From Muribaculaceae bacterium (GTDB lineage: Bacteria > Bacteroidota > Bacteroidia > Bacteroidales > Muribaculaceae), in contig JAFSYB010000054.1 in the NCBI GenBank assembly GCA_017443765.1, positions 1 through 64,000 on the forward strand: 64,000 nt of DNA, read 5' to 3'. This document shows positions 1-64,000 of the stretch, piece after piece. The notes beneath the pieces are model-generated. The model saw only the letters and a program-made list of their open reading frames with translations. It made no database searches and was not told where the DNA came from. Within the stretch, counting starts at the first letter, position 1; every line of letters begins with the position of its first letter. The position numbers were made by a program, and so were the translations under genes.

Positions 1-549
1 ACCAACGTGCTTGTCAATGATATGGTCGAGCCCTGCATTCTGCTCTCGGTTTCCATAAACGAGGTCAATGTCCCCCACGTCGTTGCGATGCCAAACGGCT
101 AAAGCATCGCCGCTCTTGCGCTTGAGCAGGAAGTTGTAAGCCTCACGCACTTTGCCTTTGAACTGGTCGAAGATGTCGCCGAATGGGCCGTGTCCGACGG
201 GCTTTATGTCACCGCCCCTCTCGCTGGCGGTTGTTTCTTTCCACTGCTCGTAGGCCTGCATGGCGGCTTGCCCGGCATTGCCTTTCTCGGGTTCGGAAAT
301 GACGACCCCCCTGTTGGCGAGTTCCTGGCGCAGTGCGGGTGTGACGGTGTTGAACGGTACGGTTGCCCCGGTGCCGCGCAGCTGTTGTGCGATGAGGTCG
401 GCGGCCTCGGCGTCGGAGAGGATGCGTGTGGCCTTGGCGTAGCGTGAGAGTGTGACGGTGCGCTGCCTGTCGGCCGGGAGCTTGCTGTTGACGGAGCCGC
501 AGTGCCACCGTCGAGCTTGGCTTGCACTGCGGGGCGAAAGGCCACGCAT
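1..549 (-). CDS. Partial polyvalent/mobile-element protein with barnase/colicin E5-type endoribonuclease domain
   Basis: The reverse strand is open from an ATG at 549 to the left edge, so the C-terminus lies outside the window. The distal half reads GHGPFGDIFDQFKGKVREAY, then FLLKRKSGDALAVWHRND, VGDIDLVYGN and GLDHIIDKHVG. This matches the conserved core of the putative barnase/colicin E5 family endoribonuclease (PBECR-type) domain found in phage and conjugative-element polyvalent proteins (family knowledge). The proximal part is lower quality. The frame starting at ATG 545 (MAFRPAVQAKLDGGTAAPS) looks more protein-like than the first residues of this frame, so a one-base frameshift near 480 is possible. 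The gene may be a truncated remnant. The function of the fragment is inferred. Confidence 0.55.
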   Translation of the reverse strand, partial: MRGLSPRSASQARRWHCGSVNSKLPADRQRTVTLSRYAKATRILSDAEAADLIAQQLRGTGATVPFNTVTPALRQELANRGVVISEPEKGNAGQAAMQAYEQWKETTASERGGDIKPVGHGPFGDIFDQFKGKVREAYNFLLKRKSGDALAVWHRNDVGDIDLVYGNREQNAGLDHIIDKHVG

Positions 550-588
550 TGTTATTTTTGCGTTGAAAACCACAAAAAAGGGCTGATT

Positions 589-620
589 TTTGCTTTATCA
601 AAATAGTTTCGCTACCTTTG
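589..620 (+). promoter_or_regulatory. Bacteroidetes-type promoter
   Basis: TTTG at 589-592 is followed after 20 bp by TACCTTTG at 613-620. This fits the Bacteroidetes primary sigma consensus (TTTG, 17-23 bp, TAnnTTTG). It sits about 30 bp before the ATG at 650 and argues against a start at 590. Confidence 0.7.
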
Positions 621-649
621 CAATCTTAATCATTCAAAGCATTTTGGAT

Positions 650-1813
650 ATGAGATTGCAATTTGTGCTTGTTTTCATCATGTTGGCTGCTGTTGTTCTG
701 CCTGCAGGGGCTCAGCGGCCGGCCAATGCCCTCACCGAAGAGGATTACTACTACGTCAATTTCGCTGACATACTCGCGAGTTTCGATGACCTAAACTCTG
801 GTGTGGAAAAGGCTTATTGCTACGCCATTGCCGATTTGGACCGCGATGGGGTGAAAGAGCTGGTGGTGGCCGACGTACACAAGATAAACTGCGTGTTCAA
901 GGTGGTCGATGGCGAGGTGCACCTCATCAGCCCCGACTATCTGGTTCCTGTCGATCAGCTGAACTGGAACACGGTCAACGACTTCTACACCTGCGTGGAA
1001 GCCGACCGCAGCCAGGACGTCACCCTGCGCCATCACCCGGTGTTTGCCTACGACATCAACATCGCCCGCAACCAGTTCACCGTACCGGGCGATGTGGCGT
1101 GGACCGAGGCGGTCATGCGCTCGGCGGGCTACAACCGCATGGTGTTCAAGCCCCATGTGGGCAACATCCACTTTGTGAAAGCCGAGCCAGGAACCTACGA
1201 AGTTGAATGCGAGCCCATCGACCTGGGTATGTGCTATACCTACGCACTCGACGATGCCGCCACAACCAAGAAGATGTTCCGGGGCTACAGCAACGAGCAG
1301 GCCGTGCCCATCATCGTGCCGATGGCCTGGCTCGACGACCACAACCCGTTGCAGTACAGCCGTTGGCTCAGCGGCGAGCCCGAGCGCAAGGGTAACGCCG
1401 ACGAGCGCAAGATGATTGAGGAGTACTATGGTGGTCAGGACTATATACGCGACATTCGTTGGCTGGCCGGCTGCGAGCTTAACGAGCGGTCGTTTTACGA
1501 GGTCTTGTTCCAGCCGCGCGATGGCAAGGTGCTGCTCGCCATGGTGTGCATCGCCGAGGGCGAGGTGGTGTCGGTGCGCAATATGTGGTTCGACCAGGAC
1601 CAGAACAGCCCCAATGCCATCGACTTCGGCCCCGACATCGACGACCTGATGGGGCTTGCCCCCGAAATCATGGTAATGGCCGCCACTTCCGAGGGCTTAG
1701 AGCTGTACGTGCGCTGGTACTCGTTCGAGGGGGTGCACTACGACATCTGGCGCGAGGTGGCCGACCAGTTCGTCACCATCAATGGCGAATACCACTATGT
1801 GATGGGCTACTGA
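650..1813 (+). CDS. Exported protein of unknown function
   Basis: The 387-residue product starts MRLQFVLVFIMLAAVVLPAG followed by AQR, a clear signal peptide, so it should be exported to the periplasm or cell surface. The open frame extends upstream to 590, but the promoter lies inside that extension, so the ATG at 650 is preferred. Around residue 55 the segment AIADLDRDGVKELVVAD resembles a single calcium-binding FG-GAP/EF-hand-like loop. The rest is acidic and aromatic-rich with no family I recognise. It is the first gene after the mobile-element fragment and is transcribed away from it. It appears to be a single-gene unit. Confidence 0.8.
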   Translation: MRLQFVLVFIMLAAVVLPAGAQRPANALTEEDYYYVNFADILASFDDLNSGVEKAYCYAIADLDRDGVKELVVADVHKINCVFKVVDGEVHLISPDYLVPVDQLNWNTVNDFYTCVEADRSQDVTLRHHPVFAYDINIARNQFTVPGDVAWTEAVMRSAGYNRMVFKPHVGNIHFVKAEPGTYEVECEPIDLGMCYTYALDDAATTKKMFRGYSNEQAVPIIVPMAWLDDHNPLQYSRWLSGEPERKGNADERKMIEEYYGGQDYIRDIRWLAGCELNERSFYEVLFQPRDGKVLLAMVCIAEGEVVSVRNMWFDQDQNSPNAIDFGPDIDDLMGLAPEIMVMAATSEGLELYVRWYSFEGVHYDIWREVADQFVTINGEYHYVMGY

Positions 1814-1883
1814 TTTGCGGCACAACGACTCGCGGATGGTATTCGGCTTGGCACAACGGTTCTTCGCAAGTTTTTTGCCGCTG

Positions 1884-1916
1884 TTTTGGTGGGTTCATAA
1901 ATTTTTCGTAAGTTTG
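1884..1916 (+). promoter_or_regulatory. Bacteroidetes-type promoter
   Basis: TTTG at 1884-1887 and TAAGTTTG at 1909-1916, 21 bp apart, lie about 120 bp before the gene at 2035. The long leader in between has no obvious structure. Confidence 0.6.
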
Positions 1917-2034
1917 CAACGTATAATAATTGCGAGCTACGAGCAATCCCTTACGAGTAGTGAGTGTTACTTGACAGGTTTTGAGCGAAACGCCTTGCGA
2001 AACTGACAATTAGTTTTTATTAATCAAGAATGTA

Positions 2035-3036
2035 ATGAAACCGCACTATTTTCGGTGTCTTTTGGCGGTGCTGGCCGTGTTGTCGGTGCCGGCAGTTTTT
2101 GGAATGAGCCGTGTCAGTGCTCCACAGCGGGGTGACGTCACCGGCGATGGCTGTGTTGATGTGGCTGATGTGAATGCCATCATAAACGTCCTGCTTGCCC
2201 TGGGAAACGCGAACACCAGCGTTAACCGTGCGGCATGCGACCTTACCGGTGATGGTGCCATTGATGTGGGCGACCTCAACAACCTGATCACCCTCATGCT
2301 GGAGGCTCCCAAGCTGCCCCGCAATGCGCACTACACGGTGAACGGCGTGACATTTGAGATGGTTGCCGTTGATGGCGGCACATTCACGATGGGAGCCAGC
2401 GAGGACGACCTTGATGCATTTGAGTGGGAACGTCCCCAACACCGGGTGACACTGTCGGGCTACAGCCTCGGAGCCACCGAGGTGACGCAAGAACTGTGGC
2501 AAGCGGTGATGGGCAGCAATCCGAGCTACTTCACCGGCAATGCCCAACGCCCGGTGGACAGTGTGAGCTGGGACGACTGCCAGTCGTTTATCGCCGCGCT
2601 GAACGCGCTCACAGGGCTAAACTTTCGCCTGCCCACCGAGGCCGAATGGGAATTTGCCGCACGTGGCGGTTGCCGCAGCCAAGGCTGCAAGTATGCCGGC
2701 AGCGAGGCAGTTGGCGAGGTGGCTTGCTACTCCGGCAACAGCTACAGCCTGGGAAGTGGCAACGCGGCCTACGGCACTCATGCCGTGGGAACGAAGGCTC
2801 CTAACGAGCTGGGGCTGTACGACATGAGCGGCAACTTGTACGAGTGGTGCGCCGATTGGTTCGCCAACTACGAGGCCACACCGCAAGCCAACCCCACTGG
2901 CCCCGAAACGGGGACGGGGCGTGTGGCTCGTGGGGGCAGCTGGCGCTTCAACGAGCGCTACTGCCGCGTGGCTCACCGCATCGACTTTTGGCCGTGGAAT
3001 ACAAGCAGCTACCTGGGACTGCGCCTTGCTCTTTGA
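2035..3036 (+). CDS. Secreted protein: dockerin-like repeats followed by a formylglycine-generating-enzyme/sulfatase-modifying (SUMF1) domain
   Basis: This 333-residue protein has an N-terminal signal peptide (MKPHYFRCLLAVLAVLSVPA). Residues 35-90 hold two dockerin-like EF-hand repeats, GDVTGDGCVDVADVNAIINV and CDLTGDGAIDVGDLNNLITL. Residues 105-333 hold an FGE-sulfatase/SUMF1-type fold with VDGGTFTMGAS, ATEVTQELWQAVMG, RLPTEAEWEFAARGG, YDMSGNLYEWCADW and RVARGGSWRF. Such domains in exported Bacteroidetes proteins are often non-catalytic or of unknown substrate, so formylglycine synthesis is not claimed. The dockerin module is N-terminal here, unlike in most of the other proteins in this window that carry it. 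It appears monocistronic. Confidence 0.85.
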   Translation: MKPHYFRCLLAVLAVLSVPAVFGMSRVSAPQRGDVTGDGCVDVADVNAIINVLLALGNANTSVNRAACDLTGDGAIDVGDLNNLITLMLEAPKLPRNAHYTVNGVTFEMVAVDGGTFTMGASEDDLDAFEWERPQHRVTLSGYSLGATEVTQELWQAVMGSNPSYFTGNAQRPVDSVSWDDCQSFIAALNALTGLNFRLPTEAEWEFAARGGCRSQGCKYAGSEAVGEVACYSGNSYSLGSGNAAYGTHAVGTKAPNELGLYDMSGNLYEWCADWFANYEATPQANPTGPETGTGRVARGGSWRFNERYCRVAHRIDFWPWNTSSYLGLRLAL

Positions 3037-3105
3037 TTGTGCGGGACTTGGCGGCAGCCGACAATAATGATGTATACGAATAACTAACACTAATATTTAT
3101 TTACT

Positions 3106-4722
3106 ATGGCTTACACCGAGACAAGAACCGTGGGTTACGGCACCCGCGTGGGCAACTCGTTCAAGCAAATCGGCACCGGCTTCCTGATGTTTATCGCCGG
3201 CACCGTGCTGCTGTGGTGGAACGAGGGCAACTACAAGAAAACCGCCGACATGCTCGAGGAGGCACAGCAAGCCACCGTCGAGATGAACTCCATCGCCAAG
3301 GCTGACCCGCAATTCGAGGGCCAGCTCGTCTATGCCACCGGCGAGGCATCAACCGACGACATTCTCCAGGACCCGCAATTTCCCGTGGCGGGCAATTTCA
3401 TGCACCTCAAGCGCGATGTGGAATACTACCAGTGGGTGGAGCACCAGCATGAGGAACACAAGGACAAAGTGGGTGGCAGCGAGGAAGTCACGATCACCTA
3501 CACCTACACCAAGGAGTGGACCAGCAGTCCTGTGAGCTCAAGCTCGTTCAAGGAGAGCGGCCACGACAACACGGTGCGCATCCAGGTCGAGAATGGTGTG
3601 CTCGACGCGCAGAACGTGACCTTTGGCGCCTACACGTTCCCCGAGTTCTTCATCAACAGCATCAGCAGCTATGAGCCCGCCGAGGTGCTCACGCCCGAGC
3701 AGCTGCAAGCCGTGCTCAACGGCGGCTCCTCCATCACCACCATGGAGCAGCAACGCGTGGAGATTCCCGACTCACTTGCCGGCGACTCGGCTGCTGTGGC
3801 GCAAATCCAGCAGCAGGCCGCACAGGCACCGCAGGCCGCCCCCGACGCCTACACGCAGAAGGTGGATCCCGGCTACGAAGTGAATGGGAACCAGATTTAC
3901 TACGGCACCTCCAGCTCGCCTCGCATTGGCGATGTGCGCATCACTTTCCAAAAAGTGGCTCCCAAGGCCACCGTTTCTATCCTGGGCAAGGTGCAGGGAG
4001 ACACGTTTGTGAAATACAAAGCCAAGAACGGCAAGACGTTCGCTCGCTTGGAACAGGGCACCATCAGCAGCGACGAGATGTACGGCCATGCCGAGAGCGA
4101 GAACGATTTGCTCAAGTGGGGCCTCCGCCTGCTGGGCGTGCTGCTCGTGATTGGCGGCCTGAAGGGCATCTTCAACTTCCTGGTGATTATCCTGAAGGTG
4201 ATACCGTTCCTTGCCAGCATCATGAACTTTGGCGTGGGCCTGATTTGCACCGTGCTGGGCATAGCCTGGTCGCTCATCGTGATTGGCGTTGCCTGGCTGT
4301 TCTACCGCCCGATGGTGGGCATTCCGCTGCTGGTGGTGGCTGTGGGCCTGATTGCCTGGCTGGCACTGCGCGGCCGCGGCAAGCAACCCGCCTTGCAGCC
4401 CGCCCCTGCCGACCCACAGCAGCCGCAGCAACCCTACGGACAGCAGCCGCAACAGCCGCCTTACGGACAGCAACCGCAGCAGCCGCCTTACGGACAGCAA
4501 CCGCAGCAGCCGCCTTACGGACAGCAGCCGCAACAGCCGCCTTACGGACAGCAACCGCAGCAGCCGCCTTACGGACAGCAACCGCAGCAACCGCCCTACG
4601 GACAGCAGCCGCAGCAACCGCCCTACGGACAGCAGCCGCAACAGCCGCCTTACGGACAGCAGCAGTCACCATTCGGACAGCAGCCCCAGCAAGACGGCAA
4701 CGGGGAAACGCCGCAACCGTGA
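3106..4722 (+). CDS. TMEM43 family membrane protein with a repetitive Q/P/Y/G tail
   Basis: This 538-residue protein matches the TMEM43 layout. There is one N-terminal membrane segment (about residues 24-41, FLMFIAGTVLLWWNEGNYKK), a long soluble domain with a conserved-type start (GNFMHLKRDVEYYQW), and three or four C-terminal membrane segments (about residues 338-428). The tail, from about residue 435, is eight perfect copies of QQPQQPPYG plus flanking partial units, encoded by a 27-nt minisatellite. TMEM43 proteins are known in eukaryotes and bacteria, but their biochemical role is unsettled. The tail is probably disordered and cytoplasmic, and its copy number is likely to vary. The gene sits directly before the restriction-modification pair but is GC-rich like the chromosome, so a shared function is not implied. 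Confidence 0.8.
   Translation: MAYTETRTVGYGTRVGNSFKQIGTGFLMFIAGTVLLWWNEGNYKKTADMLEEAQQATVEMNSIAKADPQFEGQLVYATGEASTDDILQDPQFPVAGNFMHLKRDVEYYQWVEHQHEEHKDKVGGSEEVTITYTYTKEWTSSPVSSSSFKESGHDNTVRIQVENGVLDAQNVTFGAYTFPEFFINSISSYEPAEVLTPEQLQAVLNGGSSITTMEQQRVEIPDSLAGDSAAVAQIQQQAAQAPQAAPDAYTQKVDPGYEVNGNQIYYGTSSSPRIGDVRITFQKVAPKATVSILGKVQGDTFVKYKAKNGKTFARLEQGTISSDEMYGHAESENDLLKWGLRLLGVLLVIGGLKGIFNFLVIILKVIPFLASIMNFGVGLICTVLGIAWSLIVIGVAWLFYRPMVGIPLLVVAVGLIAWLALRGRGKQPALQPAPADPQQPQQPYGQQPQQPPYGQQPQQPPYGQQPQQPPYGQQPQQPPYGQQPQQPPYGQQPQQPPYGQQPQQPPYGQQPQQPPYGQQQSPFGQQPQQDGNGETPQP
4441..4656 (+). repeat. 27-nt minisatellite, eight units
   Basis: There are eight contiguous 27-nt units, each encoding QQPQQPPYG, with silent differences between units (cagcagccg or cagcaaccg; ccttacgga or ccctacgga). 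A shortened unit precedes it at 4417-4440 and degenerate units follow to 4710. Because the period is a multiple of three, other frames stay open through it and give false overlapping reading frames. Confidence 0.95.
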
Positions 4723-4767
4723 ACCAAAAGCGGCAAGCGAGACTTTGCCACAAAAAATGCAGTGTGT

Positions 4768-4799
4768 GGGCAAGTCCTGGCATTATCCAGGGCTTGCCC
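4768..4799 (+). terminator. Stem-loop after the TMEM43 gene
   Basis: GGGCAAGTCCTGG at 4768-4780 pairs with CCAGGGCTTGCCC at 4787-4799 around a 6-nt loop, with one G-T wobble. There is no long U tract, so termination is inferred from position. It also marks the boundary between GC-rich chromosomal DNA and the AT-rich restriction-modification genes. Confidence 0.5.
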
Positions 4800-4879
4800 T
4801 CGCAAGGCGCAATACACTTGTATGCAACAAACAACTTCGATGGCACTTTGCGTGCACCATTGACATCGCTTTACAACAA

Positions 4880-6658
4880 ATGGCTTCTATCGTAGCCCAA
4901 CAACAAGATTTATTCCTTGAATTTGTTTTTGAGGAGTGTGTAGACGTTGTGCATGACCTAACCCTTGCCAAGTGTCGTGACGACATCTTTCTTATTGGTT
5001 GTTTTAGAAATGACCAGAAAAAACAATTGGATTGGATTTTGTCAAAAAAGACAAATGGCTCTTTAGGGAAATACAATGTGCGCCTCGGCAAAGGCCGCAA
5101 TGGATGGATAAACAAAGATAATCCGCGTATAGCAAACCCACAATTTGTTGTCTTATACGAATTTGGCAACGAGAATGTGGTGTACTGTTTTCAATCCAAA
5201 GGCAGCAAAGTGTATACCGAACATGAAATGGCTGAAAGCGGTTACGAGCAACCACAAGGCGATTATTTGGTCTACAATCTCATTCGTGAGTGTAATTTCA
5301 GCGACTTGGATATCAAGAAAGTTCTTGCATTATATCGCGAAAGAACTAATTGGATTGATGGGAAGCCCATTTTTTTAAGTGGCCGAGAAATTGTTTCAGC
5401 TATGAGACCCAAAAAGAAAAGGGATTCTATCAATAAGAAGAATAATGTGATTATTTTTGACCATAATGCCATATCCATTGATAGAGTCTTAAGCCAAATA
5501 AATCACAATTATAACTATAGTGCCGACGCATTAACTTCAATTGATTTGTTCTCGGGTTGTGGAGGACTCACAAAAGGCCTCTCTATGGCGGGCATTCGGT
5601 CGATATTGGCTTCAGATATTGATGAGAATTGCGAGAAAACATTCAGGCGGAATTTCCCTGATGTCCCATTTCTGTGTAAAGATGTTACAACTATCTCAAA
5701 GGAAGAAGTTGACTTTCTCACAGGCAATGTATTGCCCGATATTATTGTGGGAGGTCCACCATGCCAAGGCTTCAGCCTTGCCAACAAGCGTAGAAACAAG
5801 GTTTCAGACGACCCAAGAAATCGATTGTTTTATGGCTTCGTCAAGTTTATCAATTGGTATTCACCAAAGCTCTTTGTTATGGAGAATGTCAAAGGTCTAC
5901 TGTCGATGCAAAAAGGTGCTGTTTTGCAAACAATTATAGAAGAGTTTGGCAACGCGGGTAAATTTGGCGGTTACGAAGTCGATTACAGAGTGCTTTTAGC
6001 CTCCGACTATGGAGTACCTCAAAACCGAGAACGCGTGATTATCATTGGCGTTCGCAAGGATTTGGGACTAAAACCAGCATTTCCTGAACCATTGCAACTG
6101 GATCACAAAATCACTTTAGATGAAGCAATCTCTGATTTACCTCAAATTAATGCTTGCGAAGGTTTGGAAGTCATGTCATATCCCGTCGAACCCCAAAATG
6201 ACTACCAACGTTTGATGAGATCTAATATGCAGTATGTCTTGAATCACATTGCAATGAATCACACAAAACGTCTTGTCGAAAGATTTAAGGCCATACAACC
6301 TGGACAGTCATTAATTGATGTATGGGATACACATGGTTCAGTTAAGCGAGGTGCCCCAGACCAAAAGTCAACCATCAAATTCAGCCAAAACAACCAGCGG
6401 CTCTTTGGCGACCAGCCAGCACCAACTATCGCAGCTTCCTTCCAATCCAATTTTATCCACCCTCACTTGAATCGGAATTTTACCGCCAGAGAAGGTGCAA
6501 GAATACAATCATTTCCCGATGATTTTGTTTTTGAGGGAATGAGGACCAAAATGAGTTGGGAAAAGGGATTAAGCCAATATCAACAAATTGGCAATGCCGT
6601 TCCTGTGCTACTTGCCAAAGCAATTGGCGAGTGCATTAACGGATTGTTAAAACAATAA
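4880..6658 (+). CDS. DNA cytosine-5 methyltransferase of a type II restriction-modification system
   Basis: The open frame runs back into the TMEM43 repeat, but codon use and composition change at the ATG at 4880 (MASIVAQQQDLFLEF), giving about 592 residues. C5-methyltransferase motifs are in order: I, SIDLFSGCGGLTKGL (about 219); IV, GGPPCQGFS with the catalytic Cys near 294; VI, MENVKG (about 333); VIII, QNRERV (about 380); X, QIGNAVPVLLAKAIGE near the end. The first roughly 210 residues are an extra N-terminal region I do not recognise. It methylates cytosine in the host recognition site to protect against the adjacent nuclease (family knowledge). AT-rich composition unlike its neighbours suggests recent transfer. 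The nuclease gene starts 15 bp downstream, so the two are probably co-transcribed. Confidence 0.9.
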   Translation: MASIVAQQQDLFLEFVFEECVDVVHDLTLAKCRDDIFLIGCFRNDQKKQLDWILSKKTNGSLGKYNVRLGKGRNGWINKDNPRIANPQFVVLYEFGNENVVYCFQSKGSKVYTEHEMAESGYEQPQGDYLVYNLIRECNFSDLDIKKVLALYRERTNWIDGKPIFLSGREIVSAMRPKKKRDSINKKNNVIIFDHNAISIDRVLSQINHNYNYSADALTSIDLFSGCGGLTKGLSMAGIRSILASDIDENCEKTFRRNFPDVPFLCKDVTTISKEEVDFLTGNVLPDIIVGGPPCQGFSLANKRRNKVSDDPRNRLFYGFVKFINWYSPKLFVMENVKGLLSMQKGAVLQTIIEEFGNAGKFGGYEVDYRVLLASDYGVPQNRERVIIIGVRKDLGLKPAFPEPLQLDHKITLDEAISDLPQINACEGLEVMSYPVEPQNDYQRLMRSNMQYVLNHIAMNHTKRLVERFKAIQPGQSLIDVWDTHGSVKRGAPDQKSTIKFSQNNQRLFGDQPAPTIAASFQSNFIHPHLNRNFTAREGARIQSFPDDFVFEGMRTKMSWEKGLSQYQQIGNAVPVLLAKAIGECINGLLKQ

Positions 6659-6673
6659 TATCATGCCACTACT

Positions 6674-7537
6674 ATGAACCCGAATGCTTTAAATTACATC
6701 GAGCAAGCTCGACAGCAACTACCTCAATTGAGTCACGCCACAAATATTCTGACCAAAAAGAAAGGCAAACTAACTCCAGCTCAAAAAGATGCGCTTGACA
6801 AATTAATTGATAAGTATGCGGAATACTTAAATGTCGCCTTAAGTTTGAATGACGACAACAAGGCCAGGGTTGTCAAATTGGTTGAAAGTCTGAACTCGTA
6901 CTATAATTTTTTGCACACCTATGAACTCGATAACGTATTCACTGCACAAGGCAAATTTCGTCCAACGATACTTGAGGAGTTCTTGTTCCTGCTTTTTAGG
7001 AACTATGTGAGCGATAAGATTCAGGAATTTGATGCAGAAGGTATTTTGGGAAGTGGAGCTGCAAAAGCATACACAAACATTTATTTCAAGGCAAGGGATT
7101 TTCGTGATTTCATTGAATCTCCTGAAATTGGAATTAATGAGAAAGACCAGAATTTTGCCATATATCGCATATTTGACATCTCGATAAACAATGCGACTCC
7201 ATTGAAAATCAGGATTCCGGCTATTGCCATTGAAGCTAAAACATACATCGACAAGACAATGCTGGATTCAATAATAGCCACAGCCGAAAAAATCAAAAGT
7301 GGCAACCCGCACACGCGCTTTATTGCGGTTGCTGAAAAATACGATGTGAGTTATGGCGTTGACCCCGCTTATTCTCGCATTGACCAAATTTATGTTCTGC
7401 GCAAGTCAATGAGAAAGCAATGGTGCAATATTGATGCCGAGGTGGTTTGGCGGCTTTTTGATGAAACGATACAGCATCTTGAACGCCCCTGGTTTGACAT
7501 AGAGAAGAAAATTGCCGAAGATGGAGTTGTAATATAG
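6674..7537 (+). CDS. Putative type II restriction endonuclease, possibly Bpu10I-like
   Basis: This 287-residue protein lies 15 bp after the methyltransferase, shares its low GC, and has the size of a type II nuclease. A candidate PD-(D/E)xK core is IPAIAIEAKTYIDKTMLDS near residue 180, where Glu-Ala-Lys would supply the catalytic acid and lysine. It is followed by ATAEKIKSGNPHTRFIAVAE and RIDQIYVLRKSMR. This pattern resembles the Bpu10I family as I remember it, but no alignment was possible. The restriction role is supported mainly by context. No second nuclease or methyltransferase gene is visible, so if it is Bpu10I-like it differs from the heterodimeric prototype. Confidence 0.65.
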   Translation: MNPNALNYIEQARQQLPQLSHATNILTKKKGKLTPAQKDALDKLIDKYAEYLNVALSLNDDNKARVVKLVESLNSYYNFLHTYELDNVFTAQGKFRPTILEEFLFLLFRNYVSDKIQEFDAEGILGSGAAKAYTNIYFKARDFRDFIESPEIGINEKDQNFAIYRIFDISINNATPLKIRIPAIAIEAKTYIDKTMLDSIIATAEKIKSGNPHTRFIAVAEKYDVSYGVDPAYSRIDQIYVLRKSMRKQWCNIDAEVVWRLFDETIQHLERPWFDIEKKIAEDGVVI

Positions 7538-8037
7538 GCCTGTTCGCTTTTTACTGAAATCCATCTCATCAACGCTTGACAAGAAAAAGAAAATTGGTTG
7601 TTGCGTATTCCTATTTAGGCGAGTATATATATTGTAATAATGAGATGAAATTTTTTGGTCGTCTTGGGTTGCTTAATTGACGTTTTGTATGATTACTTCG
7701 CTAGCGCGACTGAACTGCCAAAAGAAGCTGGTCTGGTATAGTGGCCTACTGCGCCACCGAGCTGCCTATCGACATGGGCATACTCGCCGATTCACCAGTG
7801 AGTTGGCGGTCGATGCAGAACCAGTCAATTGTAGGTGCGCGAAAGTTCAAAAAGCGCATACGCGAACGCATAAAGAAGATTCCAGTCCCCTCTCGACACA
7901 CACCAAGCGCGACAGCGACAAAGCTGACGCGCTCACTTTTTGCGTTTTTGTTATTGTGGGAATATAGGTGGAGGAACTCGCCATCTACAATGCCAAGTCG
8001 CACGAATCCAGCGCAATGCACTTGGTCGTGGCGATGG
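7538..8037. other. Gene-poor debris after the restriction-modification pair
   Basis: There is no convincing gene in these 500 bp. Two short protein-like stretches occur. A GTG-started frame at 7741 reads ATELPIDMGILADSPVSWRS and then RKFKKRIRERIKKIPVPS. A 25-codon frame at 7968-8045 reads VEELAIYNAKSHESSAMHLV. The latter is preceded directly by an in-frame TAG. They look like remnants of a disrupted gene, but I cannot name it. Composition shifts from AT-rich to GC-rich across the stretch, so the right end of the transferred island probably lies here. Confidence 0.4.
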
Positions 8038-9042
8038 CTATCTGAGCAGCGTGGCTGCCTCGTCGAGCAACCCTTGCACGAATGAGTCGCGAGTGGCTTT
8101 GCGCATCTCTTTGATACTTTTTACGCACAGGCGTTTCTCGTTGTCCGACAGCCCCACTTTTCCCGCTTGCTTGCACAATTTGAGCACGTTAGTGGCGTAG
8201 GCCGCCGCCGAGCTGCTTTGGCGTTTAGAAGCGCGCAGAAAGGCATTGCGGTAGTGATTGAATGCCGTCAGCCACGACACGTCGTCGGTGAACTCGCCGT
8301 CGGGATCCTGGGCGGTGCCCACCACGATGTTGCCCAGACCTTGCAAGGTCTCACTGTCGAGTGCCCCCTCCAGGTCGATGCCGTGGTTGCGCAGCTCATC
8401 GAGCACCTCGGCACTGCCGTCGGCAATGTCGCCAATCATACCCTTGAGCGTGGGGGCCAGCTCACGCAATGCCCCGGTCACATCATCGTAAAGCCCCAGG
8501 CTGTCGAGGGAATGTAGGTCGTCGCTCGTGAAAACCCGCGCTCGTTTGTAGGTTTTGCCAGCCGACGTGGGGCGTTTTCCGTAGGTGCTGATAAGCCGCC
8601 CGTCGAGTGAGCCATCATCTAATTCGGTCCATTCCACCACATAGCCGTGGCGGAATTGCTCGTTGTCGCGGTCAAGGAAGCAAATCACGCGGTAGTTGCT
8701 CTGCGAGTCGTTGCCCACAAGCACCGACTCTCCCTCGGTGCCGTAGGTGAGTGCAGTGGTGTGCCGGCCAGCATCGCCAGCCCGCTCGCTGAGCATATAG
8801 TAGGCCGCGCCCTGGTCTTGGTCAAAGGCCGTGAGCACATCATCTAAAAGCGAGCGACTGCTGAACCGATATATCTCAAGCAGCGCGGTCAGGCGTCCGT
8901 CGTTGTCGTTTTCCTGAAACACTCTCACCTGGCGGGTGTCGCCGCTTCTGTTCAGGCGTGCAAAGGCTTGGGTCACGTGCTGCTGCGCACTGGCGGCGAA
9001 TGTGAGCACAAAGGCCAGCATCATGGTTGCTAAGGGTTTCAT
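8038..9042 (-). CDS. Exported protein, third gene of an ECF sigma operon
   Basis: The 334-residue product begins with a signal peptide (MKPLATMMLAFVLTFAASAQ). The mature part is predicted soluble and mixed alpha/beta, with FLDRDNEQFRHGYVVEW and a helical, charged C-terminus ending near KSIKEMRKATRDSFVQGLLD. I do not recognise the family. It follows the putative anti-sigma gene by 43 bp on the same strand. That position suggests an exported component regulated by, or feeding into, the ECF sigma system; this is inference. Confidence 0.75.
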   Translation of the reverse strand: MKPLATMMLAFVLTFAASAQQHVTQAFARLNRSGDTRQVRVFQENDNDGRLTALLEIYRFSSRSLLDDVLTAFDQDQGAAYYMLSERAGDAGRHTTALTYGTEGESVLVGNDSQSNYRVICFLDRDNEQFRHGYVVEWTELDDGSLDGRLISTYGKRPTSAGKTYKRARVFTSDDLHSLDSLGLYDDVTGALRELAPTLKGMIGDIADGSAEVLDELRNHGIDLEGALDSETLQGLGNIVVGTAQDPDGEFTDDVSWLTAFNHYRNAFLRASKRQSSSAAAYATNVLKLCKQAGKVGLSDNEKRLCVKSIKEMRKATRDSFVQGLLDEAATLLR

Positions 9043-9085
9043 AACAATGATTCTATTGATGAAAGATTAAAGATGGTGAAGATAA

Positions 9086-9694
9086 TTATTGTATGTTAAG
9101 AGAGGCGTTCACCCATCCGCTGGTGGGCTGCTGCAATTGGCGCAGCTCCTGCTCAAGCAGGATACGGTCGGCAATCACTTCTTGCTCGGTGGCTTCCAGG
9201 TCGGCTTGCGTGTGGGTGATTTCGATGCTGTCCTGCCGGCGATGCTTGGGAGCGGCTTTCCGCCTGGCCCGCGCATGATGGGGCGTGATTCCGGCTGCGC
9301 GACTGTCATCAGAGCGCATAGCCAGGGTGTCGGCCATGAGTGGCTCAACGATGGAGTGGGCCACAATGGTGTCGGCGGGGATTGGCATGGAAGCCGGGGG
9401 GGAGTTCAAGGCTTTCCAACCCACGGTAATCAACACAGCGGCAGCTGCCGCAGCCCCCGCCCAACGCAGCCATCTCATTGGACGGTGCCGACGGGGTTTC
9501 GCGTCGATGAGAGGCATGCCCTGGTCGAAGTGGGCAAACATCCGCTGGTAAGGCTTCAAGCTATCGCACACCTCGTGTGTGGCGAAGAATTGGCTCAATG
9601 CCTGCTCCTCGTCGAGTGTGCTCTCGCCAGCCATGAAACGCTGCAATTGTTGTTCAACAGCGGCGAGGTCGTTGGGGTCGATGGCCTTTTTCAT
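9086..9694 (-). CDS. Putative anti-sigma factor, single-pass membrane protein
   Basis: This 202-residue protein has an N-terminal soluble acidic part (about residues 1-75, including LSQFFATHEVCDSLKPYQRM) and one membrane segment (WAGAAAAAAVLITVGW, about 82-97). A periplasmic tail rich in Arg, Glu and Gln follows. Its ATG overlaps the sigma gene stop by 4 nt (ATGA at 9691-9694), so the two are translationally coupled. This arrangement is typical of anti-sigma factors, although no zinc-binding anti-sigma signature is present. The role rests on topology and context. Confidence 0.65.
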   Translation of the reverse strand: MKKAIDPNDLAAVEQQLQRFMAGESTLDEEQALSQFFATHEVCDSLKPYQRMFAHFDQGMPLIDAKPRRHRPMRWLRWAGAAAAAAVLITVGWKALNSPPASMPIPADTIVAHSIVEPLMADTLAMRSDDSRAAGITPHHARARRKAAPKHRRQDSIEITHTQADLEATEQEVIADRILLEQELRQLQQPTSGWVNASLNIQ

Positions 9695-10200
9695 CTTTTA
9701 CTGTGGTTTTTGTCGTCCATGAATTGTTGCAACAAAGCCTTTCTGGCTCTCGAGAGCAGTGTCTTTGCCGAAGCCTCGCCAATGCCGAGCAACGAGCCAA
9801 TCTCGGCATAGCTGCGGTGCTCCACCTGGCGCATCACCAGCACGGCATGTTGGCGCGAGGGCAACGCCTCCACCAGGCTCATCAGCCGTTGCTCCTGCTC
9901 GGTGCTGATGAGTTGCTGCACCGGGTCGCACGATGGGTCGGCCACAATGTTCGCAGCTGCGACCCCATAGTTGTGGCGGCTGCGGCGCAGTGCATCGATG
10001 GTCAAGTTGCGCGACATCACGGTCACCAACGCCTCTGGCGAGCGGTAGTGCTTGAGTTTGTCGCGCATGAGCCACAGCTTGAGCAGCACGTCTTGTGCCA
10101 CGTCGTCGGCCTCGACATCACTGGCTCCGCACGAGTGGCTCACTGCCAGGGCCAGTGTGCGCCATCGGCGCGCTTGATGCTCAAAGTCGTGTCGCTGCAT
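9691..10200 (-). CDS. RNA polymerase ECF sigma factor
   Basis: The product is about 169 residues from the ATG at 10200 (MQRHDFEHQARRWRTLALAV). In-frame ATGs at 10224 and 10236 are alternatives. Region 2 is visible as ADDVAQDVLLKLWLMRDKLK followed by VMSRNLTIDALRRSR. Region 4 is SLVEALPSRQHAVLVMRQVE followed by the helix-turn-helix SYAEIGSLLGIGEASAKTLL. It redirects RNA polymerase to a small regulon, probably under control of the overlapping downstream membrane protein. No self-type promoter could be identified upstream. Confidence 0.9.
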   Translation of the reverse strand: MQRHDFEHQARRWRTLALAVSHSCGASDVEADDVAQDVLLKLWLMRDKLKHYRSPEALVTVMSRNLTIDALRRSRHNYGVAAANIVADPSCDPVQQLISTEQEQRLMSLVEALPSRQHAVLVMRQVEHRSYAEIGSLLGIGEASAKTLLSRARKALLQQFMDDKNHSKR

Positions 10201-10275
10201 AAGTCGTGGGGCTGTAGTCACCATTATGACGAACAAGTCACCTAAAAGTAAACACGCCCCCTCGGCTGTCGGTCG

Positions 10276-10297
10276 GCAAGCCCGCTATGGGCCTTGC
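10276..10297 (-). terminator. Stem-loop after rnr
   Basis: On the plus strand GCAAGCCC at 10276-10283 pairs with GGGCCTTGC at 10289-10297, with one bulged base. It lies directly beyond the rnr stop. The flanking U-rich tail is weak. Confidence 0.4.
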
Positions 10298-10300
10298 TGG

Positions 10301-12691
10301 TCAATGGCGGTTGCGGCGTTTTTTTCCGCCATGCTTTCCGCCGTTACCGGCAGCGGCTTGCTTGCGCTGCTGAGCCTCGCGGTGAGTGCTGTTGCCGCGC
10401 TTTCCGCGCTTGATGCGGCGCGAGGCGGTTCCACCCTCGTACTGCTCGCGCTTGCGCTCCTGACGCGAGAATTTCGCCATCACCCCAGAGTTCTGCTCGG
10501 TGATGGGCTGCTTGTCGATACGGTGACTGAAAGCCGGGCTGCGCTCGGTGACCAGCACCAGGTCGAGCAGTTTCTTAATCAGGTCGGCGCGTGCCACCTG
10601 CACCGTCACGGCATCGCCAAGCTGGTAGGTGTTGTGGGTGCGGCGTCCGCGCACCAGGAAGTTCTTCTCGTCAAACTCGTAGAAGTCGTCGTCGAGCTCG
10701 CGCATGGGCACCATGCCCTCGCAGTGGTTCTCGTCCATCTCCACATACAGTCCCCACTCGGTCACGCCCGAGATGTGCCCCGCGAACACGCCACCGAGAC
10801 GCTCGCCCATAAATTCCACCTCTTTGTACTTGATTGAGGCGCGCTCGGCGTTTGCGGCGAGCTGCTCCTGCGCACTCACGTGCCGGCACTCCTCTTCCAG
10901 CTGCTCGGCGTTCACCGAGCGGCTGCCCTTGGCGGCGTAGCGGTCGAGCAGGCGGTGCACCATCATGTCGGGGTAGCGGCGGATGGGCGAGGTGAAGTGG
11001 GTGTAGTACTCGAATCCCAGTCCGTAGTGCCCCAGATTATCGGCCGAGTAAACGGCCTTGGCCATCGAGCGGATGGCCAGCAACGAGAGGAGCTCCTCCT
11101 CGGGCTTGCCGGCGGCCTGCTCAAGCAGGCGGTTGATGGAGCGGTTCACATCCTTGGGCGTGCCGGTGGTCTTGAGCTTGTAGCCAAAGTGGGCGGCAAT
11201 CTCGGCCACGTTGGCCAGCTTGTCCTGGTCGGGCTCGCCATGCACGCGGTAAACCATGGCCTTGGCGGTCTTGCCGCGTGGCACCTTGCCAATGTGTGCC
11301 GCAACGTAGCGGTTGGCCAGCAGCATGAACTCCTCGATGAGCTTGTTGGCCTCCTTCGACTCGCGTGTGTGGACGGCAATGGGGCGGCCAGTCTCATCGA
11401 TGTCGAACTTGATTTCCTCGCGGTTGAACGCCACGGCGCCATTCTCAAAGCGCTCCTTGCGCAGTTTCTGCGCAAGGTCGTTGAGCGTGAGCAGCTCGTC
11501 CTTGAGGTCGCCCTGGCCGGTTTCAATCACCTGCTGCGCCTCTTCGTAGGAGAACCGCCGCACACTGCGCGTGACAGTGTGGCAAATCTCATATTTCTTC
11601 ACATGGGCATTGTCGTCAAGCTCAAAGATGACCGAGTGTGTGAGCTTGTCCTCGTCGGGGCGCAGCGAGCAGATGAAGTTGCACAGCCGCTCGGGGAGCA
11701 TGGGCACGGTGCGGTCGACCAGATAGACGCTTGTGGCGCGGTCGTACGCCTCGCGGTCGATGACGGTGCCGGGCTTCACATAGTGGGTGACATCGGCAAT
11801 GTGCACGCCCACTTCCCAGTGGCCGTTCTTGAGCCGCTGTATCGACAGGGCATCGTCGTAGTCCTTGGCGTCGGCGGGGTCGATGGTAAAGGTGGTGACA
11901 CCGCGCATGTCGCGTCGGCGCGCCACTTCCTCGTCGGTGATGCCGGGCTGGATTCTCTTGGCCGCGCGCTCCACGTTCTCGGGGTATTTGTAGGGTAGCC
12001 CGAACTCGGCGAGAATGGCGTGAATCTCGGCATTGTTCTCGCCAGCCTTGCCCAGCACGTCCACCACCTCGCCGATGGGGCTGTTGGCCTCTTGCGGCCA
12101 CTCCACGATGCGGGCCACCACTTTGTCGCCCGTTTCGCCGCCTTGCAGCTTGTCTAAGGGAATGAAAATGTCGGTGGCCAGGAACTTGCTGTCGGTGACC
12201 AAGTGGGCAAAGTAACGCATCACCTGCAGTGTACCCACAAACACCTGCTCCTTGCGCTCGATGATTTGGATGACCTCGGCCTCGGGCTCGAGACCCTCGC
12301 GGGCGGCGCTGATGTGCACCATCACGCGGTCGCCGTTCAGGGCGTGCATCGAGTTGCGCTCGGCCACCATGATGGTCTTGCCGTCGTCGGCGCCGATGTC
12401 CACGCTGTTCTTGCCGTTGCTGCGGCGAATGAACAGCCCCTCGGCCACCATCGAGCGACCTGCGGCACGGTAGCGCCCGGTAGCCACCTCGGTCACAAAG
12501 CCGTCAACGGCCAACTGCTGCAGAATCTCCACAATGAGTGCGCGCTGCTTGGGGGTCTTCGCCCCCACGGCTGCCGAGATTTGCTTGTAATTGTACTGCC
12601 CGTTGGGGTTTTGGTTGAAGTGGTTGATCACTTTGTCGTGAATCTCGCGGCGCTCGATGCGCAGCGATTTGAGTTTATCTTTTTTTGCCAT
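10301..12691 (-). CDS. rnr: Ribonuclease R
   Basis: This 796-residue protein has the full RNase R architecture: an N-terminal helix-turn-helix and cold-shock/OB region, then an RNB catalytic domain with FTIDPADAKDYDDALSIQRL (the acidic metal-binding cluster), SLRPDEDKLTHSVIFELD and YTHFTSPIRRYPDMMVHRLL. An S1 domain follows (GHISGVTEWGLYVEMDENHC), then a very basic Arg/Lys/Gly tail of about 40 residues. It degrades structured RNA 3' to 5' in the cytoplasm and takes part in RNA turnover and ribosome quality control (family knowledge). Length is normal and no key residue appears to be missing. It appears to be transcribed alone. Confidence 0.95.
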   Translation of the reverse strand: MAKKDKLKSLRIERREIHDKVINHFNQNPNGQYNYKQISAAVGAKTPKQRALIVEILQQLAVDGFVTEVATGRYRAAGRSMVAEGLFIRRSNGKNSVDIGADDGKTIMVAERNSMHALNGDRVMVHISAAREGLEPEAEVIQIIERKEQVFVGTLQVMRYFAHLVTDSKFLATDIFIPLDKLQGGETGDKVVARIVEWPQEANSPIGEVVDVLGKAGENNAEIHAILAEFGLPYKYPENVERAAKRIQPGITDEEVARRRDMRGVTTFTIDPADAKDYDDALSIQRLKNGHWEVGVHIADVTHYVKPGTVIDREAYDRATSVYLVDRTVPMLPERLCNFICSLRPDEDKLTHSVIFELDDNAHVKKYEICHTVTRSVRRFSYEEAQQVIETGQGDLKDELLTLNDLAQKLRKERFENGAVAFNREEIKFDIDETGRPIAVHTRESKEANKLIEEFMLLANRYVAAHIGKVPRGKTAKAMVYRVHGEPDQDKLANVAEIAAHFGYKLKTTGTPKDVNRSINRLLEQAAGKPEEELLSLLAIRSMAKAVYSADNLGHYGLGFEYYTHFTSPIRRYPDMMVHRLLDRYAAKGSRSVNAEQLEEECRHVSAQEQLAANAERASIKYKEVEFMGERLGGVFAGHISGVTEWGLYVEMDENHCEGMVPMRELDDDFYEFDEKNFLVRGRRTHNTYQLGDAVTVQVARADLIKKLLDLVLVTERSPAFSHRIDKQPITEQNSGVMAKFSRQERKREQYEGGTASRRIKRGKRGNSTHREAQQRKQAAAGNGGKHGGKKRRNRH

Positions 12692-12756
12692 AGTCTGAAA
12701 TGAGTTGGTTGGACAATCACGAGTGCGACGCGTTGCGCCACACTCACATCTTTGAT

Positions 12757-14817
12757 TTATTTGGATTTCTTCACACGGTGCGTGATTTTGAGCACGTGGC
12801 GGGTGTTGTCGATTTCAATCTTTCCCAGCTTGCTCAGCACCGACTGACCCAAGAGCAGCGGTGCCACCTGATTGCGCACGACGCTGGCCTGCACGTTGGT
12901 GAGCGTGAGGCCGCCAAAGTTCACATCGCGCAGGTTAATCACTGTGCCCTCGCTCACATCGCCGTTGGCGGTGAGGTAGTTGGCCTTTCCTACCACATCA
13001 CGGCTGCTCAGGTAGTCGTTCTTGAGCATGAACGTTGCCTCGACGTTCGACATCGACACCTGACTGGCCCCTGTGTCGAAGATAAAGTGCAGCGGCAGCC
13101 CGTTGATCGTGCATTTCACTTTGCACACCTTGCCCTCGGTGGTGAACGGCACCTCCACCACCTGCTCTTCGTAGTGGCCGTCATCCACAGCCTCGCCAGT
13201 CTCGAGTTCGGTGGCCAAAATGGCGGTGTACTCGTCGATGAGCGTTTTATACTCGGCCATGTCGCGGATGTTGTTCATGTCAGGGTCGTGGCTGATGTGC
13301 ACCATCTGCCGATACCCTTTCTCAAAGGCTTGCCGCAGCACATTCACAGCCTCCTGCCTGTCGCCTAACAGCGAGTAGGCGCAAGCGCAGTCGTACAACT
13401 CATTAGGATTGTTCCGGTATTTCAGCACTTGCTCTCCAAGCAGCTGGCGGGCTTTTTCGGGCTGGTCCAAAAAGGTGTATATGTAGATGTCGTGTTCATA
13501 GGGGGCATCGGCCACGGTGTCCAGTTCCTGCACACGCCTGAAGTGTTCGCGAGCCTCATCGTGCCGTTTCATGTCCCACAGCAGCCGACCGGTCATGAAA
13601 TGCCCGTCAACGTCGTCGGGGTCGATGGTGATAGCGGTGGTGTAATCCTCCAGTGCCCCCTCAAGGTCGCCCCAGTGAAAATACTTCATGGTGCCTCGCT
13701 GAATATAGCCGTAGGACACATCGGGTATGTGTGCGATAAGGGTGTTGGCATCGGCCAGGGCGGAGTCGAAGTCGCCGAGCATGACATAAATGTCGATGCG
13801 AGAGTCCAGCGTGCTCATATCGGTGGTGTCGGTTTCCCATTCTTTGTTAATCTGCTCCAACGCGTTTTTGCCGTCGCCAATTTGCATGTAGCATATGGCC
13901 AAACGATGGTTCACGACGGGATTCTCCTCTTTGGCAAGGCTGGCTTGGTACATCTCGATGGCCTTGCGGGGCTGGTTCACATGTTCATACATCCATCCCT
14001 GGCTGTTGACCCACACGATGTTGTTGGGTTCTTTGGCGGCCCGCACACGCAGCTTCACGTCGATGGTGGTCAGCGATGAGTCGGCAAGCTCGCCCAGCAC
14101 CTTGAAGGCATCACTGCCGGCATAGTTGTCGATGGCGGCAATGATGTCATCACAGGCTTCGTTGTAGCGCTTAAGGGCAATGCGGGCTTTGGCGCGCGGC
14201 ACCAGGGCGGACGTGTACTCGGGGTTGAGCTTGAGAACAAAGTCCAGCAGCTTGGCGGCGGTGTCCCAGTGTTCTTGCCGCATGGCGCAGTCGGCAAGCC
14301 CCATGTATCCCCTCACCTCGCCAGGGCTCAAGGTGGTGATGCTGGTATAGTCGGCCTCGGCTTTGTCCCACTGCTTACGCTTGGTGTAGTGACGGGCACG
14401 GTGCACATAGTTGTTCGTGTTGTCGGGATTTAACGCAATGGCTTGGGCAAAGTTGCGTTCGGCCTCGCCGTCCTCGCCCATCTGGGAGTAGGCCGACCCC
14501 AGCACCAGATAGGCATAGCTCACATATTCGGCATCTTTCTTGGGCACGCGCTTGATGGCCTCCTGCGAGCGCTTGATGGCTTCGCCAAACTGTTCCTGAT
14601 CAACGGCAATCAAACCGAGATACAAACTGGCATATCCATTCTTGGGATTCTCGGCCAGCTCTTTGGTGAAATATTCGATGGCCTGGTCATAGTCTTCTTC
14701 GCCATACAGCTCCACACCGCGCTGATAGTTGTAGGTATCGGGGCGCTTGATGTCCTTGGCGTTGAGCGTAAAGGTGACGAGTGCCACCAGGATGGCGGCG
14801 AAAATGCGGTGTTTCAT
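12757..14817 (-). CDS. Exported TPR protein with C-terminal retropepsin-like aspartyl protease domain
   Basis: The start at 14817 (MKHRIFAAILVALVTFTLNA) gives a clean signal peptide; an upstream ATG at 14886 would add a non-signal leader. Of about 686 residues, roughly 25-520 are tandem tetratricopeptide repeats, for example YDQAIEYFTKELAENPKNGY and GDLEGALEDYTTAITIDPDD. The last 140 residues form a single retropepsin-like domain with FIFDTGASQVSMS (catalytic Asp near 581) and a later LLLGQSVLSKLGKIEID segment. One DTGA motif implies action as a dimer (family knowledge). The upstream gene is a paralogue without the protease domain, and the gap between them is 10 bp. The substrate is unknown. 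Confidence 0.85.
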   Translation of the reverse strand: MKHRIFAAILVALVTFTLNAKDIKRPDTYNYQRGVELYGEEDYDQAIEYFTKELAENPKNGYASLYLGLIAVDQEQFGEAIKRSQEAIKRVPKKDAEYVSYAYLVLGSAYSQMGEDGEAERNFAQAIALNPDNTNNYVHRARHYTKRKQWDKAEADYTSITTLSPGEVRGYMGLADCAMRQEHWDTAAKLLDFVLKLNPEYTSALVPRAKARIALKRYNEACDDIIAAIDNYAGSDAFKVLGELADSSLTTIDVKLRVRAAKEPNNIVWVNSQGWMYEHVNQPRKAIEMYQASLAKEENPVVNHRLAICYMQIGDGKNALEQINKEWETDTTDMSTLDSRIDIYVMLGDFDSALADANTLIAHIPDVSYGYIQRGTMKYFHWGDLEGALEDYTTAITIDPDDVDGHFMTGRLLWDMKRHDEAREHFRRVQELDTVADAPYEHDIYIYTFLDQPEKARQLLGEQVLKYRNNPNELYDCACAYSLLGDRQEAVNVLRQAFEKGYRQMVHISHDPDMNNIRDMAEYKTLIDEYTAILATELETGEAVDDGHYEEQVVEVPFTTEGKVCKVKCTINGLPLHFIFDTGASQVSMSNVEATFMLKNDYLSSRDVVGKANYLTANGDVSEGTVINLRDVNFGGLTLTNVQASVVRNQVAPLLLGQSVLSKLGKIEIDNTRHVLKITHRVKKSK

Positions 14818-14827
14818 GTGTCTTGTG

Positions 14828-16453
14828 TTATTTGGTAGTGGGTAATTCGATTTGTGGTGTGCGTGCGCATTCAATGATTTGCTCAAAGTCGCTCATTCCC
14901 CGCAATGTTGCCAAGTCGTCGTTGTACATCAGCCAAATGGGCGAGATGTGTTCGCATTCCTGGGCTTGCCTGAGCAAGTCGATGGCTTGGCGTTTGTTGC
15001 CCATCAGTGCTTGCAACTTTGCAGCACACCGCAGCGTTTTGCAGCGTTGGGCGGGCGATTCGTTGCGGGAGAGCTGTAGGTCCATCAGCCGCATGGCTTT
15101 CTCGGCGTTGCCCAGGTGCATCGCGGCCAATGCCACCATGCACGATGTGGTGTCGGTGGTGTTGGTAGCAATGTGCTGCCAGTCGATGCGAGCGGCCTCC
15201 AAGTTGCCTTGCGACTGGTATAGGCAGGCACGGTTGTAGCGCTCATCGAGGCTGTTTCCGTCGGGTTCGAGCAGCACAATGGCAGTGGTGTAGTCGTCGA
15301 GAGCCAGGTCGGTGCGTCCGCAACAGTGATGAATCACGGCGCGCGTTGAGTAGCCGTCACTATCGTCGGGGGCCTTGTCGATATAGGTGTTGATGGCTGT
15401 GAGAGCCTCGTCGAGGCGAAATGCACACATTAATATGTTCGCCAGGCCATAGTAGTCGGTAACATTCGTGCTGTCGCGCTCAATCGACCGGCGTTTCACT
15501 TCCACAGCTTGGTTATAAGCCCCCACACCGGCATAGCAGCGGGCAAGCATGCCGTTCAGGTCGGCATCGTCGCCTCCCTGCGTGGCTGTTTCGAGGAGAG
15601 GGATGGCTTCGGTATAGTGACCCGACGACAACGACGCTATGCCCAACGCATAAATCCAGTTGTCGTCTTCAGGCTCGGCTTCCACCTTAGCTTTCAGCCG
15701 AGTGAACAGGACGGTGAACGAAGAGTCGGCCAGTTGGGTGATGCGCCGTAGAAGGGAGCTGTTGGGGGCGGTTGCCAGTGCCTCAATCAGGTCGTCGGCA
15801 GCGCGCTCATAGTCGTGGTTGCCTATATAAGCATCGGCTCGGAACATCAGAGCCGATGCGCTCATGTTGGAGTCGGCATCCAAGGCACGGCTGCACAGCT
15901 CCACTGCTCGGGCATATTGCTTGCGCTCGGTAGCATTGCGGCTCAGCCCAATCAGTGCATAGGCACTTTGGGGCTCAATCTTCAGCATCTGCTCAAAGTC
16001 GGCATCGCTGCGTGCCAAGTCGCCGTGCTTGTAATAATAGTCGCCGCGATAGTACAGATACTCCGCCTCCTTGGGCTGCAGCAGCACCGACTGGCTCAGG
16101 TCGGCCAGCTCGGCAATCGTGTCGCCCAACTGGTTATACAAATTAGCCCGCAGATGGTGGCTCTTGGCCAGCATCTCCTTTTTCTGGGCTGGAGTGAACT
16201 TGATGCTGCTGTTGATGGCGTTTAATGCCCCACCCAGCTGATTCGATTCATCGAGAATGGCCGCAATGTAGTACCATGACCCGGGATCCTCCTCATTGCG
16301 TTGCAGCTCTTGCAAAAAGAACTGCATGGCACTCTCATAGTTGCCATTCTCAAATTCTTCCTCACCGCGGCTGAAATTGTAGGTATTCCTCTCCTGACCG
16401 TGGATGCACGTGCCAAATAGCAGTGCAAAGATGATGATGAGATGTTTGTTCAT
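14828..16453 (-). CDS. Exported TPR protein, paralogue of the downstream TPR-protease
   Basis: This 541-residue protein begins with a signal peptide (MNKHLIIIFALLFGTCIHGQ). The mature start NTYNFSRGEEEFENGNYESA parallels DTYNYQRGVELYGEEDYDQA of the next gene. Tetratricopeptide repeats run through to a C-terminal NDDLATLRGMSDFEQIIECA, which parallels DPDMNNIRDMAEYKTLIDEY in the paralogue just before its protease domain. The two therefore arose by tandem duplication, with the protease domain gained or lost in one copy. It probably acts as a periplasmic protein-interaction scaffold. It is first in a two-gene operon. Confidence 0.85.
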   Translation of the reverse strand: MNKHLIIIFALLFGTCIHGQERNTYNFSRGEEEFENGNYESAMQFFLQELQRNEEDPGSWYYIAAILDESNQLGGALNAINSSIKFTPAQKKEMLAKSHHLRANLYNQLGDTIAELADLSQSVLLQPKEAEYLYYRGDYYYKHGDLARSDADFEQMLKIEPQSAYALIGLSRNATERKQYARAVELCSRALDADSNMSASALMFRADAYIGNHDYERAADDLIEALATAPNSSLLRRITQLADSSFTVLFTRLKAKVEAEPEDDNWIYALGIASLSSGHYTEAIPLLETATQGGDDADLNGMLARCYAGVGAYNQAVEVKRRSIERDSTNVTDYYGLANILMCAFRLDEALTAINTYIDKAPDDSDGYSTRAVIHHCCGRTDLALDDYTTAIVLLEPDGNSLDERYNRACLYQSQGNLEAARIDWQHIATNTTDTTSCMVALAAMHLGNAEKAMRLMDLQLSRNESPAQRCKTLRCAAKLQALMGNKRQAIDLLRQAQECEHISPIWLMYNDDLATLRGMSDFEQIIECARTPQIELPTTK

Positions 16454-16511
16454 GATGTTTCGATTTGTGGATGTTGAGGGTTGTAAAGTGACAATGATGT
16501 TTAGTCCTTAA

Positions 16512-16772
16512 GGTTGGTTCTATAAATTGCTCGAGTGGGATTTGAGGCTATGACTGAACAGATTATGATTTAAGGTTGATGGCTAATCGCGAGCAATTAG
16601 TCAAGATTCTAAAGCAAAATATGCCAGCCAATGTCCAAAGACCATCGAAACTATACATAACTAATTTGCATTTTATTGAACCCACCTAAATAATTTTACA
16701 CTGCAAAGGTAAGCATTAATGCACAATACACAATACACGGCGTATACTTTTTTGCTATTTATAGAACCCACC
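16512..16772. repeat. Intergenic region with dispersed inverted-repeat arms
   Basis: The 476-bp gap 16454-16929 holds no gene. GGTTGGTTCTATAAATTGC at 16512-16530 is inverted relative to TTTTATTGAACCCACC at 16671-16686 and to TGCTATTTATAGAACCCACC at 16753-16772. The same arms recur at 29719-29801 and, diverged, at 58557-58661. The TPR operon promoter lies between the last two arms. Confidence 0.7.
16703..16711 (-). promoter_or_regulatory. Candidate promoter for the TPR operon
   Basis: The reverse complement of 16703-16711 reads TACCTTTGC, the Bacteroidetes -7 element. A TTTG at the -33 position is not clear. The predicted leader is about 250 nt. Confidence 0.45.
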
Positions 16773-16929
16773 TTTGTCATTCGCCATGTGTTGTTTGGCC
16801 AAGCATATAGCCCTGTGCCGCCTCGATGCACCGGGATTATACCAGTTGGTGCGTGAAAAGCGTCCTGGTGAACGAGAACAATGAGGTGGGATGGTGACCC
16901 GCTCAGTTGTGCGTGGCCACACCGCTCCC

Positions 16930-17787
16930 CTACTCGCCAGCGGCGGCGAATGCCTTGCTGAAGAAAAGGAAGTGATAGTCGATGGCGTTGAGCCAGTAGT
17001 CCCAGGTGTGGCTGCCGGGGCGGATGGTGAAGTCATGCCCTATGCCCTGCTTGAGCAATGCCTCGTGCAGCTCCAGATTCACTTGGTAGAAGAAGTCTTG
17101 GGCGCCATCGTCGATGATGATGTTTTGCCGTCCTTTCTTGAGGGTAGGCACCAGGCTGATTACCGAGTGGCTGACCCACACATCCTCATTCTCCTCGAAA
17201 ACCCCCAAACGGTCGCCAATGCTCCATTTGCCGGGAAACTTGCTGATGTCCACCCCGCCACTCATGCTACCACACGAGCCAAACACGTCGGGATGCCGCC
17301 AGGCGCACCACAGAGCGCCGTGGCCGCCCATACTCAACCCCGTGATGGCGCGCATCGCACGGTTGGCGATTGTGCGGTAGTGGTGGTCAACATAGTCAAC
17401 CAGCTCTTTCGAGATAAAAGTCTCAAACTGGAAGCTGGGGTCGATTGGCGAGTCGAAGTACCAGCTGTCCTGCCCGTCGGGACACACGATAATCACCCCG
17501 TAGTCGCTGGCCATGTCATCAAGGTCGGCCTTTTCGGGCCAGTTGCTATAATTGCCATAGGCTCCATGCAACAGGTAGATTACGGGGAATTGCTCGTCTT
17601 GCAGGTCAGGGTCGAAATACTGCTCGGGTACTATCACCACCGTGGCGATGTCGCGGTTCATTTTGTCGGCGTGCACCTTCACCGTGTCACCTTGCGGCGG
17701 CACTTGGTTGTCGACATAGGTTTGGGCTTGCGCCACTGGGGAGCTTGCCATCAGCGCAAGCGCGAGAATCAGTAGTTTTGTCTTCAT
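16930..17787 (-). CDS. Exported esterase of the esterase D / feruloyl-acetyl esterase type (CE1-like)
   Basis: The 285-residue product has a signal peptide ending ASSPVAQAQ. It then has an alpha/beta hydrolase core: VIYLLHGAYGNYSNW (oxyanion region), the nucleophile elbow GLSMGGHGALW with Ser near 152, a probable acid in IIIDDGAQDFFYQ, and the catalytic His in RPGSHTWDYW. Homologues hydrolyse acyl esters such as feruloyl or acetyl groups on plant xylan, or S-formylglutathione. Export favours a glycan-ester substrate, but no polysaccharide locus surrounds it. Its start overlaps the tadA stop (ATGA at 17784-17787), so it is co-transcribed with tadA. Confidence 0.85.
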   Translation of the reverse strand: MKTKLLILALALMASSPVAQAQTYVDNQVPPQGDTVKVHADKMNRDIATVVIVPEQYFDPDLQDEQFPVIYLLHGAYGNYSNWPEKADLDDMASDYGVIIVCPDGQDSWYFDSPIDPSFQFETFISKELVDYVDHHYRTIANRAMRAITGLSMGGHGALWCAWRHPDVFGSCGSMSGGVDISKFPGKWSIGDRLGVFEENEDVWVSHSVISLVPTLKKGRQNIIIDDGAQDFFYQVNLELHEALLKQGIGHDFTIRPGSHTWDYWLNAIDYHFLFFSKAFAAAGE

Positions 17788-18236
17788 CGTTTATTTTTGA
17801 AAAATTGTGTCATCAGCTGTGCACAGTCATCGGAGAGGATGCCGGCGGTGACCATGGTTTTCTTGTGGAATGGGTGCTGGCACTGTGTGTGGTATCCGCG
17901 CTTTTCGTCGCGTGCGCCGTAGACCACGCGGCTCACTTGGCTCCACGCCAGTGCTCCGGCGCACATCAGGCACGGCTCCACCGTCACATAGAGCGTGCAA
18001 CCGGTGAGATATTTCCCTCCCAGTGTGCCGGCGGCTGCCGTGATGGCCTGCATCTCGGCGTGGGCGGTGACATCGGTGAGAGCCTCGGTGAGATTGTGGC
18101 CGCGGCCAATCACGCGACCGCCGCTCACCACCACCGCCCCAATGGGCACCTCGTCACGCTCAAGCGCTCGGTGAGCCTCGTCGAGCGCAACGCGCATCCA
18201 ACGCTCATCTTCGGAATTGTTTTTGTGGTTGTCCAT
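17784..18236 (-). CDS. tadA: tRNA-specific adenosine deaminase
   Basis: This 150-residue cytidine/deoxycytidylate deaminase-fold protein has the zinc and catalytic motifs HAE (His59, Glu61) and PCLMCAGAL (Cys89, Cys92). VPIGAVVV precedes them and RVVYGARDEKRG follows, as in TadA. It converts adenosine 34 of tRNA-Arg(ACG) to inosine, an essential wobble modification in most bacteria. It is first in a pair with the esterase and overlaps it by 4 nt. Confidence 0.92.
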   Translation of the reverse strand: MDNHKNNSEDERWMRVALDEAHRALERDEVPIGAVVVSGGRVIGRGHNLTEALTDVTAHAEMQAITAAAGTLGGKYLTGCTLYVTVEPCLMCAGALAWSQVSRVVYGARDEKRGYHTQCQHPFHKKTMVTAGILSDDCAQLMTQFFKNKR

Positions 18237-18332
18237 ATCAGTCTAAGCACCAGTAAACAAGCGTTTATTCACTATGGGGTCACAAGCTGCGGACAAAGCA
18301 CTTGCCAGCCCAACGCCACGCGTTTTCCACTG

Positions 18333-18364
18333 CAAATTTACTACACTTTGCTCAATCTCGCAAA
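18333..18364 (-). promoter_or_regulatory. Promoter for tadA-esterase
   Basis: On the reverse strand TTTG (18364-18361), a 20-bp spacer, and TAAATTTG (18340-18333) match the Bacteroidetes consensus. The leader before tadA is about 90 nt. The rest of the 225-bp gap shows nothing else. Confidence 0.6.
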
Positions 18365-18461
18365 TCAAGAGCATTATTCTGCCATTTTCTCACAAAATCG
18401 CTGATGTGGCACGAAAACAACTCCCTGCCAATTCCCTTGCCGGAGCTATTGGCGTCTGGCC

Positions 18462-19193
18462 TCACCTTGCCGAACCGGTGATGAACTCCTGGAAGGCGGC
18501 CTTGTAGCTGTCGCCGATGGGGATGTACACGTCGCCGAACAGAATGCGGTTGCGGTCGATTTCGCGAATCTTGTCCTTTGACACGATAAACGAGCGGTGC
18601 ACGCGGATAAAGCGCGACGGCGGCAGCATCTGCTCCATCGCTTTCATGTTCATCAGCGACAGGATGGGACGCGGGCTGTCGTCGGTGTAGATTTTCACAT
18701 AATCCTTCAGCCCCTCCACGTAGCGAATGCTGTCAAGATTGATTTGCAGCAATTTGTACTCGCTCTTGACAAAGATTGACTTAATTTCGTTATCGGTTGC
18801 GGTGGCAGGCTTGGCCTCGGCCTGTTCCACAAGCGAGAACCATTGCAGGGCCTTGTTGCACGCCTCAAGAAATGTGGCGTAGGTGATGGGCTTGAGCAGG
18901 TAGTCGAGAGCGTTGTTGCGGTAGCCGTCGAGGGCATACTGCTCAAAGGCGGTGGTGAACACGATGCGTGTGCTCTCGGGAAGCAGGCGCGATAGTTCCA
19001 GCCCATTGAGCTCGGGCATCTGGATGTCGAGAAACAGCAGGTCGACGGGCGTTTCGCTCACGCCGCGCAGTGCTTCGATGGCGTTGGAGTACTTGCCTGC
19101 GAGTTCCATAAACGGAATTCTGTCGACATAGCTGGCCAGCAGTTCCACAGCCAGCGGCTCGTCGTCGACAATGGCACATCTAATGGTAGTCAT
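18462..19193 (-). CDS. LytTR-family response regulator
   Basis: The ATG at 19193 (MTTIRCAIVDDEPLAVELLA) is preferred over an upstream in-frame start at 19265. The product is 243 residues. The receiver domain has the acidic pair at 10-11 and the phosphoacceptor Asp in LFLDIQMPELNG (about 56). Conserved FTTAFEQYALDGY and LLKPI follow. The C-terminal half is a LytTR DNA-binding domain (IRYVEGLKDYVKIYTDD; FIRVHRSFIVSKDKI). It acts with the sensor kinase encoded 90 bp upstream. Promoter targets are not deducible, but the adjoining efflux genes are plausible. Confidence 0.92.
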   Translation of the reverse strand: MTTIRCAIVDDEPLAVELLASYVDRIPFMELAGKYSNAIEALRGVSETPVDLLFLDIQMPELNGLELSRLLPESTRIVFTTAFEQYALDGYRNNALDYLLKPITYATFLEACNKALQWFSLVEQAEAKPATATDNEIKSIFVKSEYKLLQINLDSIRYVEGLKDYVKIYTDDSPRPILSLMNMKAMEQMLPPSRFIRVHRSFIVSKDKIREIDRNRILFGDVYIPIGDSYKAAFQEFITGSAR

Positions 19194-19283
19194 GGATAAA
19201 TGAGGACTAAGGAATAAGTAATAAAGAAAGAGGAATTGCCGCGATGGAATTGCGACATACGCCAAGGGGGGGCTGGCTCCTGG

Positions 19284-20342
19284 TTATCCTCTTGTATTCA
19301 ACAAAATGGTGGAGCGGTAGGTGTTGTCGCCGGGATTGACACCTTTCTGCCAGGTGTAGCGGCTGGGGTACATCAGCTCCAGGCGTTTGCCCACCTGCTC
19401 CAGGCCGATTCCGCTGCCGCTCTTGTCGTTGTCGCGCTTGGGGTGATTGCTGTTGATGATATCGCAGGTCACCACGCCATCGCACTGGTGGATGGCCACG
19501 TGAATCGTCCCCTTGCCGTCGGGCGAGATACCGTGCTTGAAAGCGTTCTCTATCAGGCAGATGAACAGCAGTGGCGCCACCGGGGTGGCATCATCGGGAG
19601 CCACATCGATGTCGGTGACGATGGTCACATCATTCGAAACCCGGATTTTCATCAGTTCGATGTAATTGTGGATAAACTCCACCTCCTTAAATAATGGCAC
19701 ATACGGATGCTGGTTCTCGTAAAGTGCGTGGCGCAGCAGGTGGCTGAGTTCCTCGACGGCCGTTTGCGCCTTTGCGGTGTCGAAAGCGATGAGGGCATAG
19801 ATATTGTTGAGCGTGTTGAGCAGGAAGTGTGGGTTGAGCTGGTTGTGGAGGTTGGTAAGTTCGGCTTCCATGCGGCTTTGCTCGGCGGCCTTGCGTGCGT
19901 TCTCAATTTGCTGCCAGCGGCGGCTCATGCTGATAGCCAGGCTCAACCCCACCACCAAAATGAGCGAGATGCCGTTATAGAAAAGCATGGGTAGCCGCGG
20001 CCCATGCCGCATCTTGCCGGTGGGCTGCTGCGACACTTTGTCGGCGAGAAGATCGCGGGTGAGCTCCCACCACTCGAACATGAATCCCAAACAAACCCCA
20101 ACGGATACCAAGTTGATGATAAAAAACATCCGCTTGCGGTCGTTAAAGTATAGCCGTGGCACGAGCCACAGATAGTTGAGGTAGAACAAAACCATGTAAC
20201 TGAGCGGACCGCCGAGACCTCGAAGGAATCGACGCATAAGCAAATCGCCAGTGTCGTGCGGCCCGAAGAAAAACAGCGGGATAAACAGCACAATGCCCCA
20301 GCACAGCACATGCAAAGTGAGTTCGCGGTTGGATAGTTTCAT
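19284..20342 (-). CDS. LytS-type sensor histidine kinase
   Basis: About 352 residues from the ATG at 20342 (MKLSNRELTLHVLCWGIVLF). An ATG at 20411 overlapping the permease stop is an alternative. Four N-terminal membrane segments are followed by a coiled linker (QQIENARKAAEQSRMEAEL). The His_kinase domain then carries the phosphoacceptor in NQLNPHFLLNTLNNIYAL, and the ATPase part has LLFICLIENAFKHG and GSGIGLEQVGKRLEL. It phosphorylates the downstream LytTR regulator. The gene directly follows the MacB-like permease on the same strand, which suggests the pair senses envelope stress or export substrates; the link is inferred. Confidence 0.9.
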   Translation of the reverse strand: MKLSNRELTLHVLCWGIVLFIPLFFFGPHDTGDLLMRRFLRGLGGPLSYMVLFYLNYLWLVPRLYFNDRKRMFFIINLVSVGVCLGFMFEWWELTRDLLADKVSQQPTGKMRHGPRLPMLFYNGISLILVVGLSLAISMSRRWQQIENARKAAEQSRMEAELTNLHNQLNPHFLLNTLNNIYALIAFDTAKAQTAVEELSHLLRHALYENQHPYVPLFKEVEFIHNYIELMKIRVSNDVTIVTDIDVAPDDATPVAPLLFICLIENAFKHGISPDGKGTIHVAIHQCDGVVTCDIINSNHPKRDNDKSGSGIGLEQVGKRLELMYPSRYTWQKGVNPGDNTYRSTILLNTRG

Positions 20343-20403
20343 AGGTAATGGAGGTGAGGATGGGACTTCATTCAGTAAGTTTATAGTATTCAGATTCAGG
20401 CGT

Positions 20404-21627
20404 TCACTCATATCGTATGGCCTCAATGGGGTCGAGGTTGGCGGCTTTGCGGGCGGGATACCAGCCGAAGAACACACCGGTGATGGTGCACACAACAAAC
20501 GCCAGCAGCACCGTCCAGGCCTCGATGGCGATGGGCCACTGGGCGAGCACCTTCACGGCCATCGACAATCCCACGCCCAGAAACACGCCAATCAGGCCAC
20601 CGGTCACGCTGATCATGATGGCCTCGATGAGGAACTGGCTCAGGATGTCGATGCCACGTGCGCCCACGCTCATGCGCAGGCCTATCTCGCGAGTGCGCTC
20701 GGTGACCGACACATACATGATGTTCATGATGCCGATGCCGCCCACCACCAGCGAGATGCCCGCCACGCAGGCCAGCAGCAACGTGAGCATACTCATTGTG
20801 CTGGTCATCATCGAGCTGATTTCCTCCTGGCTGCGGATGCTGAAGTCGTCCTCCTCGCCGTTGCGCAGCTTGTGGTTGGCCCGTAGTATCTGGGTCACGT
20901 CGTCGATGGCCACCGGGGTCATTTCCTCGGTGATGGCACTGGCGTAGATGCCCTGCAAGTGCGTCTGCGCCAGGATGCGTTTCATCACGGTGGTGTAGGG
21001 CATGAGCACGATGTCGTCCTGGTCCATGCCCATGCTGTTGTAGCCCTTGCTTTTGAGCACACCCACCACACGCACGGGCATCTTGTTGAAGCGGATAACC
21101 TGACCAATGGGGTCAACCCCGCCGGGGAAAAGGTTGTCGACAATGGTTTTTCCAATGACACACACCTTGGCACTGGCCTTGATATCGGCCTCGCTGAACA
21201 TCTCGCCACTCTCCACTTTGAGCTGGCGGATGGTAAGGTAGCCCTCGCTCACACCGCTCACGCTCGACTGGTAGTTATTGTTGCCGTAGATGAGCTGTCC
21301 GCCGCTGCTCACGCTCGGACTCACGGCGGTTAGGTACTTGGCCTGGTCGCGGATGGTTTCATAGTCGGTGAGCGTTAGGGTCTGCATCTCGTCGGCGCTC
21401 ATGCGCGCACCACCCGGGCCACGGTCGGCTCCGGGGTTGATCATAATCATGTTCGAACCCATCTCGGCGATGTTCTGCTTGATGCTCTGCTTCGACCCTT
21501 GGCCAATGGCGAGCATTGTGATCACCGAGGCCACGCCGATAATGATGCCCAGCATGGTGAGGAAACTGCGCATCTTGTTGTTGTTGATGGCCTTGATGGC
21601 AATTTTAAAGAGGTTGGTGAAGTTCAT
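20404..21627 (-). CDS. MacB-like ABC transporter permease (no ATPase domain)
   Basis: This 407-residue protein has the FtsX/MacB layout. An N-terminal membrane helix (MRSFLTMLGIIIGVASVITM) is followed by a large periplasmic MacB core domain. Three C-terminal helices include VVGGIGIMNIMYVSVTERTR and a motif near the end, YPARKAANLDPIEAIRYE. The nucleotide-binding domain is encoded separately. With the adaptor and TolC-like genes it forms a tripartite efflux pump for macrolides, peptides or lipids; the substrate is unknown. The gene is separated from its ATPase gene by an inserted four-helix-bundle gene. Confidence 0.92.
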   Translation of the reverse strand: MNFTNLFKIAIKAINNNKMRSFLTMLGIIIGVASVITMLAIGQGSKQSIKQNIAEMGSNMIMINPGADRGPGGARMSADEMQTLTLTDYETIRDQAKYLTAVSPSVSSGGQLIYGNNNYQSSVSGVSEGYLTIRQLKVESGEMFSEADIKASAKVCVIGKTIVDNLFPGGVDPIGQVIRFNKMPVRVVGVLKSKGYNSMGMDQDDIVLMPYTTVMKRILAQTHLQGIYASAITEEMTPVAIDDVTQILRANHKLRNGEEDDFSIRSQEEISSMMTSTMSMLTLLLACVAGISLVVGGIGIMNIMYVSVTERTREIGLRMSVGARGIDILSQFLIEAIMISVTGGLIGVFLGVGLSMAVKVLAQWPIAIEAWTVLLAFVVCTITGVFFGWYPARKAANLDPIEAIRYE

Positions 21628-21634
21628 ATCTTTG

Positions 21635-21645
21635 GTGGTTGGTGG
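21635..21645. repeat. Inverted repeat arm left of the four-helix-bundle gene
   Basis: GTGGTTGGTGG at 21635-21645 is the exact reverse complement of CCACCAACCAC at 22093-22103. The two arms bracket the inserted gene. Confidence 0.6.
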
Positions 21646-21666
21646 ATGGGGATGGGGGTTGGGAGA

Positions 21667-22038
21667 TTACCGATCCATGCGTTTTTTAAGCGCATTCTTC
21701 AATCCGGATATCATTTTGCCGATTACTTCGCACTCGGCTCGTAAAGTGGCTAATTGTTCATCGCTCTCATACCCGAAATCGCATGATAACTGCAATTGGG
21801 CGAACAGCTCAAAGAGAGAACCCATTGCTATATCATAAAACCTCGCCCGATCTTTATCCGACGACCTACCACACCCCTCGGCCAAATTCGACGTGATGGA
21901 GATAGCACTACGACGCATCTGACTGCAAAGGGTGTATTGCTCGTGAACTGGAAAAGATTGAAGCAGCACGTAAATACCTCGAACCAATTCACGCGACTTT
22001 TGCCATACTTCTAATTTTTCAAAAGAGAACAATGCCAT
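21667..22038 (-). CDS. Four-helix-bundle (S23 / rRNA intervening-sequence protein) family protein
   Basis: This 123-residue protein reads FEKLEVWQKSRELVRGIYVL, then QMRRSAISITSNLAEGCGRS and RARFYDIAMGSLFELFAQLQ. This is the hallmark pattern of the four-helix-bundle/S23 family, originally found in 23S rRNA intervening sequences and related to the Avd accessory protein of diversity-generating retroelements (family knowledge). The sequence around it is more AT-rich than its neighbours. It lies between the ATPase and permease genes of the efflux pump, flanked by an 11-bp inverted repeat and a CTAACCA tandem tract. This suggests insertion as a small mobile unit. No reverse transcriptase is nearby. 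Confidence 0.9.
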   Translation of the reverse strand: MALFSFEKLEVWQKSRELVRGIYVLLQSFPVHEQYTLCSQMRRSAISITSNLAEGCGRSSDKDRARFYDIAMGSLFELFAQLQLSCDFGYESDEQLATLRAECEVIGKMISGLKNALKKRMDR

Positions 22039-22084
22039 TATCTATTTTATCTTGCATTATTTATTCTTCTATTAATTGTGCTTG

Positions 22085-22118
22085 ACCACTAACCACCAAC
22101 CACTAACCACTAACCACC
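22085..22118. repeat. Tandem CTAACCA-type tract
   Basis: Short repeats of ACCACTA and ACCACCA (accactaaccaccaaccac and onward) occupy 22085-22118 just upstream of the four-helix-bundle gene. They include the right inverted-repeat arm CCACCAACCAC (22093-22103). Confidence 0.7.
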
Positions 22119-22121
22119 CCA

Positions 22122-22883
22122 TCAATCATCATCGTTGATGGGGAGTTGCGCGAGTTTCTCGGCGGCGTCGAGAATGTTGTTGTTGCTCACGTCGTCGCGA
22201 ATCTTGCCGTCGCGCAGGGTGATGGTACGGCTGGAGTATTGGGCAATCTCGGGGTTGTGGGTCACAAAGATGATGGTGCGTCCCTCGCGGTGCAGCTCCT
22301 GAAAAAGCACCAGGATTTCAAACGAGGTGCGTGTGTCGAGGTTTCCGGTGGCCTCGTCGGCGAGAATCACTGCCGGGTCGTTGACCAGGGCGCGCGCGAT
22401 GGCCACGCGCTGCATCTGTCCACCCGACATCTGGTTGCTCTTGTGGCTCAGCCGGTTGCCCAACCCCACGCGGCGCAGGGCTGTCACCGCCCGATTGCGC
22501 CGCTCGGTGGCTCCGACAGCCGGGTTGTACATCAGCGGCAGTTCCACGTTTTCCACCGCCGTGGTCTTTGCCAGCAGGTTGTAGTTTTGGAACACAAAGC
22601 CAATCTTGCGGTTGCGCAGCACGGCACGCTGGTTTTTCGACATTGTGCGCACCGGCGTGCCGTCGAGCAGAAATTCGCCGCTCGTGGGTGTGTCTAAGCA
22701 GCCCAGAATGTTGAGCAGCGTACTCTTGCCCGAGCCCGAGGTGCCCATGATGGTGACAAACTCTCCCTCGCCAATGGTGAACGATACGCCGCGAAGCGCT
22801 TTCACCACCTCTTCGCCCACAATAAACTCGCGGCGAATGTCGTGCAGCTCGATGATGGGTCGGTTGCTCATGGCCGGGGTCAT
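22122..22883 (-). CDS. MacB-type ABC transporter ATP-binding protein
   Basis: A 253-residue nucleotide-binding domain with Walker [14 protein letters not shown]-loop [20 protein letters not shown], signature [15 protein letters not shown], Walker [13 protein letters not shown] and the H-loop [10 protein letters not shown]. It belongs to the LolD/MacB class that drives mechanotransmission rather than direct substrate passage. Its ATG overlaps the adaptor gene stop by 4 nt. The permease it should pair with is encoded about 490 bp further on, beyond the inserted gene. Confidence 0.93.
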
Positions 22884-24076
22884 GGTTTCTTGGCGTTGTC
22901 GCCGTCCTTGTCGTTCTTCTTTCCTCGCGGGCCGGGCATGAACGGCGAGCCGCCGCCCGAACTCGGCGCGCTGTCGTCGGTGCCGCTCACAACGTCGGTC
23001 ACCACCACGTCGCCTTCGTTGATGCCGCTGGTGATTTCAGTGTGTGTGCCGTCGCTGATGCCAGTGGTGACTTTCACGGCGGTGAACACGTTGCCTTGCA
23101 GCGTCCACACCTTTGGCGAGCCGGCTACATCCTTGATTTGATAGCGCTTGCCCACCAGCTGCGGCTCGGGGGTGAAGCGCAGTGCCTTGCTGGGAACGCT
23201 CACCACACCGTTGCGCTCCAGCGTGTAAATGGTCACGTTGGCTGTGAGGCCGGGCTTGAGCTTGAGGTCGCCGTTGGGGGCGCTGATAACCACCTCGTAG
23301 GTCACCACGTTGTTGGTCGTGGTGGCTTTTTGGCGCACCTGCTTGATGGAGCCGGTGAACACGTCATCGGGAAAAGCGTCGACGGTGAATGTCACACGCT
23401 GCGCCTCGCGCACGTTGCCTATGTCGGCCTCGTCAACATTGGCCACCACCTGCATGTCGGTCAAGTCCTTGGCAATGGTGAACATCGTTGGGGTGCTGAA
23501 GGAGCTGGCCACCGTTTGGCCTTCCTCCACTTCCTTGCTGATGACCACGCCGTCGATGGGTGAGTAGATGGTGGCGTAGCCCAGGTTGGTGCGCGCCTTG
23601 GCCACGCCCTGCTGTGCCACCTTCACCTGCTCCTGCGCTTTGCGCAGACTTTGCAGTGCCACGTCGTACTCGCTGCGGCTCACCAGTTGTTTCTCGTTAA
23701 GCTCGGCATAGCGGGCATAGTTCTTCTGCTGGTACTCCAAGTCGGTCTGGGCGCTGCGCAGGTTGGCCTGCTGCGAGGCCAGCTCGCTCTCCAGGTTGGT
23801 GCGGTCGAGCTCGGCAATCACCTGACCCTTGCGCACCACGCTGTTGAAGTCTACATAGAGCTTCTTGACGATGCCCGACACCTGGGTACCCACGTCGACG
23901 GTGGTCACGGCCTCCACCGTGCCCGTGGCGGTCACACTGGTCGAGATGTCGGCTCGAGCCGCTTTCTCGGTTTCAAAACTGATTCTTGTCTCGGCCTTCT
24001 TGCGCGTGCAGGTGTACAGCACAATGCCAATGGCCGCAACCGCCACGAGGGCAATGATGATTTTGCGCTTTTTCAT
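22880..24076 (-). CDS. MacA-like periplasmic adaptor (HlyD family)
   Basis: This 398-residue protein has one N-terminal membrane anchor (IIIALVAVAAIGIVLYTC). The lipoyl half-motif GTVEAVTTVDVGTQVSGIVK follows, then a long coiled-coil hairpin (about residues 95-175), and the second lipoyl half YSPIDGVVISKEVEEGQTV. A beta-barrel and membrane-proximal region precede a Gly/Ser/Lys-rich tail. It bridges the inner-membrane ABC permease to the TolC-like channel. It overlaps the ATPase gene by 4 nt and lies 68 bp after the channel gene. Confidence 0.93.
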   Translation of the reverse strand: MKKRKIIIALVAVAAIGIVLYTCTRKKAETRISFETEKAARADISTSVTATGTVEAVTTVDVGTQVSGIVKKLYVDFNSVVRKGQVIAELDRTNLESELASQQANLRSAQTDLEYQQKNYARYAELNEKQLVSRSEYDVALQSLRKAQEQVKVAQQGVAKARTNLGYATIYSPIDGVVISKEVEEGQTVASSFSTPTMFTIAKDLTDMQVVANVDEADIGNVREAQRVTFTVDAFPDDVFTGSIKQVRQKATTTNNVVTYEVVISAPNGDLKLKPGLTANVTIYTLERNGVVSVPSKALRFTPEPQLVGKRYQIKDVAGSPKVWTLQGNVFTAVKVTTGISDGTHTEITSGINEGDVVVTDVVSGTDDSAPSSGGGSPFMPGPRGKKNDKDGDNAKKP

Positions 24077-24144
24077 TATTGTGCGATGGGATTAGTACTG
24101 GAGTGGGAGGATGATTGTAGTTGTGAGGTTGGAATGCGCCAATG

Positions 24145-25509
24145 TCAGTTAAGCGTTATTTCTTGCCCGGCGTAGTAGCGCAGCAGGGCGGCATTGAGGA
24201 TGGCCATGTACTTGGCCTGGAGCAGCTGCTGTTGCGCAGTGATGAGCTGGGTCTTGTCGGTGGTGAGCTCGATGATGTTTTTCAGCCCCAGCCGGAATTG
24301 CTCGCTGGTTAGCTCGTAGCTCGTTTGGGCTGCCCGCTCCTTTTCCTGGGCGGCAATGTAGCGCTGTTGTGCGCTGGTGGCCTGCTGCCAGTAGCTCTCG
24401 ATGGTTTTCCACAACGCTTTCTCGGCACTTACCATGTCGAGGCGGGCGTTTTCCTGGTCGAGGCGAGCCTGGGTGATGGCGTGTTGCGTGCTGCGATGGT
24501 CATAAATCGGCACACTCACCGACACACCCACGGCATTGTTCCACTGGTCTTTGAGTTGGGTGAACAGGTTGCCGCTGCCGGTGCTGTTGCCGGTGCTGAT
24601 GGCCGCCTGGGCGTTCACGGTGGGGCGGGCGGCCACGCGAGCCAACTCGATGTCTACATCGCTGCGATCGATGGCCAACTGCTTGGAGCGTATTTCGGGC
24701 CGTGCGGCCACAGCCGTGGCATACACGTCAGCCTTGGCGGGTAGCGGCGCGAGTACATCGGCGGTAAGCTGTGGGTCGGCCAGCTCCAGGGCATAGTCGC
24801 CATCGAGTTCAAGCAGCTGCTTGAGTTGCAGCTTGTAGTCGTCACGGCTCACCTCGTCGGCAACCAGTTGATAGCGGTCGGTGGCCAGCTGCGATTCCAA
24901 CTGCGACACATCGGCACGGTTGAGCAGTCCCGCCTTGAACAGTGCCTGCGAGCGAGCGAGTTGCTGCTCGGCCAGCGCAATCTGCTCCTGGTCCTGCTTG
25001 ATGGCCTCCTGGGCATAAAGGATTTGCACATAGATGCGCGTGACCTCCTCATCAAGGCTCAGCTCGCCAGCCTCGACGCCCAACTGCGCAATCTGCGTGT
25101 TGATTTCTTGAAGACGGACGTTGCCGCGGGTCTTGCCGCCATCGTAAATGGGCATCGAGGCGTTCACGCCGTAGCTGCCGGTGTAGCTTGCCTTGTGGTT
25201 CACGGCCACCACCTGGTCGCCGTTGAGTGACATCGAGCCAGCTTGGAACGGGCGGTAGCTCACCCCCTGACTGGTCGAGAATGACACGGTGGGCAATCGG
25301 CTGTCGCGGGCATTGAGTACGCTCTCTTGCGCCTGTCGCACGCTGATTCGGCTCTGTCGCAGGGCGATGTTCTCCTGCTTGGCGCGAGCCATGCACTGCT
25401 GCAGCGTCCAGGCCTGGCCTGCCACGGCGGCACTGTCCTGTGCGCGCCCGCACAACGCTGCCGCAGCGGCAAACAGCAAGGCAAGCATTTTTTTCAGTGA
25501 TGTGGACAT
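24145..25509 (-). CDS. TolC family outer-membrane efflux channel
   Basis: The start at 25509 (MSTSLKKMLALLFAAAAALC) gives a signal peptide; an ATG at 25539 is also in frame. The product is about 454 residues with the two-fold outer-membrane-efflux-protein repeat. Each half has long amphipathic helices rich in Gln and Ala (QAQESVLNARDSRLPTVSFS; ARVAARPTVNAQAAISTGNS). It forms the trimeric outer-membrane exit duct of the pump. It is first gene of the efflux operon. Confidence 0.92.
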   Translation of the reverse strand: MSTSLKKMLALLFAAAAALCGRAQDSAAVAGQAWTLQQCMARAKQENIALRQSRISVRQAQESVLNARDSRLPTVSFSTSQGVSYRPFQAGSMSLNGDQVVAVNHKASYTGSYGVNASMPIYDGGKTRGNVRLQEINTQIAQLGVEAGELSLDEEVTRIYVQILYAQEAIKQDQEQIALAEQQLARSQALFKAGLLNRADVSQLESQLATDRYQLVADEVSRDDYKLQLKQLLELDGDYALELADPQLTADVLAPLPAKADVYATAVAARPEIRSKQLAIDRSDVDIELARVAARPTVNAQAAISTGNSTGSGNLFTQLKDQWNNAVGVSVSVPIYDHRSTQHAITQARLDQENARLDMVSAEKALWKTIESYWQQATSAQQRYIAAQEKERAAQTSYELTSEQFRLGLKNIIELTTDKTQLITAQQQLLQAKYMAILNAALLRYYAGQEITLN

Positions 25510-25536
25510 CTTTTTGATTTGGATATTAATGTGCCG

Positions 25537-25544
25537 CAAAATTA
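25537..25544 (-). promoter_or_regulatory. Candidate promoter of the efflux operon
   Basis: The reverse strand reads TAATTTTG at 25544-25537, followed by GC, about 28 bp before the start at 25509. The -33 element is weak (TTG-like only). A similar CGCAAAATTA string recurs near 25770. Confidence 0.4.
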
Positions 25545-26100
25545 AGCAAAATCGCAGAAATATGCAATTTGATTATACGGAATGAGCAATACTTTGGGCG
25601 ATTCGCTGCATTTTGGCTGACAAAGGATATATTGTGGGTGAAAAACAGACAGCTGCGGTTTCATGGGCAGATGCACCCACTTGCCGCAGCTGTCGTCAAC
25701 ACAACAAACAATTTATTAACCATTATGCTTATGCTCGATTCAATGTTTCAAAGTTTTTACGCCGCAAAATTACGGCCGACAATAACAATGTGCAAATATT
25801 TTAGACGTAGGGCTAATATTAATCGAAAATTGCCCCCTTTTTACCGATAAATTGAAAGCAACGAGATGCGTGTACAAAATGACTCCTGTGAACCTGATGG
25901 TATTATGTGGGCTGTATGGAATCACTGGTAGGTGCTGTTTGGCTAGTCACGCCATTCTGCGTATCCAGCACTTGGCGCGGGCAGTATCAACCCGCTGAGC
26001 AGTAATCTCGTTATATTTAGGGGGTTAAAGTTAGTAAGACATAAGGAACATAAGATTTCTGAAATGCGAATGACGCGAATTTGGCCAATTTTGATTTTTG
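25545..26100. other. Intergenic region without recognisable gene
   Basis: This AT-rich stretch has stop codons in all frames beyond about 95 codons, and no protein-like frame, tRNA or repeat that I can defend. Short TAATTTTGC strings could be regulatory. Confidence 0.5.
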
Positions 26101-26167
26101 AAGACAACCAAAACAACTTGAAACAACCTAATAATCTGATTGTTGTACAAGCTGTTTTGGTTGTCTT
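26101..26167 (-). terminator. Long stem-loop following the dockerin stump
   Basis: AAGACAACCAAAACA at 26101-26115 is the exact reverse complement of TGTTTTGGTTGTCTT at 26153-26167. Further partial pairing occurs inside (CTTG with CAAG, AACAA with TTGTT). It lies 10 bp beyond the stop of the dockerin stump, so it is most simply the old terminator of the lost gene. Confidence 0.65.
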
Positions 26168-26177
26168 TGATTCAGCA

Positions 26178-26312
26178 TTAATACTTGTGAAGCACGATGT
26201 TGGTGGCGGCGTTGATGTCGTCGATGCCCGCATTGCCACTATTGTCAACGTCAGCTGCAAACCAGACACTGTACGATGCCTTGCCCACCATGATGTTACG
26301 GGAAAAACGACT
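26178..26312 (-). pseudogene. 3' stump of a lost dockerin-like secreted protein
   Basis: On the reverse strand, after an in-frame TAG at 26315-26313, the frame reads SRNIMVGKASYSVWF, AADVDNSGNAGIDDINAATN and IVLHKY, then stop at 26178. This is a recognisable EF-hand dockerin-like repeat as found at the C-terminus of intact neighbours. Nothing upstream on that strand encodes the rest of a protein. The terminator-like hairpin survives. It is therefore a decayed gene end. It is shorter than the usual listing cut-offs and was found by reading codons. Confidence 0.65.
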
Positions 26313-26430
26313 CTATAGCGGATAGCATGGGTGGCTTCACTTTAATTCACCTAATTCGTACAATTCGCATTGAAAATCACCTACACAAAACGTTACAGAG
26401 CCGAAAAAACAAAACTTGTTTTGGTTTTCG

Positions 26431-26539
26431 TTCGGTTTGCACCACCTTTGGCCTGCGCCGAAGGTAGGCTGCACCTCAACAATGCAAAGCAAAAATTTCT
26501 TTTTTTGCTTTGCATTGTGTTCGGTTTGCACTACCTTTG
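26431..26539. repeat. Direct repeat flanking a perfect hairpin
   Basis: TTCGGTTTGCACCACCTTTG at 26431-26450 recurs at 26520-26539 with a single C-to-T change, which creates the TACCTTTG promoter element in the second copy. Between them AATGCAAAGCAAAAA (26481-26495) and TTTTTGCTTTGCATT (26502-26516) form a perfect 15-bp inverted repeat. Confidence 0.8.
26509..26539 (+). promoter_or_regulatory. Promoter for the YihY-family gene
   Basis: TTTG at 26509-26512, 19 bp, then TACCTTTG at 26532-26539. The -33 element lies within the right arm of the perfect hairpin. The leader is about 15 nt before the ATG at 26561. Confidence 0.7.
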
Positions 26540-26560
26540 CAGCGTAGAAAGGGAAAGTGG

Positions 26561-27898
26561 ATGGAAACAAACATCAAAGCCGGCTCGTTATGGCATCGGT
26601 TGACCGGCGCGGTGGGCTACTGCGTGCGTGGAGTGTGGGACGACACCTGGTCGTTGTGGGGGGGTAAAGTGCTGAAAGTCGCCAATTTGGGCGTTCGCAC
26701 TTTTCTCGACCGCGACTTGCCGGTGCGCTCGGCGGCACTCACCTACCACACGGTGCTCGCCTTGGTGCCGGCGTTGGCCATGCTTTTTGCCATCGCTCGC
26801 GGTTTTGGCTTCCATAACCTGCTCGAGAGCCAGTTGCTCTCCTACTTCCCTGCGCAGCAACAGGTGCTCGAAACTGCCCTTACCTACGTCGACAACTATC
26901 TTGCCCAGGCTTCGCAAGGCGCTTTTGTGGGCATTGGCCTGGTCGTGCTGTTGTGGACGTTGGTGGCCTTGCTGGGCAACGTGGAAGATGCTTTCAATCA
27001 TGTGTGGGGCGTGACCAAGCAGCGGTCGCTGCGACGCAAGTTCACCGACTACACCGCACTGTTCCTCATTGTGCCAGTGCTCATGGTGTGCTCGGCAGGC
27101 ATCTCCATCTTCATGAGCGATGCCGTTCAGCAGGTGTTTGCCGATAACCCGCTATCGCCTGTGGCACACGGGTTGCTGGCGATGATGCCCATGGTGATTA
27201 CCTGGTTGCTGTTTTCGGCTGCCTACTACCTGATTCCCAACACAAGCGTGCGGATTCCCGTGGCGGTGTGCACCGGCATTGTGTGCGGTACATTGTACCA
27301 GGGGCTGCAATGGCTGTTCGTCACCGGTCAGGTGTATGTGTCGAAATACAACGCCATCTATGGCAGTTTCGCCTTCCTGCCGCTGCTGCTGGTGTGGCTG
27401 CAACTGTCGTGGCTCATTGTGCTGGCCGGAGCCTCGCTCACCTACGCCTGGCAGCACTACGCCCACTACGCGCACAGCGAGCAGGCCGCCGACATCGCAC
27501 CACGATATGCCGACGCGCTTGCCGTGGCCGTGCTTGCCGTGGCGGTGCGCCGCTTCAAGCAGCACCAGCCTCCGCTCACGCGCACTGAGCTGCTGCGCGA
27601 CTACGACCTGCCTGGCACACTGGCCGATGACTTGCTCGACCGCCTGCGCCGCTCCAGGCTGCTGGCAACGGTGGACACGGGCAGCGAGCCAGGCTACCAA
27701 CCCGCCGCCGACACCACCGACACCACAGTGGGCGATGTGCTCGACACTTTGAGCACACTGGGACATTCCGGCTTCGCCACACAGGCCGACACGCGCCTGA
27801 AACCACTGCTCGACCGCTTGAACAGGCTAAACGACCAGCGGCATGAAGCCGCTGCCCTGCCACTGCCCGAACTGGCCAAATTGATAGATAACCCATAA
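26561..27898 (+). CDS. YihY/virulence factor BrkB family inner-membrane protein
   Basis: The ATG at 26561 (METNIKAGSLWHRLTGAVGY) is chosen because the promoter overlaps the longer frame from 26510. The product is about 445 residues. The BrkB/YihY core is visible: FLDRDLPVRSAALTYHTVLA (first segment), a PALAMLFAIARGFGF helix, NHVWGVTKQRSLRRKFTDY, and NAIYGSFAFLPLLLVWLQLS. About six membrane segments are followed by a soluble C-terminal extension of about 130 residues that resembles a winged-helix. The family was once misnamed ribonuclease BN; its true function is unknown. It ends 10 bp before pepP. Confidence 0.9.
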   Translation: METNIKAGSLWHRLTGAVGYCVRGVWDDTWSLWGGKVLKVANLGVRTFLDRDLPVRSAALTYHTVLALVPALAMLFAIARGFGFHNLLESQLLSYFPAQQQVLETALTYVDNYLAQASQGAFVGIGLVVLLWTLVALLGNVEDAFNHVWGVTKQRSLRRKFTDYTALFLIVPVLMVCSAGISIFMSDAVQQVFADNPLSPVAHGLLAMMPMVITWLLFSAAYYLIPNTSVRIPVAVCTGIVCGTLYQGLQWLFVTGQVYVSKYNAIYGSFAFLPLLLVWLQLSWLIVLAGASLTYAWQHYAHYAHSEQAADIAPRYADALAVAVLAVAVRRFKQHQPPLTRTELLRDYDLPGTLADDLLDRLRRSRLLATVDTGSEPGYQPAADTTDTTVGDVLDTLSTLGHSGFATQADTRLKPLLDRLNRLNDQRHEAAALPLPELAKLIDNP

Positions 27899-27908
27899 CA
27901 TTCAGAAT

Positions 27909-29690
27909 ATGCAAGAAACAAGACAACACCTGAAGGCGTTGCGCGACCTGATGCGCCGCCTGAACGTGGCCGCCACCATCATTCCCGGCACCGACCCGCA
28001 CCACAGCGAATACGTCAACGACCACTGGAAACTTCGTGAGTGGCTCACCGGCTTCACCGGCAGCAACGGCACCGCTGTGATTACTGCCGACGAGGCCCTG
28101 CTGTGGACCGATTCGCGTTACTACCTGCAAGCCGAGCAGCAGCTTGCCGACAGCGGTTTCACCCTCATGCGCGAGAACGGCGACCAGGCCGACCCCACCC
28201 GCGAGGAGTGGCTGGCCGAGCACCTGGAGGAGGACGGCGTGATTGCCATCGACGGACGACTGTTCACCGTGATGGAAGCCAGCCGGCTCGAGCGGTTCTG
28301 CGGCGAGAACGGCTTTATGTTTGCCACCGAGTTTGATGTGGCCGACCGCGTGTGGAACGACCGACCTGCCCTACCCGACCAGCCTGCCTATGTACATGAT
28401 GAGGCACTGGCCGGAGAGACAGTTGCCGACAAGATTGACCGCGTGATGCAGAGCGTGGAGAGCCTGGGGGCTGACGCGATGTTCATCAGTGCCCTCGATG
28501 AGATTGCCTGGCTGCTGAACCTGCGCGGCAGCGACGTCGAGTTCACCCCAGTGGTGACGGCCTACGCCTTCCTCTCGGCAAAGGACCGCAGCCTGTTCAT
28601 CGACAAGCGCAAGGTCACCAACGAGGTGGAGCGCCACCTGAAACAATATGACGTGCGCGTGCGCGACTACGACGACGTGACGCGCTACTTGGAGCGCCGC
28701 AGCGAGCACGACACCGTGCTGGTGGATCCCAACACGGTGAGCGACACGATGGCCAACGCCATGCCGTGCCAAAAGGTCTACGCCGCCTCGCCCATCACCG
28801 CCCTGAAAGCCATCAAGAACGAAGTGCAGGTGGCAGGGTTCCGGCAAGCCATGGAACACGACGGCGCGGCCATGGTGCGCCTGCTCAAATGGGTGGAGGA
28901 AATGGCTCCCGGCGGAACGGTCACCGAACTTGACGTGTGGGAGCGTGGCAAGCAGGAACGCGCCCGCTGCGAGACCTACCGTGGCGACAGCTTCGCCATG
29001 ATAGCAGCCTACAAGGAACACGGCGCCATCGTGCACTACGAGCCCGATGCCAACAGCGCCAGCACACTGCACGGCGAAGGACTGCTGCTTATCGACAGCG
29101 GCGGACAATACCTCAACGGCACCACCGACCTCACCCGCACCATCACCCTGGGCACCCCCACTGCCAACGAGATTCACGACTACACCCTGGTACTCAAGGG
29201 TCACTTGGCCCTGGCACGCGCCCAGTGGCCCGACGGGTTGTGCGGCGTGAATCTGGACGTGCTGGCGCGGTTGCCGCTGTGGCAGGAGGGCTTGGCCTAC
29301 TGGCACGGCACCGGCCACGGCGTGGGGCATTTCCTGGGGTGCCACGAAGGGCCGCACAACATCCGCGCCGAGCAGAACCCCGTGCCACTGCGGCCGGGCA
29401 TGGTGGTCAGCAACGAGCCGGGGCTGTACCGGGCTAGACGCTACGGCATCCGCACCGAGAACCTGCTCCTGGTGATGCCTGGCGACGAGAACGAGGAGTT
29501 TGGGCGCTTCCTACGCTTTGAGACGCTCACCCTGTGCCCCTATGACCTGCGCTTGGTAGACCGTGCGATGCTCACCCCCGGCGAGGTGGAGCAAATCAAC
29601 GCCTACCACCACGAGGTGCGCGACCGCCTCACGCCACTGCTCAATGCCGACGAGGCACAGTGGCTCGCACAGCGCACACAAGAGCTGTGA
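27909..29690 (+). CDS. pepP: Xaa-Pro aminopeptidase (M24B)
   Basis: This 593-residue protein has the long aminopeptidase P layout with two creatinase N-like domains (residues 1-310; SDVEFTPVVTAYAFL) and a pita-bread M24 catalytic domain. The dimetal ligands are visible in LLLIDSGGQYLNGTTDLTRT (two Asp), GTGHGVGHFLGCHEGP (His), VVSNEPGLYR (Glu) and GIRTENLLLV (Glu). It removes an N-terminal residue next to proline. No signal peptide is present, so it is cytoplasmic. Length matches the eukaryote-like long family common in Bacteroidetes. Confidence 0.93.
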   Translation: MQETRQHLKALRDLMRRLNVAATIIPGTDPHHSEYVNDHWKLREWLTGFTGSNGTAVITADEALLWTDSRYYLQAEQQLADSGFTLMRENGDQADPTREEWLAEHLEEDGVIAIDGRLFTVMEASRLERFCGENGFMFATEFDVADRVWNDRPALPDQPAYVHDEALAGETVADKIDRVMQSVESLGADAMFISALDEIAWLLNLRGSDVEFTPVVTAYAFLSAKDRSLFIDKRKVTNEVERHLKQYDVRVRDYDDVTRYLERRSEHDTVLVDPNTVSDTMANAMPCQKVYAASPITALKAIKNEVQVAGFRQAMEHDGAAMVRLLKWVEEMAPGGTVTELDVWERGKQERARCETYRGDSFAMIAAYKEHGAIVHYEPDANSASTLHGEGLLLIDSGGQYLNGTTDLTRTITLGTPTANEIHDYTLVLKGHLALARAQWPDGLCGVNLDVLARLPLWQEGLAYWHGTGHGVGHFLGCHEGPHNIRAEQNPVPLRPGMVVSNEPGLYRARRYGIRTENLLLVMPGDENEEFGRFLRFETLTLCPYDLRLVDRAMLTPGEVEQINAYHHEVRDRLTPLLNADEAQWLAQRTQEL

Positions 29691-29718
29691 CGTTGAACAC
29701 ACACCTGCAAGATAACAA

Positions 29719-29801
29719 GGTGGGTTCTACAAATTGCAAAAATGAGCAGCAATGTTCCGGCCATCTCGGCGCGTCCTGTCGAGCAATTTATAGAACCCAC
29801 C
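29719..29801. repeat. Intergenic inverted-repeat element, best-preserved copy
   Basis: GGTGGGTTCTACAAATTGC at 29719-29737 and GCAATTTATAGAACCCACC at 29783-29801 are inverted copies with one mismatch, separated by 45 bp. Related arms occur near 16512-16772 and 58557-58661, and part of the AATTGCAAAAATGAGC interior recurs at 31351-31366. It lies between pepP and the carbonic anhydrase-like gene and might also act as a terminator. Confidence 0.75.
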
Positions 29802-29818
29802 ACAAAAATATTCATTCA

Positions 29819-30337
29819 ATGGCTATTATCAAGAAAGTAAGGGGCTATGAGCCCAAGATGGGCGAGGGTTGCTTCCTCGCCGACAATGCCGTGATCGTGG
29901 GCGACGTGACCATGGGCGACGAGTGCAGCATCTGGTTCGGTGCCGTGCTGCGCGGCGATGTGAACACCATCACCATCGGCAACCGGGTCAACATCCAGGA
30001 CAATGCGGTGATACACACGCTGTACGAGAAATCGGTGACCGAGATTGGCGACGATGTGTCGATTGGCCACAACGTGGTGGTGCACGGAGCCAAAATCGGC
30101 AGCATGGCACTCATTGGCATGGGGAGCATCATTCTCGACCATGCCGAGGTGGGCGAGGGAGCTATTGTGGCCGCTGGCAGCGTGGTGCTCGGCGGCACCA
30201 AAATCGGGCCGCATGAGCTGTGGGCCGGCAGCCCCGCAAAGTTTAAGAAGATGGTTGATCCTGCACAAGCCAGCGAGATTAATGTGAAAATCGCACGCAA
30301 CTATCTGATGTACTCCACTTGGTATGATAGCGAATAG
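29819..30337 (+). CDS. Gamma-class carbonic anhydrase-like hexapeptide protein (YrdA/CaiE family)
   Basis: From the ATG at 29819 (MAIIKKVRGYEPKMGEGCFL) the product is 172 residues. It forms a left-handed beta-helix with hexapeptide repeats: VGDVTMGDECSIWFGAVLRG, NRVNIQDNAVIHTLY, IGHNVVVHGAKIGSMALIGM. The last two contain the His residues that bind the metal in gamma carbonic anhydrases, and DVNTITIGNRVNIQDN supplies the conserved Arg/Asp/Gln region. Bicarbonate dehydration activity is possible, but many members of this subgroup have no demonstrated activity. It is a single gene after the inverted-repeat element. Confidence 0.88.
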   Translation: MAIIKKVRGYEPKMGEGCFLADNAVIVGDVTMGDECSIWFGAVLRGDVNTITIGNRVNIQDNAVIHTLYEKSVTEIGDDVSIGHNVVVHGAKIGSMALIGMGSIILDHAEVGEGAIVAAGSVVLGGTKIGPHELWAGSPAKFKKMVDPAQASEINVKIARNYLMYSTWYDSE

Positions 30338-30366
30338 TTAATTAATATTAAAAATGGGGGGGGTAA

Positions 30367-30396
30367 TTGCAGATTCAGCATTATTGCATATCTTTG
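30367..30396 (+). promoter_or_regulatory. Bacteroidetes-type promoter
   Basis: TATCTTTG at 30389-30396 is preceded at 30367 by a TTG-containing -33 match about 19 bp away. The leader to 30449 is about 45 nt. Confidence 0.55.
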
Positions 30397-30448
30397 CAGA
30401 ACCAAAAACTAACAACCATCAACCAACAACCCTTTTCAACTTATTGTT

Positions 30449-31309
30449 ATGAAACATATTTACACAAATCTGCTTCTGCTGCTGTGTGCAGTGGGAGCAA
30501 TGGCGCAAGAGGCCGACTATGTGCCTCTGGTTCAGGAAGGCATCCGCTGGGTGTATCGCTACAGCGATGTGACAATGGTCGACCTCTATAACCCGGAAAC
30601 CGACGAGGACTATCCCGGCTGGGAAGGCGTTGGCGACTATGCCTATTTCATGGAGTTCCGTGGCGACACGGTAGTGAACGGCATCACCTACAAGAAGCTC
30701 TACCGCAGCATGACCCGCAACTTTGACGAGCGCACGCTGCGTCCGGTGGCCTGTCTGCGCGAGCAGGACAAGCGCGTATTGGGCTTTGATGGCAACGACA
30801 CCACCGAGTATCTGTTCTACGATTTCAACAACATGGAAACCTTTGCGCACGATGTAATGGATGAATATTGTTACGAGGGCGAACAGGTCAACGTCGAGCC
30901 GCTCACCGTGACGGTGGCCGGACAGCCGCGTAGGGCCTACAAAGTGCTGCTGGGAGAATGGCACTACTCGCTGGTGATTGAGGGCATTGGCAACGATGAG
31001 GTGAACCTTTTGTGCTTTGGCCCGACGTTTGATGTACCCACATGCATCTGCCCCATGCCGCTTGGGCTGGCGCGGGTCGAGGACACGCAGGGCAATGTGC
31101 TTTACAGTGGTCGCTACGACTACGGCCCATACACCGGCAGCGGAAGCCTTGAGCAACTGAACCACATCATCAATGTGATGCTGGGCAAGGAGGTTTTCAG
31201 CCGCCAGTGGGGGGGCTATATCGGCACCGAACTGTGTGATGTGAATGCCGATTACGTCGTCGATATCAACGACCTGAACGAAATGATTAACATCATGTTG
31301 AGGAAGTAG
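30449..31309 (+). CDS. Secreted protein with C-terminal dockerin-like repeats
   Basis: The 286-residue product has a signal peptide (MKHIYTNLLLLLCAVGAMAQ). The body (EADYVPLVQEGIRWVYRYSD; KVLLGEWHYSLVIEGIGNDE) is of an unnamed type common in Bacteroidales secreted proteins. The last 60 residues hold two dockerin-like units: SLEQLNHIINVMLGK, a degenerate first unit, and CDVNADYVVDINDLNEMINI. It is probably surface- or periplasm-located. The terminal module may serve as an attachment or sorting element, as in the other dockerin proteins here; this is inference. Confidence 0.82.
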   Translation: MKHIYTNLLLLLCAVGAMAQEADYVPLVQEGIRWVYRYSDVTMVDLYNPETDEDYPGWEGVGDYAYFMEFRGDTVVNGITYKKLYRSMTRNFDERTLRPVACLREQDKRVLGFDGNDTTEYLFYDFNNMETFAHDVMDEYCYEGEQVNVEPLTVTVAGQPRRAYKVLLGEWHYSLVIEGIGNDEVNLLCFGPTFDVPTCICPMPLGLARVEDTQGNVLYSGRYDYGPYTGSGSLEQLNHIINVMLGKEVFSRQWGGYIGTELCDVNADYVVDINDLNEMINIMLRK

Positions 31310-31319
31310 ATGGAGGGTC

Positions 31320-31348
31320 TACCCCCCTATCCTGACGTAAGGGGGGTA
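31320..31348 (+). terminator. Stem-loop after the dockerin protein gene
   Basis: TACCCCCC at 31320-31327 pairs exactly with GGGGGGTA at 31341-31348 around a 13-nt loop. It lies 10 bp after the stop codon. Confidence 0.5.
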
Positions 31349-31354
31349 TAAATT

Positions 31355-31404
31355 GCAAAAATGAGCCGGAATGTCGTTTTTTGTCATTTGGCTCATTTTT
31401 TTGC
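31355..31404. terminator. Second stem-loop, sharing the intergenic repeat interior
   Basis: GCAAAAATGAGCC at 31355-31367 is inverted with GGCTCATTTTTTTGC at 31390-31404. The U-rich right arm fits a rho-independent terminator. The left arm carries the GCAAAAATGAG string seen next to the left arms of the dispersed repeat at 29736 and 58575. Confidence 0.55.
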
Positions 31405-31486
31405 AGGTGGTTGCCCTTGATTCTGACAGGCGGAATGCGTTTGTGAGGGGGCAAATCATGCGTGTTGCGAAATATCTTGCGTGATT

Positions 31487-31519
31487 ATTTGGCAGTTTGC
31501 AGAATATCGGCTATATTTG
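31487..31519 (+). promoter_or_regulatory. Bacteroidetes-type promoter
   Basis: TTTG at 31487-31490, 21 bp, then TATATTTG at 31512-31519. The ATG at 31567 follows about 48 bp later. Confidence 0.65.
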
Positions 31520-31566
31520 CCAGCTAAAACTATTCCAAATGATTTGCCAATTAATCTTCTTGCGTT

Positions 31567-33045
31567 ATGAAACTTATCTGCACACTGATTTTTTCTGCTG
31601 TTTTGCTTCCCCTGTTGGCCGTGGCGCAGCCGCAGCACGAGCCGCTATTCACTGGCGGCGGCACATGGGAAGACCCCTATCTCATCACATCGGGCGCCGA
31701 CTTGCAAGCCCTCTCACTGGCCACCAATGAGCAAGGTTGCGAGTTTGAGGGTGCCTATTTCCAGTTCACTGATGACATCGACCTTGGCGGCATCGACTTT
31801 GAACCCATCAGCAGTCAAGCCGAGCACCCGTTCCGTGGCGTGCTCGATGGTGCCCGCCATAGCATCACCAATTGGCACTTCAGCGGTCAGGAAACCACCG
31901 AGGCCATCGACTACAAGCCCGCAGCGTTGGTCGTCTATCTGGGCGAGGGTGGTGCTATTCAGGACTTGACCATCGATGCGTCGTGCCAATTTGAAGTCGG
32001 CGGCAACTTTGCCCCGTTCGCATTCAGCGTGGCCGGCTCGTTGCACAACTGCTACAACCGCGCCGATGTCACTGCCGACCACGATGTGGGCGGCATCGCC
32101 TGCCGCGTGCTGTCGACCGGTCAGGTGGGCGGCAGCTTCAACGAGGGGCGGCTCGCGGTGCGCAACGGCTTTGTGGGCGGCATTGCGGCGCGCAGTGCGG
32201 GGAGCATTGCGGGAAGCCAAAACACCGGCACAATCACAGGTGGTGAATATGCGCATGTGGGCGGACTGGTGGGCGAGAACGCCGGCCATATAGGCAATTG
32301 CCTAAGCAATGGATTGCTCAAGGGACACTCGGTGATTGGCGGCTTGGTGGCCGATGCCTGCGAGGGTAGCAGCTTGTCGTCGTCGCTGTGCAATGCAGTC
32401 ATCATTCCAGGTAATGACCTCAGCCAAGTGGGTGGCATTGCGGGCGTGTGTGCCCAGAATAAAGTGACCTTTGCAAGCCTGTCCTACGACTGCCAAATCA
32501 CCATCTACAACAACATCGAGGACAAGAACATCACGGGTCAGACCACAAGGGAATTGGTCGATAACATCTGGTCGGGGTCGAGAGCCTGGACCCAGTGCCC
32601 AGGTATGTACCCGCAGGTGTGGCAGTTCTACCGGGAGCCGTCGTCGCGCTTGGCGGCCGCCCCTGTGTTTTTTGCCGATGGCGACACGCGCCTCACCATG
32701 AGCGCACCGGCCAAGCTCTACAGCGACCTGACCGACTCGCTGTGGTGGACACTTGATGGCGATTCGGAGTTTTATCTCGACGACGAGGGATGCTTGACTT
32801 TCATTCCCGCCCAGCGCAGCTTGAGCACCACCCTCACGGGCAACCACAGCGGCTACACCAAGCCGATTCCCGTGGTCACCGTGGCTCCACCAAGAGCCGA
32901 TATCGAGCAGGTGAACCTGATTATCAACGTGATATTGAATTTGCCTGCCGAGGGTATTCAGGGGTTCAATGCTGATGTCAACAACGACAACGTGGTTGAC
33001 ATCGACGACGTGAACGCTCTCATCAATCAAATCCTCGCCCAGTGA
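31567..33045 (+). CDS. Secreted GLUG-repeat-type protein with C-terminal dockerin-like repeats
   Basis: The 492-residue product starts with a signal peptide (MKLICTLIFSAVLLPLLAVA). GTWEDPYLITSGADLQAL, followed by repeated segments such as HVGGLVGENAGHIGNCLSNG and VIGGLVADACEG, resembles GLUG-motif beta-helix regions found in bacterial surface adhesins. The C-terminal 65 residues are a dockerin-like pair (EQVNLIINVILN and NADVNNDNVVDIDDVNALIN). It is probably a surface-exposed adhesin or glycan-binding protein. No catalytic motif is seen. Confidence 0.82.
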   Translation: MKLICTLIFSAVLLPLLAVAQPQHEPLFTGGGTWEDPYLITSGADLQALSLATNEQGCEFEGAYFQFTDDIDLGGIDFEPISSQAEHPFRGVLDGARHSITNWHFSGQETTEAIDYKPAALVVYLGEGGAIQDLTIDASCQFEVGGNFAPFAFSVAGSLHNCYNRADVTADHDVGGIACRVLSTGQVGGSFNEGRLAVRNGFVGGIAARSAGSIAGSQNTGTITGGEYAHVGGLVGENAGHIGNCLSNGLLKGHSVIGGLVADACEGSSLSSSLCNAVIIPGNDLSQVGGIAGVCAQNKVTFASLSYDCQITIYNNIEDKNITGQTTRELVDNIWSGSRAWTQCPGMYPQVWQFYREPSSRLAAAPVFFADGDTRLTMSAPAKLYSDLTDSLWWTLDGDSEFYLDDEGCLTFIPAQRSLSTTLTGNHSGYTKPIPVVTVAPPRADIEQVNLIINVILNLPAEGIQGFNADVNNDNVVDIDDVNALINQILAQ

Positions 33046-33117
33046 CAGCGCACAGCCACCGCTCGAATGCTGACGATGCATGATTAACCCATAAACCAGA
33101 TAGAACGGAACTTGAAA

Positions 33118-33765
33118 ATGAAACAAATCGACAAGATTCTCGCCGAGAAACTGCTCCATATTGGTGCCATCAAACTGCAACCTGCGAATCCCTTTGTGTG
33201 GGCTTCGGGGTGGAACTCACCCATTTACACCGACAATCGGGTCACGCTGTCGTATCCCGAAGTGCGCAACTTCATCAAGGTGGAGCTGTCGCGCTTGATT
33301 GCCGAGAACTTCGGTGCTGCCGAGGTGGTAGCCGGCGTGGCCACCGGTGCCATCGCCCAGGCCGCCCTGGTTGCCGACACGCTGGGGCTGCCCATGGTGT
33401 ATGTGCGCTCCACACCCAAAGACCACGGCTTGGAGAACCTGATTGAGGGAAACATCAAGCCCGGACAGAAAGTGGTGATTGTCGAGGATTTGGTGTCGAC
33501 AGGCAAGAGCAGCCTCAAAGCTGCGCAAGCCGTTACCGAGGCTGGCGGCGAGGTGGTGGGCATGGTGGCCATCTTCTCCTATGAGTTCCCGGTGGCTGCC
33601 CAGGCGTTCAAGCAGGCCGGTATCCAGTTGCTCACCATCAGCACCTACTCGGCCATGATTGAGGCCGCCGCACAGAGCAACTATGTCAAAGCGAGCGACA
33701 TCGACACCCTGCAGCAATGGCGACAAGACCCAGCCAATTGGACACCCACCGCCGGGGTGGACTGA
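33118..33765 (+). CDS. pyrE: Orotate phosphoribosyltransferase
   Basis: From the ATG at 33118 (an in-frame TTG lies 6 nt upstream) the product is 215 residues. The PRPP-binding loop is VVIVEDLVSTGKSSLKAAQA. The N-terminal FVWASGWNSPIYTDNRVTLS and AAEVVAGVATGAIAQAALVA are typical of PyrE. It transfers ribose phosphate from PRPP to orotate in pyrimidine synthesis. It is followed by a SRPBCC gene, recX and comF on the same strand, a layout familiar from other Bacteroidales. Confidence 0.93.
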   Translation: MKQIDKILAEKLLHIGAIKLQPANPFVWASGWNSPIYTDNRVTLSYPEVRNFIKVELSRLIAENFGAAEVVAGVATGAIAQAALVADTLGLPMVYVRSTPKDHGLENLIEGNIKPGQKVVIVEDLVSTGKSSLKAAQAVTEAGGEVVGMVAIFSYEFPVAAQAFKQAGIQLLTISTYSAMIEAAAQSNYVKASDIDTLQQWRQDPANWTPTAGVD

Positions 33766-33825
33766 AAGGAATGTTGCGCTGTAGAACATGAATGACCATA
33801 GCCAGTTTAAAGCCCAAAAACCATA

Positions 33826-34269
33826 ATGGAAACCTATAAAAGCAATCCGCAACGCATTGGTTGCGACATCGACACCATTTTTAGCAAACTCTCGTCGCCA
33901 GCAGTGTTCCGCTCACAAATCGAGGCTCATCTCGACCAGCTTCCCGAGGAGGCGCGCGCCAACCTTGAAAAGGTGCAGTTTGAGGACGATGCCATCGCCA
34001 TTGAGTCGCCCATGGGACAACTGCGTCTGGCTGTAGACCACGAGCAGAGCCAGACACCCAACCGCGTGGTCTACACCGCCGCCCAGTCGCCCGTGAGATT
34101 CAATATGGTAATCGACCTAAATCCTGTGGGCGAGCAGGAAACCGAGAGTGTGGCCGCCTTGCAGCTCGACCTGCCCCTGATGATGCGCGCCATGGTGGGC
34201 AAGCAGCTCGAACAAGCTGCCGCCAAGTTTGGCGAGATGCTCGCGCAACTGCCCTACCAAAGCTTGTAA
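33826..34269 (+). CDS. SRPBCC/polyketide cyclase-like small protein
   Basis: This 147-residue protein begins METYKSNPQRIGCDIDTIFS and ends LPLMMRAMVGKQLEQAAAKF followed by a short helix. This fits the START-like (SRPBCC) helix-grip fold often encoded next to pyrE in Bacteroidales. A hydrophobic ligand is expected for the fold but is unknown. There is no signal peptide. It lies 60 bp after pyrE. Confidence 0.7.
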   Translation: METYKSNPQRIGCDIDTIFSKLSSPAVFRSQIEAHLDQLPEEARANLEKVQFEDDAIAIESPMGQLRLAVDHEQSQTPNRVVYTAAQSPVRFNMVIDLNPVGEQETESVAALQLDLPLMMRAMVGKQLEQAAAKFGEMLAQLPYQSL

Positions 34270-34298
34270 TTGAGAAGCAACCTTAGCACCCTCCCCCT

Positions 34299-34772
34299 GT
34301 GGAAACATCTAAAGCCCTGAACCGTGCCGCGGCATTGTGCAGCCGCAGCGAGCAATGTGAGAGCGACCTGCGCGCCAAGCTCACGCGCTGGGGCGTGGAT
34401 GCCACCGATGTCGATACCATCATCGCCAGGCTGCGCCGTGATGGGTTTATCGATGATGCCCGCTATGCGCGGGCGTTTGTACACGACAAGTTCCTCTACA
34501 ACCAGTGGGGGCCGGTCAAACTTGCCGCCATATTACGCCAGAAAGGCATAGCCGCCGAGGCAACCGCCGAAGCTCTTGAGCAGTTTTCCCCACAGGACTA
34601 CCGCGACACCCTGGTGAAACTGCTACGCACCAAGTGGCGCGATGTGTCGGGCCGCGTGCCGCGCCTGGCACGCGCCGCACTGCTGCGCTTTGCCGCCGGA
34701 CGGGGCTTCGATGCCGGAATGGCCTACCGCGCTGTGGCCGAGGTAATGAACTGCGATGATTTCGACGATTAA
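34299..34772 (+). CDS. recX: Regulatory protein RecX
   Basis: The product is 157 residues from a GTG start at 34299 (METSKALNRAAALCSRSEQC). It has the RecX triple-helix repeats: CESDLRAKLTRWGVDATDVD, RLRRDGFIDDARYARAFVHD and GPVKLAAILRQKGIAAEATA. It modulates RecA filament activity. The stop lies 17 nt inside the comF start, indicating coupling. Confidence 0.88.
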   Translation: METSKALNRAAALCSRSEQCESDLRAKLTRWGVDATDVDTIIARLRRDGFIDDARYARAFVHDKFLYNQWGPVKLAAILRQKGIAAEATAEALEQFSPQDYRDTLVKLLRTKWRDVSGRVPRLARAALLRFAAGRGFDAGMAYRAVAEVMNCDDFDD

Positions 34773-35460
34773 GCAATGGTTTGGCGCCGCTCTCGACGTG
34801 GTGCTTCCCCGCAGTTGCCCCGTGTGCGGCAAGGCACTTGGCAGCGACGAGCCCTGGCTGTGCCGCCGCTGCCTGCGCGAGCTGCCGCTGACGCACCTCG
34901 ACCAGGTGCCGTTCAACGCCATGGAGCAGCTCTTTGCCGGCAAGGTGCCCATCGAGCGCGCCACAGGATACTTTTACTACGAGAAAGGCAGCCCCTACGC
35001 CGCCATCCTCCACGACATCAAGTACCGACATGTGCCGCGCATGGCGCAATGGCTCGCCGCACGAGCACTGCGCGAGATGCCGCCGTTTGCCAACGGCATC
35101 ACAACCGTGGTGCCTGTGCCACTGCACGCCGACAAGCTCGCCCGACGAGGCTACAACCAAAGTGAGTACATTGCCCGTGGCGTGGCCCAGGCCACCGGAG
35201 CCACTGTGGTCCAGGCCGTGAAGGCTGTGCGCTCACACACTACACAGACCCACAAGGGTGCCCTGGAGCGTTGGCAAAACATTCAAGGAGCCTACGGCCT
35301 GGCTCGCGGCATGGAGCAGCGGCTGGCAGGAAAGCACGTGCTGCTCGTCGACGACGTAGTCACCACCGGCAGCACCCTCGAGGCCTGCGCCGCCACACTG
35401 CTTGACGTGCCAAACATTACCGTGAGCCTGTTCACCCTGGCTGTGGCGCGCCTCGACTGA
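34756..35460 (+). CDS. comF: ComF family phosphoribosyltransferase-like protein
   Basis: This 234-residue protein has an N-terminal zinc-ribbon-like cluster (CPVCGKALG and CRRCLREL). The conserved YKYEK-like region is present as YFYYEKGSPYAAILHDIKYR, then VPVPLHADKLARRGYNQSEY, and a phosphoribosyltransferase PRPP loop HVLLVDDVVTTGSTLEACA. It is linked to DNA uptake in competent bacteria, with an uncertain biochemical role. It overlaps recX by 17 nt. Confidence 0.9.
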   Translation: MISTIKQWFGAALDVVLPRSCPVCGKALGSDEPWLCRRCLRELPLTHLDQVPFNAMEQLFAGKVPIERATGYFYYEKGSPYAAILHDIKYRHVPRMAQWLAARALREMPPFANGITTVVPVPLHADKLARRGYNQSEYIARGVAQATGATVVQAVKAVRSHTTQTHKGALERWQNIQGAYGLARGMEQRLAGKHVLLVDDVVTTGSTLEACAATLLDVPNITVSLFTLAVARLD

Positions 35461-35568
35461 AAATGTATCCGTCATTCACATCTCACAGCCACACAGGTCG
35501 ACGACACCAATACGATTCGCAACCTGAACAGCAAGCCACCCTAAAAGACTAATTCACAATTTCGCGCC

Positions 35569-36705
35569 ATGAATCATCATTCCAACGGCAAGCACTGGCC
35601 AAATGTAATCACAGTGGGCGTGACCGGCACGCGCGGCATCCCGGCCATACCTGGCGGCGTGGAAACGCACTGCCAGCAGCTCTATCCCCGTTTAGCCAGC
35701 AAGTGCTGCCGCGTGACAGTGTTCAGGCGCTCCTGCTATGTGACCAACGACAACCGCCGCCCCGACTTCGAGGGCGTGAGTTTGGTCGACATCTACGCAC
35801 CTCGGCGAAAAAGCATCGAGGCCATCACACACACCACACTGGCAACCCTCAAGGCCTGGCGTATGGGTGTTGACATCCTGCACATCCACACGGTGGGTCC
35901 CTCATTGCTTGCCCCACTGGCCCGCCTATTAGGGCTGAAAGTAGTGTGCACCAACCATGGCCCCGATTACCAGCGCGCCAAGTGGGGGTGGGCAGCCCGC
36001 CAGTGCATACACCTGGGAGAGTGGTGCCAGGTGAAATGCGCCCATCACATCATCGCCATCAGCCAGAACATTGCCGAAGACCTGCGGCGCAACTATGGCC
36101 GCACCCATGGCGTGACTGTGATTCCCAACGGCGTGGAACGCATGGCTGTTCCACAACGTATGGACTTTTTGAGCAGCCTGAACCTCACACCCGGGGGCTA
36201 TGTGCTTGCCATGGCACGGTTTGTGCCTGAGAAGCGCATCCACCTGCTCATCGAGGCTTTTAGCCGCCTCGGCGACACGGGGGTCAAGCTGGCCATTGCC
36301 GGCGATGCCGACCACGATGATGACTACAGCCGGAGCCTAAAGCAGCAAGCGCGGCTGGCAGGGGTCACGCTCACGGGATACGTGCAAGGCAACCCACTCA
36401 ACCAGTTGCTGCATGGTGCGCGCTTGTTTGTGCTGCCATCAAGTCACGAGGGGCTGCCCATCGCCCTGCTCGAGGCCATGTCGTGCCAGGTAGATGTTCT
36501 CGTGAGCGACATCCCCGCCAACCGGCTGCCCCAACTCGACACAACCGACTTTTTCGTCACCGATTCCATCGATGACCTTACCGAGGCATTGCGCCGCAAA
36601 CTAAGTGCCCCAGCTGCAGAGCGGGTTTACGATCTCTCGCCCTACAACTGGGACACCATTGCCCAACGCACACTTGAAGTGTACCGCCAGACGCTGGAAT
36701 CCTGA
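35569..36705 (+). CDS. Glycosyltransferase family 4-like
   Basis: The 378-residue GT-B fold protein has an N-terminal VGVTGTRGIPAIPGGVETHC, acceptor-domain DILHIHTVGPSLLAPLARLL, and C-terminal nucleotide-sugar-binding motifs VIPNGVE, LAMARFVPEKRIHLLIEAF and LPSSHEGLPIALLEAMSC (E-x7-E). It probably adds a sugar to a cell-surface glycan or lipid. It stands alone rather than in a capsule cluster. Its stop lies 5 nt from the stop of the convergent Omp28-like gene. Confidence 0.9.
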   Translation: MNHHSNGKHWPNVITVGVTGTRGIPAIPGGVETHCQQLYPRLASKCCRVTVFRRSCYVTNDNRRPDFEGVSLVDIYAPRRKSIEAITHTTLATLKAWRMGVDILHIHTVGPSLLAPLARLLGLKVVCTNHGPDYQRAKWGWAARQCIHLGEWCQVKCAHHIIAISQNIAEDLRRNYGRTHGVTVIPNGVERMAVPQRMDFLSSLNLTPGGYVLAMARFVPEKRIHLLIEAFSRLGDTGVKLAIAGDADHDDDYSRSLKQQARLAGVTLTGYVQGNPLNQLLHGARLFVLPSSHEGLPIALLEAMSCQVDVLVSDIPANRLPQLDTTDFFVTDSIDDLTEALRRKLSAPAAERVYDLSPYNWDTIAQRTLEVYRQTLES

Positions 36706-36710
36706 AAATC

Positions 36711-38672
36711 TTACTTCTGCAACAGGATGTTGATCACGGCGTTCACATCGTCGATATCCACGTTTCCGTCACCATTCACATCGGCGGCAGCTGTCTTCTC
36801 CTTGTACTCAAGCAACATATTGATGAGCTCATTCACATCATCGATGTCCGTATTGCCGTCACCGTTCACATCACCGGGAATGCCATTGGCGACAAGGGCG
36901 TTGATGGCCACCATCTCGGTGTTGATGACTTCCTTGTTCACGCCAGTGCCTGTGCGGTGGATGAAAGCCACCACACGCATGTGATTCACGTCCCATCCGC
37001 TGTTGAGCGTGGTGGTGAAGGTGTTGGCATACGCACCGCCATCGGTCCAGTTAATGGCATCGCCCTTCACGGCACTTAACACATCGCGCATCACATGGTT
37101 GTGCACAAATTTCTGGTTCCACTTGCCGTTGCTGTACTGACGGGCCACCAGGCTGTCCTCGACCACATAAACGGTCAAGGCCACATCGGTTCCAAAGATG
37201 GTGGCGAAGTCGGCCGTAGCGTTTCCAGCCACGGTGAGCGCCAACTCGCGTGTGTCGGCATCGAATTTGCCGTTGATGTTCACATCGGCCAAGACTGGCG
37301 TTGGGTTGGCATCGATAGCCTCCTCGCTGAGCATCTCGGCCACCAGCTGGGCATAGTTGATGTTATACCCCAGTCCGGTGGCTAACTCACCAGCGTGTTC
37401 AAAGTCGAAGCGGTTGAACGAGCCCATCGGGAAACTGTTCACGCCCAAGTAACTCATCAGTTGCTCGCACTTGGTGGTGTTGAACACATCCTGCACGTTG
37501 AGGTTGCCGTGGATAGAAACCCATGCCAGGTCGCCGCGCAGCTCATCGAGAGCCTTGAGCACGGCATCGCCCAAGTAGCAATAGGTGCACCCCTGCGAAG
37601 TGAAGTGCTCCACAAGTTGTTTCTGCCGCGGCATACTCTGCGTGTAGGCCGTGAACTGCGCCGTTGCCTCGCTGCCATCGGCCACCTCGTTGCCGTCCAC
37701 GCTCACCACCCGGGCGGTCACGGTGTGCGCGCCCGCCTCCAGACCATCGAGCGAGATGGTGGTTGACCACTCAACCGGTGTCTGCAGCAACCCCTGGCAC
37801 GGGCTGTCGAGTTCTTCCACAACTTGCCCGTCAATCAGCAGATTGACCTGATAATTGTCGAGTGGGCTGGTGCTGACGTTGCTCAAGTTGAAAGTGATTG
37901 GCAGGCCATTGGTGATTTGCGCGAAAGCCGGACACGACATATTGCTGAGTGCAAGGTTGTAGTTCGTGAAATCACCCTCCACAATGGCTTGCACACTCAG
38001 GTTGCCATAGCTGCTCAAGCCGATGTCCTGCCATGTGGCACGAGTGCCACCGAGCTTGCCCAGGGTGTAGCTCGGCAGGATTTCGCCTTCCTCGACCACC
38101 GAGATGGGATAGCACTCAAGCGTGTAGCTGCCGCCCGATGTGGTGTTCAACTGCTTGTACTGGTAGCCAATCATCAGCCCCTCGATGCCCTCGGTGTCGA
38201 TGGTGTAAGGGGTTTCCAATTCCACGGTGTTCCAGCCAGTCACCGTTTCGGACACATCTTGAGTGACCACAGCAGTCTTGAGCGACAGCGGCGAGGTCTT
38301 GCTGACAGGGTAGATGAACACCTGTCCGCTCTCGATGGGGGCGCACAGACCGATGCGGATAGCTTTCACCACGCCGCCATTGAATGGCTGCACCATGCTC
38401 AACGGGAGCACGACTCCCATTTTGAAAGTCTCGGGATAGCCTGGAAGCCCCAGGCCGTCATCGGCCAGGGCATCGCTGGTGTAGGAACCCAGATAGAGCT
38501 GGTTCTCGCCCAGCACCTTGTGAGCCGGTGATTTCAAATGCCACTGGTGTGCGGGCAAGGAACTCCGCTGCCAGGGCAGCGTAGTGGTGACCACAGGCGC
38601 AGGAAGCCGCTGTGCCGTTGTCAGGGCTATGCCCAGCATGGCAAGCCCAAGGGTGAGTAATGTTTTTTTCAT
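36711..38672 (-). CDS. Secreted Omp28-related protein with tandem C-terminal dockerin-like repeats
   Basis: The 653-residue product has a signal peptide (MKKTLLTLGLAMLGIALTTA). The N-terminal 340 residues are beta-rich, including a CARDB-like segment (GLPITFNLSNVSTSPLDNYQ). An Omp28/thioredoxin-like domain follows with VEHFTSQGCTYCYLGDAVLK (CxxC at about 362-365). The last 57 residues are GDVNGDGNTDIDDVNELINM and ADVNGDGNVDIDDVNAVINI. It is the only gene here that joins a redox-type domain to a dockerin module. It ends the TlpA-DUF6029-Omp28 gene group and runs in the same direction. Confidence 0.85.
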   Translation of the reverse strand: MKKTLLTLGLAMLGIALTTAQRLPAPVVTTTLPWQRSSLPAHQWHLKSPAHKVLGENQLYLGSYTSDALADDGLGLPGYPETFKMGVVLPLSMVQPFNGGVVKAIRIGLCAPIESGQVFIYPVSKTSPLSLKTAVVTQDVSETVTGWNTVELETPYTIDTEGIEGLMIGYQYKQLNTTSGGSYTLECYPISVVEEGEILPSYTLGKLGGTRATWQDIGLSSYGNLSVQAIVEGDFTNYNLALSNMSCPAFAQITNGLPITFNLSNVSTSPLDNYQVNLLIDGQVVEELDSPCQGLLQTPVEWSTTISLDGLEAGAHTVTARVVSVDGNEVADGSEATAQFTAYTQSMPRQKQLVEHFTSQGCTYCYLGDAVLKALDELRGDLAWVSIHGNLNVQDVFNTTKCEQLMSYLGVNSFPMGSFNRFDFEHAGELATGLGYNINYAQLVAEMLSEEAIDANPTPVLADVNINGKFDADTRELALTVAGNATADFATIFGTDVALTVYVVEDSLVARQYSNGKWNQKFVHNHVMRDVLSAVKGDAINWTDGGAYANTFTTTLNSGWDVNHMRVVAFIHRTGTGVNKEVINTEMVAINALVANGIPGDVNGDGNTDIDDVNELINMLLEYKEKTAAADVNGDGNVDIDDVNAVINILLQK

Positions 38673-38757
38673 CTTGCTGTTATTATTTGAGGTTGATTAT
38701 TTGTTTTTCTATATGTTTCGTGAGCACTTGAAGCCATTGATTATCTGAATAATAGCA

Positions 38758-39453
38758 TTAGCCTTTGCCAAGCATGATGTTGATGATGGCGTTCATGTCA
38801 TCTACGTCCACGTTTCCATCGCCGTTGGTGTCGGCGGCTGGGGTCTTGTCGGCCTTGCCAAGCATGATGTTGATGATGATGTTCAGGTCATCTACATCTA
38901 CGGTGGCGTTGCCATCGAGATCGCCTATTATGGTATCTGGCATTCCGTTACGGAAATGAAGCGTGATGGTGGGTCCATCACCCAGCAACGTGTAGCGGAT
39001 GTTTGGGAACTGCCCAGTGGCGTTCATGACTTGGATTTTCATTGTCACATCGCAAGCCCCCTCGCCATCGGGGAACCACTCGGTGAGCAGATCCTGGACG
39101 GCATTGGCGGCCAGAATCCCCGCCTCGGTGGTGAAAGCACCGGCCTCGTAGCGGCTCATGCAGTTGACCGGGAAGCATAACTGGTAGTTGCCGCCGTCGA
39201 TACGGGTGATGTCGGCCACCACGCGCAGTGCGGCCTGAGTGGCAGTGGTGTTGCGCACGCTGAGCCCGGCATACATCACGCTGACGACCTCGCCGGTGAA
39301 CACGTCTTCTTCTTGGGTAACCTCGGTGATTGTGAGCGTGGCTCCATCGGGCACCACGCTGCCGTCTTGGTCGACAAACTCAAAGGTGGAAAACTGTGCC
39401 GAGGCCGTGAGACCTGCCAGCACCAGCAGGAAAAGTAATGTGGTCTTCTTCAT
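38758..39453 (-). CDS. Small secreted protein with two dockerin-like repeats
   Basis: The 231-residue product has a signal peptide (MKKTTLLFLLVLAGLTASAQ). A roughly 140-residue beta-rich domain of unknown type follows (FEFVDQDGSVVPDGATLTIT). Its end has two almost identical dockerin units, GDLDGNATVDVDDLNIIINI and ADTNGDGNVDVDDMNAIINI. The two units are repeated at DNA level as well (GCCAAGCATGATGTTGATGA occurs in both). It lies 12 bp after the Omp28 lipoprotein gene, so it is probably in that operon. Confidence 0.82.
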   Translation of the reverse strand: MKKTTLLFLLVLAGLTASAQFSTFEFVDQDGSVVPDGATLTITEVTQEEDVFTGEVVSVMYAGLSVRNTTATQAALRVVADITRIDGGNYQLCFPVNCMSRYEAGAFTTEAGILAANAVQDLLTEWFPDGEGACDVTMKIQVMNATGQFPNIRYTLLGDGPTITLHFRNGMPDTIIGDLDGNATVDVDDLNIIINIMLGKADKTPAADTNGDGNVDVDDMNAIINIMLGKG

Positions 39454-39465
39454 ATCAATAGAGAT

Positions 39466-40260
39466 TTATTCGTTATCATGGATAGTGACACTGGTTTGCG
39501 CTGCCTGCAGCACGCCCGTGTCGTTATAGGCGAAAGCCACCACGCGCAAGTGCTCCACGTCCCAGCCCTCGGCAAGGGTGATTGTGTGGTAGGCAGTGCG
39601 TGTGTCGCCCTCGTCGAGGGTCAGCGGCTCGCCCCAGTTGCCATTGATGGCCTGACGCAGCACATGGTTGTGCACATAGGCGCGGTTGACGGTGTGGTCG
39701 GGCATGAACTGCGCACTCACGATGCCGTCTTCCACAAGCCACAGCTGCAAGTTGCCGCTCGTGTTGCCATCAATGGCCATGATGGTGGTGGTGACGCTGA
39801 GCCGGCGGGTGTCGGGGTCGGCCTTGGCCTGCACAGCAATTGTCAGCGGTGCGGTGAGCGTCACCAGGTCGTGGACTTGTGTGGCCCAGTCGGTGTAGTC
39901 GCTCAGTCCCTGACGGTTGACCATGCCTATGGGCTGGCGGTCGAAGTTCCAGTGCTGGTAATAGGCATCGCCCTCGCTGGTTGCCAAGGGGTAGCGTGCG
40001 CCCGTGGCCGAGCGGGCAAACGGCCCGCAATGGATAGCCACGGCAATCACGCCATCGGGGTATTGCTCCTCAAGTTGCGTGACCACCTCGGTGGCCTTGG
40101 GGCAGTTCACACAGCCTTGGCCGGTGAAGTCCTCGATGAGCACGGTGCGCTTCACGGCAGCGGGCTTCTCATAAATGTAACGCTCGTCATTATCGATGTG
40201 GTCGCAAGCCGCCAACAACAGCAGCGCACACAGGCAGCAGAAAAGGTGACGTGATTTCAT
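39466..40260 (-). CDS. Omp28-related lipoprotein with thioredoxin-like motif
   Basis: A 264-residue lipoprotein with lipobox LLLLAAC at residues 13-19, so it is anchored in the outer membrane. The domain KRTVLIEDFTGQGCVNCPKA carries a CxxC thioredoxin-like site. VIAVAIHCGPFA and HNHVLRQAINGNWGEPL are typical of Omp28 proteins. A role in redox handling or partner binding at the outer membrane is inferred. Its ATG overlaps the DUF6029 stop by one nucleotide. Confidence 0.88.
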   Translation of the reverse strand: MKSRHLFCCLCALLLLAACDHIDNDERYIYEKPAAVKRTVLIEDFTGQGCVNCPKATEVVTQLEEQYPDGVIAVAIHCGPFARSATGARYPLATSEGDAYYQHWNFDRQPIGMVNRQGLSDYTDWATQVHDLVTLTAPLTIAVQAKADPDTRRLSVTTTIMAIDGNTSGNLQLWLVEDGIVSAQFMPDHTVNRAYVHNHVLRQAINGNWGEPLTLDEGDTRTAYHTITLAEGWDVEHLRVVAFAYNDTGVLQAAQTSVTIHDNE

Positions 40261-41894
40261 CAGAAATTGTAGTTATAGGTAATCGTTAACCCGCGGCTGG
40301 CGGGCACATACCGGCACACGCCCCCCGAGCAGTTGTATCCGGCGCGGTTGCGCACATAGCCAGCCTGAATGCGGTGCGATTTTACGTTATAGGTAGCCAG
40401 GGCTTGGTAGTAGTGCACGCCAGTATCGCCGCTGTTGTACAAGTCCGAGACAGTGAACATCCATTGGGGCGCAAGCGACAACTCGAGCAGGCCGTAGAGC
40501 CAGTCGCCCTGGTCGTCGCGGGTAGCCAGATACTGCGCCTCGCCGCGCAGGGTGACGCGGCGCGAGACGTTCCAGCGCACCTCACCCACCACGATGTGGC
40601 TGCGCACCGTGCCACCCGCCACAGCGGCCTTGTTGAAGCGCTGATTCATATACATCAGGTTGAGCTTCACGCTGCGCGAGAGCTTGCGCTCGAATTGGAT
40701 GTTGAAATCTTGATAATAAGTGTCGTCGCCCCACCGCCAGTAGGGAGCTGCCGGGCCGTCTTCACCCATCACGACAGTGCCGTCAGGAATGTCGAGGGCG
40801 TGGATGTGCGAGAAATGGAGCCTCACCTTGGTGCCGTATTTCCCCCCCAGCGTGCTGCCTTTCTTGAGCAGACAGCTCACCTCGGCCTGATAGGCCCACT
40901 CACCCTCGGCATGGGTGGCGTAAGGGTACAACGCCGGCAAGGTGTAGGTGTGCTCCATGGCAAACGCCGGCAGGTGGTTGACCATCGACGACAGGCCGCT
41001 CATCGAGCGGCGGCTGCGGAAACTCATGCGCTCGCTGCGCTTGGCCTGCAGCAGTGCGCTGACCCCACTGCGGGAATAAGAGAGCGATAGCATCTCCACA
41101 TGACCGGGGCGGTAGGTGTAGCCATTGTCGAACGTGGGGTCCTGTGTCTTGCCGGCATATTCCAGCAGGGAGCTGAAACCGCCTTTCTGAAAACGCACGC
41201 GTGCATCCCACGCGTTCACATACACGGGCAGACGAAGCTTGTGGGTGGCATCCACCATGAGTTTTTCCTCGCTCTCGCGCTTGTTCACCCACGAGCCTCC
41301 CAGCATCAGGTGTGCGTTGTGTTCGCGCATTGCCGCCGACCAGTGGTCGAGGTCCAGCTCGGCATCGACACCGGTGAGCCATGCCTTGTTCCACTCCCAG
41401 TAACGGCGCTGGCGACCGGTGATGGCCTTGAGTGTTGCTCCACCAAAGCGCCCCACCGCACGTACACCCAGGATACTGTTGTCCACCCCCAGGCTGCGCT
41501 GCTCGTAGGTGCGGAATATGAATCCTGAACCAAACTGGTCGTAGACGCTGCCCAGTGTGAGCTCCACCTTGCGGAACTTGCCTTTCACCCACACGTTGGG
41601 CACACCCCATCCCTCGAAATCGGGTTCAAAGCCCGGCAGGGGGTACTGCGTGAACTCGAAGCGCAATCCCGCATCCACAGCTTGGCTGGCAAGCGAGAGG
41701 TCCACATAGGTGTTGGTGAGCACTCGGTCGTCGCCGCGCTGCGAGCCGATGACCGAGTCGGTTTGCGGCACAAGCACCTCACTGTGCACACTGCCGCTCA
41801 GGGTCACGCCTTTTCCAAAGTCAACTTGTGCACTGGCGGCAACAGCCATCACCGCCACGGCGATGGCCAGCAACCACCGGCAACGGTCACTCAC
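40260..41894 (-). CDS. DUF6029-type outer-membrane protein
   Basis: A GTG at 41894 is taken as start because it gives a signal peptide (SDRCRWLLAIAVAVMAVAAS) and overlaps the TlpA-like gene by 8 nt; the frame is open further upstream, inside that gene. The product is about 544 residues, almost all amphipathic beta strands with Tyr/Arg-rich segments (GRQRRYWEWNKAWLTGVDAE; FNIQFERKLSRSVKLNLMYM) and an aromatic C-terminus (TITYNYNF). It is probably an outer-membrane beta-barrel. I recognise this as the DUF6029 type found beside TlpA and Omp28 genes in Bacteroidetes. Confidence 0.75.
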   Translation of the reverse strand: MSDRCRWLLAIAVAVMAVAASAQVDFGKGVTLSGSVHSEVLVPQTDSVIGSQRGDDRVLTNTYVDLSLASQAVDAGLRFEFTQYPLPGFEPDFEGWGVPNVWVKGKFRKVELTLGSVYDQFGSGFIFRTYEQRSLGVDNSILGVRAVGRFGGATLKAITGRQRRYWEWNKAWLTGVDAELDLDHWSAAMREHNAHLMLGGSWVNKRESEEKLMVDATHKLRLPVYVNAWDARVRFQKGGFSSLLEYAGKTQDPTFDNGYTYRPGHVEMLSLSYSRSGVSALLQAKRSERMSFRSRRSMSGLSSMVNHLPAFAMEHTYTLPALYPYATHAEGEWAYQAEVSCLLKKGSTLGGKYGTKVRLHFSHIHALDIPDGTVVMGEDGPAAPYWRWGDDTYYQDFNIQFERKLSRSVKLNLMYMNQRFNKAAVAGGTVRSHIVVGEVRWNVSRRVTLRGEAQYLATRDDQGDWLYGLLELSLAPQWMFTVSDLYNSGDTGVHYYQALATYNVKSHRIQAGYVRNRAGYNCSGGVCRYVPASRGLTITYNYNF

Positions 41895-42378
41895 CTCCCA
41901 GCTCAAGCAATTTGTCGAGCAACTCGTTTTCGGCACCATCGGTGTAGCCGTTATGCTTGTAGACAATCTTCCCCGTCTCATCAAGAATCAGCACAAAAGG
42001 AATGAGCTGTATGCCCAGTGCGCGCTTGAGTTCTCCCCCCGGGTCGAGCAGCACCTGGTAGGGCCACCCGTTGCCGTCCACAAGCGGCTTCACCTTGTTC
42101 ACACTCTGCGCCTCGTCGAGCGAAATGGCCACGAGCCGCACGCCCGTTTGCTCCTGCCAGTCGTCGTAGACCTCGGCAATGGCGGTCAGCTCACGCTGGC
42201 AGGGCTTGCACCAAGTGGCGAAAAAACTCACAATCACGGGCTTCCCCGCGTGTGCCAGCGTGTCGGTACGCACCTTGCCGCCATTGATATCGTCGAGCAC
42301 CACGGCAGGCATCTGTGCCGCACACGGCAATATGCCTACCGAAAGAAGCAGCAGCAAGTAAAAAGACAATCTTTTCAT
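41887..42378 (-). CDS. TlpA-like periplasmic thiol-disulfide protein
   Basis: The 163-residue product has a signal peptide (MKRLSFYLLLLLSVGILPCA). A TlpA/ResA thioredoxin fold follows, with FFATWCKPCQRELTAIAEVY (CxxC active site) and the cis-Pro loop LGIQLIPFVLILDETGK. It probably reduces or oxidises exported proteins, perhaps the cysteine pairs of the two Omp28 proteins encoded downstream. It is the first gene of the operon and is translationally coupled to the DUF6029 gene. Confidence 0.9.
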   Translation of the reverse strand: MKRLSFYLLLLLSVGILPCAAQMPAVVLDDINGGKVRTDTLAHAGKPVIVSFFATWCKPCQRELTAIAEVYDDWQEQTGVRLVAISLDEAQSVNKVKPLVDGNGWPYQVLLDPGGELKRALGIQLIPFVLILDETGKIVYKHNGYTDGAENELLDKLLELGGE

Positions 42379-42412
42379 AGCTTGAGAAAACTTATGATGG
42401 GTTATAAAAGTA

Positions 42413-42420
42413 CAAATTTA
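42413..42420 (-). promoter_or_regulatory. Candidate promoter of the TlpA operon
   Basis: The reverse strand reads TAAATTTG at 42420-42413, about 35 bp before the TlpA-like start. No convincing TTTG is found at -33. Confidence 0.4.
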
Positions 42421-42617
42421 CGCATTATAAGCAACACGGCTCTCTTCCATCTCGTTAAATTAAGCAAAACAGGTTGTCGAACTGTTAAACTCGCCTCAAG
42501 ATATTGCTCATCCCTGAAATCAACACGATTCTTGCGCATAAATAGAATCTCGGATTAGTTTGTCATTCAATTTGTTATCGCACTATAAATTTACAACAAA
42601 AAAGTCAAAAAATGGCC

Positions 42618-42654
42618 TTTGCGCTCGTTGTGTGCGGAATTTGTTGTATCTTTG
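42618..42654 (+). promoter_or_regulatory. Promoter upstream of the lipoprotein gene
   Basis: TATCTTTG at 42647-42654 is preceded by TTTG at 42618-42621, with a 25-bp spacer that is longer than usual. The leader to 42900 is about 240 nt and contains the fossil-like frame described next. Confidence 0.5.
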
Positions 42655-42662
42655 CAATTTGA

Positions 42663-42878
42663 AATATTATCGAGTCCCAAAACGACAGTTATGATGAAGG
42701 TCATGATTCTTGCAATCGCGTCACAGGCACGACCGATGGCCGCTACGGTGCCAACGTTGGCATCGACGCCAATTACTGAATCACCCTCCATTTCAAGTTC
42801 CACACCGAGGTGCGCCTCCCAGATCCCCAAGGAATGGAACGAAAGCATGACTGGTTTTGGGCTGCGTTACATTTTCTA
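42663..42878 (+). pseudogene. Fossil-like reading frame in the leader of the lipoprotein gene
   Basis: In one frame the leader reads NIIESQNDSYDEGHDSCNRV, then TGTTDGRYGANVGIDANY, a TGA at 42777, and then ITLHFKFHTEVRLPDPQGME and RKHDWFWAALHF, with no other stop. No start codon precedes it. The second half looks protein-like and runs on in frame into the lipoprotein gene. It may be the tail of an older gene left by recombination, or simply leader sequence. Confidence 0.3.
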
Positions 42879-42899
42879 AAACTTATTTTATTCATAACG

Positions 42900-43646
42900 A
42901 TGAAAATTAAGACAATCCTCCTGTTTAGCGTGTTGTGTGTGCTGTGCGCGTCTTGCGGCAGCGACGATGAGCCGCAGATGGCTCAAGGAACCCTGATGGA
43001 CGAAAACCACGGCAAGACCGTGCTGGCCGGCACCGACATTTACCTCGACAGCGAGCACCGCCTGATAACCCCGTCGAAACAGTACAGCATCTCGCTGTGC
43101 ACGGCCAATGAACTTAGCGGCATCGAGGCACAGCAAGTGAAAATGTCGCTCAACTGGCGCATGAAGATTGCCGAGGGTAACGTGTATGCCATTGCGCAGG
43201 TTGACCGCATCCGCAACTTCAAGTCGGGAGCTTTCGCCTTGGAGCTGGGCGCACCACTCACCTATATCAAGGTCACGGAGCTGATTAAAGATGGCAACGA
43301 GGTGACGGGCTTCCACTACGAAACTGTGTCGGGCACCGCCGAGCGCGGCAACCTGCCTGGCTGGGACACCACCTACAAGTTCCAAAAGATGGACGAGGAC
43401 TCATGGAACACCACACTGCCGCTGACCTACGGCGCCTATGAAATCGCGACTTTCGACAACGACTACCTGCTAAGCACCACCAACGCCGAGCGCAACTACA
43501 TCAACGTGGAAATCAGCCACCGATGGGTGCGCGAGGACCACAGCAACGACTATGAGCAGCGGCTACTGGTGACCTACACGCTCGACAGCCACATCTACAT
43601 CCGCTACGGCAGTGTGTGCACACGCGCTATCGTCAAGCAGCAGTGA
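42900..43646 (+). CDS. DUF5036-like lipoprotein
   Basis: The ATG at 42900 (MKIKTILLFSVLCVLCASCG) gives a standard signal peptide with lipobox and Cys near residue 19, followed by the Bacteroidetes export-type SDDE stretch. This favours surface exposure. The longer frame from 42810 would hide this signal. The 248-residue product is beta-rich with FKSGAFALELGAPLTYIKVT and NYINVEISHRWVREDHSNDY. I recall this pattern as DUF5036, without certainty. Function is unknown. Confidence 0.78.
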   Translation: MKIKTILLFSVLCVLCASCGSDDEPQMAQGTLMDENHGKTVLAGTDIYLDSEHRLITPSKQYSISLCTANELSGIEAQQVKMSLNWRMKIAEGNVYAIAQVDRIRNFKSGAFALELGAPLTYIKVTELIKDGNEVTGFHYETVSGTAERGNLPGWDTTYKFQKMDEDSWNTTLPLTYGAYEIATFDNDYLLSTTNAERNYINVEISHRWVREDHSNDYEQRLLVTYTLDSHIYIRYGSVCTRAIVKQQ

Positions 43647-44030
43647 CTGGCGTGACTATGATAAAATCCACCTCAACGCCATTGCCCACGGTCGCGCTGC
43701 TGGCAATGCTTTCTTTCCCGCTGCTCGTGCGTAAACAATGAGCCAGCACAAACAACCACAATAGTTAAAAACCAGCAACATGATTCGCATAACCGCATAG
43801 TGACACCAGAGTTGGACTGGATGACAATGGGATGTTGGTGAGTTCTGGTGGCAACTTGAGAATTTCAAAATAGTCCGAAGTGGCGCCTCTGAATCAGGGC
43901 TGCAAATAGGATGTACGCCTTTCGCTCAACAAAAAAATGGTCATGAGTTCAGACCCCATCAAATGTGCGCCAGGATTCCTTGCTCTCATGGGTGTGGATC
44001 GTTGACTGACTAAAAAAATGTTGGATATTC
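43647..44030. other. Intergenic region without a defensible gene
   Basis: A 27-codon frame at 43657 (MIKSTSTPLPTVALLAMLSF) resembles a signal peptide but ends at once, and could be a stump. Nothing else is recognisable. Confidence 0.4.
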
Positions 44031-44061
44031 TTTGTCAATCGCGAAATAGTCTGTAACTTTG
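44031..44061 (+). promoter_or_regulatory. Promoter of the Rpn-type nuclease gene
   Basis: TTTG at 44031-44034, 19 bp, then TAACTTTG at 44054-44061. The ATG is at 44083. Confidence 0.65.
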
Positions 44062-44082
44062 CACAAATCAAAGTGAACACTC

Positions 44083-45003
44083 ATGAAAAAGAAGCGTACC
44101 TATATCAGTTTCGACTGGGCGTTGAAACGTCTGCTGCGCGACAAGGCCAACTTTGACGTGCTTGAGGGTTTCCTCACCACATTGCTTGGTGAGCCCATGA
44201 AGATTGCCGACATCCTCGAGAGCGAGAGCAACCGCGAGCGTGAAGAGAGCAAGCAGAACCGTGTGGACTTGCTTGCACGCAACGACGGCGGCGACCTGTT
44301 CCTGATTGAGGTGCAAGGCGAGAACGAGTTTGCCTATTTCCAACGCATGCTTTTCGGAACATCACGGTTGGTGACCGAGCATATTGAGCGCGGCGAAAAT
44401 TATGACCACATCAAGAAAGTCTATTCCATCAACATCGTCTATTTCGACCTTGGGCAAGGCAAGGACGTGATTTACCACGGCAAAACTGAGTTCCGGGGTA
44501 TCAATCACAACGATGTGCTGAAACTTTCACCCTTTCAGCAGCAAAAATTTGACGTCACCGAGGTGTATGAACTTTATCCTGAATACTACATCTTGAAAGT
44601 CAATGATTTCAATCGTTGGTCGAAAGTTCCACTCGACCAGTGGCTTTATTTCTTGTCCACGAGCGAGATTCCCGACGATGCCGACGCTCCCGGCTTAAAA
44701 GAGGCGCGCAAAAAGTTGAATTTGGCCCGAATGAGCAAGGAAGAGAGTGCGGCCTACGACCGCTACTGGATGGACCGGCACATCCTCACCAACCAAATGG
44801 TCACGGCACGTGGCGAGGGATTGATGGAAGGACGTGCCCAGGGACTGACGGAGGGACGCGCCGAGGGACAGATGGAGGGACGCGCCGAGGGACGCGCCGA
44901 GGAAAAGAAGAATATGGCCAAAAAGATGCTTGCAATGGGGCTCGGCCCGGATATCATCATGCAGGCAACTGGACTCGACATAAAAGCACTTGAGCAACTC
45001 TGA
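44083..45003 (+). CDS. Rpn family / PD-(D/E)XK nuclease family transposase-like protein
   Basis: This 306-residue protein has an N-terminal PD-(D/E)XK nuclease domain with SFDWALKRLLRDKANFDVLE, then the active-site region NRVDLLARNDGGDLFLIEVQ (Asp62, Glu76, Gln78) and FAYFQRMLFGTSRLVTEHIE. The family includes recombination-promoting nucleases such as RpnA, which stimulate RecA-independent DNA transfer. A helical linker is followed by short repeats EGLMEGRAQG, LTEGRAEG and QMEGRAEGRAE, and a terminal helix. It is common in multiple copies in Bacteroidales genomes. It stands alone with its own promoter. Confidence 0.88.
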   Translation: MKKKRTYISFDWALKRLLRDKANFDVLEGFLTTLLGEPMKIADILESESNREREESKQNRVDLLARNDGGDLFLIEVQGENEFAYFQRMLFGTSRLVTEHIERGENYDHIKKVYSINIVYFDLGQGKDVIYHGKTEFRGINHNDVLKLSPFQQQKFDVTEVYELYPEYYILKVNDFNRWSKVPLDQWLYFLSTSEIPDDADAPGLKEARKKLNLARMSKEESAAYDRYWMDRHILTNQMVTARGEGLMEGRAQGLTEGRAEGQMEGRAEGRAEEKKNMAKKMLAMGLGPDIIMQATGLDIKALEQL

Positions 45004-45130
45004 AGCAAGGCGACCACTTTTTTTATTGTCATCTTCTGAATATTTTGTAATTTTGTATTTTATTTGGGCATTCATTGAGAAAGCTCTTACCGCCCCGATG
45101 ATGCTATTGTGAAACTTAACTGACTGAGAA

Positions 45131-46471
45131 TTGGACCCTGACCCATTATCATATACCTCCTTGCTGCTTAGCCAACCACTGGCAGTCTTGCAGCAATCAC
45201 CCATCATTTTCCAAGCTCCCACCACCGGGAGCATCATTGCCATTATTGTCGCCTTGCTCGGCCTCCTGCTCTCGGCTTTCAATTCAGGCTCGGAGATTGC
45301 TTTCTTCTCACTCAAGAAACCACAAGTTGACGACATTGACGATGAACAGTCGCGGGAGCGCGTTGCCGAACTGCTGCGCAACCCCGAGCGCTTGCTGGCT
45401 ACCATTCTTATTGGTAACAACCTGGTAAACGTGATGATTATTATCGTGCTCAACTTTGCCATGAATCAGATGCTGAAGTTCACCAGTCCGGTTGCCGACT
45501 TTCTGGTGCAGACGGTGATTCTCACATTCTTAATCTTGCTCTTTGGCGAAATCATACCAAAGCTTTATGCCACAAGCCATAATGTAAAATTTGCATTGGC
45601 TGCCGCCGCACCGCTCGCGGTGGCCGTGAAAGTGTTCTCGCCCTTGTCGCGTGTCCTTGTGCGCAGCACACGAGTGATGAACCGGGTGGTGACACGGCAG
45701 AGCGACGACCTCTCGACCGACGACCTCTCCCGGGCTTTGGAGGTCAGCGATGTAAAAAATGAAGATGAGAAAGAGCTGCTCGAGGGCATTCTCACATTTG
45801 GCGAGAAAACGGTGAGTGAAATTATGCGACCACGCATCGACGTGGTGGATATAGACATCAACAGCACCTGGGATGAGGTGGTGGCCAAGGTTATCGAAAC
45901 CGGCTACTCACGCCTTCCCGTCTACGACGACCAGCCCGACAACATCAAGGGAATCCTCTACGCCAAGGACTTGCTGCCCTACATTGGCAAGCGCGACAGC
46001 AGGTTTCGCTGGCAGGAACTCATACGCCCTGCCTACTTTGTGCCTGAATCGCGCATGATTGACGACCTGCTCGAGGATTTCCGCAAGAAAAAGACCCACA
46101 TGGCCATCATCGTCGATGAGTATGGCTGCACGCAGGGCATTGCCACGCTCGAGGACGTGCTGGAGGAAATCGTGGGCGATATCGACGACGAATACGACAC
46201 CGAGGAGCACTTCTACACTCGCGTGAACCAAAACACCTATGTGTTCGACGGCAAGACGTTGCTGAGCGACTTCTGTCGCGTGCTCGCCCTCGATGATGAC
46301 GCACTGGGCAAGCACGGCGAGCAGGCCGAAACGCTTGCCGGACTGTTGCTTGATGTGAAAGGCGACTTCTTTACTGAGCAGGAATCACTTGATTACCTGC
46401 AATTCCAGTTCAAAGTGCTGAAAGTTGTTCATTATCGCATCGATAAGATACAGGTAACAATAACATCGTAA
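45131..46471 (+). CDS. gldE: GldE-like CNNM/CBS-domain membrane protein
   Basis: A TTG at 45131 gives MDPDPLSYTSLLLSQPLAVL, typical of GldE; no ATG fits. The 446-residue product has a CNNM domain with four membrane segments (LLSAFNSGSEIAFFSLKKPQ; FLILLFGEIIPKLYA). Two CBS domains follow (EIMRPRIDVVDIDI; VDEYGCTQGIATLEDVLEEI), then a CorC/HlyC C-terminal domain. GldE is tied to gliding motility/T9SS in Flavobacteriia, but homologues occur in non-gliding Bacteroidales, where a divalent-cation transport role is possible. It is followed after 5 bp by the PPTase gene, a conserved pairing. Confidence 0.88.
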   Translation: MDPDPLSYTSLLLSQPLAVLQQSPIIFQAPTTGSIIAIIVALLGLLLSAFNSGSEIAFFSLKKPQVDDIDDEQSRERVAELLRNPERLLATILIGNNLVNVMIIIVLNFAMNQMLKFTSPVADFLVQTVILTFLILLFGEIIPKLYATSHNVKFALAAAAPLAVAVKVFSPLSRVLVRSTRVMNRVVTRQSDDLSTDDLSRALEVSDVKNEDEKELLEGILTFGEKTVSEIMRPRIDVVDIDINSTWDEVVAKVIETGYSRLPVYDDQPDNIKGILYAKDLLPYIGKRDSRFRWQELIRPAYFVPESRMIDDLLEDFRKKKTHMAIIVDEYGCTQGIATLEDVLEEIVGDIDDEYDTEEHFYTRVNQNTYVFDGKTLLSDFCRVLALDDDALGKHGEQAETLAGLLLDVKGDFFTEQESLDYLQFQFKVLKVVHYRIDKIQVTITS

Positions 46472-46476
46472 ACGCT

Positions 46477-47109
46477 TTGCCTTTTGCCCATACATACCCC
46501 AACAGCGACGGCACCACCATCTGTGTGTGGAACGTGAGCGAGACCGTCGACGACCTGGAGGCAATGTGCCGCCACCGGGGTATTGATGCCCAAACTGTGA
46601 TGCGCACCATCAAGTCGCCCGCCCGACAGACGGAACGACTGGTTGAGTTGCTGCTGCTTTGCACCCTCTGCGGCCACCCCATCGAGCTGAGCCACACGCC
46701 CGGCGGCGCACCATACGTGATCGACGGCCCTGCACACTTGAGCATCACTCACACGCCAGGACTGGTGGCCATTGCCACACACCCGCAACAGCCAGTGGGC
46801 ATCGATGTCGAGCGCAGGACGACAAGGGTGCTCACGGTGAGAGAGAGATTTCTCACACCTGACGAGTTGAACTACATTCATGACAATGATATCTGTGGCA
46901 ATTTGGTGGCGTGGACAGCTAAAGAGGCTTTATTCAAGGTGGCCGGCAACCCCGATGCAGTAATGACCGACTTCACACTCGACACATACCCCACTGCGCC
47001 CAAAGGCACTGTGCACTTCACAGCACATTATGCCAAACGAACCTTCAACCTCGCCACCACCATTGAACAAGATACTGTACTCACTATAGCCACCGAGCAA
47101 ATCAATTGA
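46477..47109 (+). CDS. 4'-phosphopantetheinyl transferase superfamily protein
   Basis: The 210-residue product uses a TTG start at 46477. Motifs LSITHTPGLVAIATH, VGIDVERRT (metal-binding Asp/Glu) and VAWTAKEALFKVAG (the WxxKEA signature) are diagnostic of Sfp/AcpS-type transferases. It loads phosphopantetheine from CoA onto carrier proteins. The partner carrier is not in this window. It is probably co-transcribed with gldE. Confidence 0.88.
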   Translation: MPFAHTYPNSDGTTICVWNVSETVDDLEAMCRHRGIDAQTVMRTIKSPARQTERLVELLLLCTLCGHPIELSHTPGGAPYVIDGPAHLSITHTPGLVAIATHPQQPVGIDVERRTTRVLTVRERFLTPDELNYIHDNDICGNLVAWTAKEALFKVAGNPDAVMTDFTLDTYPTAPKGTVHFTAHYAKRTFNLATTIEQDTVLTIATEQIN

Positions 47110-47135
47110 AACTCAAAACCAAAAACTCAAATAAA

Positions 47136-48782
47136 ATGAAACTGACACGACTGTTCACACTCACCGCGCTGGCTGCACTCGCCAGCTGGCAGGCTGCAGA
47201 CGCCTGCACCAACCTCATCGTCGGCAAGAATGCCAGTGCCGATGGCAGCACCATCATCTCCTACGCCGCCGATTCCCACACGCTGTTCGGCGACCTGCAG
47301 TACCTGCCCGCCGCCGACCACCGGCCCGGCGAGATGCGCAAGGTCTATGACTGGGATTCGGGCATGTATCTGGGCGAGATTCCCGAAGTGGCTCACACCT
47401 TTGCCGTGGTGGGTAACACCAACGAGCATCAGGTGACCATCGGCGAGAGCACTTGGGGAGGCCGGCATGAGCTGGAGGACACCACTGGCATCGTGGATTA
47501 CGGCAGCCTGATTTACATCGCCCTGCAACGTTCACGCACAGCCCGCGAGGCACTCACCATCATGACCGACCTTGTGGCCCGTTATGGCTACCGCAGCGAG
47601 GGCGAGTCGTTCTCCATCGGCGATCCCAACGAGATTTGGGTAATGGATCTCATCGGCAAGGGTGGCAAGGACCGCGGTGCCGTTTGGGTGGCACAGCGCA
47701 TTCCCGACGACTGCATCAGCGGGCACGCCAACCACCCCCGCACGCACACCTTCCCCCTGAACGACAAGCAGAATTGCCTCTACTCCAAGGATGTCATCTC
47801 GTTTGCCCGGAAGATGGGTTACTTCAGCGGCAAGGATGCCGAGTTTGATTTCCAGCGTGCCTACGCCCCTGCCGATTATGGTGCCCTGCGCGGCTGCGAC
47901 GCCCGCGTGTGGAGCTATTTCAACCGCTTCAAGGCCGGCATGGACCGCTATCTGCCTTACCTCGACGGCAAGAAAGGTGCCGAAATCATGCCCCTGTATG
48001 TGAAGCCCGACCGCAAGGTGAGCGTGCGCGATGTGCAGGAGATGATGCGCGACCACTTCGAGGGGACACCCTTCGACATGACCAAGGACCCTGGTGCCAC
48101 TTGCTGGTACGATGTACCTTACCGTTGGCGACCGATGGACTTTGAGGTAGATGGCGTGAAATACACGCAGGAGCGCGCCATCGCCACACAGCAGACTGGC
48201 TGGGTGTTTGTGGCCCAGATGCGCTCCTGGCTGCCCGATGCCGTGGGCGGCGTGGTGTGGTTCGGCGTTGACGACGCCAACACAGCCGTGTTCGTGCCCT
48301 TCTATTGCAGCCTCACCCAGGTGCCCAAGAGCTACGCGCAAGGCACTGCCGACCTGTACACGCTAAACTGGGAAAGCGCCTTCTGGGTCAACAACTGGGT
48401 GGCCAACCAAGCTTACAACCGCTACTCGCAGATGATTGGCGACATTCGCCGCGTGCAGCACGAAATTGAGGATCCCTGGCACAACAACCAGGCCGCCATC
48501 GAGGCACAGGCACAGAAACTGGGCGACGGTGCCGCGCAGTTCCTCACCCGCTACAGCTGTGACCAGGCCCTGCTTGCCACCGCACGCTACAAGCAGCTCG
48601 GCGAGTATCTGCTGGTGAAATACCTCGATGGAAACATCAAGAAGGAGAAAGACGGACAATTCCAACGCAATGCCGCCGGCCAACCCGTGCAGCCCACTTA
48701 CGGCGGCTACACGCCCGACTATTTCCGCACCGTGGCCAAGGGCAGCGGCGACCGCCTGAAAGTGAAACAAGTGGAGGAATAA
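47136..48782 (+). CDS. C69 family dipeptidase
   Basis: The ATG at 47136 ([20 protein letters not shown]) is chosen over 47106 because it starts the signal peptide. Cleavage after ADA would expose [17 protein letters not shown], where the N-terminal Cys is the nucleophile of the Ntn-hydrolase fold. The 548-residue product also has [20 protein letters not shown] and [20 protein letters not shown], typical of peptidase family U34/C69 (PepD-like). It hydrolyses dipeptides in the periplasm or outside the cell. The next gene starts 4 bp after its stop. Confidence 0.9.
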
Positions 48783-48786
48783 ACAC

Positions 48787-49995
48787 ATGGCACAATCCGG
48801 CTACAAGACTTTTTTGGCTCACTGCAAACGCTATGAGCTGGAGGGGCTGGTTTACCACTACGGCCTGCCCCTCGATTTGGCGCAACTCAAGAAGGTGCCA
48901 GTTGCCGAGTTGCGGCACTCCATTTTGGAGTTCGTGCACGAGCAAGCGCAACAATGGCTGGCCGACCTCACGCTCAACGACCTGCAAATGCTCCAATTGC
49001 TGCTTGAGGATGGTGCCGTTGACGTAGGCGAGATTCCCCAGGCACTGATGATTGAGGACTTGGGATTGGTGGATTTCAGCAGCGATGACGAGGAAGACGA
49101 TGACTACTTTGTGATGACACTTCACAGCGACATCCGCGAGCGGGTGGAGCCACTGCTCGATGCGGTTATAGCCCGCAAGCAGCAAGCTCACGAGCCGGTC
49201 ATCGAGGACGCCCTGCGTGGCATCCTCAACGTGGCCGGACGCATGCTCGACAACGAGGTGATGGAAATCTTGTGCCGGTTGCTTCCCGAACACGACAGCA
49301 GCATCACCCTCGACGACATCCGCAGCTTTATGGCACACTCCATGATTTTGCGCCACGCAGCCGGCTACATCACCGAGAACAACCAAACGATGCTTTACTC
49401 CCAACTTATCCCCCCCGAGAATTGGGAGATGGAAATCCGCGATACTGCCCCCTGGCCGTTTGATGACATCAACGAGATTCTTGCCCACGGCACCTATCCC
49501 TATTTCACCCCCACCCGACCCTGCGAGAAAGCCTTCTACCAGCTGCTTCGCGACATGGGCGGCTACGACCACGAAGAGGCACTGTGCGACCTCACCTATT
49601 ACTACACCGAGTTTCAGAACGCAGGCAAGTCTGTCATCAACATAGCCAAAGCCATCGTGGAAGACCTGAATTTAGACAGCACAGCCGATTTGGAAGCGGC
49701 ACTGCACGTGATTATGGATTTCAACAACAACATTCCCAAGTTCATCTTGCGTGGAAACTCCTCCTCCTGCATCCGGGACATCCAAATGGCTGCTGATGGG
49801 CTGCACATTCCCCACATTTCGTTCAGCGGCTACGACAGCATGGCTGGTGCAGCCGAGCGTGAATCCGCTTCTGGGCCGGCACCCATCGGCAGCTTCCCGC
49901 TGCCAATCTTTCCGATGAAGCGGGTGGGGCGCAACGACCCCTGCCCCTGTGGCAGCGGAAAGAAATACAAAAACTGCTGCGGAATGGAAAACTGA
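48787..49995 (+). CDS. SEC-C motif protein of unknown function
   Basis: The 402-residue protein is mostly helical ([40 protein letters not shown]) and ends in a SEC-C zinc-binding motif [24 protein letters not shown] motifs are found at the end of SecA and in many proteins of unknown role, where they bind zinc and sometimes SecB or ribosomes. There is no signal peptide. It starts 4 bp after the dipeptidase gene and converges on the 50081 gene. Confidence 0.8.
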
Positions 49996-50009
49996 TCCTT
50001 TCAGCCCAA

Positions 50010-50062
50010 AAACCATTTCGGTCCAAATCCACCTAAAATTGGAATTTGGGCCGAAATGGTTT
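50010..50062. terminator. Bidirectional stem-loop between convergent genes
   Basis: The arms 50010-50030 and 50041-50062 are inverted copies (core AACCATTTCGG against CCGAAATGGTT, with one bulge) around a short AT-rich loop. They lie 15 bp after one stop and 18 bp before the other, so they can serve both genes. Confidence 0.75.
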
Positions 50063-50080
50063 GATAGTGTGGGTTGAGTA

Positions 50081-53008
50081 TCACTTGCCGCTGCACACGG
50101 GGCGAATAAACTTGCCCATAAACGTGTACCCATCGCTCAGGATGTTTTGGTTTTCCTGATGATTACACACCAGGCTGGCAGCGGCGGCGCGGTCGTATTT
50201 CTTACCGATGTATACTCGGTGGGTCGAGGTCCAATAGGTGGTTTCGGCTGTGTCGTAGGCATCACCGTCACCCTCGTGCCAGCAGTAGTACAACGGGAAG
50301 CGTATGCTTCGCCCATTGGGTCCGGTGACGGTGTAACCGCTCCAGAACCGCCGTTGTGTGCCTGTGTCGTCCACTTCCTCATCAACGTAGGAGTATTCCC
50401 ATGTGCAGAGGTCGAGCAGCTCCTGCATCTCGTCGGCGGTGGGCAAGCGCCAAGGTGCGCCCCACTGCACGCTCGCGGCATCGTACTCGGTACCGGCGAT
50501 GTCGCCAAGCTGGATGCAGTTGTCGGCATAGCTGTAGTTCTGCACGATGTAGTCGTCTTCCCAATTGTAATAGTCGTTGCCCTTGGGCGTGGTCTCGCCC
50601 CAGGCATAACGGTCGCCGAATGGAGCACCGCCGGTAAATTCAACATCGCTGTAGTCGTCTTGGTTGCTCGCTCCCAGGTTGCATGAGGCCCACCGGGTGC
50701 CGCTGGGCAGACCCAGGTCCACAGCCTCGTGGTCATCGGTGGGGGTGTCCACGCCCAAAATCACGTTGATGACAATGTTCAAGTCATCGATGTCCACGTG
50801 CCCATTGCCGTCAACATCGGCCAGCGGGTAACGGGTCATGTCGGCATAGCTGAGCATGATGTTGACGAGGATATTCACATCATCGATATCCACACGCCCG
50901 TCACCGTTCACATCACCCTTGCGAAAGCTCTCGGCAGCCTTTTGCACAATGGTAAATGTGCAAGCGCTGGCCCCCACACGGTCCACAATGGTGAACTGCG
51001 CTCGCCGCTCGTGGAAGCCGTCAGGAAGGGCGTCGTAGGCAATGCGCAGCGTGTCGAGTGTGAGGTCGTTGGGCGTGCTGACGATGCGGCACCAGTCGCT
51101 GCCTCCTGTTGTGGGGTTGTCGTAGCCGAACATCGAGAAAATCTGCTGCTCCAGCACGCCGGCCTCGGCGGGCACTTCTATCTCGGTGGTGCCCACGGGC
51201 AGCAGGGTGAGCGGCGAGTGCGCAACGAGGGGCATGATGTAGTAGCTCGTGCCGTAGCCCTGCTGGAAGAAGCCGCTCACAGGCCGCCACTGGTCGCGGA
51301 TGCGGTAGTAGGCCGTGTTGTCGTGATTGCGCATTCGCGCCGTGGCAAACGACACATCGCACGAGTCGTTCCACTCGGGTATGCCATCAACCATGATGTA
51401 GAACTCCTCGTTCACCACCTGTGGCGTGAACTCAAACAGCGTGCCGCGCAGTGTGGTGGCGGTGCCGGTGGCCAGGTCGGTGACAAACCACCAGAACGAG
51501 TCCATTTTATCGCCGGGGTTGCCGTTCTCATCCACTTTACACAAATGCACACCCACATTAGAGATTTGGTCGGCGATAGCCTCGGCCTGGGCAGTCTCGA
51601 AAAACACCAGTGCGCCGTATACCACCATGGGACACGACGGCGCGGAGAAGCGCTCGGCGTAGGCGTTGATGCGCATGCGGTTCGACCCAGGGAATGTGCC
51701 TTCGCCATCGAGGTCGTAGGTCACGGGGTAGTCGTCGAGCAGGATATTGCTGACGTAGCCCTGGTACTCGGCCGACACCCGTATCTCGTCGCTCGATGTG
51801 CCATGTTCATTGGCCACGGTGAGCGCCACGGCCTGTTCATGCATCTGCTCGTAGCTCACCCAAGGGCATTCCTCGGTGCTGGTGGCCGGGGAGCAGTTGT
51901 TGAAAGCCCAGTTCCACTGCGTGGGGAAACCCTTGCTGGCGTCGCGATATTGCACCGGAATGAGCGGGCACACCATCGGCAGGTGAGTGTCATCGTAGCG
52001 GAACGTGGCGGGCGGCATGATTTTAGCCACCGGGGCGGTGCCGGTCACAGTCACGAAGCCCTGGCGGGTAATGGTGCTGGCGTGTCCCTCGGCATCGGTG
52101 ACGGTGAGCGCCACATCGTAGGTGCCATCATGCTTGTAATAGACTGCCGGCGCGGCCTCGGTCGAGCTTTCGGGTGTGCCGCCGGGGAAGTTCCACTGCC
52201 AGCTGGCCACTTCGCCAGCCGACATATCCACGAAATTCACCACCTCGCCGGTCGCGACTTCGATGCCATCAATTTCGGCCACACCGGTTATGGCCAAGCC
52301 GTCGATGAAGAACTCAGCCATATAGCCGCCCGTGCCGAAAGTGTCCTTGCTGCCTGGGCCGTAGACGAATTGCAGCCTCACCTGCTGTCCGGCCCAGTCG
52401 CCCAGGGGCAGCTCCAGCGCGTGCCAGCGCGTGCTGGCCTCGCCGGTTTCCTGCGTGCTGTTCCACAGTTCGGTGACGGTGGCAAAGTCGTCGGTCGAGG
52501 CATTGATAGTGAGCACGGCATAGTCGTTCATGTTTTGGCTGTAGCACACTTGCGCGTGCAACATGCCGTTGTCAGGAACAGCGATGGCCGGGCTGCCGGC
52601 TACGGCGATGCCGCGGCGGTAGGTCTGGTAAGGGCCGTCGATGTGCAACGACTGCACATCTGCCGGGTCGATGGCACTATACGGTTTGCTGGTCGATTTG
52701 GCCAAATCCCACCCGAACGTGTCGTCCTTGTCGCGTCCCAGCGTCCAGCCCATGCTGCCATTGTCGAAGTTCTCGCTCCACACGGTCTGCTGGCTTTGCG
52801 CCCCCTGCACACTGAAAGCGGCTTGCAGGGTCTGGGAGCTGGCGTGGCGCACACGGACTGCCAGAGTTTGGCGTCCTGCGGCACCCACCTTCACCACGGG
52901 TTGGGGCAATTGTGGCCGCGAGGTGAGCGAGCGCACCGCCTCGGGCAACCCGGCAACAGCCACGGCAACAGCACCCAAAGCGCAAATCGAAATCAAATAC
53001 TTCTTCAT
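50081..53008 (-). CDS. Large multidomain secreted protein: jelly-roll, PKD, internal dockerin and FISUMP-like domain
   Basis: The 975-residue product has a signal peptide (MKKYLISICALGAVAVAVAG). Residues about 75-235 form a choice-of-anchor-type jelly roll (WSENFDNGSMGWTLGRDKDD; EFFIDGLAITGV). A PKD-like domain follows (NFVDMSAGEVASWQWNFPGG; YDVALTVTDAEG). After further beta-rich segments come two dockerin-like units, GDVNGDGRVDIDDVNILVNI and ADVDGNGHVDIDDLNIVINV, at about residues 695-755. The last 215 residues form a Fibrobacter-paralogous (FISUMP)-like domain (VDLGLPSGTRWASCNLG; WRLPTADEMQELLDL). The internal dockerin position is unusual. A surface adhesin or glycan-binding role is likely but unproven. 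Confidence 0.82.
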   Translation of the reverse strand: MKKYLISICALGAVAVAVAGLPEAVRSLTSRPQLPQPVVKVGAAGRQTLAVRVRHASSQTLQAAFSVQGAQSQQTVWSENFDNGSMGWTLGRDKDDTFGWDLAKSTSKPYSAIDPADVQSLHIDGPYQTYRRGIAVAGSPAIAVPDNGMLHAQVCYSQNMNDYAVLTINASTDDFATVTELWNSTQETGEASTRWHALELPLGDWAGQQVRLQFVYGPGSKDTFGTGGYMAEFFIDGLAITGVAEIDGIEVATGEVVNFVDMSAGEVASWQWNFPGGTPESSTEAAPAVYYKHDGTYDVALTVTDAEGHASTITRQGFVTVTGTAPVAKIMPPATFRYDDTHLPMVCPLIPVQYRDASKGFPTQWNWAFNNCSPATSTEECPWVSYEQMHEQAVALTVANEHGTSSDEIRVSAEYQGYVSNILLDDYPVTYDLDGEGTFPGSNRMRINAYAERFSAPSCPMVVYGALVFFETAQAEAIADQISNVGVHLCKVDENGNPGDKMDSFWWFVTDLATGTATTLRGTLFEFTPQVVNEEFYIMVDGIPEWNDSCDVSFATARMRNHDNTAYYRIRDQWRPVSGFFQQGYGTSYYIMPLVAHSPLTLLPVGTTEIEVPAEAGVLEQQIFSMFGYDNPTTGGSDWCRIVSTPNDLTLDTLRIAYDALPDGFHERRAQFTIVDRVGASACTFTIVQKAAESFRKGDVNGDGRVDIDDVNILVNIMLSYADMTRYPLADVDGNGHVDIDDLNIVINVILGVDTPTDDHEAVDLGLPSGTRWASCNLGASNQDDYSDVEFTGGAPFGDRYAWGETTPKGNDYYNWEDDYIVQNYSYADNCIQLGDIAGTEYDAASVQWGAPWRLPTADEMQELLDLCTWEYSYVDEEVDDTGTQRRFWSGYTVTGPNGRSIRFPLYYCWHEGDGDAYDTAETTYWTSTHRVYIGKKYDRAAAASLVCNHQENQNILSDGYTFMGKFIRPVCSGK

Positions 53009-53069
53009 ACTCTATCAGTTTTCAGTTGTCAGTTTTTCAGTAAATCAGTAAACAGGCTCCAATTAAGCA

Positions 53070-54254
53070 TTATTTATAACGGTCGCTGAGGTTGTAGATT
53101 GCGGTGTAGATAGCTCGGTCGGCATCGGTGAGGGCGATGTTTCGTCGCGCCATCACACGCTCGGCGGTGGCGAGGAAGGCTGGCAGCGGCACATTCTTGA
53201 ACCCCGCCGAAGCACTGCCTTCCTGAAACGAGGCCACAAAATTGCGTGGAAAACCGGCACCATGCACGTTCACCCCCACTCCAAGCACGGTGGCGGTGTT
53301 AATCATGCAGTTCACGCCCGTTTTGCTGTGGTCGCCCATAATCAGGCCGCAAAATTGCAGCCCGGTGCGCAGGAAACGTTGCGCCGGGTAGTTCCACAGC
53401 CTTATCTCGCCATAGTCGTTCTTGAGGTTGCTGGCCGTGGTGCCTCCGCCCAGATTGCACCACTCGCCAATCACGGCGTCGCCCAGGAAACCGTCGTGCG
53501 CCTTGTTGCTGTAGCCAATCATCACCGTGTTCTCCACCTCGCCGCCAATCTTGCAGCATGGGCCCAAAGTGGTGGCGCCATAGACTTTTGTCCCCATGCG
53601 CACCTTGGCGTCGTGGCAGGCGGCAAAGGGTGCGCGGATACACGCCCCCTCCATCACCTCCACGTCGCGGCCGATGTAGATGTGCCCCTTGGTGGTGTTG
53701 AGGAAAGCGCCCTCCACACTCGCGCCCTGCTCAACGAAAACACGCGATGGCTCCCCCACCACCACATTGGTTTTCGACAGTGGTTGCGACTGGCGGCCGG
53801 CAGTGAGACGCACGAAGTCGGCCTCCAGCTCCGGGCCGTTAAACGCGAAAATGTCGGGCAGCGTCCGCAGCACGCGGGGTGTATCCGAAGCAAAAACCAC
53901 CTGGCTGTAGTGACGGTCGTCGAAGTCCTTGGCGCTGCCATTGAAAGCAATCAGTGTCTCGCCTGTCATCAGTGCCTCGCCGTGCCTTAGCGACAGTGCC
54001 TGGGCGGCGAGCGCCGGCGTGGGCACCACATGGCCGGCTATCAGCAAGTTGTGGTGGCAGGCACGCAGCGGGAACTTCTGTTTCAGATATGGCACCGTCA
54101 GGTAGCTGTAGGTGGCCTCGCCGAGCATTGCCTGCCATTTCTCGGCGATGGTGGTGATGCCCACGCGCAGCATTGCCGTGGGGCGCGTGTAGGTGAGCGG
54201 CAGCAGCTGACGGCGAATGTCGGTGTCGTCGAATATGATAATGTTCCGTTTCAT
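53070..54254 (-). CDS. GlmU-like putative sugar nucleotidyltransferase
   Basis: The 394-residue protein starts KRNIIIFDDTDIRRQLLPLT with YTRPTAMLRVGITTIAEKW, the divergent nucleotidyltransferase start of this Bacteroidetes GlmU-related family, which lacks a classical GxGTRM loop. The C-terminal half is a left-handed beta-helix (HIYIGRDVEVMEGACIRAPF; VMIGYSNKAHDGFLGDAVIG; GEWCNLGGGTTASNLKNDYG). It probably makes a nucleotide sugar or acyl-sugar for envelope synthesis; the exact reaction is unknown. It is transcribed ahead of the large surface-protein gene, 61 bp away. Confidence 0.85.
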   Translation of the reverse strand: MKRNIIIFDDTDIRRQLLPLTYTRPTAMLRVGITTIAEKWQAMLGEATYSYLTVPYLKQKFPLRACHHNLLIAGHVVPTPALAAQALSLRHGEALMTGETLIAFNGSAKDFDDRHYSQVVFASDTPRVLRTLPDIFAFNGPELEADFVRLTAGRQSQPLSKTNVVVGEPSRVFVEQGASVEGAFLNTTKGHIYIGRDVEVMEGACIRAPFAACHDAKVRMGTKVYGATTLGPCCKIGGEVENTVMIGYSNKAHDGFLGDAVIGEWCNLGGGTTASNLKNDYGEIRLWNYPAQRFLRTGLQFCGLIMGDHSKTGVNCMINTATVLGVGVNVHGAGFPRNFVASFQEGSASAGFKNVPLPAFLATAERVMARRNIALTDADRAIYTAIYNLSDRYK

Positions 54255-54282
54255 GAAAACAGCCTAACGCCAAAATCGGCGG

Positions 54283-54290
54283 CAAAATTA
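54283..54290 (-). promoter_or_regulatory. Candidate promoter of the GlmU-like gene
   Basis: The reverse strand reads TAATTTTG at 54290-54283, followed by CCGCC, about 28 bp before the ATG at 54254. The -33 match is poor. Confidence 0.4.
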
Positions 54291-54390
54291 ACGATTTGCC
54301 CCCATGTATGCAAGCGAAAAAAGCGGAAAAGTGGGGATTGTCGGCAAAAAAGAATGTTCGCTTCCCAAAGGAGGCATTTGCCCAAGAAAA

Positions 54391-54420
54391 TCCCCCGCAG
54401 CCTTGTGAAGCCGCAGGGGA
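54391..54420 (-). terminator. Terminator of the BspA-like gene
   Basis: On the reverse strand CCCCTGCGGCTT and AAGGCTGCGGGGG form a 12-bp stem with wobbles and a short loop, followed by ATTTTC. It lies 46 bp after the stop at 54466. Confidence 0.6.
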
Positions 54421-54465
54421 AAATACAGAATACTTGATGCTGGTTATGAAGAAGGTGCTTCAGCC

Positions 54466-56343
54466 TCACAGGCCGAGGATGATGTTGATAATCATGTTCA
54501 AATCCACGACATCTACTTCACCGCTGCCGTCAAGGTCGAGCAGGGGATTCGAAGTGTCGCCATCCAGAATCATGTTGACCACAACGTTCACGTCGTCGAT
54601 GTCGACGACGCCGTCGCCGTTGCCGTCGCCGGGCACTTCCTCTTCGTACTGCACATCCACGGTGGCCCAGTTTTGGAAGTCCTTCCACACGTTGGCCATC
54701 TTGTAGGCGTCAAGGCTCACGGTAGGCACTGTCAGCAATGCGTTGGCATAGTCGGCAGCGGCGAAAGTCGAGACAAACGTGGGCGGCTCCTTGGCCAGGC
54801 AGGTGATTTTGGTGAGCGTGCCGATGGTGCCCACGGCCGAGCTGCGGAACTCCCTCATCGTCTTGGGCAGGTACATCTCGGTGAGCTTCACCTCGCGGCA
54901 AGCCTGGTAGCCGAATGCGTAAACGCCCTCGGGCACGCTGAGTACCTTGTTCTCAATGGCGGCGGGCACGCCAACAAGCACGGTGGGCTGGTTGTGGTCG
55001 CCGTCATAATTCGGGGTATCTGCCAGGTCGGTGGCTCCCGTGGTGGCGTAAACGGCTCCGTCAATCACCTTGAAGTGCGGGCAGCTCTCGGGAATGGTGA
55101 TGGTTTTGAGCGATGTGCAGCCCACGGCCGGGTTGCCGGTCATGTATTCCAGCGTCGAGGGCAGGTTGAGCGTGGTGATGCCAGTGCAGCGGAAGAAAGC
55201 GTTGCGGTAGAGAATCCTCAAACTCTCGGGAAGAGTGACCGTGGTGAGCTTGTTGCAACGGGTGAAAGCCGAAGTGTGAATTTCCTCAAGTTTGTTTCCA
55301 CCGGTAATCTGAGCCAGCTCGGTGCAGCCGCTGAATGCCATGTGGCCAACCACTCTCACGTTCTTGAGGTCAATCTTGGTGATAGGGTCGTCGAGGAAGC
55401 AGGTGGTGTCTATCACTTCGACGGTGCTGGACAGATTCACGGTGGTGAGTGCCTCACAGCTGCCAAAGGTCATCAGACCCAGTCGCTTCACGCCCTCGGG
55501 CAGGGTGAGGGTCTTCAACGACATCAGATAGAAGAAAGCGTGTCCGGGAATCTCGGTGTACTGGCACGGCGAGTTGAACGTCAGGCTGGTCACATTCACG
55601 CAACCGCAGAAAGCAGAGGTTCCAAACTCTTGTATCGTTCCAGGGATGGTGAGGCGGCTGAAACCCGTGCACTCATAAAACGCGGCTTTACCGATGCGTG
55701 TCACCGTATTTGGTATCGTAACCGACGACAAGTTTGCGTTTTGGAAAAACGCATAGTCACCCACTTCGGTGATGCAGTTGGGAATAGTGTAGCTCAGGCT
55801 GCTGCTGAACCACCCACTACCCTTTTTCCCGCCGGGAAAACTCACCAGTGTCTTCTTGTCCTTGGTCACAAGCACGCCGTCGGAGTTCGTTCCGTCGCTA
55901 CTCGTGAGGGCGGTGAAATAGGGGTTGCCGGCATCCACCGAGTAACCGGTAGTGAGCTTGTTGTTGGCAAAAGCCCCCTCAAGCAGAGTCTGCACATTGG
56001 GTCCAAGAGCCAGTCCGGCACCCTCGGCTGCGTCGAAAGCATAGGAGCCAATCGTCGTTATCGTCGATGGCAGCGTGATTGTCCCGCTCCATTTTGCCTT
56101 GGCAAAGGCGTTGTCGGCAATGCCCTCCACGGTATAGGTCTTGCCGTTGCAGGTCACCGTGCTGGTGAAGTTTGAGCTGGTAAGGTTACTGTAAGTGGAG
56201 GAACCATCTTCGCTTTTGGGCATGATGATTACCGTAGTGGCACTCCACTCACGGTAATTCAGTCCGTTGACTGTGAAGTCGGCAGCACTCGAAACGACGA
56301 CCGACAGCAGCAACAGACTGCTGAAAAGTAATTTCTTTGTCAT
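54466..56343 (-). CDS. BspA-type leucine-rich-repeat surface protein with C-terminal dockerin-like repeats
   Basis: The 625-residue product has a signal peptide (MTKKLLFSSLLLLSVVVSSA). About a dozen LRR_5 (BspA/TpLRR) repeats follow, such as ITEVGDYAFFQNANLSSVTI, VTRIGKAAFYECTGFSRLTI and LRILYRNAFFRCTGITTLNL, over residues 60-540. The last 55 residues are dockerin-like (GDGNGDGVVDIDDVNVVVNM; LDLDGSGEVDVVDLNMIINI). BspA-like proteins mediate adhesion and host-protein binding in Bacteroidetes. The dockerin module probably takes the place of other anchoring or sorting signals. Confidence 0.9.
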   Translation of the reverse strand: MTKKLLFSSLLLLSVVVSSAADFTVNGLNYREWSATTVIIMPKSEDGSSTYSNLTSSNFTSTVTCNGKTYTVEGIADNAFAKAKWSGTITLPSTITTIGSYAFDAAEGAGLALGPNVQTLLEGAFANNKLTTGYSVDAGNPYFTALTSSDGTNSDGVLVTKDKKTLVSFPGGKKGSGWFSSSLSYTIPNCITEVGDYAFFQNANLSSVTIPNTVTRIGKAAFYECTGFSRLTIPGTIQEFGTSAFCGCVNVTSLTFNSPCQYTEIPGHAFFYLMSLKTLTLPEGVKRLGLMTFGSCEALTTVNLSSTVEVIDTTCFLDDPITKIDLKNVRVVGHMAFSGCTELAQITGGNKLEEIHTSAFTRCNKLTTVTLPESLRILYRNAFFRCTGITTLNLPSTLEYMTGNPAVGCTSLKTITIPESCPHFKVIDGAVYATTGATDLADTPNYDGDHNQPTVLVGVPAAIENKVLSVPEGVYAFGYQACREVKLTEMYLPKTMREFRSSAVGTIGTLTKITCLAKEPPTFVSTFAAADYANALLTVPTVSLDAYKMANVWKDFQNWATVDVQYEEEVPGDGNGDGVVDIDDVNVVVNMILDGDTSNPLLDLDGSGEVDVVDLNMIINIILGL

Positions 56344-56397
56344 AGTGGTTTAAATAGGGTTTAAAAATAGGCAACAGCCAAGCGTTTAAAATCGGCG

Positions 56398-56405
56398 CAA
56401 AGGTA
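56398..56405 (-). promoter_or_regulatory. Promoter of the BspA-like gene
   Basis: The reverse strand reads TACCTTTG at 56405-56398, followed by CGCC, about 55 bp before the ATG at 56343. The -33 element is unclear. Confidence 0.5.
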
Positions 56406-56642
56406 AGCACAATAGTTGAGAATCCGAAACTTTTTGAGTCCAAAATCCTTTGGTTCTTAATTTTTTGTAGTTTTTTAAGAATTCCACAAGCGGCATATTC
56501 TGCACCAAAGGCTGCTGTTTCGGCTGCGCGATTCCCCTTTGGGATTGCACGCGCACCACAGCAGTACCATTCCCAGGGACTGCATATCGACACCAACTCG
56601 CTCCCGTGTCGGTGGTTTTTAGATTTTTTTGCTAAAAAAATG

Positions 56643-56673
56643 GTTGCCGCAAGCGAATTATCCGCTACTTTTG
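56643..56673 (+). promoter_or_regulatory. Promoter of the FN3/CNA_B-like surface gene
   Basis: TACTTTTG at 56666-56673 is preceded by GTTG at 56643-56646, about 19 bp away. The gap 56406-56642 between the divergent promoters shows nothing else recognisable. Confidence 0.5.
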
Positions 56674-56735
56674 CATTTCTAATGTGCGATATCGAAATCC
56701 TTTATCAATTATTAATTTTTTAAATTCAACTGACG

Positions 56736-58526
56736 ATGAAGAAAACATTACTTTCGATGTGCGCCATGCTGCTTGGTGTGATGGCATGGGCACAACCCAC
56801 CAGCGTGCCTGCCCCGGCGGGCGACGACATCGTGGGCATCTATGGCAGTCAGCTCGGCCATGCCGTGGGACAAGGGTTCAACTTCTATGACTGGGGCAGT
56901 GGCAGTGTGGGTCAGGTCTACAGCGTCGACGGCGTGGAAACCTACATGATTCCCAACCTCCAGTGGTTTGGCTCGCAGTTCACCGATGTGGATGCCAGTA
57001 ACAAGGCTACCATTCACCTCGACATCTATCCGATGGAGGACATGGATTTGGCCATTGCACTGATTTGCTGGAACGATGCCACCAACGGCAACTGGGGTGA
57101 GCGCGGTGTGAACAACAGCCTCACCGGTGGACAGTGGAACTCGATTGACATCGACATGCAGTCGCTCGTCGACCGTGGCGGACAGTTTGAGAAGCTCTAT
57201 CAAATCAAGTTTGTGAGCAAGGTGGTTGCCGAGGCCACCGACCCCTACGGCAGCGACGGCTTCCAGAACGGCGACGGCACCAAGACGTTCTATGTGGGCA
57301 ACATCTATGCCACCGGCACCCGTGTGGTCGACAACGAGGCTCCCGTGCTCGTGAGCGCTGTTGCCAGCGAGGTACTGGGCAACCAGGCCACCCTGACCAT
57401 GAACGCCACCGACAACAACCAAAAGGTGAGCTTCATCGTCACCGATGCCGCCAATGGCAAGACCTACGGGACCCAGGGCACGGCCGGTGAGAATGTCACC
57501 CTCACCGTCAAGGGTCTGAACGCCGAGACCACCTACTCGTGGACGGTGCAGGCCAAGGACATGGCCGGAAACTTGAGCGAGGACATCCTCACCGTGACGT
57601 TCACCACCGGCGAGGGCTTCAAGCTCACCGCCGCTCCCGCTGTGCAGCACAACACCACCCTCTACGACATCTTCAGCATCTACTGCGATTCCTTCGACAA
57701 GAGCGCTCCCGGGGCATTCTTCAACACTTGGGGCAGTGCCGGCGAGCTGCTCAGCGAGGTCCAAATCGCCGAGGGTGACATGATTGAGAAGGTTGAGAAG
57801 TTCGGCTATCTCGGCAACGAGTTCAGCCTCACCACCGACCTGCGTGGCTATACCGTGCACATGGATGTGCTCTCCACCGAGCTGAGCCAGATTGGCCTCA
57901 CGCCCATCACACAGAGTGGCGAGGCTTCGACGATCTACAACATCACCCCGGGTGAGTGGACCAGCCTCGACATCCCCTTGAGCAACTGGGAAACCCTCAA
58001 CGCGCAGTACACCTTCCAGTGGAAGTGGGACCGTGGCAACAGCGATGCCGACCTGTATATCGACAACTTCTACTTTTGGAAAGAGAAGGAGCTTGAGATG
58101 ACCACCGTGACCGGCACCGTGACCGATGTTGACAACAATGGTATCGAGGGTGTGACCGTGACCGTTACTGTGGTGCCCGCCGAGGCTCCCGCTGGTCTGC
58201 GCCGTGCCGAGGGCGACCTCACCTACACGGGCACCACCGACGCCTCGGGTGCTTATAGCATCGAGGTGCCCGTGATGGACGGTGCCACCTACAACGTGAC
58301 CTATGCCAAGGAGGGCTACAACACTGTGACGATGGAGAACGTCGACATCACAGCCCCGATGAACACGCTGCTCACCGAGGCCACCTACACCGCCATCAGC
58401 GACCTGCGCGCCGCCGAGGGACAGGTGACCTATGTCAACGCCATGGGCCAGACGAGCAACCGTCCGTTCCAGGGTGTGAACATCGTGATGCAGGGCGGCA
58501 AGGCCATCGGCAAGGTGCTGAAGTGA
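56736..58526 (+). CDS. Secreted fibronectin-III/CNA_B-like protein with T9SS-type C-terminus
   Basis: The 596-residue product has a signal peptide (MKKTLLSMCAMLLGVMAWAQ). After an N-terminal beta domain there is a fibronectin III-like segment (NQATLTMNATDNNQKVSFIV; TYSWTVQAKDMAGNLSEDI), a second jelly-roll-like domain (LSTELSQIGLTPITQSGEAS), and a carboxypeptidase-regulatory/CNA_B-like domain (TVTGTVTDVDNNGIEGVTVT). The end VNAMGQTSNRPFQGVNIVMQ plus GGKAIGKVLK fits the type A T9SS sorting domain pattern: a V-N-x-x-G-Q-like strand, then a G-V/I-N/Y-I strand, then a Lys-rich end. It is therefore probably surface-attached through T9SS, unlike the dockerin-type neighbours. The antisense frame across it is an artefact. 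Confidence 0.82.
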   Translation: MKKTLLSMCAMLLGVMAWAQPTSVPAPAGDDIVGIYGSQLGHAVGQGFNFYDWGSGSVGQVYSVDGVETYMIPNLQWFGSQFTDVDASNKATIHLDIYPMEDMDLAIALICWNDATNGNWGERGVNNSLTGGQWNSIDIDMQSLVDRGGQFEKLYQIKFVSKVVAEATDPYGSDGFQNGDGTKTFYVGNIYATGTRVVDNEAPVLVSAVASEVLGNQATLTMNATDNNQKVSFIVTDAANGKTYGTQGTAGENVTLTVKGLNAETTYSWTVQAKDMAGNLSEDILTVTFTTGEGFKLTAAPAVQHNTTLYDIFSIYCDSFDKSAPGAFFNTWGSAGELLSEVQIAEGDMIEKVEKFGYLGNEFSLTTDLRGYTVHMDVLSTELSQIGLTPITQSGEASTIYNITPGEWTSLDIPLSNWETLNAQYTFQWKWDRGNSDADLYIDNFYFWKEKELEMTTVTGTVTDVDNNGIEGVTVTVTVVPAEAPAGLRRAEGDLTYTGTTDASGAYSIEVPVMDGATYNVTYAKEGYNTVTMENVDITAPMNTLLTEATYTAISDLRAAEGQVTYVNAMGQTSNRPFQGVNIVMQGGKAIGKVLK

Positions 58527-58556
58527 CACAACCACGGCCTGCGTAGCCGAATGTAA

Positions 58557-58661
58557 GGGTAGGTTCTATTATTTGCAAAAATGAGATGATTGGGTTCGGT
58601 GGTATTTTGACTGTGGCAGATTATGCCTCAAATCCCACCTGAGCATTTCATAGGACCCACC
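58557..58661. repeat. Diverged copy of the intergenic inverted-repeat element
   Basis: GGGTAGGTTCTATTATTTGC at 58557-58576, followed by AAAAATGAG, is inverted relative to GCATTTCATAGGACCCACC at 58643-58661. Arm sequence and spacing resemble the copy at 29719-29801, with more changes. Confidence 0.6.
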
Positions 58662-58669
58662 AAATCAAG

Positions 58670-58699
58670 AGCGCGAGCTTCCAGCTGGAGGCTCGCGCT
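58670..58699. terminator. Strong stem-loop after the surface-protein gene
   Basis: AGCGCGAGCTTCCAG at 58670-58684 pairs with CTGGAGGCTCGCGCT at 58685-58699, with one mismatch, followed by TTT on the plus strand. It sits between convergent genes and may also serve the pseudouridine synthase gene. Confidence 0.7.
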
Positions 58700-58756
58700 T
58701 TATGTGTTCACGACGGGACTATGCGTGTTCGTTGACGGGGACGTGTTGGCAGCGTG

Positions 58757-59662
58757 TCACGTGAGGCACCGCAGGAAATGGTCGGGAATGGGTGTCTCGA
58801 AGTGCAGTTGCTGGCCAGTGACCGGGTGCGTGAACTCCAGCTTGATGGCGTGCAGGCAGTGGCGCGAGCCGGGCTTGGTTTGGCGGCCATACTTGCCATC
58901 GCCAGTCACCGGGTGGCCGATGTCGGCCATGTGGACGCGGATTTGGTTCTTGCGGCCGGTGAAAAGCTTCAGCTCGATGAGGGTGTGCTCCTGTGCACGC
59001 TCAAGCACGCGCCAGGTGGTGATGGCCCGCTTGCCGCCGTTGTCGACGCGACTGCTCACAACCTTCATGTTGGGAGTGTCTTTGAGCCAGCTCTCCACGC
59101 GCCCCTCGTCGTGCTCCATCACACCATCTACCACGGCCACATAACGGCGGTCGGTGACGATGCCGCGCCAGTCGTTGGTGAACTGCTGTTGCACCTCGGT
59201 GTTCTTGGCATAGACCATCAGCCCCGAGGTGCGGCAGTCGAGGCGGTGCACCACGTGTGCGGTGCACCGCTGGCGTGTCTCGGCAAAGTGGCGGTCGAGC
59301 AGCGACTTCATGTTCAGGCTGCCCGCTCCCACACCCATCGAGAGCACTCCAGGAGCCTTGTCAACGACCACAAGGTAGGGGTCTTCGTACACGATGTCGA
59401 AATGCGGTGTTCGCTCGGCCAGGGGTTGCGGATGCCTGCTGATGGTGACCACGTTGCCTGGCAAAACGCGAAACTCGTGGTGGGTCTGCACCTGGCCATC
59501 AACCGTCACACCGCCCTTGGTGAGAATGCCCTTGGCCTTGTTTCGGCTGATGCCGTCGAGGGCGTGCATCACAAAATCAAGCAGCCCGCTCTGCTCACGG
59601 GCGGTAAACACTGTCGAGCGGTCGGTGGCTCGAGGCACCTTGTGGTTGTGGTTGCGATTCAT
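58757..59662 (-). CDS. RluA family pseudouridine synthase
   Basis: The 301-residue protein has an N-terminal S4-type RNA-binding region (GISRNKAKGILTKGGVTVDG). The RluA catalytic motif is VHRLDCRTSGLMVYAK, where the Asp is the nucleophile. RRYVAVVDGVME and FTGRKNQIRVHMADIGHPVT, the conserved substrate-binding segment, follow. It isomerises uridine to pseudouridine in rRNA or tRNA; the exact site cannot be read from sequence. It is the last gene of the ispE-grpE-dnaJ strand block, 17 bp after dnaJ. Confidence 0.9.
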   Translation of the reverse strand: MNRNHNHKVPRATDRSTVFTAREQSGLLDFVMHALDGISRNKAKGILTKGGVTVDGQVQTHHEFRVLPGNVVTISRHPQPLAERTPHFDIVYEDPYLVVVDKAPGVLSMGVGAGSLNMKSLLDRHFAETRQRCTAHVVHRLDCRTSGLMVYAKNTEVQQQFTNDWRGIVTDRRYVAVVDGVMEHDEGRVESWLKDTPNMKVVSSRVDNGGKRAITTWRVLERAQEHTLIELKLFTGRKNQIRVHMADIGHPVTGDGKYGRQTKPGSRHCLHAIKLEFTHPVTGQQLHFETPIPDHFLRCLT

Positions 59663-59679
59663 TGATGAATGTGGTCAAA

Positions 59680-60849
59680 TTAGTCAAAGATATGCCGCAA
59701 CCTGCTGAAGATTCGGCTTCGTGTGCTCTCGGTGGGCTTGATATTACCCGACTGCGAGTCGCGCAGCAGCTCAAAAGCACGTCGCTCATCGGCATTGAGC
59801 GCTTCGGGCACATACACCATCACATTAATCAGCTCATCGCCCTTGCCATATCGGTTGGGGTCGGGCAGGCCTTTACCGCGCAGTCGCAACACGGTGCCGG
59901 GCTGCGTGCCGGGCTTGATGGTCACGCGTGCCTGGCCATCAACGGTGGGTACATCCACCTTGCCGCCGAACACAGCGGTGGGGATGTCGAGCATGAGGTT
60001 GTAGATAATGTCGTTACCCTCGCGCACAAGCTGGGTGTCGGCGGTTTCCTCAATAACAATGAGCAGGTCGCCGGGCACTCCTCCGCCCGGAGCGTCGTTG
60101 CCGTGGTTGCTCATCTTGAGCATCATGCCCTCGGCCACGCCGGCGGGGATATTGACCGAAATAACTTCCTCCTTGCGAGTGAGGCCGTGTCCGCCGCAGT
60201 CGTGGCAACGTTCCTTGATGATTTTCCCGGTGCCGCCGCAGGTTTGGCAGGCGGCCTGTTGCTGCATCACGCCGAACATGGTGCGGCGGGTGCGCACTTC
60301 CACACCACTGCCGTGGCAGGTGGAACACGTTTCCAGGGCGGTGCCATTCTTGGCACCGGTGCCCCGGCACGCCTGGCACGACACCTGACGAGGAATCTTG
60401 AGTTTCTTCTCCACGCCGTGTGCCACATCGGCCAGGGTGACCCTGACACGCACACGCAGGTCGGTGCCGCGGTTCACGCGCTGACCCTGCCCACCACCAA
60501 AACCACCAAAGCCGCTGAAGCCGCCAAAGTTGAATCCGCCCCCAAACACCTGATTCAGGATGTCGTTGATGTCGAAGCCTCCGAAGCCTCCACCTCCGCC
60601 GCCCATCTGCTCGGCAGCGAAGCCAAACTGGTCGTAACGGGCACGCTTGTCGGCATCGCTAAGCACGCTATAAGCCTCGGCGGCCTCCTTGAATTTCTCC
60701 TCAGCTTCCTTTTTCTCGGCCTCACTCTTGTCGTGCTGGCGGTCGGGGTGATACTGGATAGCCAGCTTGCGGTAGGCTTTCTTGATTTCCTCGACCGTGG
60801 CTTTCTTGTCCACGCCGAGCACCTCGTAGTAATCTCTTTTGTTAGCCAT
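59680..60849 (-). CDS. dnaJ: Chaperone protein DnaJ
   Basis: The 389-residue protein is a complete class I DnaJ. It has a J domain with YHPDRQHD (HPD at residues 34-36), a Gly/Phe-rich linker (about 83-130), four CxxCxGxG zinc repeats ([32 protein letters not shown]) and a C-terminal client-binding domain. It stimulates DnaK ATPase and delivers unfolded proteins. It is encoded 29 bp after grpE; dnaK is not in the window. Confidence 0.96.
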
Positions 60850-60878
60850 AGTTTAGTAGGTAGTGGGTGATGAGTGGT

Positions 60879-61463
60879 TTACTGTCCGACGACAACCTTG
60901 GCGTGGCGAAGCACTTTGCCGTTAATCATATATCCCTTGAGCGTGGTGTCGACCACCTTACCTTTAAGGTCGTCGCTGGGTGCGGGAAACATGGTGATAG
61001 CCTCGTGCACATCGGTGTCGAAGGGCTTGCCCGTGCTCTCGATGGGGGTCACGTGCTGGCTTTCAAGATACTTGATGAACTTGTTGTATATGAGGCGTAT
61101 GCCCTCTTTCAGCCCATCGATGTCATCGGTTTTCTCCATGGCATCGATGGCTCGCTCAAAGTCATCTACCACAGGCAGAAGGTCGACCATCGCACGACCG
61201 GCGGCACTCTTGATGAGGTCGGCCTTCTCTTGCAGGGTGCGCTTGCGGAAGTTGTCAAACTCGGCCATGAGGAAAAGGTACTCCTTCTTCTCGTGGGCCA
61301 CCTGCTCCTGCAACTTTTCGATAACGCTTTCGGAAGTTTCGGGTTCCTGCTCTTGGGTTTGCTCAGCGTGTTGGGTCTCCTGCTTGGTTTCGGGTGCCGG
61401 CACTGATTCTGGCATCTGTGGTTTCTCTTCCGTCTTACGAGGATTATTTTTTTTCTTGCTCAT
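60879..61463 (-). CDS. grpE: Nucleotide exchange factor GrpE
   Basis: The 194-residue protein has an acidic, disordered N-terminus, a long coiled coil (SVIEKLQEQVAHEKKEYLFL; DNFRKRTLQEKADLIKSAAG) and a C-terminal beta domain (HEAITMFPAPSDDLKGKVVD; LKGYMINGKVLRHAKVVVGQ). It exchanges ADP for ATP on DnaK. It lies upstream of dnaJ on the same strand. Confidence 0.95.
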   Translation of the reverse strand: MSKKKNNPRKTEEKPQMPESVPAPETKQETQHAEQTQEQEPETSESVIEKLQEQVAHEKKEYLFLMAEFDNFRKRTLQEKADLIKSAAGRAMVDLLPVVDDFERAIDAMEKTDDIDGLKEGIRLIYNKFIKYLESQHVTPIESTGKPFDTDVHEAITMFPAPSDDLKGKVVDTTLKGYMINGKVLRHAKVVVGQ

Positions 61464-61506
61464 AATGCGATTCTTTTATCCTATTCAGCCCATGCAAAAA
61501 CCTTGC

Positions 61507-61514
61507 CAAAGTTA
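61507..61514 (-). promoter_or_regulatory. Candidate promoter for grpE-dnaJ
   Basis: The reverse strand reads TAACTTTG at 61514-61507, overlapping the end of ispE, about 45 bp before the grpE start. A -33 element is not clear. No CIRCE-type operator is visible. Confidence 0.35.
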
Positions 61515-62384
61515 TGGTTGGGGTTGTCGGGGGTCTTCGGGGATTAGTGATAGCCCGTGGTCTAACGGCAAAGTGAACACCTCGCCGCAACTGGCCAGCG
61601 CTTTTGCGGCGGCGAGTGCCAGTCTGTCAGTGCGGAATATGCCAAAAATGGCAGACCCGCTGCCCGACATGGCAGCATAGTCGGCTCCAGCCAGGAGCAG
61701 TCGCAGCTTGATCGACCACAGCTCGGGGTGGAGCGCAAACACCGAGGGTTCAAAGTCGTTGATGAGCTGGCCGTCCCACAGCTCCACAGGCCAGGACACG
61801 ATTTCCTGCACCGGGGTGGGCGGCACAGCCGGGGTGACGCGGGCGTAGGCTTGGGCGGTGGACACCGACACAGGAGGCTTGACGAGCACCACCGCACGCC
61901 CCGTAAGCGAGAGGTCGACAGGCGTAAGCTCATCGCCAATTCCATGCGCCAGCATCGGACGATTATAGACAAAGAACGGGCAGTCGGCACCTAACGTGGC
62001 CGCCATGCAGGCCAGCTGCTCAAGCGACAGTCCCAGGTGGCTCATCTCATTGAGCATGAGCAGCGTGTGAGCGGCATCGCTCGACCCTCCACCCAGGCCG
62101 GCGCCATCGGGGATTCGCTTGTAGAGGTGGATGTCGACTGGCTGAACGCCACACTCACGCTCTAAGAGCCTGAAGGCACGCATGACCAGGTTTTTCTCCG
62201 GCGGGCAATCCACCGAGCGACCATAACAGTGCAAGTGCGCCTCACCATCGCCCGAAGGCACTATCTCGAGCGCATCGCAGAGCGGAATGGGATAGAACAC
62301 CGTTTCCAGGTTGTGGTAGCCATCGCCGCGACGCGCCACCACATGAAGCCCAAGATTGATTTTCGCGTTAGGGAAGGTTATCAT
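61512..62384 (-). CDS. ispE: 4-diphosphocytidyl-2-C-methyl-D-erythritol kinase
   Basis: The 290-residue GHMP kinase has an N-terminal FPNAKINLGLHVVARRGDGY with HNLETVFYPI, and the ATP-binding loop PDGAGLGGGSSDAAHTLLML. The C-terminal AAMSGSGSAIFGIF is the third GHMP motif. It phosphorylates CDP-methylerythritol in the MEP isoprenoid pathway. It precedes grpE by 48 bp and follows the DUF2752 gene by 29 bp. Confidence 0.94.
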   Translation of the reverse strand: MITFPNAKINLGLHVVARRGDGYHNLETVFYPIPLCDALEIVPSGDGEAHLHCYGRSVDCPPEKNLVMRAFRLLERECGVQPVDIHLYKRIPDGAGLGGGSSDAAHTLLMLNEMSHLGLSLEQLACMAATLGADCPFFVYNRPMLAHGIGDELTPVDLSLTGRAVVLVKPPVSVSTAQAYARVTPAVPPTPVQEIVSWPVELWDGQLINDFEPSVFALHPELWSIKLRLLLAGADYAAMSGSGSAIFGIFRTDRLALAAAKALASCGEVFTLPLDHGLSLIPEDPRQPQP

Positions 62385-62413
62385 GACAGTAACTTAGATG
62401 GCAATAATAATGC

Positions 62414-62794
62414 TCACACATCGGCCACGTTGCGGAGCACGCCCCAGGCAACGACCGCGACAAGGATGGCCATTCCGGCCCAGCGGTTATTCAGGGCAGC
62501 CCAGTAGCGCGGCCAAGTGGTTCGTTTCCACTCGGCCACGAGATAGGCCGCGACAAGCGCAACCGCCACTGGCAAGGCGGCATTGAAGCGAATCACGCCC
62601 AGCAGGTCGCCGTGCAGCAGTGAATGTAGCGCCCGCTGGCTGCCGCAGCCCGGACACTTCCACCCCGTGAGCGTGAGAAACACACACCGAGGAAACAGGC
62701 TGCCCTCGGCCGAGGGGTCGAACACAAAATAAATGGCCAGCGCCATCACGGCGACAGCCATTCCAAAAAAAATGAGAAAATTATTATTGTCCAT
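62414..62794 (-). CDS. DUF2752 family membrane protein
   Basis: The ATG at 62794 (MDNNNFLIFFGMAVAVMALA) is preferred over a start at 62896 within the preceding gene. The 126-residue product has three membrane segments and the DUF2752 signature LTGWKCPGCGSQRALHSLL, with CPxCG in a short loop. Function is unknown. It is often paired with CD225/TM2-type genes in Bacteroidetes, as here (16 bp gap). Confidence 0.85.
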   Translation of the reverse strand: MDNNNFLIFFGMAVAVMALAIYFVFDPSAEGSLFPRCVFLTLTGWKCPGCGSQRALHSLLHGDLLGVIRFNAALPVAVALVAAYLVAEWKRTTWPRYWAALNNRWAGMAILVAVVAWGVLRNVADV

Positions 62795-62810
62795 TCGGTT
62801 TGTTAAGATA

Positions 62811-63407
62811 TCATTGCATGAGTGCCATCTGGATGAGTGAAACGAAAGGCGAAAGAATGATGCCCCCCACGATGGTGCCGATGCACCACCAGGCACTCAC
62901 TTCGCTGTAATGCTCGGCTGCGGCGAGGTCGCCCTCGGCATACTTCTGCGACACTTTTGTGCTGTAAATGATAGCTACCACGCCAAGTGGCAGGCAGCAC
63001 AAGATGGTGGCGATAATGGCCCACACAAGGTTGGTGGGCGGGCATTTGGGCATGGCCTGCTGGGGTTGCGGCTGCGCCTCGTACGACGGTTGAGCCTCGT
63101 ACGACGGCTGGGGCTGGTTCTCCTGCGGCTCCATGGCGACAGGCGAAATGGGCGGCACATTCGGCGAAAAAGCCTCGGCGGTGGAAGCGTTGTCTGTGGT
63201 CCCGGCCGAATCGGAAACCGCCGACGAATCCCGAGTGGCTTGGTAACAGCCCTGCAGCTCACTCATCTCGGTAATGCGCACCCACTCGGCCATGCCGGCA
63301 CGCCACACGTAAGCCGTGTCGGTGAGCGACATCTTCTCCAGTTCCTCGCGTGTCACAGGCCCGGCCTGAACGCCGTCCTGATTAATCCAATATTGTATCT
63401 CACTCAT
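62811..63407 (-). CDS. GYF_2 domain and CD225/dispanin-like membrane protein
   Basis: From the ATG at 63407 the product is 198 residues. Residues 4-50 match a GYF_2 domain (YWINQDGVQAGPVTREELEK; YVWRAGMAEWVRITEM). A Pro/Gln-rich linker contains a duplicated PSYEAQ. The C-terminal CD225/dispanin-like part reads PPTNLVWAIIATILCCLPLG with VVAIIYSTKVSQKYAEGDL and AAAEHYSEVSAWWCIG, two membrane segments. Function is unknown. The upstream ATG at 63512 lies outside the recognisable domain. Confidence 0.87.
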   Translation of the reverse strand: MSEIQYWINQDGVQAGPVTREELEKMSLTDTAYVWRAGMAEWVRITEMSELQGCYQATRDSSAVSDSAGTTDNASTAEAFSPNVPPISPVAMEPQENQPQPSYEAQPSYEAQPQPQQAMPKCPPTNLVWAIIATILCCLPLGVVAIIYSTKVSQKYAEGDLAAAEHYSEVSAWWCIGTIVGGIILSPFVSLIQMALMQ

Positions 63408-63479
63408 CTTGGTGCAACTTTTATTGGGCAAAATTACAACTAATTTTTCAATTCTGCACACATTGTGCCGAAAAATCAC

Positions 63480-63487
63480 TACCTTTG
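63480..63487 (+). promoter_or_regulatory. Promoter of ychF
   Basis: TACCTTTG at 63480-63487 is a good -7 element; a TTG-like -33 lies near 63464. The leader to the ATG at 63610 is about 115 nt. Confidence 0.5.
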
Positions 63488-63609
63488 CAAAAAAAAGAAT
63501 TTCGAGAGCCAAGAACCGAGATGGCTATTACAGCTTTAGCCAACACGCTTGTTTGCCCGTTCACTCGTCTTCCCGTTTACCGATAAACTGATAACTAACT
63601 GATAACGAT

Positions 63610-64000
63610 ATGTCATTACAATGTGGTATTGTGGGACTTCCCAATGTTGGGAAATCAACGCTTTTCAACTGTCTGTCGAATGCCAAGGCACAGTCGGCTA
63701 ATTTTCCGTTTTGCACCATTGAGCCCAATGTGGGTGTAATCACGGTACCCGATGAGCGGCTGGGCAAGCTGGCCGAACTGGTGCACCCGGCACGCATCGT
63801 GCCCACCACTGTTGAGATTGTCGACATTGCCGGCCTGGTGAAGGGTGCCTCGCGCGGCGAGGGGCTGGGCAACAAGTTCCTGGCCAACATCCGCGAGACC
63901 GATGCCATCATACATGTGCTGCGCTGTTTTGACGACGACAACATCACCCACGTCGACGGCACCGTGGACCCCGTGCGCGACAAGGAGGTCATCGACCTGG
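63610..64000 (+). CDS. ychF: Redox-regulated ATPase YchF, partial
   Basis: The frame starts at the ATG at 63610 ([20 protein letters not shown]) and is open to the window edge, giving 130 codons. G1 is [28 protein letters not shown] and [20 protein letters not shown] (G3) are specific to the Obg-related YchF/OLA1 family. [20 protein letters not shown] follows. It binds ATP rather than GTP and associates with ribosomes. The C-terminal TGS domain is outside the window. Confidence 0.95.

Follow-up and report, generated by a model that had tools for sequence, protein, structure and literature searches.

The window analysed here, a stretch of 64,000 nucleotides from a Muribaculaceae genome, carries two adjacent genes on the (−) strand that encode TPR proteins. 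The upstream gene (14828–16453) encodes P0002, a TPR-only protein of 541 aa without a protease domain (ORF and Pfam search), and the downstream gene (12757–14817) encodes P0001, a TPR-retropepsin protein of 686 aa with an ATG start (ORF, Pfam search and AlphaFold2). The P0001 frame in the mechanical ORF list opens 23 codons earlier, at a TTG, and it is the ATG start that gives the 10-bp gap between the genes (14818–14827). Signal-peptide-like N termini, read from the sequence, cover about residues 1–20 of both P0002 (16394–16453) and P0001 (14758–14817), and AlphaFold2 places a low-confidence helix at both N termini. These findings agree with the original prediction of two exported TPR proteins lying 10 bp apart.

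A putative Bacteroidota-type promoter, TTG-N19-TAnnTTTG, was located 5′ of the pair (16704–16733, [−] strand) by pattern matching; the pattern occurs at 7 sites in the window, compared with 0.36 expected from shuffles, and has no match between the P0002 and P0001 genes. Since the gap is 10 bp and there is a single upstream promoter-like site, the two genes probably form one transcription unit. The flanking genes encode RNase R (rnr) on the downstream side and an esterase on the upstream side. Positions 8038–10236, which lie one gene away from the pair, hold an ECF sigma factor gene, followed by genes for a small protein containing a single hydrophobic segment and for an exported 334-aa protein with no Pfam match, a possible sigma/anti-sigma unit.

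The retropepsin-like domain and the two TPR arrays

The protease domain of P0001 (residues 567–662; 12832–13119) matches PF13975 with 62.2 bits against a cut-off of 28.2 (E = 7.5e-17) and PF13650 with 46.9 bits against 24.3 (E = 4.8e-12). P0002 matches neither in the same Pfam search, and P0001 is the sole PF13975 match in the whole window genome. The catalytic motif DTGA (D581–A584, within FIFDTGAS; 13066–13077) is invariant in the family alignment, and an LLLGQ motif (residues 654–658; 12844–12858) includes the invariant alignment positions L103, G104 and Q105. The clan AA signature includes a hydrophobic-hydrophobic-Gly motif; DTGA and LLLG are invariant or nearly so across 13 sequences, so that both clan AA motifs are present. 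Each P0001 chain carries a single DTG motif. Hence only the second protein of the pair has a retropepsin-like domain, with FDTGAS intact, as had been read from the sequence at the outset.

AlphaFold2 models this domain with low confidence (pLDDT of about 43 to 77). When its profile was compared with solved structures, the top match, which covered the whole domain, was APRc (5c9d; E = 1.6e-9), with DDI1 weaker (E = 0.002). The domain also matches positions 13–119 of the 121 in the NCBIfam model TIGR02281 for clan AA aspartic proteases, but scores below its cut-off of 57.95, both for whole P0001 (49.6) and for the domain alone (54.4). Caulobacter PerP, which is not known to be a TPR fusion, is grouped with this model. 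At eight further loci of the same genus (L011–L018), a retropepsin domain 43–50% identical to that of P0001 stands alone or N-terminal to repeats, typed by eye as TPR-like, Sel1-like or MORN-like; because of this variety, the domain appears to be a reused exported module in the genus.

The TPR arrays extend over 14864–16381 in P0002 and 13198–14739 in P0001 (about residues 27–540), on the basis of profile matches and AlphaFold2, with a TPR_END_plus motif at the end of each. Both are TPR proteins by several matches above the Pfam cut-offs, and both are modeled as superhelices (mean pLDDT of 89 for P0002 and 82 for P0001) whose helices, about 30 in each array, match nearly one to one. In BLASTP, P0001 27–528 aligned with P0002 23–528 over 509 columns with 10 gaps (E = 5e-46; identity 25%). 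As TPR proteins all resemble each other, we applied a register control, in which the in-register band scored 440 and bands displaced by whole TPRs scored at most 86, ruling out chance or generic TPR likeness. The alignment thus runs from the mature N terminus to the last helix, and both methods bear out the similarity of the arrays, which fully confirms what the original prediction had observed.

The array fold also occurs outside the pair: contig C93 of the same genome (G000) encodes a 546-aa TPR-only protein that is related to P0002 in register, though more weakly (22% identity, E = 7e-14). This protein (L112, 9879–11519) is predicted to be exported and is encoded directly upstream of a predicted 791-aa lipoprotein. 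The top PDB fold-search matches of P0001 were TPR superhelices, eukaryotic and designed; they carry no information about the protease domain, which is poorly modeled.

Occurrence, neighborhoods and descent of the pair

Relatives of P0001 at E ≤ 1e-60 were found in 24 of 297 genomes of the family and 7 of 393 genomes drawn from the order, the window genome being counted in each, and among 345 genomes sampled across the phylum the window's own genome was the sole match. These counts indicate a TPR-retropepsin family that is patchy and centered on Bacteroidales. Of the 101 genomes searched in the genus, 18 have a match to P0001 at E ≤ 1e-40, two of them through TPR-only genes cut by contig ends. 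Full-length TPR-retropepsin genes are mostly single-copy, without a twin.

The pair, sought in other genomes as originally suggested, was present in several. Besides the window, the order protease-free then protease occurs in four genomes, all of the same genus: G743 (L029), with RecO upstream; G027 and G033, with cytidylate-kinase-like (cmk) and IspH-like (ispH) genes downstream, named by eye from the sequence; and G154, with a gene for a metallo-beta-lactamase-fold protein upstream. Copies in G714 and G728 that look protease-free are truncated by contig ends and were left out. Taking an active copy as one with an intact DTGA motif, P0002 is a paralogue without the catalytic domain encoded beside an active copy, and related tandems were seen elsewhere. 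In G729, protease-bearing and protease-free copies are adjacent in reverse order, and a third copy at another site (L097, 5296–7329) has a full-length domain with the motif degraded to DPTAKN. Three family genes stand in a row in G561: a 312-aa LDTTAT copy (L095, 5479–6417), its catalytic motif degraded, a copy without the protease domain and an active one. An active copy is followed in G086 by a YDPKSN copy (L089, 2109–4127), also with a degraded motif; all three degraded copies are candidate pseudo-proteases. G528 carries a tandem in which both copies are active, and in G429 the active copy is preceded by TPR-only open frames that overlap and are possibly broken.

Some relatives, single-copy ones among them, lie in a different neighborhood. 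A CHAT gene was found within 10 kb of the TPR-retropepsin gene in 7 of 32 genomes (0.25 expected; Poisson p = 9e-9, ignoring kinship) and a caspase C14 gene in 6 of 32 (0.32 expected; Poisson p = 1e-6, again ignoring kinship); three of the linked loci come from a single genus. The linked loci (L092, L093, L084, L080, L077, L085 and L068, in G683, G528, G117, G266, G331, G171 and G018, respectively) carry TPR-CHAT and/or C14 genes, most with signal-peptide-like N termini and often with sigma-factor-like genes nearby, and possibly represent an exported multi-protease module. Sigma-like (below the Pfam cut-offs), von Willebrand-like and Tubulin_2 genes also neighbor some relatives. At E ≤ 0.001 the window genome yielded neither CHAT nor C14 genes, and such a neighborhood therefore does not account for the window pair. 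Two side observations concern the surroundings of TPR-retropepsin genes. The TPR-CHAT frame of L092 (G683) contains an in-frame stop after the signal-peptide part (near 2560–2650), reflecting a broken gene, a sequencing error or separate genes. ADP-ribosylglycohydrolase genes, one of them fused to DUF1810, recur near TPR-retropepsin genes at L076, L077 and L094 (cluster c18).

In a tree of the TPR part, the well-supported branches require a minimum of three switches between protease-bearing and protease-free forms. Five species of a single clade retain the pair while its flanks change, and the two genes show matching branching orders there; the pair has thus been passed on as a unit. In an AU test, a grouping of P0001-type and P0002-type sequences as each other's nearest relatives in this clade was mildly rejected (p = 0.015, with long branches); a recent duplication inside the clade is therefore not favored, although weakly so. 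Because of this result and the TPR-only relative elsewhere in the genome, P0002 may descend from an old TPR-only lineage rather than being a recent copy that lost its protease. Protease loss is the simpler reading in G729, since the protease-free copy nests among that genome's own protease-bearing copies. A search downstream of protease-free copies found no protease remnants. A phage or plasmid origin was also considered and rejected, the matches amounting to one plasmid record for the protease domain and one phage record with a weak TPR match.

Substitution rates were compared by the Nei-Gojobori method in two pairs of genomes, because synonymous divergence is near saturation in wider comparisons. 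Between G027 and G033, dN/dS was 0.007 for the protease domain, 0.107 for the TPR part of P0001 and 0.161 for P0002; between the window and L029, where synonymous divergence is already high, the values were 0.040, 0.259 and 0.333. Very strong purifying selection keeps the protease domain almost frozen, and P0002 evolves fastest yet is constrained. These values indicate that the protease is functional and that P0002 is not decaying.

Comparison with known systems

Related bacterial retropepsins are dimeric with one DTG motif per chain, and those that are exported influence the tolerance of envelope stress (PMC12239564). Among them, Pseudomonas RloA is exported and dimeric, and it shares an operon with genes, one for an inactive transglutaminase among them, whose loss suppresses the protease mutant (PMC12239564). 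RloA and RimB resemble P0001 in their small retropepsin-type domain with one DTG motif; unlike P0001, they have no TPR array and no described protease-free paralogue, and the operon partners of RloA are unrelated to the protease. No RloA-type operon (RloB, an inactive transglutaminase, and RloC, an ATP-grasp protein) was found at the window locus, where the neighbors of P0001 are its TPR twin, RNase R and an esterase. Rickettsia APRc (ApRick, RC1339; PDB 5c9b, 5c9d and 5c9f), the closest solved structure by sequence profile, has neither a TPR part nor a paired paralogue, and its own role is disputed (PMC10414592).

Regulation by a catalytically dead paralogue has been shown for AdoMetDC-prozyme, in which the paralogue activates the enzyme (PMC5201418). 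The combination of an active enzyme with an inactive paralogue is shared with P0001 and P0002; the difference is that our pair is known at the gene level and that P0002 lacks the whole catalytic domain. In type III-E CRISPR systems (PMC9729208, PMC10028731), TPR-CHAT likewise joins a TPR array to a protease domain; as it is a cytoplasmic, CRISPR-bound cysteine protease, the likeness is one of analogy. A paper on conflict systems (PMC7159879) mentions neither aspartyl nor CHAT. Bacterial retropepsins and dead-paralogue regulators are thus both known; in partial literature coverage we found no published description of TPR-retropepsin fusions or of their combination on tandem exported TPR arrays, in line with the original statement that no described system of this kind was known.

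Function of the pair and alternative readings

We propose, with a probability of roughly 45%, that the pair encodes a dimeric periplasmic aspartic protease and a co-encoded non-catalytic paralogue that modulates or supplements it. P0002 and P0001 would be transcribed as one unit, and P0001 would reach the periplasm by export and act there as an aspartic protease through its C-terminal retropepsin-like domain. With a single DTG motif per chain, two P0001 copies would have to pair to build the active site, by analogy with the dimers of related bacterial enzymes. The TPR superhelix of P0001 may be a recognition or scaffold part that aims the protease. P0002, which keeps the superhelix without the protease domain and would be made together with the protease, is unable to supply a catalytic Asp and is therefore cast as a non-catalytic partner: a modulator or adaptor acting through hetero-assembly, or a protein handling a related, non-identical client. 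That several relatives separately arrived at a similar pair of an active and an inactive copy points to a role of the inactive copy in helping or controlling the protease. These recurring tandems are the main support for a partnership, which the sequences make plausible; the main objections are the many genomes without a twin, from which it follows that the protease needs none, and the divergence of the TPR groove between the twins.

The groove also bears on the original proposal that both proteins act on the same periplasmic ligand. Concave helix-A positions of TPRs usually bind ligands. When we placed the TPR register on the arrays and compared each P0002-type protein with its own P0001-type twin (five pairs; a rough estimate), core positions were 35.1% identical, groove-facing concave helix-A positions 17.5% and all others 24.9%. 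The groove, as the least conserved class, points away from one common ligand; the alignment of the arrays and the recurrence of the pair stand, and the shared ligand is weakened. The same divergence, together with the overall identity of 25% and the distant TPR-only relative on C93, which has no protease, agrees with a serious rival, though one that we consider rather unlikely: that P0001 and P0002 are independent exported receptors for different clients, adjacent merely through tandem duplication. This would leave unexplained why the pair is kept through changes of flank in five species and why similar active and dead tandems recur in other lineages. That P0002 is a decoy, competing for the ligand or substrate of P0001 and so buffering or inhibiting proteolysis, fits the equal length and register of the superhelices and the repeated evolution of protease-free twins, but seems improbable with the concave faces less alike than other positions.

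Finally, the family as a whole might be an exported multi-protease stress or conflict module, of which the window pair is a reduced remnant. The excess of CHAT and C14 genes near the relatives, with the sigma-like, von Willebrand-like and Tubulin_2 neighbors, speaks for it; against it are the window genome, which has neither gene type, the pair-bearing loci of the genus, which lack such neighbors, the origin of three linked loci in one genus and the subthreshold sigma matches, and we regard it as very unlikely.

To return to the partnership of protease and non-catalytic paralogue, a broader and more doubtful extension is that Bacteroidales repeatedly evolved a periplasmic switch, in which a TPR-retropepsin would be controlled by a tandem protease-free or dead TPR paralogue in a prozyme-like manner undescribed for retropepsins. 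To our knowledge, few substrates or regulators of exported bacterial retropepsin-like enzymes are known. A near-frozen catalytic part, set against a fast-changing TPR part and twin and paired independently with an inactive copy in several lineages, offers a natural and testable case that bears on how a dimeric aspartic protease may be targeted and restrained in the periplasm of gut-type Bacteroidales.
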